A DNA stretch of 50,662 bases, taken from NCBI GenBank assembly GCA_009777315.1, contig WRMD01000007.1, positions 1-50,662 of the forward strand. The letters run 5' to 3'. The stretch is from Candidatus Saccharimonadota bacterium. Its GTDB lineage: Bacteria; Patescibacteriota; Saccharimonadia; Saccharimonadales; Saccharimonadaceae. Below the pieces are notes generated by a model, which was given only the letters and a program-made list of their open reading frames with translations, was not told the origin of the DNA and did no database searches. The translations under genes and the position numbers were made by a program. Positions 1 through 50,662 of this stretch are shown here, piece by piece (within the stretch, counting starts at the first letter, position 1; each line of letters opens with the position of its first letter).

Positions 1-290
1 GATATAGTTAGGTTGGGGAGTTAGCATCAAAATAGCTAGGAGTTGTACGCGAAAGCCGTATCAAGGTACAATTTCATGAAGACGTCCCAGCGAGAGAGAC
101 TAATTAAGCCGCGTGCGGGAATCACTACCTGAGGTGGCTTCTCCGACCAACGGGGAGGAGTTGAACGACCGAAACCCGTAACGACGGGATTGAGGGAAGT
201 GTCCACCGAACGGTAGTGAACCCGTCGAGCGGCGGTAATATTGTGCCTCGACGAGCCTTTCGCTAGAGACTTATCTGGTGTGTTATTTTG
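1..290. other. Stem-rich non-coding region upstream of murG, identity unknown
   Basis: No convincing reading frame is seen on either strand. Several complementary segments lie close together. GGAGTTGTAC near position 40 can pair with GTACAATTTC near 66-75, around a GCGAAAGC mini-hairpin. CCCGT-AACG-ACGGG lies near 175-190, and GTCGAG pairs with CTCGAC around 224-253. This density suggests a structured RNA or the end of an intron-like or ribosomal-type RNA entering from the left edge. The landmark sequences I know for RNase P RNA, tmRNA, 5S rRNA and a group II domain V were looked for and not found. Confidence 0.3.
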
Positions 291-293
291 ATG

Positions 294-299
294 TATAAT
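294..299 (+). promoter_or_regulatory. -10 box TATAAT for leaderless murG
   Basis: A perfect TATAAT lies 7 bp before the ATG at 306, so transcription should begin at or next to the start codon. No good -35 hexamer is seen. This spacing rules against the earlier in-frame TTG (288) and ATG (291, 300) codons, which overlap the box. Confidence 0.6.
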
Positions 300-305
300 A
301 TGGTT

Positions 306-1502
306 ATGAAAATCCTCCTCGTCGGCGGTGGTAGCGGCGGCCACCTAACTCCGCTGCTAGCCGTCGCCGCTTCGTTTAAAAAGCTCCATCCGCAAGCCGA
401 GATGCGGCTCTGGACAGACAAAGAAGCCACAAAAGGGCAATCCGTCGCGGGCTTTTCGTCCGTCCAAAAAGTTCTCTCCGGCAAATACCGCCGCTACCAG
501 CAGGGCGGCAAACGCTTCATCCCCTGGAAAGACCGCCTCCGCAACTTCCGCGACCTCTTCCTTCTCGCCGCCGGCTTCGTCCAAAGCTTCTTCCGCCTCC
601 TTTTCTGGCGCCCCAACGCCATTTTTCTAAAGGGCGGCTTCGTCAGCCTCCCGGTCGGCCTCGCCGCCGCCGCTCTCCGCATCCCCTTCATCATCCACGA
701 ATCCGACACCCACATGGGCCTCACCAACAAAGTCCTCTCCCGCTACGCCGCCGTCATTGCGTTAGGTCTGCCCCAAGAGGGAAAGAGCAGCGAGGCTAGG
801 CCTTCAGGCTCGGCTTCGCCGACCGAGCGCCGAGAAAACCGTAGGTTGTCTCGGGTGGTTGGCATCCCGGTCGCTAGCAGTTGGGAACAAGCTCGTCTCA
901 TGAGCGATACCAAAGCCAAAAAACGCCTTCTCGAAGTCGTCCCCGAACTAAAAATCCTCGCCGGCCCCCTCGTCGTCGTGGTCGGCGGTTCGCTCGGCGC
1001 CCGCCACCTCAACCAAGTCGCTTCCTCATTCAAGCTTCCCGCCCAAACGGTCATCCTCGCCGGCCCTAACGCCCACCCCGAGTTCGGCAAGAAGCACATC
1101 ACGCTCTCCAGCCTATCACTGGAGCAGGGCCTGCCCGAACTTCTCCGCCTCGCGGACGTCGTTATCGCCCGTGCCGGCGCTACCACGCTCACCGAGCTTG
1201 CCATCCTCGGCAAACCTACCATCATCGTACCCAAAGACGTCCTTCCCGGCGGTCACCAGACCAGCAACGCCGCTCGCCTTGCCGCCGCTGATGCCGCCGT
1301 CGTCATCCCGGAAGAGCAAATCGACACTGATCTCCAGCCCGCCGCGCTCCGGCTCCTCAATAATTCCGCCCATCGGCGCCGTCTCGCCAGAAACATCGGC
1401 GAGCTTAGCGTCACCGACGCTAGCCAAAAGATTGCCAAGCTAATAGGGCAGGTGACCGAACAAAAACCGAACACCAAAACCAAGGCAAAGAGAGGAGAGT
1501 AG
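306..1502 (+). CDS. murG: UDP-GlcNAc:undecaprenyl-PP-MurNAc-pentapeptide GlcNAc transferase (MurG)
   Basis: MurG adds GlcNAc to lipid I on the inner face of the membrane, giving lipid II for peptidoglycan. The 398-residue product has the N-terminal glycine loop GGGSGGHLTP (about residues 7-16), the second-domain motif VVGGSLGARHLNQ (about 230) and the donor-binding stretch RAGATTLTELAILGKP (about 288). It is some 40 residues longer than usual MurG. Part of the excess is an extra hydrophilic stretch of about 25 residues (LPQEGKSSEARP to ENRRLSR, bases about 766-858) between the two Rossmann domains, encoded by palindrome-rich DNA. The start at 306 fits a leaderless transcript. The ftsQ-like gene follows after one base, so the two are an operon and link wall synthesis with division. 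Confidence 0.95.
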   Translation: MKILLVGGGSGGHLTPLLAVAASFKKLHPQAEMRLWTDKEATKGQSVAGFSSVQKVLSGKYRRYQQGGKRFIPWKDRLRNFRDLFLLAAGFVQSFFRLLFWRPNAIFLKGGFVSLPVGLAAAALRIPFIIHESDTHMGLTNKVLSRYAAVIALGLPQEGKSSEARPSGSASPTERRENRRLSRVVGIPVASSWEQARLMSDTKAKKRLLEVVPELKILAGPLVVVVGGSLGARHLNQVASSFKLPAQTVILAGPNAHPEFGKKHITLSSLSLEQGLPELLRLADVVIARAGATTLTELAILGKPTIIVPKDVLPGGHQTSNAARLAAADAAVVIPEEQIDTDLQPAALRLLNNSAHRRRLARNIGELSVTDASQKIAKLIGQVTEQKPNTKTKAKRGE

Positions 1503-1503
1503 G

Positions 1504-2031
1504 GTGTTTAGCCGCAGCAACACCAAGCCGCCACAAGAGGCAGTCCAGCGGGATAGGGCAGTGCGCAAACATTCGAAGCGGGGGAGGGCGCTTAAAGTCC
1601 TTCAGTGGCTTATCACCTTCGGCATCATTGGCGGGCTAGGGTATCTGATTTTCCCCTGGATTCAAAACCTCACTTTCGACGAAGAAGCCTTTTGGCGCCC
1701 CCCCGAGGCCGACATCATAGTTTTTGACGAGCTTGGTTGGGATGTCACCGACCAGCTCTCCGGGACCTCCCAAGCCCTCATCAGTGAGGTTGTCACGGAT
1801 CTCGCCACGCACGGCATCACCGTCGAGCGTGCCGTCCTCCCAGCCGGCAAAATCCGCGAATTCAACCTCTACCTAACCGGCAGCGACCTAACCTGGCGCC
1901 TTTCGCTTGACCGCCCAGCCTCGGGGCAGGTGACGGACGTTAATGTTGTCTATCGCCGCATCCAAGACGGCGACATGGAGGCTAATGACTATGTCGACCT
2001 CCGTACCGCCGGCCGCGCCATCTATCGCTAA
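1504..2031 (+). CDS. ftsQ: FtsQ/DivIB-like cell division protein, short
   Basis: 175 residues, GTG start one base after murG. The N-terminus is basic and cytoplasmic (about 1-32), then comes one membrane segment (about 33-52, LQWLITFGIIGGLGYLIFPW) and an extracytoplasmic domain ending in YVDLRTAGRAIYR. That ending matches the FtsQ C-terminal pattern in which the last beta strands end in a DLR/YxR motif. The external part is shorter than in typical FtsQ (about 250 residues), and I do not see a clear POTRA repeat. The position directly after murG is the classical division/wall cluster order. The assignment rests on topology, neighbour and C-terminal motif. Confidence 0.6.
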   Translation: MFSRSNTKPPQEAVQRDRAVRKHSKRGRALKVLQWLITFGIIGGLGYLIFPWIQNLTFDEEAFWRPPEADIIVFDELGWDVTDQLSGTSQALISEVVTDLATHGITVERAVLPAGKIREFNLYLTGSDLTWRLSLDRPASGQVTDVNVVYRRIQDGDMEANDYVDLRTAGRAIYR

Positions 2032-2285
2032 CCCCTTCTTACCCCCTCCCAGCTCTTCGGTCTACCGGCCACCCCCTCTTCTCTCGGGCGCAAATCGTTC
2101 GGTTTTTGTTCGGTTCACTAAATCGCGTTTTAGCCTCAGTAGGGTGCCTAATACCTCCCCGCCGCTTCCCAGCAGGACAGGCTAGGGCGAAGTAGGTGGG
2201 ACGACAAAACCAAAATAAAAGCTAGAGATCGACAAATAGACGAACAGACAATAATACCGGCCATAAAGTCAACCCCTCCCTAAGG
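2032..2285. other. Intergenic, host side of the prophage
   Basis: No gene is supported. The DNA is CT-rich just after ftsQ and AT-rich towards the phage junction. No clear terminator hairpin with a T-run is seen. Confidence 0.5.
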
Positions 2286-2313
2286 ACGTCGTAAAATATA
2301 CATTGTGCGACAT
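2286..2313 (-). other. dif-like Xer junction site at the left prophage end
   Basis: Read on the minus strand: 11-bp arm ATGTCGCACAA, 6-bp centre TGTATA, 11-bp arm TTTTACGACGT. The core CGCACAATGTATATT differs from the E. coli dif core CGCATAATGTATATT by one base. The first arm is identical to that of the internal site at 2490, so it is probably phage-derived. The last arm probably comes from the host dif. Confidence 0.75.
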
Positions 2314-2455
2314 ATCCTATTCAACCCTCTTCCGTATGTCATCTACCTCTGCTTCGCTTAAATATGGCGGACAGACGCTGACACAAAGGAGGGAGTTACC
2401 ATGACTTAATCACCTCTGTACGGCACGTGAGCTTGTCCGTGCCGTAAAACCAGTG
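2314..2455. other. Phage intergenic/origin region with hairpin
   Basis: This segment lies between rep and the left junction. It holds a perfect stem, ACGGCACG (2420-2427) with CGTGCCGT (2438-2445), and short sequences that partly mirror each other around the two dif-like sites. Filamentous phages place their replication and packaging signals next to rep, so these are the likely candidates here. No nick site can be assigned by eye. Confidence 0.5.
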
Positions 2456-3091
2456 TCATACCCTCCCCCACATCTGTTGGAAGAAAGGTATGTCGCACAA
2501 TGTATATTGCCACTTATTTACAAAATCCTTATGGGACATCACACCGGCGTGGTAGTCACAGGCGTCGTCAAAAAACTCTAATTTACGTTGCTTTTGAGCG
2601 TATTCGGTTTCCTTGGGGAGGTCGAAGTTAGCGGTGACATCTGTTAATTCGTATTGGTATTTTTCGGGTTGGTTATCGTGAACTAGGTAGGAAAGGATGC
2701 CTCTTTTAGAGATAATCTTCTGAATCATGTTGGCGGGGATGTCTAGTTGTCTGGCAAGGGAGTTGACGTAGATGGGGTTATCAAACTCCAAGTAGAAATG
2801 ATAGTGCGGAGGGATAAGATCGCCTTGTTCACGGTCTTTGTCATGGAGAATATAGGCGTATTTTGGCGGTTGCATTTCTTCAATGGCACTAATGAGGCGT
2901 TTAGCGGTAGCAAGATGGGAAATAGAAAGAGTGTAAAGACGAGTACGAAAGTTTTGCGCCTGGCTTTGGAAGGAGTATTTGCCCTCATTGGCCATATAAC
3001 GCTCATAAACACGGATGATCGTCTGGTCATGCACGGAGGGACGCTTTTTAGACTTAGCCGCCTCGTATTCTTCTTTGGTATAATTACACAT
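2456..3091 (-). CDS. Rolling-circle replication initiator (HUH Rep, plasmid Rep_2 type)
   Basis: 211 residues from the ATG at 3091, which has AGGAGG 6 bp upstream; an ATG at 3094 also fits. The protein should nick the phage origin and start rolling-circle replication. Visible motifs: the metal-binding HUH motif in PPHYHFYLEFDNP (about residue 96), and a third motif SYLVHDNQPEKYQYEL (about 135), whose tyrosine is the likely nucleophile as in small plasmid Rep proteins such as RepB. No helicase domain. It overlaps the 3' end of the 60-residue gene upstream. Its last codons contain the internal dif-like site, so recombination and coding signals share the same bases. Using a plasmid-type Rep rather than a G2P/pII-like one is common among inoviruses outside Proteobacteria. 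Confidence 0.82.
   Translation of the reverse strand: MCNYTKEEYEAAKSKKRPSVHDQTIIRVYERYMANEGKYSFQSQAQNFRTRLYTLSISHLATAKRLISAIEEMQPPKYAYILHDKDREQGDLIPPHYHFYLEFDNPIYVNSLARQLDIPANMIQKIISKRGILSYLVHDNQPEKYQYELTDVTANFDLPKETEYAQKQRKLEFFDDACDYHAGVMSHKDFVNKWQYTLCDIPFFQQMWGRV
2489..2517 (+). other. Internal inverted dif-like site (attP2-like)
   Basis: Arm ATGTCGCACAA (2490-2500), centre TGTATA, then TTGCCACTTAT. It is the exact inverted copy, over 20 bp (2489-2508), of the left junction site (2295-2314), and lies inside the 3' end of rep. On single-stranded phage DNA the two would pair into a duplex dif-like site. Confidence 0.75.
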
Positions 3092-3266
3092 CATTGACCT
3101 CCTCTGGCTTATTGCGCAAATGAAAAACAACAAAGACAGGAGAAATCAGAAATGAAAGAATGAGAGCAAACCAAATGCAAAACCAAAATGTCTCTTCAAA
3201 TCCACCATAATAAAGAATCTCAAAAAACCTATCCATAGTAGGGTTGCTCCACGCCAACATATTCAT
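3084..3266 (-). CDS. Small inovirus membrane protein, 60 residues
   Basis: One strong membrane segment (about 26-48, ending SFLISPVFVVFHLRN), an acidic aromatic N-terminal half and a short charged tail. Its ATG overlaps the Zot stop codon (ATGA at 3263-3266) and its end overlaps the rep start, so translation is coupled with both. I do not recognise the family. Next to Zot it could supply the membrane anchor that this Zot protein seems to lack, or be a minor assembly protein. That role is inference. Confidence 0.6.
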   Translation of the reverse strand: MNMLAWSNPTMDRFFEILYYGGFEETFWFCIWFALILSFLISPVFVVFHLRNKPEEVNDV

Positions 3267-4114
3267 AACTCAATCCTAGCATAAGTTGGACGATAATCAA
3301 TAGAAATCTGCTTATGGCCAGAGACTGACCCCATCGAATGTGGGGTCAAGGTCTCCTGCTCCAAACCTTTTAAAGGGGAAGGGGCGGGCTCCACCTCAAG
3401 ACGAGGAAACTTCGTTTCCTCTGCCCTCACGATGAATCTCGTATTAAATTTCGTCTTGGGGAGGCCGTGACGGTAGATCACCCTACTCTTGCCCGACCAA
3501 CGACCAAGGTCGTCGCAAAGGATATTTTCGGCGGGGATAAAATAGTTGATGAGCTTCGTCTTGAAGAGATTTTTCTCGCAGTCGATCATGTATAATGCCT
3601 GCTCGCGAAAAGATTTGTCGACGCGTCCGAATATCTGAGCAACGCCAAGGATGAAAACACGGCGCTTGCGAAGTTGACCCATGATGTCAAGGAATTGGGA
3701 AATCAAGAGCTGCTTATCTTTGTTTTTAGTCTCCCGGGGGAAATAGACCTGAAGCTCATCAAGAATGAAAATGTTAATGTCCTCATTAGTTTCGGGGATG
3801 TTGTAAATGGTGTCGTAAACATTACGAAAGTCCGTAGACGTGTATTCCAGGCCATTTAAGGGCGTATTAGACCAGACCCGCACATTATAACCTTTTTTAC
3901 CATACTGTGCCCGTAGGCGTTCCATATACCATATAGCGGAGACTGTTTTACCACTGCCCTGCCCTCCACAAAAAATGTAGAGACCAAATGGATAGTTGTT
4001 GGTGATTTTGTCACCGCCGGCCCACCGGGTTTTGAGCAATTTACCCAAAAGACCATCTTCTCGCCCGGGATTTTGGCGGATAGGGTCAAGCATGACCACT
4101 GATTGCTGTTTCAT
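3263..4114 (-). CDS. Zot/pI-like phage assembly ATPase
   Basis: 283 residues, preceded by a strong AAGGAGG. This is the morphogenesis ATPase that marks inoviruses and powers extrusion of the filament through the membrane. Walker A is CGGQGSGKTVSA (about residue 49); Walker B is DINIFILDELQVYFP (about 112). A conserved stretch QFLDIMGQLRKRR follows, as in Zot proteins. I see no clear transmembrane helix, whereas pI and Zot normally have one after the ATPase domain. The C-terminal tail is proline- and threonine-rich. The family is clear; only the membrane anchoring is unusual. Confidence 0.88.
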   Translation of the reverse strand: MKQQSVVMLDPIRQNPGREDGLLGKLLKTRWAGGDKITNNYPFGLYIFCGGQGSGKTVSAIWYMERLRAQYGKKGYNVRVWSNTPLNGLEYTSTDFRNVYDTIYNIPETNEDINIFILDELQVYFPRETKNKDKQLLISQFLDIMGQLRKRRVFILGVAQIFGRVDKSFREQALYMIDCEKNLFKTKLINYFIPAENILCDDLGRWSGKSRVIYRHGLPKTKFNTRFIVRAEETKFPRLEVEPAPSPLKGLEQETLTPHSMGSVSGHKQISIDYRPTYARIEL

Positions 4115-4123
4115 TTTACCTCC

Positions 4124-4393
4124 TTAAGTTTGTGCATTAAAAATGTTGAGAACTCGCCAGACGAACATAGCGACACGGACAGTAATGGCGGCGGTGATAG
4201 CAAACATCAGGGCATTCCAAGAAGAGGGGTGCCACGGCATGAATGCACCAATAACGGTCAAAACATCCGCGATAACGCCAACAAATGAGATATTGGTAAT
4301 AAGATTGAAGAACGTCACCAGCGCGACGACAAAGGCAGTCACGCCAAGAATAGCAAGGGCGACCTTGATGGTATATTTAATCATTTCACCCAC
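4124..4393 (-). CDS. pVI-like minor coat membrane protein
   Basis: 89 residues if begun at GTG 4393, or 86 from the ATG at 4384. Three hydrophobic segments are visible (about 8-30, 35-52 and 60-80), with almost no soluble part. Size, topology and position between the adsorption protein and Zot match pVI of filamentous phages, a cap protein at the pIII end of the virion. Only 1 base separates it from the preceding stop if GTG is used. Confidence 0.65.
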   Translation of the reverse strand: MGEMIKYTIKVALAILGVTAFVVALVTFFNLITNISFVGVIADVLTVIGAFMPWHPSSWNALMFAITAAITVRVAMFVWRVLNIFNAQT

Positions 4394-4394
4394 G

Positions 4395-5531
4395 TTATAC
4401 CTTACTCATCTTGCTGGAATCAGCACCTAAAATTGACCAAGCGAAAGTGAAGACCAAAACAATAGTAAAAACGCCGACAATGGGACTAACAACGTTGCGA
4501 ACGGAGGCGGGGAAAAACGGGCAAATTGTATGATTCTCTGGGGAGAGACTGAGGAAATTGCCAAGACCCGAAATGTCACGGCATCCATCAGTAAAGTCAA
4601 AAAAAGCGCCGAAGGGGTTAAGAATACTAAGTCCTGAAAGCAAACTGAATATACCATTACCACCGTCGGCGGCGTCATCACCCATCTGCTGCTCCTCTTC
4701 TCTCTCACGTTGTCTATTCTCCTCCGCCTCACGGAGAAGATCGTTAGTATCCTGAATGGAGGACTCAATAGAAGAAAGCTGGTCTGAAATAATATCAAGG
4801 CGGCCCAAGACGTCACCATTGGAAGATACTTGCTCCACATTAACTACGCCGCCGGACCAGTAGACATCCCAGTTCGCAATGTACCCTCCTTGTTTGGAAA
4901 ATATCTTTTGGTAGTTCGTCGCCATAGAGAGAGAAGACAGGGGGGTTTCTGTTTCGAGGACGCCATAGAAAGAATACTGGGAGAGTCCCGGTTGTAGTTC
5001 GGTACCGGTGATAGAAAATCCTGTACGAAGCGCGGAAACCGGGGACGTCCCATTTAGCCAAAAGGTGGAGCCGATAGCGTTCCCGGGGAAATCAATTGTG
5101 TAAGGGACGACAGAGTTGGTCGGACTACCTTCAGTAAGACAGCGATTGAAAAAGCGGAGATCGGAGGCTTGACAGGCAATAGCGCCATTATGGGAACCCT
5201 CAAAATTGAGGCGGAAAGTAATACGGAGGAAACCGGAAGGAGGGGGCTGGATAGTAGTGCCAAACATTACGGCGGCGTCTACGAAGGAGAGGCAATGGTA
5301 ATGATGAGAGTTCTCCATAGCAGACCTAAACATAAGATGGCCGGGCCCCACAGAAAAAGTAGAAAGACTAGTGCAACTGGGTTGGGGAAGAGGGCCAGAG
5401 CCGGTGCCATAATGGAAGACAATAGGATGGTCAAGGTTGTATTGGGTGGCGGAGGCATTGTGGGAGAGAGAGATCGCTCCCACAATACCAAAAAAGAGGG
5501 AACAAAAAGCGTAAAGAACCCTCTTTTTCAT
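4395..5531 (-). CDS. pIII-like adsorption/minor coat protein
   Basis: 378 residues. A signal peptide (MKKRVLYAFC..., hydrophobic to about 26, likely cut after SHNASA) is followed by an external region of about 210 residues with scattered cysteines. Then comes a charged coiled-coil segment (about 235-280, rich in E, Q and R), a glycine/aspartate linker and a C-terminal membrane anchor (about 345-368, VGVFTIVLVFTFAW) with a short basic tail. This is the architecture of pIII, which binds the host receptor at the tip of the filament. The external domain resembles nothing I recognise and should set host specificity. Its start overlaps the stop of the preceding 54-residue gene. Confidence 0.75.
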   Translation of the reverse strand: MKKRVLYAFCSLFFGIVGAISLSHNASATQYNLDHPIVFHYGTGSGPLPQPSCTSLSTFSVGPGHLMFRSAMENSHHYHCLSFVDAAVMFGTTIQPPPSGFLRITFRLNFEGSHNGAIACQASDLRFFNRCLTEGSPTNSVVPYTIDFPGNAIGSTFWLNGTSPVSALRTGFSITGTELQPGLSQYSFYGVLETETPLSSLSMATNYQKIFSKQGGYIANWDVYWSGGVVNVEQVSSNGDVLGRLDIISDQLSSIESSIQDTNDLLREAEENRQREREEEQQMGDDAADGGNGIFSLLSGLSILNPFGAFFDFTDGCRDISGLGNFLSLSPENHTICPFFPASVRNVVSPIVGVFTIVLVFTFAWSILGADSSKMSKV

Positions 5532-5692
5532 TCGACTAATCCTAACTTTACCTGGAATAATTCATCGCCCAGATAGGAGACAGGAACGGATTTATAGATA
5601 TAGGCGAGACGAACTGGCTGTAACTTCTTAGGTCGGGAGGGTTTAGGCGCAGGGGGCCAAATACGCTTATAATCAGGCAATCGTTTTTTCAT
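5528..5692 (-). CDS. Small basic inovirus protein, 54 residues
   Basis: The product starts MKKRLPDYKRIWPPAPKP and ends LGDELFQVKLGLVE. It is rich in lysine, arginine and proline at the front, with no membrane segment. Its stop overlaps the ATG of the pIII-like gene, and its start lies within the end of the 101-residue gene (5689), so it is tightly embedded in the structural operon. Function unknown. The basic proline-rich character could suit DNA or membrane contact. Confidence 0.55.
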   Translation of the reverse strand: MKKRLPDYKRIWPPAPKPSRPKKLQPVRLAYIYKSVPVSYLGDELFQVKLGLVE

Positions 5693-5994
5693 CGTCTAAC
5701 CCTTTCAAACATTCGCATGATAATCCAAAAGAGGGCGAGGACACAAAGTGTAGCTGGGAGAATAATGTCACGGGTGTGTAAATCCGTGGTAGGGTCAGGG
5801 AGTTCCGCAGAAACGAGCGCTGTGGGTGCATTCGAAGAAATCGTAGTAGTGGCTGTGCGATACCAACGACCATCAACAAGAGTCCAAGTATCCCGACGAG
5901 CGTTAGTATGAGGCGGAACGACCTGCCCAGGCGTGCAGGTAAGAGTAGGAAACTCAAACGCCTGAGTTGCCGAAGTAATCGTGAAGCAACCCAT
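5689..5994 (-). CDS. Inovirus structural membrane protein, 101 residues
   Basis: The first 70 residues are polar, rich in threonine and proline, with two cysteines. Then comes one membrane segment (about 77-94, IILPATLCVLALFWIIM) and a basic tail RMFERVRR. This topology, external domain then helix then positive tail facing the cytoplasm, is that of a phage coat or tip protein. It starts 5 bases after the 35-residue coat gene. It may be a tip or receptor accessory protein, but I do not recognise the family. Confidence 0.6.
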   Translation of the reverse strand: MGCFTITSATQAFEFPTLTCTPGQVVPPHTNARRDTWTLVDGRWYRTATTTISSNAPTALVSAELPDPTTDLHTRDIILPATLCVLALFWIIMRMFERVRR

Positions 5995-5999
5995 ATCAC

Positions 6000-6107
6000 T
6001 TAGTCCCTCCTAAACAGGGATGTAACCCAGTTTACGACGACGATAAAAGCAAAAGGAGTCAAAAACCAAACAATAAGGTCAATAATCGCCTGTCCAAATA
6101 ATTCCAT
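6000..6107 (-). CDS. pVII/pIX-like tiny coat protein, 35 residues
   Basis: Sequence begins MELFGQAIIDLIVWFLTPF and ends SLFRRD: an amphipathic start, one membrane helix and a basic end. Filamentous phages carry two such 32-33 residue proteins (pVII, pIX) at the end of the particle that leaves first. It lies just after the major coat gene and before the 101-residue protein, in the expected place. The length was checked codon by codon. Confidence 0.6.
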   Translation of the reverse strand: MELFGQAIIDLIVWFLTPFAFIVVVNWVTSLFRRD

Positions 6108-6135
6108 TCAATAATTCCTTAGTTAATAGTTCGCT

Positions 6136-6166
6136 GGGCGGGGTCGGCCGAAACCGCCCCGCCCCG
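6136..6166 (-). terminator. GC-rich hairpin after the major coat gene
   Basis: Complementary GGGCGGGG and CCGCCCC segments surround TCGGCCGAAA, directly behind the coat gene. There is no T-run, so it may act as an attenuator or as a 3' stabiliser that lifts coat protein output above that of downstream genes. Filamentous phages have such an element after gene VIII. Confidence 0.55.
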
Positions 6167-6173
6167 CTCCTGG

Positions 6174-6326
6174 CTAGATGCCTCGGAAGAGACCGATAGC
6201 CCAACGAGTAACGTAGAACATAAAGCCTACGAGAACCGCAACGCCGATAATCGGCAAGAAGCTTTCGATAACATTAGCAAAAGCCGTAAGGCTCAAGGCA
6301 GATGTTAGTGCTGCTGGATCAAACAT
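6174..6326 (-). CDS. Major coat protein (pVIII-like)
   Basis: 50 residues, starting MFDPAALTSALSL and ending RWAIGLFRGI. A slightly acidic amphipathic N-terminal half, a central hydrophobic helix (about 23-40, SFLPIIGVAVLVGFMFYV) and a basic C-terminus make this a textbook filamentous-phage major coat subunit. Thousands of copies would wrap the single-stranded DNA, with the basic end facing inwards. There is no cleavable signal peptide, so it probably inserts at its mature length. It is followed by a strong hairpin. Confidence 0.8.
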   Translation of the reverse strand: MFDPAALTSALSLTAFANVIESFLPIIGVAVLVGFMFYVTRWAIGLFRGI

Positions 6327-6341
6327 GATTAAATCCTTGGA

Positions 6342-6545
6342 TTAGTTTTGATTGTCGTATAACGACGCTTCAATCTCCAGAATATCATGTTCAAATTGCT
6401 TATGCAATAGTAATTTTAAGTGGGGGCGTTTATGTAGCGTAGAGCGAACAACATCACCCCCAAGAGTATGCTTAACATCAGTAAGCACACGCACAAGGTT
6501 ACGAGCAAGTCGCGAGTCGCGGGACTCATTTTTATTTTTGGTCAT
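6342..6545 (-). CDS. Small inovirus protein, 67 residues
   Basis: Starts MTKNKNESRDSRLARNL. It is rich in basic residues and histidine in the first two thirds and acidic at the end (EIEASLYDNQN). No membrane segment. Mostly helical by eye, with a spaced R/L pattern. It overlaps the end of the 59-residue gene (stop at 6532) and ends 15 bases before the coat gene start. It might be a small DNA-binding or regulatory protein; the family is not recognised. Confidence 0.5.
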   Translation of the reverse strand: MTKNKNESRDSRLARNLVRVLTDVKHTLGGDVVRSTLHKRPHLKLLLHKQFEHDILEIEASLYDNQN

Positions 6546-6711
6546 CCTTCAATCCCAAACCGTTTTTGATATACATTGCCTCAATCGGCTTCGGAAAGAA
6601 CAAACCCTCGTAGAGGCCAATTTTTAATTTAAAGCCGCTCCACTGTTTTCCGGTTTCCTTATTTGTGCCAGTGATAATCTCAACGACTGGAGTTAGTTTA
6701 TTATCATTCAT
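6532..6711 (-). CDS. Probable ssDNA-binding protein (pV-like), 59 residues
   Basis: Starts MNDNKLTPVVEIITG and continues with alternating polar and hydrophobic residues (TGKQWSGFKLKIGLYEGLFF), as in small beta-barrel OB-like proteins. It is the first gene of the phage operon. Size and position fit the phage single-strand-binding protein that coats new genomes before packaging. No diagnostic motif can be confirmed by eye, so the function is an inference. An AAGGAA site lies upstream. Confidence 0.45.
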   Translation of the reverse strand: MNDNKLTPVVEIITGTNKETGKQWSGFKLKIGLYEGLFFPKPIEAMYIKNGLGLKDDQK

Positions 6712-6751
6712 TTTAAAAATTCCTTATAAAGTTAATAATTTGGTTGCTTAT

Positions 6752-6779
6752 TGGTAGAAAACTATACATTGTGCGACGT
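6752..6779 (-). other. dif-like Xer junction site at the right prophage end
   Basis: Read on the minus strand: arm ACGTCGCACAA, centre TGTATA, arm GTTTTCTACCA. The first arm plus the last arm of the left junction (TTTTACGACGT) gives a 28-bp ancestral site whose outer six bases, ACGTCG and CGACGT, are perfectly complementary, as expected of an intact dif. The GTTTTCTACCA half would then be phage DNA. Confidence 0.75.
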
Positions 6780-6904
6780 TATGCATTCACCACCAAGACG
6801 ATTACTCTATCGTCCTAAGGTCCTAAATCCCACTAAGCTTACGCTTAATATGTCCACACACCGCTTTCTCACACTCTCGCGCGCCCTACCGCCAATGCGC
6901 TTAA

Positions 6905-9739
6905 TTATTTCTCAAACCTACCCGGCCGCTTCTTCCCGTCCATTTCGTCGTCGCGCGACGAGTTGCCGCCCGACGGTTCTGGCTCACCAAGTTCCGCAGC
7001 TCCGGCTTCATAATCAGCCTTTTTCAGGCGCTCCTCAGCCTCCGCCGCTCGCTCACCAAGCGATTTCTTACCCAGCAAATCCTTAAGCCCCTTAAGCCCC
7101 GACGTTTTTTCGCCATTTTTCACCGCATTCGGGCTCAATTTCATTTTCTTAAACTCCGCTTGCGGCGTCGGCTTGTACGGCTTTTTCTCCGGCCTTTCCG
7201 CCTCAGTCGGCTTAAACGCAAACTTAGTTTTAGTCGATTTTACCCAGGTAGCTTGCTCTGCCTCAGCCCGTTCGGATTTTGTTCGGTTTTCATCTCGCAG
7301 GTCCTCCATGTAAGTCTCCGCCCCCTTGATATAATCCTCAATCTCCTTCTCCACCTCTGCCCGCGGCCGCGCGTACATCGCTCGTGAGTTCTCAATAATC
7401 TTATTAAAGTTATCCCCCGTCGGCGCGTCCGGTATCGACAGCGTCGTCGCGCTAAACGCCCTCGCCTTCTCACCCCCGATAATCATATTGATGATAAAAC
7501 TCCGGTTCGCCATCTGCAGCAGATCCTGATCATCAAACTCCGGCGTAAACTGTTTCGCCAGCGTCGGCGCATCATCACCGCTCACCCGAAAGCTAATCAT
7601 CGTCCCCACGTTACCAAACACCGCATTTCTAACAGAGTCAGTCATCTGGGAGATATACTGGTTCGCCACCGTCAGATTCAGCCCATATTTCCGCGCCTCA
7701 CTCAAAATCACCGCAAACGAATCTGTCGCAAAGTTCTGAAACTCGTCCACATACAGGTAAAACGGCCGCCGATCCTCAACTCTTTCGATGTCCGACCGAC
7801 TCATCGCCGCCAGCTGGATCTTCGTCACCAAAAACGCCCCCAAAATCCCCGCATTATCCTCACCGATCAACCCTTTCGACAAGTTCACCACCAAAATCTT
7901 CCCCTCATCCATAATCTGCCGCACGTCAAACGAGCTCTTCGGCTGCCCTACTATATTCCTAATAATCGGGTTCGCCGTAAACGCCCCCACCTTGTTCAGC
8001 ACCGGCGCCACGCTCTCCGTCACCTGCTTTTCCGCCCAACTACCAAACTCCTGCTTCCAAAACTGCAACACCGTCACGTCCTTACAGTAGTCCAGCGTCT
8101 CCTTGCGGAATCTCGCATCCGTCAACATCCGCGAAATATCCAACATCGTCGTCTCCGGCCGATCCAGCAGCGCCAGTAATGTATTCCGTAGAATATGCTC
8201 CAACCTCGGCCCCCAAGAGTCACCAAACATCCGCTTCAACACCCCAATCACTTCAGAGGCAACATTCGGCTTACGATTCTCATCCGTAATCTCCAGCGGG
8301 TTAAACGCCACCGGAAACGCCCGGTCCGCCGGGTTGAAATAAATCACATCTTTCACTCGATCCGGCGGGATAAACTTCAAGTTATTTATCGCAAAGTCGC
8401 CGTGCGGGTCAATAATCGCATATCCCTGGTCGTGAAATATGTCCGACAGCGCGAACAGCTCGAGCAACCCCGACTTACCAGCGCCGGTTTGACCAATAAT
8501 ATAAACATGTCTCGACCGATCACGCCGCAGCATCCCGAACTGATGGTTGATCCCTCGAAAGTTCGTCAGCCCAAACACGCTAATATTCTCATCAATCGCT
8601 TTGTCTCCGGTTGGCATCGGCAATTTACTTGGCGGCTCCGCTGTCTTCGTCAGCGCCCAGACCACGTTCGGCGTCTCCACGCTGGTATTCGGCAGGTGAT
8701 ACACGCTCGCCAACTCCTTAATATTCAGCGTAAACCCACTATCAGAAAACGCCCTATTTCGATACGCCATCACACTCGTCGGATCAAATGACGACGCCAG
8801 CGCCTTAAATCCATTATAGGAAATCGTATTAAACTGCTTAAAACTCCCCACCAGCGCCTGTGTATTTAGCCGCGCACTCTCTCGGTCGTTCCCCAGATAA
8901 ACCAACCGAATCTTCACCTCGTAGCCCAACGCCGTCGCTTTCTCTTCCGCCGCCTTGATCCGGCTCTTATCCCGCTCGCTCAGCTCCTTACCCTTCTCCT
9001 CTTCCCCCACCTCCGGCGGCGCCCAGAGTGCCGAAATCACCCCAGCCAGCCAAGTCAAATCCAAAAGCCGCGCCAATGTAAACGGTTTCTTCGCGTCCTT
9101 TACTTTCTTCACCCACTCGTCCGACTTCTTGTGCCAGTCATCCGAAATCGGTCGCGTGATAATCTGCATCCACAGCTCCTCGTTCGTCTTCTCTAGCTTC
9201 GCCAAAGTCCCCGTGATCCCAGCCAGCGGATCCACATCAAAGTTATCAAACGTCTTAATCGGCAACGCCGAGTCCTCAATCAAAGCCAATTCCGTCACGC
9301 ATGACATTGCGTGATCCTTCTGCCGCACGGTATAATCCTCCGGCGCCTCTCTAATCTGCACCGTCGGGTACTGCGAATAAATCTGCCCCTCCACGAAGCT
9401 CCGTAGGTTCCGCGGCATCCAAACATAAAACTGAATCTTCCCCGACACGCTCGCCACCTCAAAGCTCAGATACTCTTGCGCTCCCCCGCTCACCTTCAGC
9501 TCTTCCGCGTCCCGCAAAATACCATGAAGCGACGCGAACAGCTGCTCCGCCGCCAACTCTTTCTTGTCGTTCGTCTTCGGTATCTCGAGCAGCAACAACA
9601 AGCTATCCCACTCCGTTCCGGTTACCTCTTTGGCTTTCTTGAAGTTTCGCCGCGCGAGCCACAAAAACAGAATGGTTATCGGTATCCAAACAATCGGTCG
9701 CATTAGCCAGCCGATAATCCCTAAAATTACCTCCACCAT
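6905..9739 (-). CDS. VirD4/TraG-like membrane ATPase with TraM-recognition region
   Basis: 944 residues. Two short membrane segments open the protein (about 5-26, LGIIGWLMRPIVWIPITILF). A mixed domain of about 350 residues follows, then an FtsK/HerA-type ATPase with Walker A IGQTGAGKSGLLE (about 420) and IIDPHGDF. The Walker B region is PFYLYVDEFQNFAT (about 660), with a downstream LTVANQYISQM sensor-like stretch. The last 150 residues are charged, lysine- and glutamate-rich and probably disordered. Such proteins are found in CPR genomes as type IV secretion or pilus coupling ATPases that move DNA or protein. No relaxase or VirB-type channel genes are adjacent. It lies 16 bases behind the sigma-like regulator, in one operon. 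Confidence 0.8.
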   Translation of the reverse strand: MVEVILGIIGWLMRPIVWIPITILFLWLARRNFKKAKEVTGTEWDSLLLLLEIPKTNDKKELAAEQLFASLHGILRDAEELKVSGGAQEYLSFEVASVSGKIQFYVWMPRNLRSFVEGQIYSQYPTVQIREAPEDYTVRQKDHAMSCVTELALIEDSALPIKTFDNFDVDPLAGITGTLAKLEKTNEELWMQIITRPISDDWHKKSDEWVKKVKDAKKPFTLARLLDLTWLAGVISALWAPPEVGEEEKGKELSERDKSRIKAAEEKATALGYEVKIRLVYLGNDRESARLNTQALVGSFKQFNTISYNGFKALASSFDPTSVMAYRNRAFSDSGFTLNIKELASVYHLPNTSVETPNVVWALTKTAEPPSKLPMPTGDKAIDENISVFGLTNFRGINHQFGMLRRDRSRHVYIIGQTGAGKSGLLELFALSDIFHDQGYAIIDPHGDFAINNLKFIPPDRVKDVIYFNPADRAFPVAFNPLEITDENRKPNVASEVIGVLKRMFGDSWGPRLEHILRNTLLALLDRPETTMLDISRMLTDARFRKETLDYCKDVTVLQFWKQEFGSWAEKQVTESVAPVLNKVGAFTANPIIRNIVGQPKSSFDVRQIMDEGKILVVNLSKGLIGEDNAGILGAFLVTKIQLAAMSRSDIERVEDRRPFYLYVDEFQNFATDSFAVILSEARKYGLNLTVANQYISQMTDSVRNAVFGNVGTMISFRVSGDDAPTLAKQFTPEFDDQDLLQMANRSFIINMIIGGEKARAFSATTLSIPDAPTGDNFNKIIENSRAMYARPRAEVEKEIEDYIKGAETYMEDLRDENRTKSERAEAEQATWVKSTKTKFAFKPTEAERPEKKPYKPTPQAEFKKMKLSPNAVKNGEKTSGLKGLKDLLGKKSLGERAAEAEERLKKADYEAGAAELGEPEPSGGNSSRDDEMDGKKRPGRFEK

Positions 9740-9755
9740 TTAGATAAAGTATAGC

Positions 9756-10796
9756 CTATTTTTGTGCCAATTGATACTGATTTTTACCTACCTTAGCAAA
9801 CAATTCGCGATTTTGCAGGTTCAAAAGCACCGTCGTCGCCTTCACTTGACGTAGCCTCAGCACATGATTAATAATCTTATCCCGCTCAATCGGTGTCCCC
9901 TGTTCTTTCAGATAGCGCACGATAATATCACTCACCGTCCCCTTCTCGTAGCCCCAGGTCGCCAGCGCGTAAATACCCCGCCCAATCAGCACAAATCGGT
10001 CATCTTTTATCAGTTCGTTATGAATCGCCTGCTTCGTCACCACTTTATGATTAAACGAACTCGAGAGAATCCTCTCCGCAATCTGATCAAAGTGCAACGG
10101 CTCTCCCGCCTCAGACAGCACCACGAAAATCTTATCGCGAATATTCCTCGGGTTCACGCTCGGCCACTTCGACAGACCCCAGAGGCCGTTCAGCGTCGCC
10201 AGCTTCTTCGATATACTCGCCACCGCCGTAATATGCGACGGATGCTGGTAATCCAACTTTTCATCCAGCTGATCCGCCGACATCGGCTCCTTGTTCGCGC
10301 CAATCACCTTGATAATTTCATCCGCCTTCGCCTGATATTCCTTAGCTGTACCATATTCCGCAATCCCAATCGATCGGTAGAACGTATCACTCTCCTTAAT
10401 ATCCGTCAGTTGCGCCGAAATCACGCTTAAGAACGCCAAATCCGCCACGTCATCAATCGTCGGCTTATCAAACAGCGTCCTCGCCAAGTCATCCAGTCTC
10501 GCTACTCGCCCCATCTCAGTCAACGTACGAATCAAAAGCTTCTCCGCCACGTTCAGTGGCGCGATTCTGCCCTCTTCCGCGTTAATCTTCAGTCGCATCA
10601 CAATCGACTTCTCTAGTTGTCGCACCCGCTCTCGTGTAATATCCAGCGCCGTGCCAATCTGTTCCAGCGTCTGTTTTTTGCCGCCGAGGCCCAGCCTTCG
10701 AGAGACAATTTCCCTCTCGCGCTCCTGTTCGATGGTCGCCAGAGAGCCCGTCACCGCGGTTTTGATAATTTCCCGATTCTTACCGAATGTTTCCAC
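9756..10796 (-). CDS. Sigma-70 region 4 / HARE-HTH transcription factor
   Basis: 346 residues, GTG start with AAGGAGAG. Residues 20-75 form a sigma-70 region-4-like helix-turn-helix (TLEQIGTALDITRERVRQLE), which contacts -35 DNA in true sigma factors. Regions 2 and 3 are absent. The rest holds winged-helix repeats of HARE-HTH/RpoE-delta type, for example EPLHFDQIAERILSSSFNHK (about 225) with FVLIGRGIYALATWGY after it. It may modulate RNA polymerase or act as an architectural regulator. It is followed after 16 bases by the VirD4-like ATPase, so the two may be regulated together. The domain calls are firm; the function is not known. Confidence 0.75.
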   Translation of the reverse strand: METFGKNREIIKTAVTGSLATIEQEREREIVSRRLGLGGKKQTLEQIGTALDITRERVRQLEKSIVMRLKINAEEGRIAPLNVAEKLLIRTLTEMGRVARLDDLARTLFDKPTIDDVADLAFLSVISAQLTDIKESDTFYRSIGIAEYGTAKEYQAKADEIIKVIGANKEPMSADQLDEKLDYQHPSHITAVASISKKLATLNGLWGLSKWPSVNPRNIRDKIFVVLSEAGEPLHFDQIAERILSSSFNHKVVTKQAIHNELIKDDRFVLIGRGIYALATWGYEKGTVSDIIVRYLKEQGTPIERDKIINHVLRLRQVKATTVLLNLQNRELFAKVGKNQYQLAQK

Positions 10797-10839
10797 TCAA
10801 TCTCTCCTTATTTCGCCTATGGCAGCTTTAGTTTATTAA

Positions 10840-10868
10840 ATTATACAACATCCGCCCTACGGCGTCAA
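10840..10868 (-). promoter_or_regulatory. Promoter of the sigma4/HARE and VirD4-like operon
   Basis: On the minus strand, TTGACG (10863-10868), a 17-bp spacer, then TATAAT (10840-10845). The leader is about 35 nt and has an AAGGAG site. Confidence 0.7.
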
Positions 10869-10956
10869 GACTTTTTCTTTTCTAGCTATATTATAACCAT
10901 CTCCTCCGGCTTATGCAAGACTTTTTTCCGACTTTGTCTTTTTTGTCAAGCCGCTA

Positions 10957-10986
10957 TTGCTTACCTTATCAAGGTTACGCTATAAT
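10957..10986 (+). promoter_or_regulatory. Promoter of the sortase gene
   Basis: TTGCTT (10957-10962), 18-bp spacer, TATAAT (10981-10986). The ATG at 10993 falls at the expected transcription start, so the transcript is leaderless. Earlier in-frame start codons lie inside the promoter. Confidence 0.65.
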
Positions 10987-10992
10987 TCAAGT

Positions 10993-11547
10993 ATGTATAT
11001 GAGATCTAAATTTGGTGGTCTGGCTGCGTTTACGTTGGTCGCCGCCGCTATATTTAGCGTCGCTATCTTCCGCACGGAGGACCTCCACCCCAGCGCCGCC
11101 CTCTTCATCGCACCCGACACCCCCGTCCGCATCACCACCCCATCCATCCAGCTCGACACCCCAGTCATTACCCTCGGTCTCGTCGGCGACACCCTCCAAA
11201 TCGACACCCCCGCCGACCAAAACCTCGCCGGCTGGTTTCACCGCAGCACTCCTCCCGGCACCCCCGGCACCACATTCATCAACGGCCACACTCCTGGCGT
11301 TTTTTCTCGCCTTCACGAACTCTCCCTCAGCCAACTCATCCAAGTCCACACCGCCGACGGGAACGTCCACACCTATGTCATCCACGAGAACTATACCCTA
11401 CCCAACCATCAAATCGACCTCGCCGCCCTCCTCGCCCCTGGTCCCGACCGCTCTCGCCTCGTCCTCATGACCTGCGCCGGCGAGTTCAGAGACCACCTCG
11501 GCACCTACGACCACCGCACGATAATAATTGCCTACGCTACCCCTTGA
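10993..11547 (+). CDS. Sortase (class E/F-like transpeptidase)
   Basis: 184 residues. One N-terminal membrane anchor (about 5-22, GLAAFTLVAAAIFSVAIF) is followed by the sortase beta-barrel. The catalytic histidine is in FINGHTPG, the cysteine in LVLMTCAGEF and the arginine in YDHRTIII, in the right order. Sortases join sorting-signal proteins to the wall or to each other in monoderm bacteria. No LPxTG-type substrate was found in this window, so its clients lie elsewhere or use a divergent signal. The gene is transcribed separately from secE. Confidence 0.85.
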   Translation: MYMRSKFGGLAAFTLVAAAIFSVAIFRTEDLHPSAALFIAPDTPVRITTPSIQLDTPVITLGLVGDTLQIDTPADQNLAGWFHRSTPPGTPGTTFINGHTPGVFSRLHELSLSQLIQVHTADGNVHTYVIHENYTLPNHQIDLAALLAPGPDRSRLVLMTCAGEFRDHLGTYDHRTIIIAYATP

Positions 11548-11600
11548 CGCACCCCGTTTGACGTGCTAGTATATTGACAAGCCTCTTAGAGAGGTCTTTT
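11544..11600 (+). promoter_or_regulatory. secE-nusG promoter with leader hairpin
   Basis: TTGACG (11544-11549), 17-bp spacer, TGC-extended TAGTAT (11567-11572). The leader begins near 11579 and at once contains CCTCT-TAG-AGAGG followed by TCTTTTTA, a small terminator-like hairpin that could attenuate the operon. An AGGAG site precedes the ATG. Confidence 0.6.
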
Positions 11601-11613
11601 TAATAGGAGCGAT

Positions 11614-12078
11614 ATGGCAAAGACGAAAAAATCTGGTGGAAAAGGCAGCAAAAGCAGCAAATCCGCGAAGACCACTTCTCGAGCCAGCCAGGCTAAGGTC
11701 CAGAGCAAGAACCAGCCAACCGAGGCCGCATCGTCCGTCATCCGCATCAAGGCCACCGACACCAAAAAGGTCGACAACAAGAAGACTAACGCCAAAAAGA
11801 CCGATGCTAAAAAGACCACTACTAAGAAAACCACCAAAACCCCAGCCAAGTCCACCAAGCCAAAGCGCGGTTTCCTCCGCGTCATTTTCACACCTTTCGC
11901 CGCCCTCGGCCGCTACATCGCCGGCGCCTTTTCCGAGCTCCGCCAGACCCGCTTCCCCAACCGCCGCGCCACCTGGAAAATGACCTTCATGGTCATCGCT
12001 TACACTTTCGTCTTCCTCCTTCTCATCATGGCTCTCGACTTCTTGTTTAGCGCATTATTTAATAGGATATTAGGGTAA
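11614..12078 (+). CDS. secE: Preprotein translocase subunit SecE with long lysine-rich extension
   Basis: 154 residues. The first 85 are a low-complexity basic tail with repeats such as KKTNAKKTDAKKTTTKK. The conserved SecE core follows: an amphipathic region (SELRQTRFPNRRATWKM, about 108-125) and one membrane helix (about 127-150). SecE clamps SecY in the export channel. Bacterial SecE with a single helix is usually about 60 residues, so the extension more than doubles it; a ribosome or membrane-surface contact is possible but unproven. nusG follows 9 bases later, the classical secE-nusG pair. Confidence 0.88.
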   Translation: MAKTKKSGGKGSKSSKSAKTTSRASQAKVQSKNQPTEAASSVIRIKATDTKKVDNKKTNAKKTDAKKTTTKKTTKTPAKSTKPKRGFLRVIFTPFAALGRYIAGAFSELRQTRFPNRRATWKMTFMVIAYTFVFLLLIMALDFLFSALFNRILG

Positions 12079-12087
12079 AGGAATACA

Positions 12088-12627
12088 ATGGCAATCGAAG
12101 GAAAACGCGCCTGGTATGCGGTTTCAACCGCCTCTGGGTTTGAAGACAAAGTAGTCGCTAGCATCAAGCAGCGCATCAACTCACTAGAGCTCAGCGGCAA
12201 GGTTTTTGACGCCTTCGTCCCCAAAGAAAAGCGCATCGAAATCAAAAACGGCAAGCGCAAAATCGTCGACCAAAAGATCTTCCAAGGCTACGTCCTAGTC
12301 GAAATGGCCATGGGCGACGAAGCTTGGTATGTCGTCAGGAACACCCAGGGAGTCACCGGCTTTGTTGGCGCCGGCACCGTTCCCTCCCCTGTCTCTAACG
12401 CCGAAATCGCCAAAATCAAAAAGCGCATGGGTGTCGACGAGCCAAAATACAGCACTAATTTCATGGAAAACGAAGTCGTCAGCGTCATCGACGGCCCCTT
12501 CAAGGGCTTCGACGGCATGATTTCCGCCATCGACAGCGACAAAGGCAAACTCACCGTCCTCGTCAGCATGTTCGGCCGCGAAACCCCAGTCGAGCTCGAC
12601 GTCCTCCAGGTCAAAAAGCTCCAATAA
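12088..12627 (+). CDS. nusG: Transcription termination/antitermination factor NusG
   Basis: 179 residues. The NGN domain opens with RAWYAVSTASGFEDKV and includes GYVLVEMAMGDEAWYVVRNT. A linker leads to the KOW domain, with VSVIDGPFKGFDG (about 127-140) and a typical end, VSMFGRETPVELD. NusG binds RNA polymerase and couples it with ribosomes or Rho. It lies in the secE-nusG operon, closed by a strong terminator. In most bacteria rplK-rplA follow directly; here about 2.4 kb of unrelated genes separate nusG from rplK. Confidence 0.95.
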   Translation: MAIEGKRAWYAVSTASGFEDKVVASIKQRINSLELSGKVFDAFVPKEKRIEIKNGKRKIVDQKIFQGYVLVEMAMGDEAWYVVRNTQGVTGFVGAGTVPSPVSNAEIAKIKKRMGVDEPKYSTNFMENEVVSVIDGPFKGFDGMISAIDSDKGKLTVLVSMFGRETPVELDVLQVKKLQ

Positions 12628-12631
12628 GTTT

Positions 12632-12656
12632 AAACCGCCCCATTACGGGGCGGTTT
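12632..12656. terminator. Terminator between nusG and the next convergent gene
   Basis: Perfect 10-bp stem AAACCGCCCC / GGGGCGGTTT with loop ATTAC. It can serve both directions. Confidence 0.8.
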
Positions 12657-12694
12657 GAGGTTCGCATCGAGAGGCTCTCTCGGGTTGGGTCGCG

Positions 12695-13096
12695 TTAAGT
12701 TTGCGGCTGTTTCGGCCACTTCCAGGCGTCGCCAGTCTTACGGTTCCCCGCCGTGTCGATATACCCTTTCGTATTGTCTAAGAACTGCACACAGGCCACC
12801 AGTTCGCCGCCCAGCGTCTGAAAATCCTCCGCACTAGCGAACCCGCCCGGTATCCGCGCGCCATCCGACGTGCCGTTATTGCCATAGACCGTCCCGGGAT
12901 GCTCCCTGATAAAGCCATAAAACACCAAATTCGGTTTGCACAAGTCCGTTTTGCTATCCCTCCGGTTAGCAGGTATAGCCGGGTCGCACGGTATAGCGGG
13001 AATGAGCGGAGGCCCTGGTTTTTCCAGCCTACCCGGGTGCAACTGCACTTTGCAGAACCCGTTAACCGACCTCCAGATATACAGATAATTCGCCAC
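12695..13096 (-). CDS. Unknown small protein, 133 residues
   Basis: Starts MANYLYIWRSVNGF with AGAGGTG upstream. It is rich in proline, glycine and asparagine with four cysteines, and I see no signal peptide or membrane helix. The second half contains PGGFASAEDFQTLGGELVACVQFL. I do not recognise a family. It is driven by the shared strong promoter (TTGACTTTT...TGTGCTATACT) at 13161-13189 with a leader of about 57 nt. It forms part of the insertion between nusG and rplK. Confidence 0.55.
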   Translation of the reverse strand: MANYLYIWRSVNGFCKVQLHPGRLEKPGPPLIPAIPCDPAIPANRRDSKTDLCKPNLVFYGFIREHPGTVYGNNGTSDGARIPGGFASAEDFQTLGGELVACVQFLDNTKGYIDTAGNRKTGDAWKWPKQPQT

Positions 13097-13160
13097 ATAA
13101 TCACCTCTTTCACAAGATTCAAGCAGGCAAAGTCAACAAAAACTCGCCCCATTCTACTAC

Positions 13161-13189
13161 AGTATAGCACACTTCCCTCAAAAAGTCAA
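13161..13189 (-). promoter_or_regulatory. Strong shared-type promoter of the 13096 gene
   Basis: Minus strand: TTGACT (13184-13189), 17-bp spacer ending GTGTGC, TATACT (13161-13166). It belongs to the family also found before 16940, 24262, 30949, 37880 and 41875. Confidence 0.75.
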
Positions 13190-13249
13190 CCTAATCTCTG
13201 TCTCTACAGTAGCGAACGAAGAGCGCCAGAAGGTGTTGGCAGATATTAA

Positions 13250-13350
13250 AACACAAAACAAACCCCTTTCGGGGCTCATCTTTATACAGGAATACTCCTT
13301 TCGTCAGCTGGCTCTTAGCTTTCGCAATTAGCACTCACGCGGTCCTTCCT
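13250..13350 (-). ncRNA. Probable small RNA, about 100 nt, unknown family
   Basis: A complete minus-strand transcription unit without an open frame. The promoter is TTGCTG (13380-13385), 17-bp spacer, TATAAT (13357-13362). The expected start is near 13350. The RNA has short stems such as AGGA-GTAT-TCCT and ends with CCCC-GAAA-GGGG followed by TTTGTTTTG (hairpin 13263-13274). The SRP, tmRNA and 6S consensus parts I know do not match. It could be a regulatory RNA of the neighbouring surface genes. Confidence 0.5.
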
Positions 13351-13502
13351 GGCTTTATTATATATCAGTTACCTGTGGACAGCAAGTCGCTTACTGCCTT
13401 TGCTGTAAATCTCAGATTCTAGCAGAAAGCCCAGACTTTAAAAATTGCTAATGTTTTACACCACCGCCATATTACTCATGCTATACTATTCTATATGAAA
13501 CC

Positions 13503-13516
13503 AGGAGGCTCTAATG
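13503..13516 (+). promoter_or_regulatory. Shine-Dalgarno and ATG of the FISUMP gene in its ON phase
   Basis: AGGAGG followed 6 bp later by ATG (13514-13516). From this ATG the frame reads MGRSRLSFILSNRL into the G tract and then stops at TAA 13571. With one G fewer (or two more) it runs into the large frame at 13599 without a stop. Confidence 0.65.
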
Positions 13517-13554
13517 GGTAGGTCCCGTCTCTCGTTCATCCTCTCCAACCGTCT

Positions 13555-13564
13555 GGGGGGGGGG
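13555..13564 (+). repeat. Homopolymer tract of ten G, candidate phase-variation switch
   Basis: A run of ten G between a good start site and the signal-peptide region of the surface protein. Slipped-strand mispairing at such tracts turns surface genes on and off in many host-associated bacteria. The state shown here is OFF for the ATG at 13514. Confidence 0.65.
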
Positions 13565-13598
13565 TCATTATAAGCTATTTGCGCACGGACTAGCGTGT

Positions 13599-14993
13599 GT
13601 GGTTGCGTTTAGCGCGTTTGTAACACTGGTGGCTTGGGTGGCTTCTCTATTCCGACCTATCAGTGCGGCGGTTGGCGGGAGCGTTGGCGTAGGTGTGAGC
13701 CTGCAATATAGCCTCACGATGACTCTGGGCGAGGAGTTTGCCACCGATAACTGCCAGGCCCAACCAAGCGGTGGCGGTGCAGTAGCCATGAATCCGACGC
13801 CGGACGGCCAGATATATTCGTCGTGCCTCAATGTCAATGTCGCGACGGACAATCCGTGGGGGTACACGCTGACCATGCGGAGTGAGACGGCTAATTTAGT
13901 CAGTGGGTCGAATAGTATACTGGCGCATAGCGGGACCATTGCAGCGCCGACGGTGCTCTCGAATGATCGATGGGGATTTTGCATTCCGAATATCTATATG
14001 CAGCGTGCGGGAGCGGGGGTCTTCGGGAACGGTGGTTCTTGTGGTGCGGCTAATAACATCGGCTCGGATACAGCGTATAGTTATGCCGGTTTGCCGACGA
14101 TAAACACCATAATCAAGAGGGTTAATAATACGCCTAGCACAGCGGCAGAGGCGAACACGCCGATCAGGTTTGGTGTCCGGCCGACTGCTGCCACCCCTGT
14201 CGGGACTTATGTTGCGACAGTAACGATAACCGCCAGCTTAAACGCCATGCCATTGCCGACTGCTCAGAACGGTGACATCATGCAGGAGATTGGCAGGACG
14301 CTTTCGTGTCCGACCACCAGGACGTGGATGATAGACGCAAGAGATAACAGAACCTATTGGGTGAGAGAGATACCGGACACGAGAGCGGACGTTGGGGATT
14401 TATGTTGGATGGAGACAAACTTGGCGTATGCAGGAGGAGGGACTAATACCTATGGGGATGTGAGGGCTATCACTAATAGCGAGTCAGCGAGCTCTACCGA
14501 TGCTTTCTTCATGATACCGCCAGGCGCGAACCCGACCAGCAATCCGACTTCGCCCAGCCTCAGCACGACCGGTGGCGGTCAGTTGGGCTATCTATATAAC
14601 TGGTGTGCAGCCATGGGCAATCAGCAGGGGACGGCGGCTTGTACAAACGCAGCAGCGCCCTTGCCCGACGCGAACATATCGATATGTCCGGGAGGCTGGC
14701 GGTTGCCAATCGGGGGGCCCGGAGGAGAATGGACCCTGTTAAATAACGCCATAAATAGTGGGTCGACTTCTAGTACCAGTGGCTTGCTCACTAATTCGCT
14801 GTTCATGTATAGCGGCGTTTGGGACGATTATTTCCAATATCAAGGCGAGGGTGGCGACTACTGGTCGGGGACGCTTGCCGACGCTACGAGTGCTTGGTAT
14901 ATATGGCTATACAGTCATACCTGGGGCGTCAACCCGTCGGCAACTGCCGATACTTCTATTGGGCTGGCGGTACGGTGTGTGGCGGATGATTAG
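13599..14993 (+). CDS. FISUMP-domain surface protein, possibly phase-variable
   Basis: 464 residues if begun at GTG 13599; with a 9-G or 12-G tract it would begin at ATG 13514 and be about 28 residues longer. A hydrophobic signal segment (FSAFVTLVAWVASLFRPISAA) is followed by a threonine/serine-rich region of about 210 residues. The C-terminal FISUMP domain follows: GYLYNWCAAMGN, SICPGGWRLPIGG, GEWTLLNNAI, GDYWSGTLAD and a final GLAVRCVADD. FISUMP proteins are large surface families in Fibrobacter and CPR, of unknown ligand. The + strand is G-rich here while neighbouring genes are C-rich, which suggests later acquisition or movement. GTG 13599 has no Shine-Dalgarno site. Confidence 0.8.
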   Translation: MVAFSAFVTLVAWVASLFRPISAAVGGSVGVGVSLQYSLTMTLGEEFATDNCQAQPSGGGAVAMNPTPDGQIYSSCLNVNVATDNPWGYTLTMRSETANLVSGSNSILAHSGTIAAPTVLSNDRWGFCIPNIYMQRAGAGVFGNGGSCGAANNIGSDTAYSYAGLPTINTIIKRVNNTPSTAAEANTPIRFGVRPTAATPVGTYVATVTITASLNAMPLPTAQNGDIMQEIGRTLSCPTTRTWMIDARDNRTYWVREIPDTRADVGDLCWMETNLAYAGGGTNTYGDVRAITNSESASSTDAFFMIPPGANPTSNPTSPSLSTTGGGQLGYLYNWCAAMGNQQGTAACTNAAAPLPDANISICPGGWRLPIGGPGGEWTLLNNAINSGSTSSTSGLLTNSLFMYSGVWDDYFQYQGEGGDYWSGTLADATSAWYIWLYSHTWGVNPSATADTSIGLAVRCVADD

Positions 14994-15032
14994 GCAGCAG
15001 AGGGCAGACGAGGAAGATATCCCCTACCCTAG

Positions 15033-15061
15033 TTGCTTTCTCCCCTTCCCTATGCTACAAT
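15033..15061 (+). promoter_or_regulatory. Promoter of rplK
   Basis: TTGCTT (15033-15038), 17-bp spacer, TGC-extended TACAAT (15056-15061). A leader of about 28 nt carries AAGGAG 5 bp before ATG 15096. Confidence 0.7.
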
Positions 15062-15095
15062 ACTAAAGTTACGCACACAAAATTAAGGAGTATCT

Positions 15096-15524
15096 ATGGC
15101 CGGTAAAAAGATAATCGGCAATCTTAAACTACGCGTCCCAGGTGGCCGCGCCACCGCTGGTCCGCCAGTCGGTAGCACCCTCGGCCAATGGGGCCTCAAC
15201 ATGATGGAGTTCATCAACCCCTTCAACGAGGCTACAAAAGATTTCCAGGGTAAAAACGTCATCGTCCATATTCAGGTTTACGAAGACCGAACCTTCACTT
15301 GGAACTGTCTCGGCCAGCCGGTCGACGACATGATCCGTGAAAAGATCAAAATCCAAAAAGGTTCCGGTAAGCCAAATATGGACAAAGTCGGTAAGATCAC
15401 TCGTGCCCAGCTCGAGGAGATCGCCCAGGTCAAGATGTCTCAGCTTAATGCCAACGATCTCGACGCAGCCGTCAAGATCGTCGCCGGCTCCGCCCGTTCC
15501 ATGGGCGTCGAAGTCGAGGGGTAA
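15096..15524 (+). CDS. rplK: 50S ribosomal protein L11
   Basis: 142 residues. The N-terminal domain holds the proline/glycine-rich segment GGRATAGPPVGSTLGQWGLN, which in L11 contacts 23S rRNA and the GTPase factors. The C-terminal RNA-binding domain ends with IVAGSARSMGVEVEG. The length is normal. It has its own promoter and terminator. rplA (L1), its usual partner, does not follow; a terminator and a convergent gene lie there, so the ancestral secE-nusG-rplK-rplA string is broken on both sides of rplK. Confidence 0.96.
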   Translation: MAGKKIIGNLKLRVPGGRATAGPPVGSTLGQWGLNMMEFINPFNEATKDFQGKNVIVHIQVYEDRTFTWNCLGQPVDDMIREKIKIQKGSGKPNMDKVGKITRAQLEEIAQVKMSQLNANDLDAAVKIVAGSARSMGVEVEG

Positions 15525-15573
15525 AGCCCCCACAGAGGAGTGGGCCCTCACCCTAGTGTCGAAAGACAGCAAA

Positions 15574-15600
15574 AACCCGCCGTTCCCGGCGGGGTTTTGT
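15574..15600 (+). terminator. Terminator of rplK
   Basis: Stem AACCCGCCG / CGGCGGGGTT with loop TTCC, followed by TTTGTTAT. Confidence 0.85.
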
Positions 15601-15620
15601 TATAAATGCGAAAACTGAAG

Positions 15621-16940
15621 TTACTTTTGACCATCGACTTCGATGATTAGCGCCCGAATCTCGTTCGCCACTCTCACCCGCAGGTCTCCGTTACTGCCGA
15701 CCAAGAAGCGTTCATTGAAGATTCTCGCCATCTCACCTGCATTCGGCGCCGCTAGCATGTCGTCTCGGAGAGCTCCCAAGTTATTCTCGTTCGGTCCCCA
15801 GTGCCAACTCAAAGCTCTCGCCCAGTCAAACGGCCGCCCATTCACGCTCACTCCGTGCAGCATGTCATCGATGAAATCGTTCTGCACCCTGATCGTGCCG
15901 CGGTCAACGTAGTTGTTGTGAAACACTCGATACTTCTGGGTCATCTGGTCTCCGTTATATTGCCTTATCTGGAACCACCCCCAATAGTTGTCTTGGCCGG
16001 GTGTGGGCATCGGCCACAATGAACCCTCAACGTAGTTCTGCGACCCCATCGACGACGCGAAGTCCAAACAATAACCCCTTCGTGTCCAATCTTCCAGTGT
16101 CGTTCTGAGGTTGCGTACCTGAGCCGCACTGAGCCGTTCCCCGTTGATGATCACCTCATCCGGCAATCGAAACCTCACCGTCGGCTCTACTGCGTACTTG
16201 TCAGACTGCACGGACTCTCCCATCGGGACTGTCAGCTCTGAGCCAACATTACCTGTCGTCTCGTCGCCTGTCACCTCTGGTTGGCTACCCGCTTCTTCCG
16301 TCACCGCGACCTCGAGTCGTGGACGAAACACCGGCGCTGATGCCAGTATCTCCTCCATCCTCTCCTGATACGCTGCGTCTTCCGCGGCCCAAATCGCCAT
16401 CTGCTCGGCAAATTTAGCATCCTGCACCTTCGCGTGGATGAAAACTCCGCCCGCCAGCACTAACATCATCACCGCCACGGTCGCCATCACGGTATTCGCG
16501 GTGTTGTCCCGGAAGTTGCGACCCAGCAACACCGCGCCAGCCCAGAGGATTAATCCTCCCAAGCCAACCAATTGTGCCAAGATAAGCAACAAGTCCATCG
16601 GGAATAGGACCAGCATCGGCACCAACAGTAAAAACGTCAGCGTCCACGCCAACGGTCCACTGCGCCTTCCGTGCAGCTCCAGCTTTCTTGCGATGGGTTG
16701 TGCCACCTTTTCGAGATACATATGTGCTATTGGAAAATTGCCCTCGTACTTGGCCTTCTTCTCCCTGGCAACCGTCTTGGGCTCTCGCCTTTCGATAGTC
16801 GCGCCGGGGAACAACATAAGAACGTTTCCGTCCGCTGCACGTTGTCCATTTGTTGCAGGTGTTTCCGGTTGCAGCCTGACCAGCGCTGTGCTGTTTTCGC
16901 CGCTTGTTCTGCCACTTCTGTGTTTCCGGTTGTCTTCCAT
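15621..16940 (-). CDS. Membrane protein with lysozyme-like C-terminal domain
   Basis: 439 residues from ATG 16940, which has AGGAGG 8 bp upstream; longer in-frame starts would lie in the leader. Residues 1-110 are charged and cytoplasmic. Three hydrophobic segments follow between about 118 and 200 (for example LAWTLTFLLLVPMLVLFPM and ATVAVMMLVLAGGVFIHA). A variable acidic linker leads to a C-terminal domain of about 170 residues with DNYWGWFQIRQYNG and SWHWGPNENNLGAL, patterns like those of lysozyme or tail-lysozyme folds. It may remodel host or own peptidoglycan. The catalytic glutamate cannot be fixed by eye. It is expressed from a shared-type strong promoter with a leader of about 115 nt. 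Confidence 0.55.
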   Translation of the reverse strand: MEDNRKHRSGRTSGENSTALVRLQPETPATNGQRAADGNVLMLFPGATIERREPKTVAREKKAKYEGNFPIAHMYLEKVAQPIARKLELHGRRSGPLAWTLTFLLLVPMLVLFPMDLLLILAQLVGLGGLILWAGAVLLGRNFRDNTANTVMATVAVMMLVLAGGVFIHAKVQDAKFAEQMAIWAAEDAAYQERMEEILASAPVFRPRLEVAVTEEAGSQPEVTGDETTGNVGSELTVPMGESVQSDKYAVEPTVRFRLPDEVIINGERLSAAQVRNLRTTLEDWTRRGYCLDFASSMGSQNYVEGSLWPMPTPGQDNYWGWFQIRQYNGDQMTQKYRVFHNNYVDRGTIRVQNDFIDDMLHGVSVNGRPFDWARALSWHWGPNENNLGALRDDMLAAPNAGEMARIFNERFLVGSNGDLRVRVANEIRALIIEVDGQK

Positions 16941-17062
16941 GCTTTTAACCTCCTCTGGGTTCGCCTTTCGGCTAAATATGGGATTTATAGGGTGGTTCAG
17001 TTTTTCGCATAATTTCAAAGTCCAAACGGGCCTGTTAAGAACATTTGCCCAGTCTACCATCC

Positions 17063-17091
17063 ATTATAGCACAAGAGGTATCAAAAGTCAA
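17063..17091 (-). promoter_or_regulatory. Strong shared-type promoter of the 16940 gene
   Basis: Minus strand: TTGACT (17086-17091), 17-bp spacer ending CTTGTGC, TATAAT (17063-17068). It lies just beyond the 3' end of the P-type ATPase gene at 17107. Confidence 0.75.
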
Positions 17092-17106
17092 TACTTATGC
17101 ACGATT

Positions 17107-19578
17107 TTATGTGACTTTATTTCGCATCACCCCTGTTACAGCTCGCCTCTCTCGCCACCTATACCAGCCGACTTTTACCGTATCTAGCAGCACAAAGAAC
17201 AGCGCCGACGTCGCAACAATCATCACCAAACTCGTCGCCGGCAAAGCCACAAAACCCAAGAAATCTGCCACCGGCGCAATATACGTCAAAATCACCGACC
17301 CCACCATCATCAGAAGCGACACTGAAAGCAACTGCCACGATGGTCTAACACCCTGCCAGAAAAACCCTTTGCGCCGCACCGACAGCACCACTGCCAGTTG
17401 CGTCAGGTTGAAGAAGATAAACAGATACGTCCTGGTCAGCGGCGTCGACGCCGTCCCCATCAGCACAAAGAACACCAGATAAAACACCGCCACAAACGCC
17501 CCCAGCGCGATCGACGTCCGCACCAGATTCGCAACCTGGCTCGCCACCAGCGGCTTGTCCACCTCCTCCTCGTCCACCCCATCCGTAAAGATTGTCAGCA
17601 GCGGCATATCCTGGATCAAGTTCCCGATCAAGAGCTGTATCGGCAACATCGGCAGATCCGCCGCCCAAACCACATAAAACACCGCCAGAGAAAAGAAGTT
17701 CCCCAAGTTCCCGATCATCGCGTGCTTGATATACTTGTTGACATTGATAAAGATCCGCCGCCCATAGCGAATCCCCTTGATAATCACCTCGAGATCACTC
17801 TTTAGTAGCACAATATCCGCGCTATCCTTCGCCACATCCGTCGCCCCCGCCACCGCTATCGACGCGTCCGCCAGCTTCAGCGACGGCGCGTCATTCACCC
17901 CGTCCCCCTGATACCCGACCACGTTTTTCTCCCGGAGCTGCTGAATAATCCGATACTTCTGCTCCGGTGTCACCCGCGCGAAACAATTACACTCGGTAAT
18001 CGCCCTATCAAACTCCGCCAGCGACATTTTCTCGATCTCCGCTCCCAAATACACCCTATCCCCCTCCCGAATCAGCCCCACTTCCAGCGCCACATGCGTC
18101 GCCTCCTCCACGCTATCCCCCGTCAAAATCTTTACCGTTACCCCCAGTTCATGCGCCAACGCCACCGTTGCCTTCGCCGTCGGCCTGAGCGGATCCACCA
18201 TATTCGCAAATCCCAAGAAAGTCATCCCCTTCTCTTCCTTCAGGATATCAAAATCTTTCCCAAAATCCACCGCTTTATAAGCGATCCCAATCTGCCTCGT
18301 CCCCCGCTCGCAAGTTTTCGCGACTATCTTGTCATAACTATGCCTACCCCTAGAAATCCCGAGTAATGCCTCAATCGCCCCCACCGCCACCAGATAAAAC
18401 TGCCCGGTTTTCGGATCTTCCAGCACCACCCGTCGCCGCCTCGCCTCCGGATCAAACCCCAGCGTCTGCACCTGCTCCCACCCCTTCACCTGCTCCTGCA
18501 CCTTGGTCGGCACATACTCCATAAACGCCTTATCAAAAGCCGTATAATGTTGCTTCCCACCCCTAACCTTCAGCCCGCTAATCGACGCGTAAGCCAGCCG
18601 CTGAAACAGCGCCTCATGCTCCGTCACCACGTTCGTAATCGTCAATTTATCCTGCGTCAGCGTCCCGGTTTTATCCGTACAGAGCACATTCACCCGCCCC
18701 AAATCCTCGATCGCCGAAAGCCGCTTCACCACCACCTTATGTTTCGCCAGTCGGAGCGCCCCATTCGACAGCGAAACCGTCGTAATCATCGGCAACGCCT
18801 CCGGCACCACCGTCATCGCCAGCGCGATAATAAACAGAATTACGTCCGCCAAGCTATTTGTCGTATTCGGATGCACCGCCCGCGCCACCAGCATCAGCAC
18901 AATCGTCGCCCCAATCAACCTCAGCATCGAAAAACTAAACTGATTCAGCGATTTCTGATACGGCGTCACCTTTTTCGTGTTTTTCGACAGCTCCGCGATC
19001 TTCCCAAGCTCCGTCCGATTTCCCGTCGCGTACACTACTCCCTTGCACGCCCCCCGCTCCACCACACTCCCGGCAAACAACAGCCGATCATTCTTATCCT
19101 TCGCGTCCGGACTCTTCGTAATCGGCACACTCTCCCCCGTCAGCTGCGATTCATTGACCGAAAGCTCCGTCGCCTCCATCACCTTTACGTCCGCCGGCAC
19201 CACATCTCCACCCCTGAGAATCACTACGTCACCTGGCACCAGTTCCGCCACGTCGACCATCGCCTGTTTGCCGCCCCGCACCACCAAAGCCTGCCGCTTT
19301 ATCAGATCCGACAGCCGCTCCACCGCCTTCTCCGAACGAAACTCCTGCACGAATCCCAGCAACGCGTTTAATACCACAATCGCCGCGATCACCCCCGCGT
19401 TCGGCACGTCACCCATGTAGAGCGCCAGCCCCGCCGCAAACACCAAAATAAAGCTCATCGGGTTAAACAATTGCCTAAGCAGAACCTTGTACGCCCGCGG
19501 CTTCTCTTTTGCAAACGCGTTCTCGCCGTATTTCGCTAGCGCCGCCTTCACCTGCGCGGGTGTCAACCCTTCTATCAT
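17107..19578 (-). CDS. P-type cation-transporting ATPase (Ca2+/Na+-type, P2-like)
   Basis: 823 residues. Visible in order: actuator motif LTGESVPITKS (about 150), membrane-4 motif TVVPEALPMITTVS (about 258), phosphorylation site CTDKTGTLTQDK (about 300), hinge VGYQGDGVNDAPSLK (about 595) and six C-terminal helices. In SERCA-like pumps the M4 motif is PEGLP; here it is PEALP, as in several bacterial calcium or proton pumps, so the ion is uncertain. The gene follows the MgtA-like pump in the same direction after 91 bases that contain a strong hairpin, so the two are probably co-transcribed with control between them. Confidence 0.88.
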   Translation of the reverse strand: MIEGLTPAQVKAALAKYGENAFAKEKPRAYKVLLRQLFNPMSFILVFAAGLALYMGDVPNAGVIAAIVVLNALLGFVQEFRSEKAVERLSDLIKRQALVVRGGKQAMVDVAELVPGDVVILRGGDVVPADVKVMEATELSVNESQLTGESVPITKSPDAKDKNDRLLFAGSVVERGACKGVVYATGNRTELGKIAELSKNTKKVTPYQKSLNQFSFSMLRLIGATIVLMLVARAVHPNTTNSLADVILFIIALAMTVVPEALPMITTVSLSNGALRLAKHKVVVKRLSAIEDLGRVNVLCTDKTGTLTQDKLTITNVVTEHEALFQRLAYASISGLKVRGGKQHYTAFDKAFMEYVPTKVQEQVKGWEQVQTLGFDPEARRRRVVLEDPKTGQFYLVAVGAIEALLGISRGRHSYDKIVAKTCERGTRQIGIAYKAVDFGKDFDILKEEKGMTFLGFANMVDPLRPTAKATVALAHELGVTVKILTGDSVEEATHVALEVGLIREGDRVYLGAEIEKMSLAEFDRAITECNCFARVTPEQKYRIIQQLREKNVVGYQGDGVNDAPSLKLADASIAVAGATDVAKDSADIVLLKSDLEVIIKGIRYGRRIFINVNKYIKHAMIGNLGNFFSLAVFYVVWAADLPMLPIQLLIGNLIQDMPLLTIFTDGVDEEEVDKPLVASQVANLVRTSIALGAFVAVFYLVFFVLMGTASTPLTRTYLFIFFNLTQLAVVLSVRRKGFFWQGVRPSWQLLSVSLLMMVGSVILTYIAPVADFLGFVALPATSLVMIVATSALFFVLLDTVKVGWYRWRERRAVTGVMRNKVT

Positions 19579-19611
19579 TCCGCCTCCGTGAGCGCAGCGA
19601 ACGCCGCAGGC

Positions 19612-19648
19612 ATGAATCGGCTCAAAATCGCAATTTTGGCCGATTCAT
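19612..19648. promoter_or_regulatory. Long hairpin between the two P-type ATPase genes
   Basis: ATGAATCGGC pairs with GCCGATTCAT, and inside it CAAAAT pairs with ATTTTG, leaving loop CGCA and one bulged base: 16 paired bases. No T-run follows. It could be a processing or attenuation signal between two co-directional genes. Confidence 0.55.
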
Positions 19649-19669
19649 CGCGAGCTTGAGCGAGCAGAC

Positions 19670-22357
19670 TTATATCCACTCCCTAAATGCCTTCTTATAC
19701 ACACCTTTCACCATCTGCACCGCCACAAAATACGCCACCAAAATCACGATAATCCACGGCAAGAACGCCACCGTCACCGTCTCCATTTGCAACGCCTCCG
19801 CCAGCGGCCCAAACGCAATCACCACCGCCGCCACCGACACCACCAGCGTTGTCAGCAGCAGCGGCCAACTCGGACGACTCTGCAAAAACGGCACCTTGCC
19901 CGTCCGCCCCACCAGCGTCACCAAAATCTGCGTCAAACAGCCGATAATAAACCACCCACCCCAGAACGCCGCCGCCATTTCCGGCGAATTATAACCCAGC
20001 AGAAACCACAAAATCAAAAACGTCCCAATATCAAAAATCGACGACACCGGCCCCATCACCAGCATAAACCGCGTAATCGACTTCGGCGACCACTTCCGCG
20101 GCTTCTTTAGATATTCCTCGTCCACATTATCAAACGGCATCCCCACCTGCGATATGTCAGACAGCAGATTCTGCACCAAAATCTGGATCGGCAACATCGG
20201 TAAAAACGGCAAAAAAATCGACGCCCCCATCACCGCCACCATATTCCCAAAGTTCGACGACACCGTCAGCTTGATATACTTCGACACATTCCCAAACGTC
20301 CGCCGCCCCTCAATCACCCCGTGGTTCAGCACCAAAAGATCCTTCTCCATCAAGATAATATTCGCCGTTTCCTTCGAAATATCCACCGCCGTATCCACGC
20401 TAATCCCCACATCCGCCTGATGCAGCGGCGGCGCGTCATTAATCCCGTCACCCAGATACCCCACCGTATGCCCCGCCTCCTGTAACACCCGCACTACCCG
20501 CTCTTTTTCGGCCGGGCTTAGCTTCGCAAATAGCTCACAATCCCGCACCGCCTCCACCAGCGCCGCATCATCCATCGCATCAATGTCCTTGCCCGTCAGC
20601 GCCCGCTTCGTACTAATCCCCACCTTATCACAGACCAGTTTCGCCACCCCCAAACTATCCCCCGTCAACACCACCGTGTGCACTCCGCTCGCCTTCAGCG
20701 CTTTCACCGCCTCCGCCGCACTCTCCTTCGGCGGGTCAAAAAACCCAATAAACCCCACCAACGTCATCTCCGCCTCATCCGCCACCCCAAACTTCTCTCC
20801 GTCATGCGTCTTCAGCGGCTTTATCGCCACCGCCAGCATCCTTAGACCCTCGTTATTATGCTTATCATAGGTCGCCATCGCTCGCTTCTCTTGCGTTTCA
20901 TCTAGCGCTACCACCCTCCCATCCACCTCAATCTTCGCCGAAATATCGATCATCTCCTCGACCGCGCCCTTAGTAATCAACATCTTCTTGCCGTTTTTAT
21001 CCTCCACCACCACACTCATCCGCCGCCGCGCAAAATCAAACGGAATCTCATCAATCTCCACCACCCCCTCATCCGAAATCCTATTCTTCTCCCCCCGCGC
21101 AATCACCGCCACGTCAATCTCACTCTTCAGCCCCGACTGCAATTTCGCATTCAAAAACGCATATCTCAGCACCTCTTCACTATCCTTATTGTCCGGCGTC
21201 AAATACCGCTCAATCGTGATATTATCCTCGGTCAGCGTCCCGGTCTTGTCCGTACAGAGAATATCCATCTCCCCAAACGCCTGTATCGCCCCCAGGTTCT
21301 TCACAATCACCTTTTTCTTACTCATTCGCATCGCTCCGGTCGCCAGCGTCGTCGATAGCACCATCGGCAGCATCTCCGGCGTCAGCCCCACCGCGATCGA
21401 CACCGCAAATAACAGCGACGCCGACCAATCCTGCTTCAAAAACCCATTCACCACAAACACCAGCGGCACCATCACCAGCATCATCCGGATCAAAAGCTTA
21501 CTCACACTCGACACCCCTCGCTCAAAACTATTCTTCCCCCGATCATTCGCAAGCGACTTCGCCATCGACCCAAAATACGTATTGTTCCCCGTCAAAAGCA
21601 CCACCGCCGTCGCCGACCCACTCACCACATTCGTCCCCATAAACCCGATATTATGAAAATCCGTGATCGATTCCGCCTCCTTCGTCCGCGAATTAGCAAA
21701 CTTCTCCACCGGCGCCGACTCCCCCGTCAGAGCCGCCTGCGCAATAAACGTATCTTTCGTCGACAAAAACCTCACATCCGCCGGAATCATATCCCCCGCC
21801 ATCAGCCGCACCACGTCCCCCGGCACCACCTCCCTCATATCGATCTCAACCAGCTTCCCATCCCGATACACCCCAGCCGTATTCGCAATCATCGACGCCA
21901 GTTTCGCCGCCGCCGCATGCGACCTCTGCCCCTGCACAAACGACAGCGTGCTCGCCACCAGTATCATCACCCCAATAATCCCAATCGTCAGATAGTCGAC
22001 CACCCCCTCCGTCAGCAAATCCGTCACAACCGACACCACCGCAATAATCGCGAGCACCACATTAAACGGATTTACCACCGCCTCAAACAACCGATGCCCC
22101 GCCGTCTCTTTCTTGCCGACCACAATCTCATTGCTGCCGACTTTCTCCAGCTTTTTCTCCGCCGCCCTGGCGCCGAGGCCCAGCGGCCCCTTCGTCTCCT
22201 TATCAAATTCTATATCAAACTTCTCAACCAACTCCGGCTTGGGCAGCAAACTCAGCTTCTTCAGCCGCTGCTCACACAGACTTTGCTCCCTCTTCTGGCC
22301 ACCCTGCCCCTGCACAAACGCCTTCCCTCTCCCAGACGCCTTCCACTTCCTAAACAT
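19670..22357 (-). CDS. mgtA: Mg2+-transporting P-type ATPase, MgtA-like (P3B)
   Basis: 895 residues. The basic soluble N-terminus (about 1-90) resembles MgtA/MgtB. Actuator motif ALTGESAPVEK (about 200); M4 motif VGLTPEMLPMVLS (about 315), the TPEMLP signature typical of magnesium pumps; phosphorylation site CTDKTGTLTEDN (about 360); hinge GYLGDGINDAPPL (about 630); then the C-terminal helices. It imports Mg2+ when magnesium is low. The transcript looks leaderless: a TG-extended TATAAT on the minus strand at 22364-22369 puts the start at the ATG (22357). No Mg2+-sensing leader can therefore exist upstream. Confidence 0.9.
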   Translation of the reverse strand: MFRKWKASGRGKAFVQGQGGQKREQSLCEQRLKKLSLLPKPELVEKFDIEFDKETKGPLGLGARAAEKKLEKVGSNEIVVGKKETAGHRLFEAVVNPFNVVLAIIAVVSVVTDLLTEGVVDYLTIGIIGVMILVASTLSFVQGQRSHAAAAKLASMIANTAGVYRDGKLVEIDMREVVPGDVVRLMAGDMIPADVRFLSTKDTFIAQAALTGESAPVEKFANSRTKEAESITDFHNIGFMGTNVVSGSATAVVLLTGNNTYFGSMAKSLANDRGKNSFERGVSSVSKLLIRMMLVMVPLVFVVNGFLKQDWSASLLFAVSIAVGLTPEMLPMVLSTTLATGAMRMSKKKVIVKNLGAIQAFGEMDILCTDKTGTLTEDNITIERYLTPDNKDSEEVLRYAFLNAKLQSGLKSEIDVAVIARGEKNRISDEGVVEIDEIPFDFARRRMSVVVEDKNGKKMLITKGAVEEMIDISAKIEVDGRVVALDETQEKRAMATYDKHNNEGLRMLAVAIKPLKTHDGEKFGVADEAEMTLVGFIGFFDPPKESAAEAVKALKASGVHTVVLTGDSLGVAKLVCDKVGISTKRALTGKDIDAMDDAALVEAVRDCELFAKLSPAEKERVVRVLQEAGHTVGYLGDGINDAPPLHQADVGISVDTAVDISKETANIILMEKDLLVLNHGVIEGRRTFGNVSKYIKLTVSSNFGNMVAVMGASIFLPFLPMLPIQILVQNLLSDISQVGMPFDNVDEEYLKKPRKWSPKSITRFMLVMGPVSSIFDIGTFLILWFLLGYNSPEMAAAFWGGWFIIGCLTQILVTLVGRTGKVPFLQSRPSWPLLLTTLVVSVAAVVIAFGPLAEALQMETVTVAFLPWIIVILVAYFVAVQMVKGVYKKAFREWI

Positions 22358-22383
22358 AAGCCTATTATACCACTAAAGCACCA

Positions 22384-23649
22384 CTACCGCCTCTTATTCA
22401 CCTCACTGCCCAACTTCTCTCCGCTCCCCAATTTCTCCTGCCTCCGCCCCACCCGCTTTTCCGCCAACACTTCCTCCCCGGTTTTTATTGCCCCCACCCC
22501 ATACTTCTTCTGCACTTTCGCCATCGCCGCCGCCAATTTCTCCGATTGCGCCCTCTCCTCCACGTCAAACAGCCCCGCCTGCCGTACTGGTTCCTTCACG
22601 AGCCCACCTAGCGAAACCCCCAGTAGCCGCACCGGCCGCCGCTCGACCGCCTCCAACATCGCCACCGCCACCCCATATATATCACTCGCCCTATTCGTCG
22701 CCTCCCCCGTCATCGACCGCGTCACCCTCTTCATATCATGATAGGTGATTTTCAACGTCACCGTCCGACAAAATATCCCGCGCATCCCGACGTCGAACCC
22801 CAATTCTTTCGCAATCAAGAGCAAAACGTCCTTCAAATAACCAAAATCAGTCACATCCTCACTAAACGTATGTTCTTTCCCTAGGCTACGTGATTTCGGC
22901 GTCCGCGCCACCTCTCGCTCGTCTCTCCCCTCCGCCAAATCCACCACCTGCTTGCCATGATTTCCCAAATAGTCCATCACCGCCTGCCTTTTCTCACACA
23001 CATCCCGCACCGTTTCAATCCCCATCCGCCCGAGCTGCGATGCCGTCTGCGCCCCCACCCCAAAAATCACCCGCACACTCCGATCGGCAATCAGCCCCCT
23101 AAGCGCCTCCGGTGTCATAATCTCATAAAACCCATCCGGCTTCTTCTCCTCACACGCCAGTTTCGCGCTCATCATCGAATACCCCACCCCCACCGAGCAC
23201 GCCAGCCCCGTCTCCTCTTTCACCCGCCGTTTTATCGCCCGCCCCACCTCCGTCGCCCCGCCAAATAAATGCGCTGAACCGCTCACATCCAAAAACCCCT
23301 CATCCAACGCCACATACTCCACCACGTCCGTATAACTCCCCCATATCTCATGAATCTGCCTACTCGCCGCCTCATATTTTTTAAAGTTCGGATGCATATA
23401 AATCCCTCCGGGACACAACCGATACGCCTCCTTTATACTCATCGCCGACCGCACCCCAAACTTCCGCGCCTCATAGCTACAAGTACAGACAATCCCCCGC
23501 TTCTCATGCGGCAACGCCCCGATAATCAGCGGCTTCCCCACCAACTTCGGATCATCCCTCGCCTCCACCGCCGCATAAAACGCATCCATATCACAATGAA
23601 TTATCAGCCTCCCCATGCCTCCTCTAGACCTGCTCATCGCCCCGCTCAT
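22384..23649 (-). CDS. dinB: DNA polymerase IV (Y family, DinB)
   Basis: 421 residues. Palm motif HCDMDAFYAAVEA (about 18) with the first catalytic aspartate; finger region GIVCTCSYEARKFGV; the second catalytic pair is in VVEYVALDEGFLDVSG, where the family usually has SIDEAYLD. The helix-hairpin-helix thumb FGVGAQTASQLGRMGI (about 198) is followed by the little-finger domain. The tail of about 45 residues is charged and may hold a clamp-binding segment, but no clear QxxLF is seen apart from AGLFDVEE. It performs translesion synthesis. The start at 23649 fits a leaderless transcript behind TAGAAT; an alternative is ATG 23637. Confidence 0.93.
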   Translation of the reverse strand: MSGAMSRSRGGMGRLIIHCDMDAFYAAVEARDDPKLVGKPLIIGALPHEKRGIVCTCSYEARKFGVRSAMSIKEAYRLCPGGIYMHPNFKKYEAASRQIHEIWGSYTDVVEYVALDEGFLDVSGSAHLFGGATEVGRAIKRRVKEETGLACSVGVGYSMMSAKLACEEKKPDGFYEIMTPEALRGLIADRSVRVIFGVGAQTASQLGRMGIETVRDVCEKRQAVMDYLGNHGKQVVDLAEGRDEREVARTPKSRSLGKEHTFSEDVTDFGYLKDVLLLIAKELGFDVGMRGIFCRTVTLKITYHDMKRVTRSMTGEATNRASDIYGVAVAMLEAVERRPVRLLGVSLGGLVKEPVRQAGLFDVEERAQSEKLAAAMAKVQKKYGVGAIKTGEEVLAEKRVGRRQEKLGSGEKLGSEVNKRR

Positions 23650-23679
23650 ATAATTATTCTACTATATCCGAAAATAGAA

Positions 23680-23708
23680 AACCCCCGAAGGGGCATCCTT
23701 TGGGGGTT
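23680..23708 (-). terminator. Terminator after the 24262 gene
   Basis: Stem AACCCCCGAAGG / CCTTTGGGGGTT (12 bp with one wobble), loop GGCAT. On the minus strand it is followed by TTTTCTATTTT. Confidence 0.85.
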
Positions 23709-23710
23709 AG

Positions 23711-24262
23711 TTAAAATAAGTTCATTGGCGCGAGTTTTTGGAAAAGTTTTGGCGTTACCAGCAAAGAGATAGCGGTGATGGCTGCGCATGCGGCGATTGC
23801 TCCGGCCAACATGGTAACATCGTAGTCGAAAAAACGACGAGTATCGAAGAGGTAGCCCAGGGTAGTCATGGCACTGCCGACGCTGTAAAGAGCCCCGGTT
23901 ATGGTCACTATCGCGGTTGTGGTACTTGCTACAAATACGTCTATCGCGAGGGCGATACCCAAGCGCTTCTTGCCCAACATTTGATGAGCGAAAAAGACCA
24001 CGCAGACGAGGATGACGGCGATGGCGAAAAGCCAAACCATCGTGGTGATAGAGCCGACCACACCGTAAATGTGCCAGTTGAGGCTCTTCTGCCAGGTGCT
24101 ACCACCGTAGCCATAAGCCCTTTTGGTCAGGGGCTGCAATAGAGCCGTCAGGGCTATCCCGGTCATTAGCCCGATAATAGCGGCGGTCGCCAGCACGCGA
24201 TTAACGCGGCTTCTGGTCTCCTTGGAGAGCAGGTTACTCAGTTTGCTTGACAGATTGTTCAT
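23711..24262 (-). CDS. Four-helix integral membrane protein, unknown
   Basis: 183 residues, with GGAGGAGA before the ATG. The N-terminus is basic and amphipathic (SKLSNLLSKETRSRVNRVL). Four hydrophobic segments lie at about 24-44, 67-92, 105-128 and 148-170. An aromatic/glycine loop (RAYGYGGSTWQKSLNWHIYG) lies between the first two. No known motif. It is a single-gene unit with a shared-type strong promoter (24350-24378), a leader of about 80 nt and its own terminator, so probably well expressed. It lies next to the strand-composition switch. Confidence 0.6.
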   Translation of the reverse strand: MNNLSSKLSNLLSKETRSRVNRVLATAAIIGLMTGIALTALLQPLTKRAYGYGGSTWQKSLNWHIYGVVGSITTMVWLFAIAVILVCVVFFAHQMLGKKRLGIALAIDVFVASTTTAIVTITGALYSVGSAMTTLGYLFDTRRFFDYDVTMLAGAIAACAAITAISLLVTPKLFQKLAPMNLF

Positions 24263-24349
24263 GAAATCTCCTCCATTTCGGTTTTTGTAGGTGGTTGAAC
24301 TTACCTAACTTTAAGTTACGAATAGGTGAACACTTCCCACTCTACTACC

Positions 24350-24378
24350 ATTGTATCACACTCACGCTTAAAAGTCAA
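24350..24378 (-). promoter_or_regulatory. Strong shared-type promoter of the 24262 gene
   Basis: Minus strand: TTGACT (24373-24378), 17-bp spacer ending GTGTGA, TACAAT (24350-24355). Confidence 0.75.
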
Positions 24379-24487
24379 TAGTTTTTACGCTTATCTTTAG
24401 GCCTAACAGAGGTGCAAAACCCCCAAAAACATGTTAAAAACTTACTTTTTATCCATCTCTCCCCTATCCTCCCCACCCCTAAATCTA

Positions 24488-24984
24488 CTCCTCCCCACCC
24501 CCTACGGGTAGACACAGCGGAGGGGACGACCATGGTTTTTGCTATGGTTTCCATCTGCGCCCGCTTGAACAGACAAACCATCTATACGAGAGCGGGCTGG
24601 GCTGGTGGCCGATAGTAGTGTAGCTGCCCATAACTGTACTACCAGAGACTGTTCTATAGAACCATTGCTAGGGCTGAAATAGCCATTAGTGACAGTGGCG
24701 AAGGAAAGCCGGAACTTTATAAAGCCGACTCTATAACAGAGGCAGGAGACTTTATAAAGTCTCTCCTCCTTCGCCACTGTCTCAAGTGACTATTTCCATC
24801 CGGGAAGCGGCGCTCGCGCTGAGGGATGGGGGATATGGTGGTCGCCATCTATATTGTCTGACATTACGGCACATGGTTCAGCCGCAGTCGCTACAGTAGT
24901 TTATCCCGGCACACATATAGTACAAGCTCCTAAATACTTCGGCTTTACCCTCCGCTGTGTCTACCCGTAGGGGGTGGGGAGGAG
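24488..24984. mobile_element. Inverted-repeat element A (497 bp), no coding capacity
   Basis: It is bounded by perfect 37-bp inverted repeats: 24488-24524 (CTCCTCCCCACCC...) and 24948-24984. A second, inner pair of inverted repeats, GACAGTGGCGAAGGA (24691-24705) and its complement (24767-24781), frames a 61-bp centre. That centre contains an 18-bp perfect palindrome, GAGACTTTATAAAGTCTC (24746-24763). Between outer and inner repeats lie two arms of about 165 bp, unlike each other but both full of small palindromes. The flanks AAATCTA (24481-24487) and AAAGCTA (24985-24991) match in 6 of 7 positions, like a decayed target duplication. No gene inside. Confidence 0.7.
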
Positions 24985-25001
24985 AAAGCTATAGAAAAGT
25001 C

Positions 25002-25050
25002 TTGACATGGCGTGGGGGCAGGTGTAAGATAGTAATAGGAATGATTACTA
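25002..25050 (+). promoter_or_regulatory. Promoter and palindromic operator of the Fur/PerR-like gene
   Basis: TTGACA (25002-25007), 17-bp spacer, TAAGAT (25025-25030). Overlapping the start point is TAGTAAT (25030-25036), a 7-base gap, then ATTACTA (25044-25050), a perfect inverted repeat that spans the start codon. This suits autoregulation by a Fur-family dimer. Confidence 0.6.
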
Positions 25051-25481
25051 ATAGTGATGCGGAAAGCAAGACGGCAAAAATACGATACTCGGCGCAGCGG
25101 GAGATGATTTTGGATGAGATTCGGTCGCGGCGGGATCATCCGAGCGCGGCGGAGGTTTATATGGCGGTGCAGAAGGTGAAGCCGACGATTAGCTTGGGGA
25201 CGGTATACCGAGTGCTAAACAAGTTGGCGGAGGATGGGGAGGCTTTGCGCTTGCCGATGCCGGACGGGGTAGACCGGTATGATGGGTTCGCGCACGCGCA
25301 TCAGCACGCGTTTTGCGCGGAGTGCCGGCGACTGTTGGATGTGGAAGTTGAGATACCGCTTGAAGAGTTGGTGAAGTTTGCAGATCAGAACAAGTTTGTG
25401 ATCGAAGGATTACAGATTTGCATGGTAGGTAAATGTAAAAGGTGCGTGAAAGCGCGGAAAGGTAAATTATGGCGGAATTAG
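25041..25481 (+). CDS. Fur-family regulator, PerR-like
   Basis: 146 residues from ATG 25041, at the predicted transcription start. The winged helix includes [30 protein letters not shown] (read in parts). The metal-sensing segment [13 protein letters not shown] carries clustered histidines and a CxxC that continues with CMVGKCKRC for the structural zinc. Linked with rubrerythrin and a rubredoxin fusion it most likely senses peroxide or iron and controls this operon. Its 3' end overlaps the rubrerythrin start by 13 bases. A long upstream reading frame exists but runs through element A's end repeat and the promoter, so it is not used. Confidence 0.85.
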
Positions 25482-26011
25482 TAAAGAGCAAAACTTGGGA
25501 GAACTTGCAGACGGCGTTTGCGGGTGAAAGCCAGGCGAAGAACAAGTATGGATTTTACGCGAAAAAAGCACGGCAGGAAGGCTATGAGCAGATTGCGGCG
25601 ATTTTTGAGGAGACGGCGCGAAATGAGGAGGCGCATAGCAAGATTTGGTTCAAGTTGATGCATAGTGACGAGGTGCCATCGACGATCGAAAACTTGGAAG
25701 ACGCGGCGGCGGGTGAGAATTACGAGTGGACTTCGATGTATGATGAGTTTGCGAAGACTGCGAAGGAAGAGGGCTTTACGAAGATTGCCTTTTTGATGGA
25801 GCAGGTCGGGAAGATTGAGAAGGAGCACGAGGGGCGATATAAGAAGCTGCTGGAGAGTGTGAAGGAAGGAAAAGTTTTTAAGGAAGGCAAGGCGGTGGTT
25901 TGGCTGTGTCGAAATTGCGGCTACGAGCATGAGGCCACTGATGCGCCGGAAAAGTGTCCGGTGTGTGACCATCCGCAGAGTTACTTTGAGCGACAAGCGA
26001 AAAATTATTAA
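25469..26011 (+). CDS. rbr: Rubrerythrin
   Basis: 180 residues. The ferritin-like diiron domain shows both EExxH-type helices, [11 protein letters not shown] (about 52) and [11 protein letters not shown] (about 115), with further glutamates at AFAGESQAK and [11 protein letters not shown]. The C-terminal rubredoxin domain has CRNCGYEHE and [12 protein letters not shown]. It reduces hydrogen peroxide with electrons from rubredoxin, a defence typical of anaerobes. It is translationally coupled to the Fur-like gene before it. All expected ligands are present. Confidence 0.95.
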
Positions 26012-26058
26012 CGGTTCTGGTACGAGCTAGGCGAAAAGAAAAGTAGGAATAGGGGGAG

Positions 26059-27375
26059 ATGATGGCGCGCTATAAGTGTGAAATGTGCGGATGGGTGTAT
26101 GATGAGGCGGAAAAAGGAGTGAAGTTTGCTGATTTGCCGGAGGACTATAAGTGTGTTTGTGGCGCGCCGAAAGAGTTGTTTAAGTTGATGGCGGAGGATG
26201 TGGCGGGGGCCGCGGCTCCGTCGGAAGCTGGGGGTGGTGGTTCGGGGGTTGGGGGTGGTTCGGGAGGTGGGCTCGGTGGTTCGGAACAATATATCATGGA
26301 GCTGGCGAGTACGGGTGAGATGCCGGCGGGAGCGGGGCCGACGGTGAAGGCGTTGCCGAGCTGGGATGATGTGTGGTGGTTGGCGGGTCAGGTGGCGACG
26401 CCGCCGCTGCTGGATGATGCGAAAGTTAATTTGAAAACTGTGATTGGAGCTCGGGCGAAGCGGCCGATGGAGCTGGCGATGCCGGTGACGATTTCGCATA
26501 TGAGCTATGGGGCGTTGACGGGGGAGGCGAAGGTGACACTGGCAAAAGGTGCGGCGGCAGTGGGGACGGCGATGAGTAGCGGAGAAGGGGGGATTTATGA
26601 GGCGGAGATCAAGGCGGCGCAGGCGGGAGGAAAGTATATTTTTGAGTATGTGCCGAATATGTATAGCGTGACGGATGAGAATCTGAAGCGGGTGGATGCG
26701 GTGGAGATAAAGATCGGGCAGGCGGCGAAACCGGGGTTGGGTGGGCATTTGCCGGCGGCGAAAGTGACGGAAGAGATTGCGAAGATGCGGGGGAAGCCGA
26801 TGGGCAAGGATATTATTAGTCCGGCGCGGTTTGAGAGGTTGCTTGCGAAGGGTGGCTTGAAGAAGTTGGTGGAGGAGCTACGGGAGAAGTCGGGTGGGCG
26901 GCCGATTGGGGTGAAGATTGCGGCGAATCATATTGAGAAAGATTTGGCGGTGATAATTGCGGCGGATGCGGATTTTGTGACGATTGATGGGCGAGGCGGG
27001 TCGACGGGGTCGGCGCCGGTGGGGCTGAAGGATGCGGCGGGGGTGCCGATTTTGTATGCGGTTTTGCGTGCGGCGAAGTATATTCGTGAGCAGGAGGCGG
27101 AGATTGATTTGATAGTGACGGGTGGGTTTCGGCTGCCGAGTGAGATGGCGAAGGCGTTGGCTCTGGGGGCGGACGCGGTGGCGGTGGCGACGGCGGGGTT
27201 GATTGCGATGGGGGCGCCGGGTGAGCTAGCGTCGGAGAAGAAAGTGGAGAATTATTTGGCGGCGGTGGGCAAGGAGATTGCGATGTTTACGCGGGTGACG
27301 GGAAAGGATGATGTGGCGGAGCTAGGGGCGATGGATGTGGAGGTTGTGGGGGCGGTGAAGGAGTATGTGGGCTAG
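26059..27375 (+). CDS. Rubredoxin-FMN glutamate synthase domain fusion
   Basis: 438 residues, AGGGGGAG before the ATG. Residues 1-45 are a rubredoxin module (YKCEMCGWVYDE ... DYKCVCGAPKELF), then a glycine-rich linker of about 25. The rest is the FMN-binding glutamate synthase (GltB centre) barrel: MPVTISHMSYGALTGEAK, SSGEGGIYEAE, GGRPIGVKIAANH, VTIDGRGGSTGSAP and ALGADAVAVAT. Stand-alone members of this family occur in anaerobes, often near rubrerythrin, and may act as electron carriers or reductases rather than as true glutamate synthases. Oddity: the second cysteine pair is CVC where rubredoxins have CPxC, so one residue is missing at an iron ligand. Confidence 0.85.
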   Translation: MMARYKCEMCGWVYDEAEKGVKFADLPEDYKCVCGAPKELFKLMAEDVAGAAAPSEAGGGGSGVGGGSGGGLGGSEQYIMELASTGEMPAGAGPTVKALPSWDDVWWLAGQVATPPLLDDAKVNLKTVIGARAKRPMELAMPVTISHMSYGALTGEAKVTLAKGAAAVGTAMSSGEGGIYEAEIKAAQAGGKYIFEYVPNMYSVTDENLKRVDAVEIKIGQAAKPGLGGHLPAAKVTEEIAKMRGKPMGKDIISPARFERLLAKGGLKKLVEELREKSGGRPIGVKIAANHIEKDLAVIIAADADFVTIDGRGGSTGSAPVGLKDAAGVPILYAVLRAAKYIREQEAEIDLIVTGGFRLPSEMAKALALGADAVAVATAGLIAMGAPGELASEKKVENYLAAVGKEIAMFTRVTGKDDVAELGAMDVEVVGAVKEYVG

Positions 27376-27394
27376 GTGATGTGGGTGGTTTAGG

Positions 27395-28675
27395 TTATTT
27401 GAACATGCCTTTACGTTTTAAGACGGTGTGATAGTTGACGGCGAAACGGTGGGATTCGTCGCGGATGCGTTGGAGGAGTTTTAAGAGATGGGAGTTGCGA
27501 CCTAAGCGTAAGTTCTTGACTTTTATTGACGAGTGTGCTATACTTGTGGTAGGATGGGGTAGATATGCCTCGGAGGTGGGGAGAATGATAGTTTCTTCTT
27601 TTTTGGCGAGGCCGACGTAGGGGATTTTGGCGGCTTCGAGGAGGTCGTGGACGGCGGAAAGTTGGCCGAGGCCGCCGTCGATGAGGATGAGGTCGGGGCG
27701 GCCCCAGTCGCCGAGATGTTTGAGGCGGCGAGTGATGACTTCGCGCATGGCGGCGAAGTCGTCGTTTTTGTCTTCTCTGATTTTGAACTTCTTGTAGTCG
27801 GCGCGGGAGGCGACGCCGTTTCGGAAAACGACGTTGGAAGCTACGACGTATTGGCCGGATTGATGAGAGATGTCGAAGCCTTCGATGCGGCGGGGGGGTT
27901 CGGGGAGGCGGAGGAGTTTTTGGAGCTCTCTCAGTGCGAGGTCGGATTGGAGGTCGATGTTGTGTTGGTCGCCGAAAACGATTTTGGTTTGGAGTTCGCG
28001 AAGGTGGGCGAGCTGGTTTCTGAGTTTGGCGGCTTGTTCGAAATCGTGGTCTCGGGCGGCCTTTCCCATGTCGGCGGAGATTTGTTTGGTGAGCTTTTCG
28101 CCGTCGCCTTCGATGAACTTGATGAGGCGGCGGAGGTCGCGCTTGTAGTCGGCGGGAGTGGCGCGGTTGACTTCGAGGCCGGGGGTTAGAAATAGGTCGG
28201 TGTAGAGGGTCTTTTTGCCGTTGTAGGGGCGGTCATAGAAGGGCCAGATGCGACGGAGGATTTTGAGGGCTTTTCGGATGACGGTGGTGCCATAATAGGG
28301 GCCGAAATATTCGCTTCGATCGTCGATGGGGTTGCGAGTGAGGGTGACGGTGGGGACGTCGGATTTCATGTCGATGCGGATGAAGCTAGAGGATTTGTCG
28401 TCTTGGAGGAGAATGTTGTATTTGGGTTTGTAACGCTTGACCATTTCGGATTCGAGGAAGAGGGCGTCGATTTCGGAGGGGGTGACGCGCCATTCGGTGG
28501 TGGCGATGTCGGCTTGGAGGGCGGCGGTTTTGGGGTCGGAGGAGGTTTTTTGGAAGTAGCTTTTGACGCGGTGCTTGAGGTTGGAGGCTTTGCCGATGTA
28601 GATGATTTGACCGCGTTTGTTTTTGTGGAAATAGATGCCGGGTTCGCTTGGCAGGTCGGCGAGGTTATTTGGCAT
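27395..28675 (-). CDS. uvrC: UvrC-like excision nuclease, short form
   Basis: 426 residues against about 600 for usual UvrC. Present: the GIY-YIG nuclease (GIYFHKNKRGQIIYIGKASN, glutamate in FLESEMVKRY), the UvrB-binding UVR motif (HDFEQAAKLRNQLAHLREL, about 215), and the RNase H-like endonuclease (RIEGFDISHQSGQY, DLILIDGGLGQLSA, RDESHRFAVNYH). Missing: the C-terminal double helix-hairpin-helix, and the four cysteines between the nuclease and UVR (here PFYDRPYNGKKTLYTDLFL), so no Fe-S cluster. An extra segment of about 18 residues (EAYLPHPTTSIAHSSIKVKN) precedes the final helix and is encoded by DNA that reads as a strong promoter on the other strand. It overlaps murJ by 11 bases. Confidence 0.88.
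   Translation of the reverse strand: MPNNLADLPSEPGIYFHKNKRGQIIYIGKASNLKHRVKSYFQKTSSDPKTAALQADIATTEWRVTPSEIDALFLESEMVKRYKPKYNILLQDDKSSSFIRIDMKSDVPTVTLTRNPIDDRSEYFGPYYGTTVIRKALKILRRIWPFYDRPYNGKKTLYTDLFLTPGLEVNRATPADYKRDLRRLIKFIEGDGEKLTKQISADMGKAARDHDFEQAAKLRNQLAHLRELQTKIVFGDQHNIDLQSDLALRELQKLLRLPEPPRRIEGFDISHQSGQYVVASNVVFRNGVASRADYKKFKIREDKNDDFAAMREVITRRLKHLGDWGRPDLILIDGGLGQLSAVHDLLEAAKIPYVGLAKKEETIILPTSEAYLPHPTTSIAHSSIKVKNLRLGRNSHLLKLLQRIRDESHRFAVNYHTVLKRKGMFK
27516..27544 (+). promoter_or_regulatory. Antisense shared-type promoter inside uvrC
   Basis: TTGACT (27516-27521), 17-bp spacer ending GAGTGTGC, TATACT (27539-27544). It matches the six gene promoters of this family but points against uvrC, with no gene behind it. 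Confidence 0.55.
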
Positions 28676-30293
28676 TGCGGAAGAGGATTCGTTTAGCTTG
28701 GTTCAAGATAGGTTTGACGTCGTCGAGGTTTAGGAAGTAGCAGGCGATGAAGTAGGTGAGGAGGCCGGAGCCGGCGATGAGGGAGAAGCGGGGGAAGGTG
28801 ATCCAGAAGCTGTCGTCAGTGGCGCGAAGAGGGAAGAAGCGAACCATGGAATAGGTGATGATGGCGGCGAAGAAGGCGGCGGCGAACATGCGCATGACGG
28901 CGCGGAGGAAGGTGACGGGGAAGAGGCCGGGGTGGCGGAAGCCGAGGGTGGTTAAGAGGATGAGAACCTCGAGGAGGGAGCCGGCGGCGGTGGCGAAAGC
29001 GAGGCCGTAGGCGCCCCAGTCGAAAGCGAGAACGAGGGTGAGAGACATGAGGATGGTGGTGGTGACGCAGATGAGGGAGATGATGAAGGGGGTTTTGGTG
29101 TCTTGTTGGGCGTAGAAGCCGCGGACGACGATCTGGAAGAGGCAGCGACTGACGATGGTGACACAGAGGATGCCGAGGAGGGCGGAGATGAGGGGGGCGC
29201 CGCCGTTTTTGATGAAGTTGACGACGTAGCCGCGAGCGAAAAAGGCGACGGTGGCGACGGGGATGGCGACCCAAAGGATGCCGCGGATGGCGGCGAGGAG
29301 GCGTTTTTGGAAGAGGGATTCTTCGTCGGCGGACTGGGCGATTTGAGGGAAGAAGGCGGTGGAGATGGCGGTGCCGATGAGGTTGACGGGCATGACGGCG
29401 AGAGAGGAGGCTTGCTGGAGTGAGCGGACGGTGCCGCTGGCCATGGAGGAGGCGAGGGAGGTGTTGACGATGACGCTGGAGAGTTGGTCGAGGCCTTGGT
29501 CGGCGATGCGGGCGGGCATGAGGCGGAGGATTTTACGGAGGCCTTGATTGCGCCAATAGACTTTGAATTCGTAATCCATGCCGAGGCCGAAGAGACCGAT
29601 CATGGCGACGGCGAGCTGGAGGATGGCGCCAAGGACGACGCCGAGCGCGACGCCCATGATGCCGCCGTCAAAGAGCTCGAAGCCGAAAATGGTGATGCCG
29701 CCGGTGAAAACGCGGATACCGATGATGATGCAGATGTTGTAGATGATGGGGGCGAGGGCGAAGTTGATGAAGCGGCCGAGGGAGTTTTGGACGGAGGTGA
29801 CGACGGCGGATATGGAGAAGAGGAAGAGGTTGACGGTGACGACACGCATGAGGGAGATGGTGAGGGCTTGGGTGGTGGCGTTGAAACCTTGGCCGATGGT
29901 GGAGCGGACGATGGGGCCGGCGAAGATGAAAATGATAACGGCGGCGGCGAGAGAGACGAGGGCGAGGAGGTTGATGACGGAGGAGGTGAGCTCCCAGGCG
30001 GATTTTTGGTTGCCGGTTTTGAGGCGTTGGGTGAAGACGGGGATGAAGGTGACGGAGATGGCGCCGGCGATGAGGAGGTTGAACATGAAATCGGGGATGG
30101 TGAAGGCGGCGGTGTAGGCGTCGAGGCCGGCTTTGTAGGTGTCGAAATACATGGCGTTGAGCCAGCGGTCGCGGAAGATGCCGAGGAGAGCGGAGATGAG
30201 GGCGGAGGCGGCGAGAAAAACGGCGACAGTGCGGGGCGGGAGTTCGCTCCGAACAAGTGTAACGACGCTTTCAAACCTCAACTTCTTGCGCAT
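28665..30293 (-). CDS. murJ: Lipid II flippase MurJ (MviN)
   Basis: 542 residues, about 14 membrane helices. Typical stretches: ALLGIFRDRWLNAMYF near the start, FTIPDFMFNLLIAGAISVTFIPVF (read in parts, about 67-90), SLMRVVTVNLFLFSISAVV, and NTSLASSMASGTVRSLQQASSLAVMP in the second half. MurJ moves lipid II across the membrane after MurG. The transcript looks leaderless, with TACAAT on the minus strand at 30303-30308 and ATG at 30293. It is followed by uvrC with overlap, an unusual pairing of wall synthesis and repair that probably reflects compaction. Confidence 0.93.
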   Translation of the reverse strand: MRKKLRFESVVTLVRSELPPRTVAVFLAASALISALLGIFRDRWLNAMYFDTYKAGLDAYTAAFTIPDFMFNLLIAGAISVTFIPVFTQRLKTGNQKSAWELTSSVINLLALVSLAAAVIIFIFAGPIVRSTIGQGFNATTQALTISLMRVVTVNLFLFSISAVVTSVQNSLGRFINFALAPIIYNICIIIGIRVFTGGITIFGFELFDGGIMGVALGVVLGAILQLAVAMIGLFGLGMDYEFKVYWRNQGLRKILRLMPARIADQGLDQLSSVIVNTSLASSMASGTVRSLQQASSLAVMPVNLIGTAISTAFFPQIAQSADEESLFQKRLLAAIRGILWVAIPVATVAFFARGYVVNFIKNGGAPLISALLGILCVTIVSRCLFQIVVRGFYAQQDTKTPFIISLICVTTTILMSLTLVLAFDWGAYGLAFATAAGSLLEVLILLTTLGFRHPGLFPVTFLRAVMRMFAAAFFAAIITYSMVRFFPLRATDDSFWITFPRFSLIAGSGLLTYFIACYFLNLDDVKPILNQAKRILFRNAK

Positions 30294-30350
30294 AACATAT
30301 ATATTGTATCAGGTGGTAAGGGGAGATGGTAGGGCGTTGGGCATGAAAAA

Positions 30351-30371
30351 CCCCGCGCTTTTAACGCGGGG
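30351..30371 (-). terminator. Terminator of the 30949 gene
   Basis: CCCCGCG (30351-30357) pairs with CGCGGGG (30365-30371). On the minus strand it is followed by TTTTTC. Confidence 0.85.
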
Positions 30372-30397
30372 TGGATGATTGGAGCGAGCCCAGGGCT

Positions 30398-30949
30398 TCA
30401 TTGGGAGTTAAAATTGGTGACGAAGCCGAAGAGGGTTTCGTCGGCCGGGACAAAGGCGCGGGAGGCGAGTTCGACCAGTAGAGTCGTGATTTCGCTGGCG
30501 CTTAGGGTCTCGGAGGTGTTGAGCAGATGGTTATAGAAGGTACCGTAGGCCGGATGAGCCCAGGTTGGGGTTACGTCGCGGATGCTCTGGGGAAGGGCGG
30601 CCGTCGGGCTGTTAGCGGAGCGGGGGGAGAGGCGGATGACGGAGTTGACAAAGAGCTGGACGTATTCATGCGGGGTGAGCGGGTCGTCGAGGCGGAGATT
30701 GCCGCTGCCGTCACCGACGGCGAGTCGAGCGTCGAGGGCGGATTGCAGGATCTCTTCGTCGGTGAGGGTGGTGACGACGTGGATCGGGTCGTCAGTGTTG
30801 GCTAAGGCCAGCAGGCGGCCGAATTCGACAATGGCCTGACGACGGGTTTTGTATTCTTCCTGGCCGGATTCGCTAGCGGCGGCGAGGAGGGGGGTGGCTA
30901 TCAACATTGCTATCGCCACCAGGGATAGAACAAAATGTTTGGCTTTCAT
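30398..30949 (-). CDS. Secreted protein, possibly SLH-like
   Basis: 183 residues from ATG 30949, preceded by AAGGAGG. The signal peptide (MKAKHFVLSLVAIAMLIATP, likely cut after LLAAAS) is followed by a helical domain. RRQAIVEFGRLLALA and RLDDPLTPHEYVQLFVNSVIRL resemble the helix pairs of S-layer homology modules, but the conserved motifs are too weak to be sure. It stands alone, with a shared-type strong promoter, a leader of about 92 nt and a clean terminator. Probably a surface or wall-associated protein. Confidence 0.6.
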   Translation of the reverse strand: MKAKHFVLSLVAIAMLIATPLLAAASESGQEEYKTRRQAIVEFGRLLALANTDDPIHVVTTLTDEEILQSALDARLAVGDGSGNLRLDDPLTPHEYVQLFVNSVIRLSPRSANSPTAALPQSIRDVTPTWAHPAYGTFYNHLLNTSETLSASEITTLLVELASRAFVPADETLFGFVTNFNSQ

Positions 30950-31047
30950 AGAGAAAACCTCCTTTATTAAGATGTAGCAGGTTCCAATCAAATTAAGATG
31001 CGTGGCTTTTTGGTCGCAACTAATTTGGCGAACCTACCCATGCTGTT

Positions 31048-31076
31048 AATTTAGCATAAATGCTACGAAAAGTCAA
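31048..31076 (-). promoter_or_regulatory. Shared-type promoter of the 30949 gene
   Basis: Minus strand: TTGACT (31071-31076), 17-bp spacer ending TTATGC, TAAATT (31048-31053). It has the weakest -10 box of the family. Confidence 0.6.
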
Positions 31077-31117
31077 TAGATAGGGGTGGTCTGGGCGAGG
31101 ATTAGGGGGTTTTATGG

Positions 31118-31123
31118 TAAGAT
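31118..31123 (+). promoter_or_regulatory. Extended -10 box of rarA
   Basis: TGG followed by TAAGAT; the ATG at 31134 follows 10 bases later, consistent with an almost leaderless mRNA. Confidence 0.5.
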
Positions 31124-31133
31124 AAGGACAGAT

Positions 31134-32303
31134 ATGGGAAGGAAACCGCTGGCTGAGGAGTCTAGGCCGATGAGGCTGGAAGATGTGATTGGGCAGGATT
31201 TGGTGGTGGGCGACGGGAAGATTCTGACCGAGGTGGCGAAAAAGGGTGTGCCGGTGAATTTGATTTTTTGGGGGCCGCCGGGAGTGGGGAAAACAACGCT
31301 GGCGAGGATATTGGCGAGGTCATTTGGGGCGGATTTTGTGGAAGTTAGCGCGGTGACAAATGGGAAGAAAGATTTGGTTGAGGTGGTGGAGCGGGCGAGG
31401 CAGAACTGGAATTTGCAGACGCGGACGGTGTTGTTTGTGGATGAAATCCATCGGTGGAATAAGGCACAGCAGGATACGCTGTTGCCGCATGTGGAGAGCG
31501 GGTTGATAACGTTGATTGGTGCGACGACGGAGAATCCGTCGTTTGAGGTGATTGCGCCGCTACTGTCGCGGTCGCGAGTGGTGGTGCTGGAGGCTCTCAG
31601 TCGTGAGGCTTTGGTTGCGATTATTAAGCGGGCGGTGAAGGATTTGAAGGCTTCTAAGCGGGTGACGAAAGGGGCGATAGAGTATTTGGCGAGTTTGGCA
31701 GCGGGGGATGCGCGGGTGGCGCTGAGTAATTTGGAGCTGGCGCTGGGGCTAGGCGAGAAGGTGGATGAAGAGGCGATTGCTCGGGCGACGCAGAAGATTT
31801 TGCCGCAGTATGATAAGAAGGGGGATGGGCATTATAATGTGGCGAGTGCGTTTATCAAGTCGATGCGGGGGAGTGATGTAGAGGCGGCGCTGTATTATTT
31901 GGCGAGGATGTTGATTGCGGGGGAGGATCCGAAGTTTATCGCGCGGCGGATGGTGATTTTTGCGTCGGAGGATGTGGGAATAGCTGGGAATTCGGCGCTG
32001 ACGTTTGCGACTAGCGTCTTTACGGCGGTGCATCAGGTGGGGATGCCGGAGGCGGAGATAATTTTGGGGCATGGGGTGTATGCGTTATGCAAGGCGGAGA
32101 AGTCGCGGGTGTCGTATGATGCGATGAAGTTGGCGCGGCAGGCGGCGGAGGCTAGCCCGAATGCGCCGGTGCCGCTGGTGCTACGGAACGCGCCGACGAA
32201 ATTGATGAAAGAGTTGAAGTATGGCGAGGGGCAGGAGTGGACGGCGGGGTTTCATGCGGATAAGTCGTATTTGCCGGACTCGGTGAAGCCGTTTTTGGGC
32301 TAG
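31134..32303 (+). CDS. rarA: Replication-associated recombination protein A (RarA/MgsA)
   Basis: 389 residues. AAA+ ATPase with Walker A FWGPPGVGKTTLARILA (about 45), Walker B TVLFVDEIHRWNK (about 103), sensor 1 LIGATTENPSFEV (about 130) and arginine finger LLSRSRVVVLE. It is followed by the family-specific DALALADFD-like region and the tetramerisation domain (KGDGHYNVASAFIKSMRGSD, PKFIARRMVIFASEDVG). It acts at stalled replication forks. The start at 31134 was chosen because it sits just behind an extended -10 box and begins the conserved N-terminus MGRKPLAEESRP; the longer frame has no support. Confidence 0.93.
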   Translation: MGRKPLAEESRPMRLEDVIGQDLVVGDGKILTEVAKKGVPVNLIFWGPPGVGKTTLARILARSFGADFVEVSAVTNGKKDLVEVVERARQNWNLQTRTVLFVDEIHRWNKAQQDTLLPHVESGLITLIGATTENPSFEVIAPLLSRSRVVVLEALSREALVAIIKRAVKDLKASKRVTKGAIEYLASLAAGDARVALSNLELALGLGEKVDEEAIARATQKILPQYDKKGDGHYNVASAFIKSMRGSDVEAALYYLARMLIAGEDPKFIARRMVIFASEDVGIAGNSALTFATSVFTAVHQVGMPEAEIILGHGVYALCKAEKSRVSYDAMKLARQAAEASPNAPVPLVLRNAPTKLMKELKYGEGQEWTAGFHADKSYLPDSVKPFLG

Positions 32304-32396
32304 CAAAAAAGCTTAAGACGTCGGAAGGTTTGGTGTGGTCGGGATAGGGGCAGAGGGGGCAAGAAAAAGCGGAAAAGTTCGCACTAATTAAGCTTT

Positions 32397-32425
32397 TTGA
32401 CAGGGGTGAAACGCTCATGTATACT
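32397..32425 (+). promoter_or_regulatory. Promoter of the DUF5305/SipW surface cluster
   Basis: TTGACA (32397-32402), 17-bp spacer, TG-preceded TATACT (32420-32425). ATG 32436 lies about 10 bases on, near the expected start. Confidence 0.7.
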
Positions 32426-32435
32426 TGAGGACATT

Positions 32436-33539
32436 ATGGATGTGCGAGGCCTGAAAACGCAATGTGCCGTGATGGTGTGTGGGGTTTTTGCGGCTTTGGT
32501 GTTGGGTGGGTTGGTGTCGCAGGATGTTCGTGCTTTGGATGATGCTAGTTATGCGATGAGTCAAGAAACGATGAGTTCGCCGGCGCAGCATATTAGTCAG
32601 CAGGATTATGAAGTTTGTTTGGTGCCGAATTATTTCTTTGAGGAAACGTGTCAAGGTGCTGGGCGGCAGTATTTGACTTCTTTGACGGACACGATAAACT
32701 TGAAGTTTGCTTATGAGCTGGTGACTGATGCTAGGCTTAATTATCAGTATACATATAGTATTGTGGGGAGGCTGATTGTGTATGATCGGGAACATAGAGA
32801 TCGGGAGATATTTACAAAAGAATACGTTTTGCAGGAGGATGTTAGTGGGCGGGTTTGGGGAGCGAATGTTTTAGAAATTGGGCAGGAGTATAGGTTGGAT
32901 TTTCAGAAGTACAACTCGGAGGCGATGGAGTTTAAGAGTGCTAATGGTCTAAGTGGTGAGGCGGTCTTGGTGGTGCGGATGAAGATTGATTTGACGGTGA
33001 TGCATGGTGAGCGGTCGATCACGCGGCCGGTTGTGCTGGATTTTACAGTGCCGCTTTCTCGACATACATATAACATTAAGGTTGGTAGGCAGCCGGATAA
33101 AGATGATATATTGATGTTTGCCGTGGCGGAAGAGGGGCGTGATAGGTCGGTTTTTTTGTCGGTGGCGGGGGCGAGTGTGCTGGTGGCGGTGGTTTTTGGC
33201 GTGGTGATTGTGAGGAGGCGTAAGTTGCGTCCGAAAGATTTGTGCGTGCGATATGATGAAAAGATTCACAAGGAGTACGGGAGGATTATTGTTGACTTGA
33301 AGACGCCGCTAAGGGCTGGTGATTATAAGTATTGTTATTTGGTGGAGGATTTTGATGATTTGATTGATAAGGCGGATCGCGTGACGCAGAACATTCTTTA
33401 TTCTAGGTTGCCGAGTGGGCGGACTTTTTATGCGGTGATTGAAGGTGATCATTTATTTGTTCATGGGTGCCCATATTGGAAACATAGGGGAAGTCCGGAA
33501 GATGAGGAAAGAGAGGGGTTTGGACGATGTAGTGAGTGA
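32436..33539 (+). CDS. DUF5305-like membrane-anchored exported protein
   Basis: 367 residues from ATG 32436. An N-terminal hydrophobic segment (about 10-28, CAVMVCGVFAALVLGGLV) is followed by an extracellular beta-rich domain of about 190 residues (NLKFAYELVTDARLNYQY, SRHTYNIKVG). Then come a second helix (about 240-260, VFLSVAGASVLVAVVFGVVI), RRRK, and a cytoplasmic domain of about 95 residues. This two-pass layout matches DUF5305 proteins, which lie beside SipW-type signal peptidases in archaea and bacteria. It opens the cluster with a TasA-like protein, a signal peptidase and an RCC1 protein, suggesting a shared export or assembly role. The family call is by memory of layout and context. 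Confidence 0.6.
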   Translation: MDVRGLKTQCAVMVCGVFAALVLGGLVSQDVRALDDASYAMSQETMSSPAQHISQQDYEVCLVPNYFFEETCQGAGRQYLTSLTDTINLKFAYELVTDARLNYQYTYSIVGRLIVYDREHRDREIFTKEYVLQEDVSGRVWGANVLEIGQEYRLDFQKYNSEAMEFKSANGLSGEAVLVVRMKIDLTVMHGERSITRPVVLDFTVPLSRHTYNIKVGRQPDKDDILMFAVAEEGRDRSVFLSVAGASVLVAVVFGVVIVRRRKLRPKDLCVRYDEKIHKEYGRIIVDLKTPLRAGDYKYCYLVEDFDDLIDKADRVTQNILYSRLPSGRTFYAVIEGDHLFVHGCPYWKHRGSPEDEEREGFGRCSE

Positions 33540-33591
33540 GTGTAAATAGTGTGTGCAAGTAAAAATTAGAAGAAAGGCTAGAAGGTTTTAG

Positions 33592-34173
33592 ATGAAAAAG
33601 ATAGATAAGAAATGGTTGGCGGTTGGTGTGTTGGCTGTCGTGATGGTGGTTGGTGGTGTAGCTTTTGCGGCGTTTTCGGGGATGCTGACGGTTCGAGGTA
33701 GCGCGGAATATAATCAGGATGCGGCGCTGGTGCGATGGCAAGTTGGTTCGATTGAGATGTCTTCGCTTGGTGGCGGTTCGTTTAGTTCGGAGGTGCTAGC
33801 GAATATCAGCTCTAATCAATTGACGATTGCGTCGTATTTGGCGCAGTTTAGTCATGCTGGTTCTGCTACGCTGCAAGCGACGATCGAAAATGTCGGAGCT
33901 CAGCCGGCGGAGGTTGCGGCGGTGAATGTGCCGGCGATAACTTGTACAGCGCAAGAGGAGGCGGACCAAATCTTTGCGGATGCGTTGTGTGAGGAATTGA
34001 CCTACGTATTTGAATATGCGAACGGCATGCCGATTGTAGTGGGTGATACTTTGGGTGCGCAATCTGCGGTGGATGTTCGCGTGGTTATTACTTTGCCTGC
34101 GGTGCCGACTGTGGGGATGCCGGGGCCGGTAGCTATTGCTATTGGCGACCAGACAATCAACTATGAGGGCTAG
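33592..34173 (+). CDS. TasA/camelysin-like exported protein (SipW-dependent type)
   Basis: 193 residues with AGAAGG upstream. The signal segment (MKKIDKKWLAVGVLAVVMVV, then GGVAFAAFSGMLTV) resembles signals cut by SipW-type peptidases in TasA, camelysin and similar fibre-forming proteins. The mature part is beta-rich and acidic, with two cysteines (TCTAQEE, ALCEEL) and a C-terminal segment like TasA-fold ends (VDVRVVITLPAVP). The next gene encodes the matching peptidase and overlaps its end by 11 bases. It may form surface fibres. Confidence 0.55.
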   Translation: MKKIDKKWLAVGVLAVVMVVGGVAFAAFSGMLTVRGSAEYNQDAALVRWQVGSIEMSSLGGGSFSSEVLANISSNQLTIASYLAQFSHAGSATLQATIENVGAQPAEVAAVNVPAITCTAQEEADQIFADALCEELTYVFEYANGMPIVVGDTLGAQSAVDVRVVITLPAVPTVGMPGPVAIAIGDQTINYEG

Positions 34174-35320
34174 AAGCAGATACTATAAGAAGCTGCTTTT
34201 ACTGGTCGGAGGGCTGACCGGGGTATTGGCGATGGGGTTGCTTTTTAGGCAGCTCCTTTCGCCGTGGTTGGTGGCTGGTAGTAGCGTTTTGTTGCTGGGA
34301 TTGACCTGGCTGGTGCTGGGGCTAGAGCGGGCGCGATTTCGAGAAAAAGACGTGGTGCTAATTGTCGTTAGTGTGGCGTGTTTGGTTTGGTGGATGGTGC
34401 AGTTTTTACTAGGGTTTGTGTTTGGGCTGGTGGTGATGTTGCGCTCGAGCGATAATGTTTATGCGAGTGTTTTGCCGATGGTGATACTTATAGTTTCGTC
34501 GGAAATGATGCGGGCGAATTTGATTCGGAAAAGTGGTGGTAATAAACTGGCGATAGTTGGGGCGACGATTCTGGTCACGTTGCTTGGGGCGATGATGATT
34601 GTGGCGACGGCGGATTTTTCGCAGAATCTTGATGTGGCGCGGTTTGTATTGATATTGCTGGTGCCTTGGATATTTAATAGTATGCTGCTGTCTTTTTTGG
34701 CGTATAAGGCGGGTTGGCAGCCGGCGGTGGCGTATAGGATGCTGGTTTTTTTGCCGATTTTGCTGATGCCGGTTGTGACGTATTTTGATGATTTTATGCA
34801 GGGTGTGGTGAACTTGGTATTGCCGGTGATTGTCTATTTTGTGATTTATAAACTGACTTTGGAGCGTGAACAGCCGCGAGGGTATGAGAGGCCGAATAGG
34901 ATTTTGAAGGCGGCGTATTTTGGTGGGTTTGGGGTGCTGATAGTTTTGACGCTGATGTTGTTTAGTGGGCTGTTTAAGTATTATCCGTTGTCGGTTGCTA
35001 CGGGTTCGATGGCGCCTAATATCAATGTGGGGGATTTTGTGATTGTGAGGCGGATTGGGCCGGAAGAGGCAGGACTTTTAGGTGAAGGGGAGGTGCTGGT
35101 TTTTGATAAAGGTGGGCGGGTGGTGGTGCATCGGATTGTGGGTATTGAGCTGGGGGCAGAGGGGGAGAGATTATTTACTACTAAGGGCGATGCGAACAAT
35201 GCGCCGGATACGTGGAGGGTTAGGGAGGGGGAGATTATTGGTGTGGCTGGGCTGAAGGTGCCGCTGGTGGGTTATCCGACGCTGTGGGTGCATGGGCAGT
35301 TGACAGGGAGGCAGGAGTGA
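34163..35320 (+). CDS. Signal peptidase I, SipW/ER type, with multi-helix N-terminus
   Basis: 385 residues from ATG 34163, overlapping the stop of the TasA-like gene. About eight membrane helices (residues 8-290) precede the catalytic domain, where SATGSMAPNINVGDFVIVRR carries the nucleophilic serine and GGRVVVHRIVGIE has histidine in place of the bacterial lysine, the hallmark of SipW/ER-type peptidases. TKGDANNAPDTW is the next conserved box. SipW usually has two helices, so the extra membrane domain is unusual and may guide substrates. The preceding TasA-like protein and the following RCC1 protein are the likely clients. Confidence 0.82.
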   Translation: MRARSRYYKKLLLLVGGLTGVLAMGLLFRQLLSPWLVAGSSVLLLGLTWLVLGLERARFREKDVVLIVVSVACLVWWMVQFLLGFVFGLVVMLRSSDNVYASVLPMVILIVSSEMMRANLIRKSGGNKLAIVGATILVTLLGAMMIVATADFSQNLDVARFVLILLVPWIFNSMLLSFLAYKAGWQPAVAYRMLVFLPILLMPVVTYFDDFMQGVVNLVLPVIVYFVIYKLTLEREQPRGYERPNRILKAAYFGGFGVLIVLTLMLFSGLFKYYPLSVATGSMAPNINVGDFVIVRRIGPEEAGLLGEGEVLVFDKGGRVVVHRIVGIELGAEGERLFTTKGDANNAPDTWRVREGEIIGVAGLKVPLVGYPTLWVHGQLTGRQE

Positions 35321-36882
35321 GAGGGAGTTATGGGTTGGCGGGATTGGTGTTGCCGGTGTTGTTTGTGATGGCGGCGCTGATGGCGGTAGGTTTTGCGAGG
35401 TATTCGACGATGTTGACGCTATCGGGTGGAGTTGATTTTGATCCGAGAGGGGCGCCGACTTTGCATATGGAGGGTGAGAGTCGTAATTTTTCGATATTTC
35501 GGGGGGACGAAGAGTTTACGCCGGATAGTTTGGCGGCGCGGGTTAGTGCTGTGAGCGAGGCGGAGGGGGACATTACGGCTGCGATTAGGCGGGAATGTGC
35601 TCGGGGGGAGATGACGATAGCTTGTCCGGTGAGTTGGCGGGAGTGGGGGCTGGGGAGTTATACGATTACTTATCGGGTGGAGGACTCGGCTGGGCGGCCG
35701 GCGCAACCGATTGTTGTAAGGGTGGATATTTGGAAGTTTATTAATATTAGGAATGGTTCTCGACATGTTGCGGCGTTGGATTCAAATGGTGCGGTTTGGA
35801 CGTTTGGTTGGAATAGTGAGGGGCAGCGGGGGATTGGGAGTAGTGTGTCGAGTGCGGCTGATTTTGCGGCGCCAACTCAGATACCGCAGAGTGCGTTTGG
35901 TGATTTGCCGGTGGTTGATGTGAGCTCGGCGCATCATACTTCGTGTGCGATAAATGTTGCTGGGCGGGCGTATTGTTGGGGGCATAATGCGACTGGGGCG
36001 GTGGGGGATGGGACGAACACGGGTAGGACGGCGCCGGTGCCGGTGGTGATGCCGGAGGGGGTGACGTTTCGGCAGTTGTCTGGGTCGCAGGGCACGGCGG
36101 GGAATGGGTTGATGGGGGCGCTCGGGTCGGATGGAAATGTGTATACGTGGGGGCAGGGGGCTGGGTTGGCGCTGGGGACTGGGGCGACGGCGAATCGTAA
36201 TGTGCCGACGAGGATTACTGAGACTGGGGATATTGTTTATGCTTGGCAGGGTAATCGTGGTGGGGCGGCGGTTACTGAGTCGGGAGAGGTTTATGTGTGG
36301 GGGGCGAATGGGGATGGGCAGTTGGCGATGGGTAATACGACGGCGGCAAATGCGACGACTAGTCGGCCGCGTTTGGTGAATGGTTTGCCGGCGATTAGTC
36401 GGGTGGCTTATGGTGGGTATGGTACGAATGGGTTTGTGGTGGCGCTGGCGGTGGATGGGACGGTTTGGGGTTGGGGGAGGGCGTGGGGTTTGCGTGGTGT
36501 GGCGGGGAGTCAGACGACGCCGGTGCGGATAGAGGGGGTGAGTGATGTGCGGCAGATTAATGCGGGGGCGGATTTTACGCATATGGTGGTGGGGGATGAG
36601 CTTTATTCGGTTGGGTATAATAATTATGGGGAGCTGCTGCTGGGCGATACGTCGACGAGGCGTGAGCCGACTTTGTCTGGGTTGGAGAATATCGCCGGGA
36701 ATGTGGGGATGGTGACTGGTGGTTATGATAATGCGTATGCGCTGAGTAGGGATGGGACGATGGTTTTTGGGGTTGGGTTTAGTAACGCGGTTGGGCAGTC
36801 GTTTGGGAGTACGGAGGTGTGGACTACGACGACTAATAGGGCGGTGGGTTGGACGATTAGAGCGCCGATGGTGGAGTGGTAG
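35317..36882 (+). CDS. RCC1-repeat surface protein
   Basis: 521 residues from GTG 35317, which overlaps the peptidase stop and has GGGAGG 6 bp upstream. A short N-terminus is followed by a signal-like helix (GLAGLVLPVLFVMAALMAV). Next is an Ig-like, DUF5011-type domain (about 60-140, with the ending YRVEDSAGRPAQPIVVRVDI). Then come about seven RCC1-type blades (WTFGWNSEGQRGIG, YCWGHNATGAVGDG, YTWGQGAGLALGTG, YVWGANGDGQLAMG, WGWGRAWGLRG, YSVGYNNYGELLLG, FGVGFSNAVGQ), enough for one propeller. No cell-wall sorting signal at the end. It is probably displayed through its N-terminal helix and made with the SipW-like peptidase. The + strand is strongly G-rich here. Confidence 0.85.
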   Translation: MRGSYGLAGLVLPVLFVMAALMAVGFARYSTMLTLSGGVDFDPRGAPTLHMEGESRNFSIFRGDEEFTPDSLAARVSAVSEAEGDITAAIRRECARGEMTIACPVSWREWGLGSYTITYRVEDSAGRPAQPIVVRVDIWKFINIRNGSRHVAALDSNGAVWTFGWNSEGQRGIGSSVSSAADFAAPTQIPQSAFGDLPVVDVSSAHHTSCAINVAGRAYCWGHNATGAVGDGTNTGRTAPVPVVMPEGVTFRQLSGSQGTAGNGLMGALGSDGNVYTWGQGAGLALGTGATANRNVPTRITETGDIVYAWQGNRGGAAVTESGEVYVWGANGDGQLAMGNTTAANATTSRPRLVNGLPAISRVAYGGYGTNGFVVALAVDGTVWGWGRAWGLRGVAGSQTTPVRIEGVSDVRQINAGADFTHMVVGDELYSVGYNNYGELLLGDTSTRREPTLSGLENIAGNVGMVTGGYDNAYALSRDGTMVFGVGFSNAVGQSFGSTEVWTTTTNRAVGWTIRAPMVEW

Positions 36883-36918
36883 GGTAGGAGGCCTCGGTTT
36901 TTGAGGTTTTCATTGCGG

Positions 36919-36943
36919 AAACCCCCGGGCGGGCCGGGGGTTT
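36919..36943. terminator. Bidirectional terminator between RCC1 gene and 37880 gene
   Basis: AAACCCCC...GGGGGTTT hairpin with a GC-rich centre; A and T runs on either side suit both convergent genes. Confidence 0.8.
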
Positions 36944-36959
36944 AGTATAAATCATGTTG

Positions 36960-37880
36960 TTAGCGGGGCTTGGGTTCGGGCCGGGGCCAGATGTCGTAGT
37001 CGGGTAATTCGACCAAGATGGGTTCGGCGAGGGCGACGAGGCGGTAATCGCTGTAGCTTGGGTTCCTGGCGGGGCGGTGCATAAATGCTGCGTGGGGTAA
37101 TTCGTAGAAGCCGCCGAGGGCGAATTCGAGTTCGCCGGCGTAGTGGAAGTGGAGGCTCGTGCCGGCTAAGTTGATGAATTTGGCGTTGCCGTGGTCGTCG
37201 ATGTTGGTGATTTGGACGGTGACTCCGTTCATTCCGATGCCGGAAAGGTGGACGTTTTCGACGATGACCTGGCCGTCAATGAGGTCAAACCAAAGCTGGG
37301 CGCGGACGTCGGAAAGGACCGATCCGGTGGGCAGAGCTTGGCTGTTGAGCCAGAACCTGGCCTCGGGGTTTAGCGTGAACTCCCATGAATCGAGGAAGCC
37401 GTTGTGCATGATGCGGCGGATGCCTGGTAATTGCGTAACGGGGAAGAGGTCGTTCATTTCCTCGAAGCTGTCGTTGGTGCGGAAGCCGCCTGCTTTGGGT
37501 CGCCAGAAGGTTTCACTGCGAACCATGAGGGCGATTAAAGTATCGCCGCCGATGGTGACTTCGTGAAGGTAGGCGTTGACGTAGTAGCGGCCGTCTTCGG
37601 CTATTTCTGGCTCGGGGCTTTCGGCGGCTTGGACAGATACGGAGCCGAGTGTGAAGGAAGCGGGGTTGGAGCCGAGTGTGGAGGAGGCGAGGTTGGGGTT
37701 TACGAAGCTGGATGGTAGGGGAGGCGGGCTGGAGTCGCCGGAGAAATCAAACTGAAAAGCGAGGGCGATGAGACCTACGACGAGGCAGAGGATGAAAAAG
37801 CCGCCAACTATTTTAATGCGCCGCTTCTGTTCCGGGGTGGGAGCGTTGTTGCTGGGGTTGCCGTTTTGGTTGTAATCCAT
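36960..37880 (-). CDS. Membrane-anchored extracellular protein, unknown
   Basis: 306 residues with AGGAGA upstream. A polar N-terminus of 24 residues, one membrane helix (about 25-44, GGFFILCLVVGLIALAFQF), then a proline/serine-rich linker with a short repeat (STLGSNPASFTLGS). A beta-rich external domain of about 190 residues follows (YYVNAYLHEVTIGGDTLIAL, LHFHYAGELEFALGG), ending in a proline-rich tail. I do not recognise the domain. It is a single gene with a shared-type strong promoter and a leader of about 122 nt containing a perfect TTGTCCA-C-TGGACAA palindrome (37954-37968). Confidence 0.6.
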   Translation of the reverse strand: MDYNQNGNPSNNAPTPEQKRRIKIVGGFFILCLVVGLIALAFQFDFSGDSSPPPLPSSFVNPNLASSTLGSNPASFTLGSVSVQAAESPEPEIAEDGRYYVNAYLHEVTIGGDTLIALMVRSETFWRPKAGGFRTNDSFEEMNDLFPVTQLPGIRRIMHNGFLDSWEFTLNPEARFWLNSQALPTGSVLSDVRAQLWFDLIDGQVIVENVHLSGIGMNGVTVQITNIDDHGNAKFINLAGTSLHFHYAGELEFALGGFYELPHAAFMHRPARNPSYSDYRLVALAEPILVELPDYDIWPRPEPKPR

Positions 37881-38008
37881 GAAAACATCTCCTTTTCTTG
37901 GGCGCCGCTAGGGTCGCCGGATTTTTGGGTGTAACAACATGTGAAGGTGCGTATTGTCCACTGGACAAGCAGTGGGTTTGATGGAGACATATGCATCCAT
38001 CATGGTCT

Positions 38009-38037
38009 ATTGTAGCACACATGGTAAAAAAAGTCAA
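38009..38037 (-). promoter_or_regulatory. Strong shared-type promoter of the 37880 gene
   Basis: Minus strand: TTGACT (38032-38037), 17-bp spacer ending CATGTGTGC, TACAAT (38009-38014). Confidence 0.75.
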
Positions 38038-38095
38038 TAGCGGTTTGGGAAATAGCTCGGAAAGGGGCTGGTTTGGAGCACAGGGGTAGATATGG

Positions 38096-38101
38096 TATAC
38101 T
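38096..38101 (+). promoter_or_regulatory. Extended -10 box of the hydrolase-murF unit
   Basis: TGG followed by TATACT; the GTG start at 38111 is 9 bases downstream, so leaderless or nearly so. Confidence 0.5.
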
Positions 38102-38110
38102 AGGATAGTT

Positions 38111-38860
38111 GTGTCTGGAAAGCTCAATAAAACAGTAGTCGATGGACTACTGACCGAATATCTGGAACTGGGGCGGGGACCAGTATTGTTGCTCTTGCAT
38201 GGATGGGGTCAAAGCGCGGCAGGGTTACTACCGCTGGCGACGCCGCTGGCGAAAAGCTATAAAGTGATCGTGCCGAGTTTGCCGGGGTTTGGGGGGTCGA
38301 GTGAGCCGAAACAAGCGTGGGGGACGGAAGAGTATGCGGAATTTGTCGAGAAATTTGTGGAGAAAACAGGGGTGGAGCCGGTGGCGGTGATGGGGCATTC
38401 GTTTGGGGGGCGGGTGATGGTGCGGATGTTTGCGGGGAAGAAAATAGTAGAGAAATTGGTGTTTATTGATAGTGCGGGGGTTAGACGAGCGAAGACTCTA
38501 CGCGGGGTTTTGGTAGGTGTGCTGAAATGGCCGTTTAAGGTGTTGCCACAGGGGTCGGGGCTGCGAAAATGGGCGGTAACGCGGTTCGGGTCGCGGGATT
38601 ATAGGAATGCGACACCGATGATGCGAGAGGTGTTGAAAAGGACGGTGGCGGAGGACCTTAGCAAGATGATACCGGAGATAACCGCGAGAACGCTGATTAT
38701 ATGGGGTGAAAAGGACGAGGAAACGCCGCTCAAAGATACGAAAATATGGCGGAAAATACCGAAATCGCGGCTGGAAGTGGTGGCGGGGGCAGGGCATTTT
38801 CCGTTTGTGGATAACCCGGTGGAGGTTTATACGTTGGTGGAGAGGTTTTTAAGGACGTAG
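38111..38860 (+). CDS. Alpha/beta hydrolase
   Basis: 249 residues, GTG start. Alpha/beta-hydrolase fold with oxyanion segment LLLHGWGQSA (about 25), nucleophile elbow VMGHSFGGRV (about 92), acid in IIWGEKDEETP (about 200) and histidine in AGAGHFPFVDNP (about 230). The triad is complete. The substrate cannot be told. The murF-like gene follows without a gap (TAG then ATG), so both are made together, and an acyl or peptide ester linked with the envelope is a reasonable guess. Confidence 0.85.
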   Translation: MSGKLNKTVVDGLLTEYLELGRGPVLLLLHGWGQSAAGLLPLATPLAKSYKVIVPSLPGFGGSSEPKQAWGTEEYAEFVEKFVEKTGVEPVAVMGHSFGGRVMVRMFAGKKIVEKLVFIDSAGVRRAKTLRGVLVGVLKWPFKVLPQGSGLRKWAVTRFGSRDYRNATPMMREVLKRTVAEDLSKMIPEITARTLIIWGEKDEETPLKDTKIWRKIPKSRLEVVAGAGHFPFVDNPVEVYTLVERFLRT

Positions 38861-40333
38861 ATGGAACCGGAAGAACGTAAGCCGTCCTGGTGGCGGAAGC
38901 TGAGTAGTCATTTTCGGCCGGGGTATCTGGAGACGCTGATTTACATGGCGCAGATTACGGACTATGACACGGTGGAATACTGGAATTATTTGGCGCGGAC
39001 GAAGGATTTTACGGAGGTGATGAAGCGGGGGAGCGTGGATTGGACGCGGAAAGCGAAGTTGCTTTATATCTGGATGATTTTTGGGGTGATTATGTGGGTC
39101 TGCTTGAGTCTGATGGTGTGGTTGGTGGCTGGGTGGTGGACGATAGCGCTGGTGGTGGTGGCGCCGCTTGCGACGCCGTGGCTGCTACAGTGGTGGCTTT
39201 GGCTGGTGATGGTGGCGGGGAATCTGATCGTGCAGAAGCCGGTGGAGTGGCGGGCGCTGCATCGGGTGCGGAAGGACTTGATGAGGAATAAGGCGGTGAA
39301 GATTGCGGTGCTGGGGAGTTACGGGAAGACGACGACGAAATCGGTGCTGGAAGAGATTTTGGGCGAGGGGGTGAAAGCGACGCCGGGGAATATCAATCAG
39401 CCGCTGGGGTTTGCGAAGTTTATTTCGGAGTTGGATGGGACGGAGAAGGTGCTGATTTTTGAGTTTGGGGAGGCGAAGAAGGGGGATATTAAGCGGATGG
39501 CGCGGCTGGTGCGGCCGGATTACGCGATAGTAACAGGGGTGGCTGAGGCGCATTTGGAGCGGTTTGGGAGCCTTAAGAATATCATTTCGACGTTTAATGA
39601 GATTAGGGATTTTGTGCCGAAAAATCGGCTGTTTTTGAATATGGATAATGAGGTGTTGGCGAAGCAGAAGGGGATTGGTTATTCAAAGTTGGGGATCGAG
39701 GGTTTGCATGTGCGGAAGGTGAAATTGGGGGCGTTCGAGACGAGTTTTGAGGTGAATAAACAGAGGGTGACGACGGGGCTGATTGGTGAGCATAATATCG
39801 GGGTGGTGACTTTGGGGATGTACCTGGCGGAGCAACTGCTGGGGGCGAAAATGAGCAAGAAATTGATCGCGCGGGTGGCGGGGATAAAGGCGTTTGAGCA
39901 TCGGTTGGAGCCGAAAATCGTGCATGAGGCGCTGTTGATTGATGATACGTATAATGGGAATTTGGAGGGGGTGCGGGCGGGGGTGAATGTGGTTGCTGCT
40001 CTAAAGAAACGAGGGTCTTTTGTGAATCCGGCGGGGGAAGAGGTGAAGCTGAATCGGGTGATTTGTGTGACGCCGGGGCTGGTGGAACAGGGGACGAAGA
40101 TGGGGTCGAATAATCGGGCGGTGGGGCGGCTGATTGGTGAGGTGGCGGACGCGGTGGTGTTGATGCAGAATTCGGTGACGGGGAATATTGAACAGGGGTT
40201 GAATGACGTAAAGTGGAGTGGGGAGTTGGTGATAAGCGACAATCCGCTGGAGTTTTATGAGAACTTGACGGCGATGTTGGCGCGGGGTGATATAATGTTA
40301 TTACAGAATGATTGGACCGACAACTACGAGTAA
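38861..40333 (+). CDS. murF: Mur ligase, MurF-like, with N-terminal membrane domain
   Basis: 490 residues. Residues 1-130 are an N-terminal extension with two or three hydrophobic helices (LLYIWMIFGVIMWVCLSLMV, TIALVVVAPLATPWLLQWW). The Mur ligase core follows: ATP loop AVLGSYGKTTTKSVLEEIL (about 147), VTGVAEAHLERFGSL (about 225), GEHNIGVVTLGMYLA (about 305) and DDTYNGNLEGVRAG (about 366). The DDTYNAN-like motif is typical of MurF, which adds D-Ala-D-Ala to the UDP-MurNAc peptide. ddl, which makes that dipeptide, is next. The membrane domain is unusual for MurF but known in CPR and Deinococcus-type relatives. Confidence 0.85.
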   Translation: MEPEERKPSWWRKLSSHFRPGYLETLIYMAQITDYDTVEYWNYLARTKDFTEVMKRGSVDWTRKAKLLYIWMIFGVIMWVCLSLMVWLVAGWWTIALVVVAPLATPWLLQWWLWLVMVAGNLIVQKPVEWRALHRVRKDLMRNKAVKIAVLGSYGKTTTKSVLEEILGEGVKATPGNINQPLGFAKFISELDGTEKVLIFEFGEAKKGDIKRMARLVRPDYAIVTGVAEAHLERFGSLKNIISTFNEIRDFVPKNRLFLNMDNEVLAKQKGIGYSKLGIEGLHVRKVKLGAFETSFEVNKQRVTTGLIGEHNIGVVTLGMYLAEQLLGAKMSKKLIARVAGIKAFEHRLEPKIVHEALLIDDTYNGNLEGVRAGVNVVAALKKRGSFVNPAGEEVKLNRVICVTPGLVEQGTKMGSNNRAVGRLIGEVADAVVLMQNSVTGNIEQGLNDVKWSGELVISDNPLEFYENLTAMLARGDIMLLQNDWTDNYE

Positions 40334-40378
40334 TGCCCGGCTCTCTCGACGACCTGCTTCGTGGTGTGGGCTTCGTGA

Positions 40379-40384
40379 TATAAT
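40379..40384 (+). promoter_or_regulatory. Extended -10 box of ddl
   Basis: TGA then TATAAT; ATG at 40391 falls 7 bases later, a clear leaderless arrangement. Confidence 0.6.
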
Positions 40385-40390
40385 GGTGAC

Positions 40391-41602
40391 ATGAAACGAG
40401 ATAATTTGTTGGTGGCGGTGCCGTTTGGGGGGCGGAGCGCGGAGCATGATGTATCGGTGATTACGGCGCTGGCGGCGATAATTCCGCCGCTGCGGCTGCT
40501 GGGGCATACGGTGATGCCGATTTATATTACGAAAGAGGGCAAGTGGCTGACGGATCCGCGATTAACAGAGGTGAAAACTTATCAGAGTGGGGTGCTAGAG
40601 GAGATAATTGAGAAGGCGGAGCCGCTGCGGCTGGAGCTGGATGGGACGTTTACGATAATTCAGAAGAAGACGAGGTGGAAGAAGGCGAAGCGGCGGATTG
40701 ATCTGGTGTTTTCGGCGTTGCATGGGACGTATGGTGAGGATGGTAGTTTGATGGGGTTGCTCAGGATGGCGGGGGTGCCGTTCGTGGGGTGTGATATGGC
40801 GGCGTCGGCGGTGGCGATGGATAAGGTGTTGTCGAAGGATGTGGTGCGGGCGCAGGGGCTGTTGACGCCGGAGTGGATTTCGTTTTCGAAGGTGGAGTGG
40901 ACGCAGAATCCGGAGAGGATTTTGGAGAGGCTTAGGAAGCTTGGGATGCCGGTGTTCGTGAAGCCGGCGCACCTGGGGTCGAGCATTGGGATTACGAAGG
41001 TGACAAAGGCGGCGGAGCTGGGGAATGCGGTGGATGTGGCGCTGGTATATGACAATAAGTGTTTGGTGGAGAAGGCGGTAGAGAACTTAACAGAGGTGAC
41101 AGTGCCGGTGATTGGCAATGAGGATTTGGAGCTGGGGCTGGTGGAGAAGCCGCTGAATAAGGGCGAGTTTTTTGATTTTGACGCGAAATATCTAAATGGG
41201 GGCAAGAAGGGCGAGGGGAGTGAGCAAGGCGGGGGTAAGAAGGGGGGCGGCAAGGGTGCTCAGGGGTATAGCGAGCTACCGGCAATGATGCCGGACGGGA
41301 GTACGCGTGGGTCGCGGCGGGGGTTGTATCAGGAGTGTGAAGAGGTGGCGGCGAAGGTGTATAGGGCGGTCGGGTGTCAGGGGATCGCGCGGATTGATCT
41401 GTTGGTGGATGGAAAGGCTGGGAAGGTGTATTTTAACGAGGTGAATCCGATGCCGGGGAGTTTGTACGCGCATAATTTTGCGGCGGGGGGGATGAGCAAG
41501 GTGGATTTGGTGGGGCGGCTGGTGGAGTTGGCGTTGGAGCGGGCGGAGGCGGAGGATTCGCTGGAGAGAGCGTTTTCGACGTCGTACCTGAGGCAGTTTT
41601 AG
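40391..41602 (+). CDS. ddl: D-alanine--D-alanine ligase
   Basis: 403 residues. N-terminal PFGGRSAEHDVSVITA, then ALHGTYGEDGSLMGLLRMAG (read in parts, about 108-125), the ATP-grasp segment MPVFVKPAHLGSSIGITKV (about 185), and the metal-binding end KVYFNEVNPMPGSLYAHNF (about 353). It joins two D-alanines for the MurF step encoded just upstream. About 25 extra residues rich in glycine and lysine (NGGKKGEGSEQGGGKKGG) lie in the omega-loop region after FDFDAKYLN, where the family normally continues directly; this is probably a flexible loop. Confidence 0.95.
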   Translation: MKRDNLLVAVPFGGRSAEHDVSVITALAAIIPPLRLLGHTVMPIYITKEGKWLTDPRLTEVKTYQSGVLEEIIEKAEPLRLELDGTFTIIQKKTRWKKAKRRIDLVFSALHGTYGEDGSLMGLLRMAGVPFVGCDMAASAVAMDKVLSKDVVRAQGLLTPEWISFSKVEWTQNPERILERLRKLGMPVFVKPAHLGSSIGITKVTKAAELGNAVDVALVYDNKCLVEKAVENLTEVTVPVIGNEDLELGLVEKPLNKGEFFDFDAKYLNGGKKGEGSEQGGGKKGGGKGAQGYSELPAMMPDGSTRGSRRGLYQECEEVAAKVYRAVGCQGIARIDLLVDGKAGKVYFNEVNPMPGSLYAHNFAAGGMSKVDLVGRLVELALERAEAEDSLERAFSTSYLRQF

Positions 41603-41699
41603 GTTGATTTCGGGCTTTTCGGCGGGTTTATCTTAGCATAGGCTTTATCTGTTAAATGTGTTTTTAGGCTAGATTTTTGGAGGAAATCGTTAAAAAGTA

Positions 41700-41728
41700 T
41701 TGACTTTTTTAACCATGTGTGCTATAAT
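41700..41728 (+). promoter_or_regulatory. Strong shared-type promoter of the 41875 gene
   Basis: TTGACT (41700-41705), 17-bp spacer ending ATGTGTGC, TATAAT (41723-41728). It is the clearest member of the family. Confidence 0.8.
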
Positions 41729-41734
41729 GGACGT

Positions 41735-41874
41735 AGATAACCGAAATGGTTGTCTAGGTGAGGGATTCCGTGGGCTCAGCAAAAATGAGTGCACGGTATT
41801 CCGGGCAACTTAAAAAGCTGGAGAGAAATGGAACCACCCGTACCTAAACTATTATCCTTAAAGGAGGGCTAGTC
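41735..41874 (+). promoter_or_regulatory. Structured 5' leader of the 41875 gene
   Basis: About 140 nt. AGATAACC pairs with GGTTGTCT around a short loop. CCGTG/CACGG with inner CTCA/TGAG forms a second hairpin (about 41768-41796). AAAGGAGGG precedes the ATG. It could be a regulatory leader; no known riboswitch consensus is recognised. Confidence 0.45.
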
Positions 41875-42294
41875 ATGTTTTTAACCATTTTCCCGTGGGC
41901 AATTGCTGTAATAGCCGGTATAGTGGCTGTATGGCAGTGGCGCGCACAAGGTCCGCTCCTCGATACGATCGAGGAAATGACGAGGCAACTGAGGGGTTAC
42001 ATTAAGATAACCCACCCCGGCAAGAAAGTCTCCAAAACCGTAGTGGACGAAAGTCTGAAGAATCTCGAAGCCGCTTACGCAGACGCCGCCTGTAAAGATG
42101 CCGCTTATAAAGTGCTCGATGCCTTAGGGCTCGAATACGACGCGGCCAATAACAAGTGGATAAAAGTGCGGAAAGAAGTTCGCGAGTGCAAGATTACCTG
42201 CGAAGAGGAAGGTTCTGCTGGTTCGACTGGTGTGGATGATTCCGGTGGGTCTAAAAAGAAGACTTGGCGTAATCGCTACACAAGTGGTTCGTGA
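41875..42294 (+). CDS. Small membrane-anchored protein, unknown
   Basis: 139 residues with a very strong Shine-Dalgarno site. N-terminal membrane helix (about 2-22, FLTIFPWAIAVIAGIVAVW), then a helical cytoplasmic or external region (LLDTIEEMTRQLRGY, SLKNLEAAYADAACKDAAYK). Two cysteines (RECKITCEEE) and a serine/glycine/lysine-rich tail follow. No family recognised. Promoter and leader suggest high, possibly regulated expression. It ends about 120 bases before a bidirectional terminator shared with the aquaporin gene. Confidence 0.6.
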   Translation: MFLTIFPWAIAVIAGIVAVWQWRAQGPLLDTIEEMTRQLRGYIKITHPGKKVSKTVVDESLKNLEAAYADAACKDAAYKVLDALGLEYDAANNKWIKVRKEVRECKITCEEEGSAGSTGVDDSGGSKKKTWRNRYTSGS

Positions 42295-42411
42295 GCGGGC
42301 AGATTGATTTGTCCGCCTCGCGCGAGCGGACAAGTTTCTTGTCTCGCCACCATACGGGACTTCGTTTCGTCTTTGCTGCCATCGGCAAGGGTGGCCTGAA
42401 CATCTCTCAGC

Positions 42412-42439
42412 AAAACCGCTCCTGTATGGGAGCGGTTTT
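42412..42439. terminator. Bidirectional terminator
   Basis: AAAACCGCTCC - TGTAT - GGGAGCGGTTTT between convergent genes, with T-runs both ways. A further stem, GTCCGC/GCGGAC, lies at about 42318-42340. Confidence 0.85.
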
Positions 42440-42460
42440 CATTTGCTTTGAAAGTTTTGA

Positions 42461-43387
42461 TTAAGCTTTGCAGCAGTAGCTGTCTGGCTCGCAGCCGTTT
42501 TGCTCGGCTGGTGCACCGGTATTAGCGGCGCAGGATACTAGGTCGCTGATGAGGAAACCAACTACACCGGCTAGTAGCGGTAGGACAGCGTAGGCTAGAA
42601 CAGCCTGGCCGGCGTTGGTGCCTTCGACCATGAATGCTTCCATAGCGAGAGCGATGGCAGGATTAAAGATGTAGATGTTGCCAGCTTGCTGGATGCCGAA
42701 GAGCGCCATAGGGATAAGGAAAGTGATGGTCCAGGCGATAACGTAGCCGGTGCCGATGGTGGTCGCGAAACCGAGTAGATTTTTCTTGACTTTTAGAGCC
42801 CTTGCGAAGAAGAAGGCGAAGATGAGTGCGGCGATAATTTCGCCGGCAAAAATCATGCCAACTTGAGTGTCTTCGGTGATGGCTGCCATGGTAGCGGCAG
42901 TGGCTTGACCAGCCTCAAGACCGTTGTTGTTGAGGAACATCTGGATAACGAGCCAGGCGAGCATGCCACCGATCAGCTGAGCGACAATGTAGAAGATGGC
43001 GCGGATTGGTGAAATGCGGCGAGTGACGGCAAGGCCGAGGGTGATGATTGGGTTGAGGTTGGCACCCGAAAGCGGGAAGATAACCATGCTTAGACCGATG
43101 AGGGCAAACATGACATAGAGCCCGCCGAAGAACTGGAGAGTGAGGACGAGGACGAGTAGAGTTAAGATGAAGGTCCCGATGAGCTCACCGCCGATGGCGC
43201 CGAGAATGCGCGGCGTCCTAAAGATAGAGAGGATGTTCTCTCGAGTGTCGTACTTAGGGCCGAAGAAATCTTTGAAGCCCTTGCCGCAAGCGCAGGGTGC
43301 GCAGCTGCATTCCGGACATGTTGCTTTTTCTTGTTTGGCGGGGCGACTGACGCTCTTTCCCGTCGATTTGGCTTTCTTGGTTGCCAT
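42461..43387 (-). CDS. Aquaporin/MIP-family channel with cysteine-rich ends
   Basis: 308 residues with AAGGAGG upstream. The lysine-rich N-terminus contains CPECSCAPCACGKG (about 24-37). Six membrane helices follow with the two MIP half-loops: SGANLNPIITLGLA (about 107) and IYIFNPAIALAME (about 243). The first motif is NPI rather than NPA; the second is standard. The C-terminus has more cysteines (SCAANTG, CEPDSYCCKA). MIP channels pass water, glycerol or other small neutral solutes. The cysteine clusters suggest metal binding or redox control and are not a usual part of the family. Confidence 0.85.
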   Translation of the reverse strand: MATKKAKSTGKSVSRPAKQEKATCPECSCAPCACGKGFKDFFGPKYDTRENILSIFRTPRILGAIGGELIGTFILTLLVLVLTLQFFGGLYVMFALIGLSMVIFPLSGANLNPIITLGLAVTRRISPIRAIFYIVAQLIGGMLAWLVIQMFLNNNGLEAGQATAATMAAITEDTQVGMIFAGEIIAALIFAFFFARALKVKKNLLGFATTIGTGYVIAWTITFLIPMALFGIQQAGNIYIFNPAIALAMEAFMVEGTNAGQAVLAYAVLPLLAGVVGFLISDLVSCAANTGAPAEQNGCEPDSYCCKA

Positions 43388-43410
43388 ATACCTCCTTGAT
43401 TACTATCTTT

Positions 43411-43438
43411 ATTATACAGAGTGATATGGTATAATCAA
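43411..43438 (-). promoter_or_regulatory. Promoter of the aquaporin gene, back to back with the pheS unit
   Basis: Minus strand TTGATT (43433-43438), 16-bp spacer, TATAAT (43411-43416). On the + strand the TGG-extended TATAAT at 43430-43435 serves the gene at 43445, so the two promoters overlap. Confidence 0.5.
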
Positions 43439-43444
43439 GTAGAT

Positions 43445-43681
43445 ATGGGGATAATTGTTACGAAGAATAATTCGTCTGGGAGATTACAGGGGCGAATCGC
43501 GGCGGAATTAAGGGAAAAAAACCAGCCGGTGCTGGCGGAGCAGTCGCCGGATTTCGTGGAGGATAGCAAATATCTTAGAGATTATAAGAAGGGGAGTCGG
43601 CAGAAATGGGCGTTGATAGTGTCGGTGGTGATCGTGCTGGCGACATTGGCGTTTTTGGTCAGTAGAATGGTAATGTCATGA
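43445..43681 (+). CDS. Small tail-anchored membrane protein, 78 residues
   Basis: Starts MGIIVTKNNSSGRLQ. A charged N-terminal part (SPDFVEDSKYLRDYKKGSRQ) is followed by a C-terminal helix (about 57-75, ALIVSVVIVLATLAFLVS). The start was chosen because it lies 9 bases behind an extended TATAAT; the longer frame begins before the box. Its stop overlaps the pheS start (ATGA), so it heads the pheS operon. Function unknown. Confidence 0.6.
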   Translation: MGIIVTKNNSSGRLQGRIAAELREKNQPVLAEQSPDFVEDSKYLRDYKKGSRQKWALIVSVVIVLATLAFLVSRMVMS

Positions 43682-44700
43682 ACGAGTCTGACAGGCTGGT
43701 TTTGGAGGAGTTGGAGGCACGGCTACTAGAGGCGGTGAAGACGTTGCCGGCGTTCCGGGAGGTGCTGAAAAATAAGGAGCTGAAGGGGTTGGCGCAGAAG
43801 ATGATTGCGTCGAAACCGAAGGAAGAGCGGGCGGTGTATGGGCAGGCGATTAATGCGATGCGACAGAGGTTGCAGGCGGCGGTGGCGGCGCGTGAACAGG
43901 AGATATGGAGTGCGCCGGTGGAGGCGCTGGATGTGACGGCGCCAATGGGGATAAATCAGAGGCAGCCGGTGCCGCCGTATGGGCAGGGGTCGCGGCATCC
44001 GTTGATGATGGAGATGGCGCGAGTGGCGGATATTTATCAGAGGATGGGTTTCCGGGTGGTGCTATCGCGACAACTTGATGATGAGTTTCATATGTTTGAT
44101 AGCTTGAACTTTCCGAAGGATCATCCGGCGCGAGATGGGTATGATAGTTTTAGGACGGAGGAGGGGTTTTTGCCGCCGGCGCATACGTCGACGATGCAGC
44201 ATCGGATTTTGAAGAAGTTTGTCCAGGATGGCTATCCGGATGAGCAGTTGGCGGTGGTGGTGCCAGGCAGGGTGTTTCGGAATGAGAATGTGGACGCGAC
44301 GCACGAGCACACTTTTTATCAGTGTGAGGGGGTGTTTGTGTCGAAGACGGCGACACTCGGGCAGTTACTCGGGACGTTGAAAGAGTTTTTTGATAATTAT
44401 TATGAGCAGGATCTCAAAGTGCGGACGCAGCCGGGGTATTTTCCGTTTACGGAGCCGAGTTTTGAGCTGTCGATTGAGAAGCCGGCATCGCTTGGTGGAA
44501 AAGGTGATGGGTGGCTGGAGATGTTGGGGTGTGGGATGATTCATCCGAATGTGCTTGAGATGGCGGGGTTGGATTCGAGTGTGTGGAAGGGTTTTGCGTG
44601 GGGCGGGGGGATAGAACGGTTGGTGATGCTAAGATATGGGATTACTGATATTCGGCATTTTGAGGGGGGGCGCCTCCGGTTTTTGAAGGAATTTAAATGA
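43678..44700 (+). CDS. pheS: Phenylalanyl-tRNA synthetase alpha subunit
   Basis: 340 residues. The N-terminal coiled-coil region, which binds tRNA-Phe, spans about 1-90. The class II catalytic core shows HPLMMEMARVADIYQRMGF (about 106), motif 2 HTSTMQHRIL (about 168) with FRNENVDATHEHTFYQCEG, and motif 3 WLEMLGCGMIHPNVL ... GFAWGGGIERLVML (about 280-325). It charges tRNA with phenylalanine together with PheT. It is embedded in a run of overlapping genes; pheT follows only after three small genes. Confidence 0.96.
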   Translation: MNESDRLVLEELEARLLEAVKTLPAFREVLKNKELKGLAQKMIASKPKEERAVYGQAINAMRQRLQAAVAAREQEIWSAPVEALDVTAPMGINQRQPVPPYGQGSRHPLMMEMARVADIYQRMGFRVVLSRQLDDEFHMFDSLNFPKDHPARDGYDSFRTEEGFLPPAHTSTMQHRILKKFVQDGYPDEQLAVVVPGRVFRNENVDATHEHTFYQCEGVFVSKTATLGQLLGTLKEFFDNYYEQDLKVRTQPGYFPFTEPSFELSIEKPASLGGKGDGWLEMLGCGMIHPNVLEMAGLDSSVWKGFAWGGGIERLVMLRYGITDIRHFEGGRLRFLKEFK

Positions 44701-44984
44701 GCCTCGAGAAGAAGCGAAAAGGGAGGAAGGTGGGGGTGATTGTTGCGGTTGTTGCGGCGGTTTTGGCAATATTGTTTGTGCCGATGGTGCCGGTTGAATA
44801 TTATAATATGTGCGGCGGGGATCCGTGCGAGGGGGTGCGGGGGTATGATAGGAATAATCCTGGGTTGGTGGCGTGTCCGAGTGTTTGTGTGCCGATAACA
44901 GCGGAGGAGCGGGCGTCGGTGGTTCGGTTGATGGTGATGACGGTGCGTGGAGATTTTGAGGAGGGCGGATGGTCGTTTCGGTAA
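44697..44984 (+). CDS. Small membrane-anchored cysteine-containing protein
   Basis: 95 residues, start overlapping the pheS stop (ATGA). A basic start (SLEKKRKGRKVG), one helix (about 13-32, VIVAVVAAVLAILFVPMVPV), then an external region with paired cysteines (NMCGGDPCEGV, ACPSVCVPI) that probably form disulphides. No known family. Conserved coupling with pheS looks positional rather than functional. Confidence 0.6.
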   Translation: MSLEKKRKGRKVGVIVAVVAAVLAILFVPMVPVEYYNMCGGDPCEGVRGYDRNNPGLVACPSVCVPITAEERASVVRLMVMTVRGDFEEGGWSFR

Positions 44985-45005
44985 GTTGGTTGAAGGAGGT
45001 TTGAG

Positions 45006-45347
45006 ATGAAGCAGGTTGAGAGGATTAGTGTAGGCGAGTTGAAGCAGATGGCGGAGAAGATGTTTGGTAATTTTGTGAAGGCGGATGTGGATGTGGAGCA
45101 GAAAATCATAGTGGTGGATGCTGAGTTGCATGCGGATATGGAGGCGTTTATGCTGGAAAATGGCTCGAAACAGGAAGATTTATGGGGGATTAACTTGCAT
45201 CCGGAAGATTATGGGACGGATGATTTTGTGGAGTTTGATTCGATGATAAATATACGGCCGCGGCAGGGGAACCGATCGCGTTATGTGGAGGACGCTGGAT
45301 TGCGTGAGCAGATTTTGGCGATTGTGGGGGAGGTTGTAAGTGAGTAG
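45006..45347 (+). CDS. DUF5674 family protein
   Basis: 113 residues with AAGGAGG upstream. It matches the DUF5674 pattern I know from CPR genomes: SVGELKQMAEKMFGNFVKADVD, a central AELHADMEAFMLENGSKQ, then DLWGINLHPEDYG and FDSMINIRPRQGNRSR (each read in parts). The function is unknown; the conserved glutamate, histidine and arginine residues hint at a nucleotide or RNA task. The next gene overlaps it by 8 bases. Confidence 0.8.
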   Translation: MKQVERISVGELKQMAEKMFGNFVKADVDVEQKIIVVDAELHADMEAFMLENGSKQEDLWGINLHPEDYGTDDFVEFDSMINIRPRQGNRSRYVEDAGLREQILAIVGEVVSE

Positions 45348-45648
45348 TTATGCGGTAGACCGGGCGGCCTGGGAGAAGAGGACGATTTTTGAGCAGATGG
45401 GGAATATCGGTTCGGAAGTGGGGCGGGCTTTACATGCGCAGAAACGAGGTAACGTTGAGCGGATGTGGCAAGCGGCGGCGCGGGCGGATGACTTGTTTGA
45501 AGCAACGGCGTCGCAATGGCGTGGCGGTCGGTTGCGGGAGATTCTGCGGGCGCGTGAGCAATTTATGGGGGCACTTTTGGGCGAGTCGGCGGACGGATTG
45601 GAAAATTATTTTATGCAGTTTGCGGTGGCGGCGAGGAGCGGGCGATGA
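45340..45648 (+). CDS. Small helical protein, unknown, coupled to DUF5674 and pheT
   Basis: 102 residues, GTG start inside the end of the DUF5674 gene. All-helical by eye: RTIFEQMGNIGSEVGRALHA, ERMWQAAARADDLFEATA and RLREILRAREQFMGALL suggest a four-helix bundle. Its stop overlaps the pheT start (ATGATT). I recall similar short proteins next to DUF5674 in CPR genomes, which would suggest a functional pair, but cannot name the family. Confidence 0.55.
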   Translation: MSSYAVDRAAWEKRTIFEQMGNIGSEVGRALHAQKRGNVERMWQAAARADDLFEATASQWRGGRLREILRAREQFMGALLGESADGLENYFMQFAVAARSGR

Positions 45649-48236
45649 TTATTAGTTTGAATTGGTTGAAGAAGTATGTGAAGATTGACGTGCCGACGGA
45701 GGAGTTGGTGGCGCTGATTGGTGCGCGGCTGGTGGAAGTGGAGTCGACGACGAGCGTTAGTGCGAAATACGCGGGGGCGATTGTAGTGAAAGTTGTGTCG
45801 GCTGAGAAGATTGAGAAGTCGGACAAGTTGCATTTGTGTTATGTGGATGATGGCGGGGTGGTTTCGGATGTGAAGCGGCGTGAGGATGGGTTGGTGCAGG
45901 TGGTTTGTGGCTGTCCGAACGTGCGGGCGGGGATGCTGGCGGTGTGGTTGTCGCCCGGTGCGGTAGTGCCGGAAACTTGGGGGACGGAAAAGGAGCTGGT
46001 GCTGGCGACGCGGAAGTTGGCGGGCTACGAAAGCAACGGGATGCTGGCTGGGCCGGACGAGATGGGTTTGGGTGAGTTTACGGAATATCTGGCGGAGGTA
46101 GATCCGGAGATGAGTTTTGATGATATTCGCAAGGTGCGACCGGGGGATACATTCGTCGCGTTGTTTGGGCTGGATGATGAGGTTCTGCTGGACATCGAAA
46201 ACAAGAGCTTGACGCATCGGCCGGATACGTTTGGAATTATTGGTTTTGCGCGAGAGGTGGCAGGGATCTTAGGTAAGAGATTCGATGGATTCCCCCTCGA
46301 CACACTACCTTTAGGAGGCAACAGCCAGGGGGAGACCCCCTCTTTGCCATCTGGCGATGGCAAGACCCCCCAGCCTCCTCAAGATAGTGTATCCGCGGGG
46401 CTCTCCATTGAAATCGCTGACTCAAAAATCTGTCCGAGGTATACGGCGGCGGTGCTGGAAAAGAATGAGCATTGGAAGCCGGGTCGATATTTGACGCGGG
46501 AGGCGATGGACTTGGCACTGGCAGGGATGCGACCGATTGATTTTGTGGTGGACTGGACAAATGAATTGATGCTTTTGACTGGGCAGCCGCTACACGCATT
46601 TGATTATGATAAGTTGGTGGCGGTGGGGAAGACGGATAAGCCAAAGATTATCGTGCGGAATGCGAAGAACGGCGAGAAGATGGAGCTATTGGACGGGCGG
46701 ACGATTGAGATGGACGCGAACGACATTGTGATCACATCGAACGGTGTGCCGGTGGCGTTGGCGGGGGCGATGGGGGCGAAGAATACGGTGATTGATGAGA
46801 ATACGAAGCGGATTGTGGTGGAGAGCGCGACGTTTAGTTTGTATAATTTGCGACGGACGCAGATGAAGCACGGGATTTTTAGTGAAGCGATTACGCGGTT
46901 TACGAAGGGGCAGCCGGCGGAGCTGACGAGGCGGGTGCTTGATGAATATGTGAAGCGAGTGGCGCCGGGTTATGAGGCGGTGAGTGAGGTGATTGATTCG
47001 TATCCGGTGAAGCAGGAGAATCCGGAGATTAAAGTGAGTGCGGAGGAGATAAACGGGCTGCTAGGATCGGAGTATTCGGTGGATTTGGTGATGAAGACTT
47101 TGACGAATGTTGGGTTTAGAGTGGGGGTGAAGACGGGGAGTAGCGAAGGTACGATTAGCAAGGTGAAGGCTTTGGCGGGCTCTGTTTTGCTGGTGACAGC
47201 GCCGTGGTGGCGGACGGATATTCATATTCGCGAGGACGTGATTGAAGAGGTGGGACGGATGCTGGGCTACGATAATATTCGGAAAGAGTTGCCGGCGAGG
47301 ACTTTTAAGGCGGTGAGGCGGAACGCGGAGTTGGAGCTGATGATTCGGGTGCGAGATATTTTGTCGAGGTGCGGCGCGAATGAGGTGTTGACGTATAGTT
47401 TTGCGCATGGGGATTTGCTGCGGAAGGTGGGGCAAGACGAGAAGAATTCATATCGATTGGTGAATTCGATTAGCCCGGATTTGGAGTTGATTAGGCAGAG
47501 TATTTTACCGAGTTTGTTGGATAAGGTGAGCGGGAATGTGCGAGATGGTTATTCTCGGTTTGCGTTGTTTGAGATGAACGCGAAGAGCCAGAAGTCGGAT
47601 GGGCTGACGGATGAGAGGGTGCCGGTGGAGGCGTGGAAGTTGGCGCTAGTATATACGGATGAGGCGGGTCAGGATGGATTTTATCAGGCGAAGGCATTGC
47701 TTGATGAGCTGCTCTATGAACTAGGGGTGAAGGCGGAATATCGGCCGATGAAAAAGGCACTGAGTTCGACTGGGCGGCCGTTTGAGCTGGATCGAAGCGC
47801 GGAAGTGGTGGTGGAGGACAAGGTTCTGGGGTTGTGCGGCGAGCTGAAGCGGAGCGTGCAGAAGGAGCTGTCGTTGCCTGAGGGGACGGCTGGATTTGAG
47901 ATTGGTTTGGAGACGCTAATTGGGTTGGCTAAGCTGAGGGGGGAGGAGCGGCAGAGTCGGTATCCTTCGGCGGGGCGGGATTTGACATTGCAGGTGCCGG
48001 TGGAGGTTTCGTATGAAGAAGCGCTTCGGGTGGTGGAGGCGGCGTTGCCTAAAGAATTGTGGGCGACGATTGATCCGGTGGGGATTTATCAGGGTGAAGA
48101 TAAGGAATATAAGAACGTGACCTGGCACTTGGAGGTGGCGAGCTATGAGAAAACTTTGACATCAGATGACACCCGTGCGATAATGGAGAAAATAGGAGAG
48201 GACGCGCGCGATGTTTTGGGCGCGAAGATAGTGTAA
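45645..48236 (+). CDS. pheT: Phenylalanyl-tRNA synthetase beta subunit
   Basis: 863 residues. N-terminal MIISLNWLKKYVKIDVP, the EMAP-like tRNA-binding domain (SDKLHLCYVDDG, VVCGCPNVRAGMLAVW), B3/B4 editing domain (WTNELMLLTGQPLHAFDYDKL read in parts, AGAMGAKNTVIDENTK), B5 domain, catalytic-like core (RNAELELMIRVRDILSRCG, YRLVNSISPDLELIRQSILP) and the ferredoxin-like anticodon domain at the end (SRYPSAGRDLTLQVP). An in-frame extra piece of about 30 residues, DTLPLGGNSQ to QDSVSAG (bases 46302-46390), lies after GKRFDGFPL and is encoded by palindromic C-rich DNA unlike the G-rich gene around it. Confidence 0.95.
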   Translation: MIISLNWLKKYVKIDVPTEELVALIGARLVEVESTTSVSAKYAGAIVVKVVSAEKIEKSDKLHLCYVDDGGVVSDVKRREDGLVQVVCGCPNVRAGMLAVWLSPGAVVPETWGTEKELVLATRKLAGYESNGMLAGPDEMGLGEFTEYLAEVDPEMSFDDIRKVRPGDTFVALFGLDDEVLLDIENKSLTHRPDTFGIIGFAREVAGILGKRFDGFPLDTLPLGGNSQGETPSLPSGDGKTPQPPQDSVSAGLSIEIADSKICPRYTAAVLEKNEHWKPGRYLTREAMDLALAGMRPIDFVVDWTNELMLLTGQPLHAFDYDKLVAVGKTDKPKIIVRNAKNGEKMELLDGRTIEMDANDIVITSNGVPVALAGAMGAKNTVIDENTKRIVVESATFSLYNLRRTQMKHGIFSEAITRFTKGQPAELTRRVLDEYVKRVAPGYEAVSEVIDSYPVKQENPEIKVSAEEINGLLGSEYSVDLVMKTLTNVGFRVGVKTGSSEGTISKVKALAGSVLLVTAPWWRTDIHIREDVIEEVGRMLGYDNIRKELPARTFKAVRRNAELELMIRVRDILSRCGANEVLTYSFAHGDLLRKVGQDEKNSYRLVNSISPDLELIRQSILPSLLDKVSGNVRDGYSRFALFEMNAKSQKSDGLTDERVPVEAWKLALVYTDEAGQDGFYQAKALLDELLYELGVKAEYRPMKKALSSTGRPFELDRSAEVVVEDKVLGLCGELKRSVQKELSLPEGTAGFEIGLETLIGLAKLRGEERQSRYPSAGRDLTLQVPVEVSYEEALRVVEAALPKELWATIDPVGIYQGEDKEYKNVTWHLEVASYEKTLTSDDTRAIMEKIGEDARDVLGAKIV
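46302..46390. repeat. Palindromic in-frame insertion inside pheT
   Basis: 89 bp. The outer arms ACACTACCTTTAGGAGG (46302-46318) and CCTCCTCAAGATAGTGT (46374-46390) are complementary in 15 of 17 positions. Inside are two further hairpins: AGGGGG-AGA-CCCCCT, and TTGCCAT with ATGGCAA. The element keeps the reading frame. Confidence 0.6.
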
Positions 48237-49027
48237 TGATTGAGAGAGAGAAGAGCAGTAGCATGTCGTTCTGGCAGCGGTTTGGTGTAGGTATCGTGAC
48301 GGTAGTGATGGTGGTGAGTACGGTGGCGCTGTTTGCGGGGATTGTGATTACGAGCAGAAATCAGGAGAAAGATATGGCAAATGAAGAAGCTGACCGCGCG
48401 CGTTTGATGGAGATGTTGGATGAGTACTACGCGGAAGTAGATGTGGCGGCGGCGGAGTTGAGTGAGAGGTATCTTGATACGTTTCTTGGCTGGCGGCAGG
48501 AGCTGAGCCGGCAGGGGCGGTTTACTTTTAATCAGGCGCGGGTGAATTCGTTGACTGATGTGGAGACGAGAGACTTTCACGTAGGGACTGGTAAGCAGAT
48601 TACGCAGGAGGTGATGGATGAATATCGTGAGCTAGCGGAAGTGGATCCGGACGTGTTGACGCCATATTCGGCGTACTATATCGGCTGGCTGCATGACGGA
48701 ACGGTTTTTGACTCGAGTTTTCGAGATCCCGAGGATGATTCGGCGTTGAACTTCCCGTTGGCTGGTGGGGTGAGCTTTATTGACGGTTGGCTGGAGGGGG
48801 TGATCGGGATGCGGATTGGTGGGGTGCGAGAGATTACGATTCCGTCGTCGATGGGTTATGGCGCGGTGGAGCAAGGGCCGATTCCGGCGAACTCGGGGTT
48901 GCGGTTTATGGTGATGATGGTGGAGCCACAACGAGTGCCGGAGCCGAGTGAAGAGTTGATTGAGTTGTATGCGAGGTTTAGTTTTATGGGGCGGGCGCCG
49001 ATGAAGCAAGAGGACGCTGTTGCCTAG
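48236..49027 (+). CDS. Membrane-anchored FKBP-type peptidyl-prolyl isomerase
   Basis: 263 residues; its ATG overlaps the pheT stop (TAATG). An N-terminal anchor (about 14-38, FGVGIVTVVMVVSTVALFAG) is followed by a helical region and a C-terminal FKBP domain: GWLHDGTVFDSSF, FPLAGGVSFIDGWLEGVIGM, GGVREITIPSSMGYG, IPANSGLRFMVMMVEPQ. It would help folding of exported proteins outside the membrane, in line with the many secreted proteins in this window. The active-site aromatic positions look mostly kept. Confidence 0.88.
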   Translation: MIEREKSSSMSFWQRFGVGIVTVVMVVSTVALFAGIVITSRNQEKDMANEEADRARLMEMLDEYYAEVDVAAAELSERYLDTFLGWRQELSRQGRFTFNQARVNSLTDVETRDFHVGTGKQITQEVMDEYRELAEVDPDVLTPYSAYYIGWLHDGTVFDSSFRDPEDDSALNFPLAGGVSFIDGWLEGVIGMRIGGVREITIPSSMGYGAVEQGPIPANSGLRFMVMMVEPQRVPEPSEELIELYARFSFMGRAPMKQEDAVA

Positions 49028-49054
49028 GTAGCAACTCAGCTACTACTTATAAGG

Positions 49055-49080
49055 ATAAGGCGTACTTTCGTACGCCTTAT
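49055..49080 (+). terminator. Hairpin closing the pheS-pheT-FKBP operon
   Basis: Perfect 10-bp stem ATAAGGCGTA / TACGCCTTAT with loop CTTTCG. Only a short T-run follows. Confidence 0.65.
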
Positions 49081-49134
49081 TCCGTAGCCTGAGTCTACCC
49101 TGAGTTCTATTCGAGCAGGCTTGGAACCCTAGAT

Positions 49135-49392
49135 TTATTTTTTGAATTTTTTGATGCCTTTTTTGACATCGGACTTGACTTTGCGAGCCGTGGTTTTGGC
49201 TTTGGCTTCGACTTTTTTGGCTTCGGATTTAAGCTTCTTTTCGGCTTTGATGGCGCCTTTTTTGATGTCTTTACGGGTAGCTTTACCGCTTTTAGGTGCG
49301 GTGAGAATGCCAGCTGCAACGCCAGCGCCAGCACCGATAATAGTTCCGATTAGCAGACCTTTGCCGAGCTTGCCTTTTTTCTTTTTTGCCAT
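49135..49392 (-). CDS. YtxH-like small membrane protein
   Basis: 85 residues. MAKKKKGKLGKG, then a glycine-rich helix (GLLIGTIIGAGAGVAAGI), the turn LTAPKSGKATR and a very lysine-rich helical tail (KKLKSEAKKVEAKAKT). This is the YtxH layout, a general-stress family of unknown function. It follows the 49657 gene by one base. Confidence 0.75.
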   Translation of the reverse strand: MAKKKKGKLGKGLLIGTIIGAGAGVAAGILTAPKSGKATRKDIKKGAIKAEKKLKSEAKKVEAKAKTTARKVKSDVKKGIKKFKK

Positions 49393-49393
49393 T

Positions 49394-49657
49394 TTACTCC
49401 TTGTCCTTGTTTTTTCGATTTGCTACTTTCTCTGTCCAGCTTTTGATCATTTGGATGATTCCACCTGGGTTGGCGACTTCTTTGATGCTTTCGGCGGCTT
49501 CTTCGATGCTCTTGGCGGTGTTTTTGACACTGAGGACGACTTCGCGGACTTCGCCGGTGAGCTTCATGATTTTAATGATGAGGATGATGGAGATGACGAG
49601 AAAGACGAGGAGAACCGTGGCAAGGATGAGGAGGATAATTTGTTCGGCTGTGTTCAT
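49394..49657 (-). CDS. DUF948-like small membrane protein
   Basis: 87 residues. One N-terminal helix (about 5-30, QIILLILATVLLVFLVISIIL) followed by an amphipathic helical tail (VREVVLSVKNTAKSIEEAAE). Layout and pairing with a YtxH-like gene match the DUF948/YtxG-YtxH stress gene pair of Firmicutes. It is expressed from a minus-strand promoter with TTGACA (49688-49693) and TAATAT (49664-49669), spacer 18. Confidence 0.65.
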   Translation of the reverse strand: MNTAEQIILLILATVLLVFLVISIILIIKIMKLTGEVREVVLSVKNTAKSIEEAAESIKEVANPGGIIQMIKSWTEKVANRKNKDKE

Positions 49658-49715
49658 GAAAACATATTAGCATAATCGTTTTGGAGTTGTCAAGGGTGCA
49701 AAGAAAACAAGGGTT

Positions 49716-49932
49716 TCCTCCCCACCTATATACTACGTCTACCCACGCATACGGGCTAGGAGGGAGCGCAAAGCTTTAAAACCAGCTGCCGGGCATAGGA
49801 TTTCATTCGGACACAGCATCATTTTAATCCGTCGCCACGGACTAAAATGTGCTTCTACCTCGGCTTGCCAGCCTCCGGGACGTTCCTCATGAAACTATGC
49901 CTCGGCGCGCTGGTTTTAAAGCTAGTGCCTTA
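49716..49932. other. Long imperfect palindrome, possible structured RNA
   Basis: No gene. The outer arms AGCTTTAAAACCAGC (49771-49785) and GCTGGTTTTAAAGCT (49908-49922) are perfectly complementary. Inside, GCCGGGCATAG...TTTCAT mirrors ATGAAACTATGCCTCGGC, and a central hairpin pairs CATTTTAATCCGT with ACGGACTAAAATG around CGCC. Together they could fold a branched structure of about 150 nt. CCTCCCCACC at its left edge resembles the start of the element A/B terminal repeat. Confidence 0.5.
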
Positions 49933-49933
49933 T

Positions 49934-50662
49934 TCCCCACCCCCTACGGGTAGACACAGCGGAGGGAGAAGCCGTACCACTTTTGGTTGTTGTTAGTTCC
50001 CGGCAGGACACTCAGAGCGTATGTATACGCGTTACCAGCATTGACTACTGAATTCGGATCAGGAGTCCACCAGTGGACATGAGCTGATGTCCTCAGACCG
50101 ATATCCCTAAGGTCAAAGTAACCTCCCGAGACAGTGGCGAAGGACTTAGTGCTAGACTTTGGACCAGTCGTCGAGGGTTTTGCCGTCTTTGTCCTTGAGG
50201 TTGAGCCAGGTGTTATTGCCGCCGTAACGGAGGAAAGTGCCGAGTTCGTTGGGGGAGGGGAAGGTGAGGTCTGACGTGGTGACGCCGTCTTTGATTTTAT
50301 CGGCGTGCTCCATGCGGAGGAATTTCGCGAGTTTGGTAGAGAAGTTGAGCGTGCCGTCTTGGTTAAGCTGGGGGTCGGGTGTGAGTTTGGCGCCGGCTTT
50401 TAGGATCAATTCTTTGCGGGAGCGCCAGTAGACTTTGCCGAGGCTGCCGCGGTCTTCGAAGGTAAACTCGATATCGGCGAGGTCGGGAGACCATTTGTGT
50501 TGTGGCTTCATGGTTCTATTGTAGCATAGTGGAGGCTTCGCCACTGTCTCAATGGGTATGTTCAGCTCTTTCCTCGGCCTAGACAGGCCGTCCGCTAACG
50601 CTGACTGGTGGGTGTCCTCTCTTCAGTCAGGAACCATTGCTTCCCGCACGATTTTAGAAAGC
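49934..50662. mobile_element. Inverted-repeat element B, incomplete at the window edge, with cargo gene
   Basis: The left outer repeat 49934-49966 is identical over 33 bp to that of element A. The inner repeats GACAGTGGCGAAGGA (50130-50144) and CTTCGCCACTGTCTCAA (50536-50552) are identical to A's and frame a gene (50152-50511) instead of A's 61-bp centre. The left arm is about 163 bp, like A's, with unrelated sequence but again short palindromes (GTCCACCAGTGGAC, GGACAT/ATGTCC). The right outer repeat is expected shortly past the window end. Confidence 0.65.
50152..50511 (-). CDS. Unknown protein carried as cargo of element B
   Basis: 119 residues from ATG 50511, which follows a TGC-extended TACAAT on the minus strand (50518-50523) by 6 bases, so leaderless. 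Begins MKPQHKWSPDLADIEF, continues with RGSLGKVYWRSRKELILKAGAKL and ends FLRYGGNNTWLNLKDKDGKT. Mixed charged and aromatic, no membrane helix, probably a small alpha/beta fold. No family recognised. It exactly fills the space between the inner inverted repeats, with its stop 8 bases from one and its promoter beside the other, as a mobile cassette would. Confidence 0.6.
   Translation of the reverse strand: MKPQHKWSPDLADIEFTFEDRGSLGKVYWRSRKELILKAGAKLTPDPQLNQDGTLNFSTKLAKFLRMEHADKIKDGVTTSDLTFPSPNELGTFLRYGGNNTWLNLKDKDGKTLDDWSKV

Follow-up and report, generated by a model that had tools for sequence, protein, structure and literature searches.

Antigenic variation of a surface protein from silent cassettes is known for pilE/pilS of Neisseria, vlsE/vls of Borrelia and msp2/p44 of Anaplasma. 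The cassette family described here resembles these systems in that one full-length gene is accompanied by many partial copies that lack a start codon and carry the borders of that gene, in that a hypervariable middle is kept open, and in that the product is a surface or secreted protein. It differs from them in the dispersal of its ~140 copies over the chromosome, often head-to-head, in an identity of only ~40% inside the copies, in borders as short as 12–33 bp and in a variable domain of DGR type. Further, the host lineage has genomes of 0.5–1.2 Mb, and transfer from the donors is, unlike in the known systems, something that we infer. The silent vls cassettes of Borrelia have been described (PMC3585125), and antigenic variation in Patescibacteria has been raised as speculation only (PMC11809585). 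A silent-cassette system of the present lineage was not found in the open literature, which is weak evidence as subscription journals lay mostly outside the search. Our reading, to which we give a probability of about 0.7, is that the family is a repertoire of silent cassettes which goes back to a DGR and supplies a single expression locus through recombination.

The window, a stretch of 50,662 nucleotides from a Candidatus Saccharimonadota genome, contains two elements of this family, A and B, which an initial annotation had described as nested inverted repeats around an exchangeable centre. Both sets of repeats are real. In A, the outer inverted repeat is perfect over 37/37 bp (24488–24524 and 24948–24984), and the inner repeats (24691–24705 and 24767–24781) flank a non-coding centre of 61 bp (24706–24766), as annotated. 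The left outer repeat (24488–24524, minus strand) is the 3' border of a silent cassette at 24502–24705 (minus strand), whose translation is SFATVTNGYFSPSNGSIEQSLVVQLWAATLLSATSPARSRIDGLSVQAGADGNHSKNHGRPLRCVYP followed by a stop; the repeat consists of the codons for the last residues, the stop TAG (CTA, 24502–24504) and then G-rich bases. The left inner repeat (24691–24705, minus strand) is the 5' border of the same cassette, TCCTTCGCCACTGTC encoding SFATV when read outward. On the plus strand, the right inner repeat (24767–24781) and the right outer repeat (24948–24984) are the 5' and 3' borders of a second silent cassette (24767–24970), with the translation SFATVSSDYFHPGSGARAEGWGIWWSPSILSDITAHGSAAVATVVYPGTHIVQAPKYFGFTLRCVYP up to its stop. 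As the arms, which read SFATVTNGYF...GRPLRCVYP-stop and SFATVSSDYF...GFTLRCVYP-stop, are in frame and stop-free, the nested architecture amounts to two back-to-back coding cassettes. An RNA element was also considered and set aside, since no Rfam match was found within the window and the arms code; the strong RNA fold of A is largely a consequence of its inverted repeats. The centre of A belongs to a repeat family with CTTTATAAAG palindromes, which recurs between other head-to-head cassettes, and a second family, with CCCCTGTTATAACAGGGG hairpins, is found between or beside cassettes.

Read outward, the arms share one plan: SFATV, ~55 variable residues and SLRCVYP-stop, ~66 codons in all, without a start codon. 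They had been taken for palindrome-rich sequences of constant length; they are in fact open reading frames with lengths that differ by multiples of three. The outer-to-inner repeat distances are 178, 181, 187, 190 ... 220; among the 111 arms that are usable and retain an intact inner repeat, 110 fall in one residue class modulo 3. Within the outer repeat, CTC CGC TGT GTC TAC CCG TAG encodes LRCVYP-stop and is followed by GGGGTGGGGAGG. The outer repeat is the conserved 3' border of a cassette and the inner repeat its conserved 5' border. The G-rich bases 3' of the stop are retained in all copies and might play a role in recombination; G4 DNA has been suggested to act in vls switching (PMC3585125). 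Not a single in-frame stop occurs in the 6,853 core codons of the 124 full cassettes, against 297 expected from shuffling of the individual cores, and the remaining five frames contain 274–465 stops. DNA is conserved at the borders, which are nearly invariant at synonymous positions as well, and the protein pattern is conserved inside. There, the cores are on average 40% identical in pairwise nucleotide comparison (above 60% in just 2 of 7,626 pairs), and the third base of conserved Ser and Gly codons is saturated. Between cassettes, length varies by up to 14 codons, and all codon positions vary. In one diverged duplicate (C2:59732 and C20:7634, given as contig:position of the assembly), 18 codon differences are synonymous and 5 nonsynonymous, an excess from which it follows that silent copies are constrained at the protein level.

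These observations make it unlikely that the cassettes are functionless relics, that is, copies of the end of a C16-type gene (or of its RNA) which were inserted genome-wide and never return. Such relics would be in keeping with the retrocopy-like 5' ends, variably truncated relative to the full-length gene on contig C16, with the failure to find a donor copy of the C16 cassette and with the pile-up of similar fragments in arrays of a second genome, G158. However, they would not be expected to be free of stops in 124 cassettes despite synonymous saturation, to differ by a synonymous excess between duplicates or to keep near-invariant borders, and 55 of the 57 matches in G158 are likewise free of internal stops.

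The assembly from which the window comes (G000; 834,365 bases in 30 contigs, 87% complete) is broken at duplicated cassettes. In it, the 25-bp core of the outer repeat occurs at 141 sites (64 + 77; up to 3 mismatches), and the reversed pattern of the core, used as a control, at none. A strict two-border pattern matched exactly at 98 sites. The stretches around the repeats that were read cover 604,536 of the 834,365 bases and 136 of the 141 border sites. Cassettes number about 140 and are dispersed through the genome; the 124 full ones make up 28.7 kb, about 3.4% of the assembled genome. Copies lie at non-orthologous places. The unit is the single arm, not the self-contained nested element first envisaged: arms occur as head-to-head pairs (40), tandems, convergent neighbours and singles, and the centres of the pairs can be 25-bp junctions, repeat DNA or genes. 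A preference of cassettes for sites upstream or downstream of genes was considered and rejected: they run in the same direction as neighbouring genes in 48 cases and opposite in 46, without bias by crude gene calls. At six further sites (C3:16783, C4:21125, C8:22392, C9:29580, C10:5798 and C22:11328), variant 3' borders read AG(R/H)CVYP-stop; GTCCAGC stands where the inner part normally is, and no cassette can be recognised behind them.

It is scarcely credible that the head-to-head pair, ended by its 37-bp repeats, is a MITE-like non-autonomous transposon, although perfect inverted ends, dispersed copies and as many as 40 pairs are what such an element would produce. The decayed target duplication suggested at A was not seen, and neither there nor in the listed flanks of the 40 pairs did inspection by eye find any target-site duplication. 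Singles, tandems and convergent arrangements would not arise from a unit that is a pair, and the interior is not common to the copies (mean identity 40%). Further, the end repeat is coding sequence plus a stop. The initial annotation was right that this is not a standard transposon and that neither A nor B encodes a transposase: the apparent terminal repeat is made up of the last codons (RCVYP), the stop and the bases just after it.

Copying between loci is clearest in element B. The outer repeat of A has a 95% match at 49934–49974, and the left silent cassette of B lies at 49944–50144 (minus strand), with its outer border at about 49934–49966 and its inner border at 50130–50144. The centre of B is indeed occupied by a gene (50152–50511, minus strand, 119 aa), which lies outside the cassette and has no Pfam match. 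The right cassette (50537–50662, plus strand) is cut by the contig end and runs on into contig C11 (45-bp overlap). When joined, it equals the cassette at C10:22375 and is identical to it over the whole length from TTCGCCACTGTC to TAGGGGGTGGGGA, with unrelated flanks on both sides. Similarly, the cassettes at C1:27577 and C14:11683 are almost identical between CTCCTCCTTCGCC and TAGGGGGTGGGGAG, and their flanks are unrelated. Identical or near-identical cassettes at unrelated loci share the same limits, identity stopping at TTCGCC... and TAGGGGGTGGGGA. Cassettes are copied between silent loci, and the copied tract is bounded by the borders. The earlier idea of a cassette system bounded by repeats is borne out to this extent, but it is the arm between inner and outer repeat that is copied, not the centre that is swapped. 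The number of duplicates is probably underestimated, because assembly breaks are expected at duplicated cassettes. To the left of B, a further repeat-like element (49718–49931) ends in TAAAGCTAGTGCCTTAT, and this end or a close variant also flanks the cassettes at C2:42141, C3:10054 and C27:6395.

Only one full-length gene was recognised. At C16:4404–7124 (minus strand) lies the putative expression locus, which encodes a predicted secreted protein of 906 aa and has both borders around a cassette of its own. Among 138 sites examined, this gene provides the one frame of more than 152 aa, and it has a start codon. No second long frame with both borders was found in the stretches read (136 of 141 border sites), where the remaining long frames whose end is related are those of the DGR1-type paralogues. 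Searched against the whole assembly, the region of the C16 gene upstream of the cassette found itself at 100% and otherwise paralogous FISUMP genes at 40–53%. The N-terminal segment of the protein is hydrophobic, and its C-terminal part is of a diverged FISUMP type (Fib_succ_major-like). It scores 16.3 bits against PF09603, below the curated cut-off of 33.9; since several paralogues pass the cut-off, and the C-terminal part is 45–47% identical to four DGR1-type paralogues, it is considered a diverged homologue of FISUMP. With a mean pLDDT of 31, the structure predicted for the C-terminal 350 residues does not establish a C-type lectin fold, and a search by sequence found no solved relative. 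The window itself holds a full-length FISUMP (PF09603) gene at 13599–14993, which is distantly paralogous to the C16 gene and differs from it in its C-terminal end.

The silent cassettes are linked to the C16 gene beyond their borders. Upstream of the border, a match of at least 7 nt to the C16 gene was seen in 24 of 125 cassettes, against 0.01 expected. The homology upstream of the common TTCGCCACTGTC declines gradually and reaches at most 28 nt, which means that silent cassettes carry variable lengths of C16 sequence at their 5' ends. Further, the C16 cassette and that at C5:6416 have 16 exact nucleotides in common just inside the 3' border, among the longest such runs in the 7,626 pairs.

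In the model that we favour, a cassette would be the hypervariable C-terminal end of a secreted FISUMP-type protein, stored silent. The short identical borders (~12–30 bp upstream and ~33 bp downstream) would provide the landing homology for recombination, through which cassettes would be copied among silent loci and silent cassettes could enter the C16 gene from donor loci and alter the outermost stretch of its product. The secreted protein would then have a C-terminal domain that can be switched and that plausibly serves to attach to a partner cell or host. The pool would derive from a DGR-diversified domain and now consist of stored variants. One concern, and the main weakness of this model, is the missing donor: no silent cassette in the 87%-complete assembly is identical to that of C16 (best match 57%), and this counts against a simple gene-conversion model, which predicts that the donor is retained. 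The donor may sit in missing sequence, or the exchange may be reciprocal. Also against the model, homologous recombination would, at a mean identity of 40%, have little but the borders to act on, and purifying selection on silent copies requires that they pass frequently through the expression that we propose.

Cassettes might instead be exchanged reciprocally by a site-specific reaction at the borders, integron- or invertase-like, and not by homologous recombination. Short and nearly invariant borders around an interior of about 40% identity, and a C16 cassette with no retained donor, speak for this. We nevertheless regard this as very unlikely, as the 5' homology reaches variable lengths into the C16 upstream sequence, unlike at a fixed crossover site, and as the duplicates imply copying. 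The cassettes are like integron gene cassettes in being exchangeable and bounded by short conserved sequence, and unlike them in being gene ends and not whole genes, with a variable 5' extension that is copied along.

The DGR component of our reading comes from comparison with DGRs in the same genome, which has two reverse transcriptases, on C6 and C8. The canonical DGR1 (C6:30249–32669) comprises a template, an accessory gene and variable repeats. Its variable repeats lie in FISUMP genes on C6, with related ones on C17, C10 and C3, and these genes end in RCVFP. The C6 template is rich in Asn codons, and all its substitutions relative to the neighbouring variable repeat are at template adenines. 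The second DGR (C8:16381–18400) has its template at C8:18293–18400 and variable repeats at C8:17919–18026 and C13:6457–6589; 17 of 18 mismatches between template and variable repeat are at A, and its target gene has no Pfam match. In an alignment of the C6 template with the cassettes, hypervariability coincides with the Asn columns of the template (17 vs 36 columns, p=1e-6). Further, 74% of four-fold codons in Asn columns have C or T as their last base, vs 52% in the other columns (p=7e-36), as would be left behind by AAY codons mutated at A and hence by DGR ancestry. The cassette also occupies the position in its gene that the variable repeat has in the paralogous DGR-target genes. The pool thus goes back to domains that a DGR diversified, and ordinary divergence has since added much to it.

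While DGR ancestry is supported, current writing by a DGR is not. That the cassettes belong to an active DGR as its variable repeats or its templates, written directly by a reverse transcriptase, seems extremely unlikely to us. The presence of two DGRs, one of which diversifies paralogous FISUMP genes, and the NNY footprint at hypervariable sites would suit such a mechanism, but both reverse transcriptases serve template/variable pairs of their own outside the cassette family. The C8 enzyme, which lies beside cassettes, was considered as their mover and rejected for this reason. The RCVYP cassettes are matched by neither DGR template, and no template was found that is Asn-rich and carries the RCVYP border. 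Differences between cassettes extend beyond template adenines, leaving only the ancestral NNY bias, and the longest and shortest cassettes are 14 codons apart. Overall, the family is like a DGR in its protein domain, in the position that this domain shares with the variable repeat of DGR1 targets, in hypervariable sites that correspond to template Asn codons and in the NNY footprint. It is unlike a DGR in having no reverse transcriptase or template of its own, in variation that is not adenine-limited and in keeping a store of many copies where a DGR has a single template.

The outer-repeat core is absent from 60 relatives. A profile of the cassette finds related sequence in 41 of 198 genomes of the family, the matches listed being mostly full-length genes or single short frames, possibly templates. 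The exception is G158, with about 57 DGR-type fragments, mostly short frames, 55 of which lack an internal stop; no other such collection was found among the matches listed in a wider profile search of 295 genomes. A dense array of these fragments lies at C7:16860–26754 of G158 (L094), in opposite or alternating orientations. Compared with a template-like copy, they mismatch at 41.5% of A and at 6–10% of C, G and T, and G158 has a reverse transcriptase on another contig. The fragments hold gene sequence that is missing from the template (TRADSGILSEP), which indicates copying from a diversified gene; the length of their 5' ends is variable. In G158, no full-length recipient gene was recognised. 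Both collections have a DGR-variable end of FISUMP type, variably truncated 5' ends and opposite orientations; the G158 fragments are clustered, whereas the G000 cassettes are dispersed, and the strong adenine bias of the G158 mismatches suggests that they are younger. Judged from these sequences, G158 seems to represent a younger and G000 an older stage of one process.

We tentatively propose diversification in two stages, a scheme to which we would give somewhat less than even odds: a DGR would invent lectin-like variants, silent cassettes would store them, and border recombination would replay them through one gene. If the repertoire is what we think it is, bacteria with tiny genomes, probably dependent on a partner, devote ~3.4% of the assembly to a library for one secreted protein, and DGR hypermutation and stored silent cassettes, strategies normally seen apart, are joined in one system. 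The order of events becomes testable, given the seemingly younger stage in G158 and the older one in G000.

Beyond the family, viral contigs gave no match to the outer repeat, and a collection of 84,980 species contained its core in one record, the 3.2-kb contig WRAN01000031.1 (L071), titled as a Defluviitaleaceae MAG (isolate Lab288P1bin39). No other contig of that MAG carries the repeat, so that the match suggests misbinning or transfer. The flanks of its cassettes do not occur in G000. The contig carries a head-to-head pair at 2426–2870 and two more cassettes, and its left part is lower in GC, at about 41–45%.
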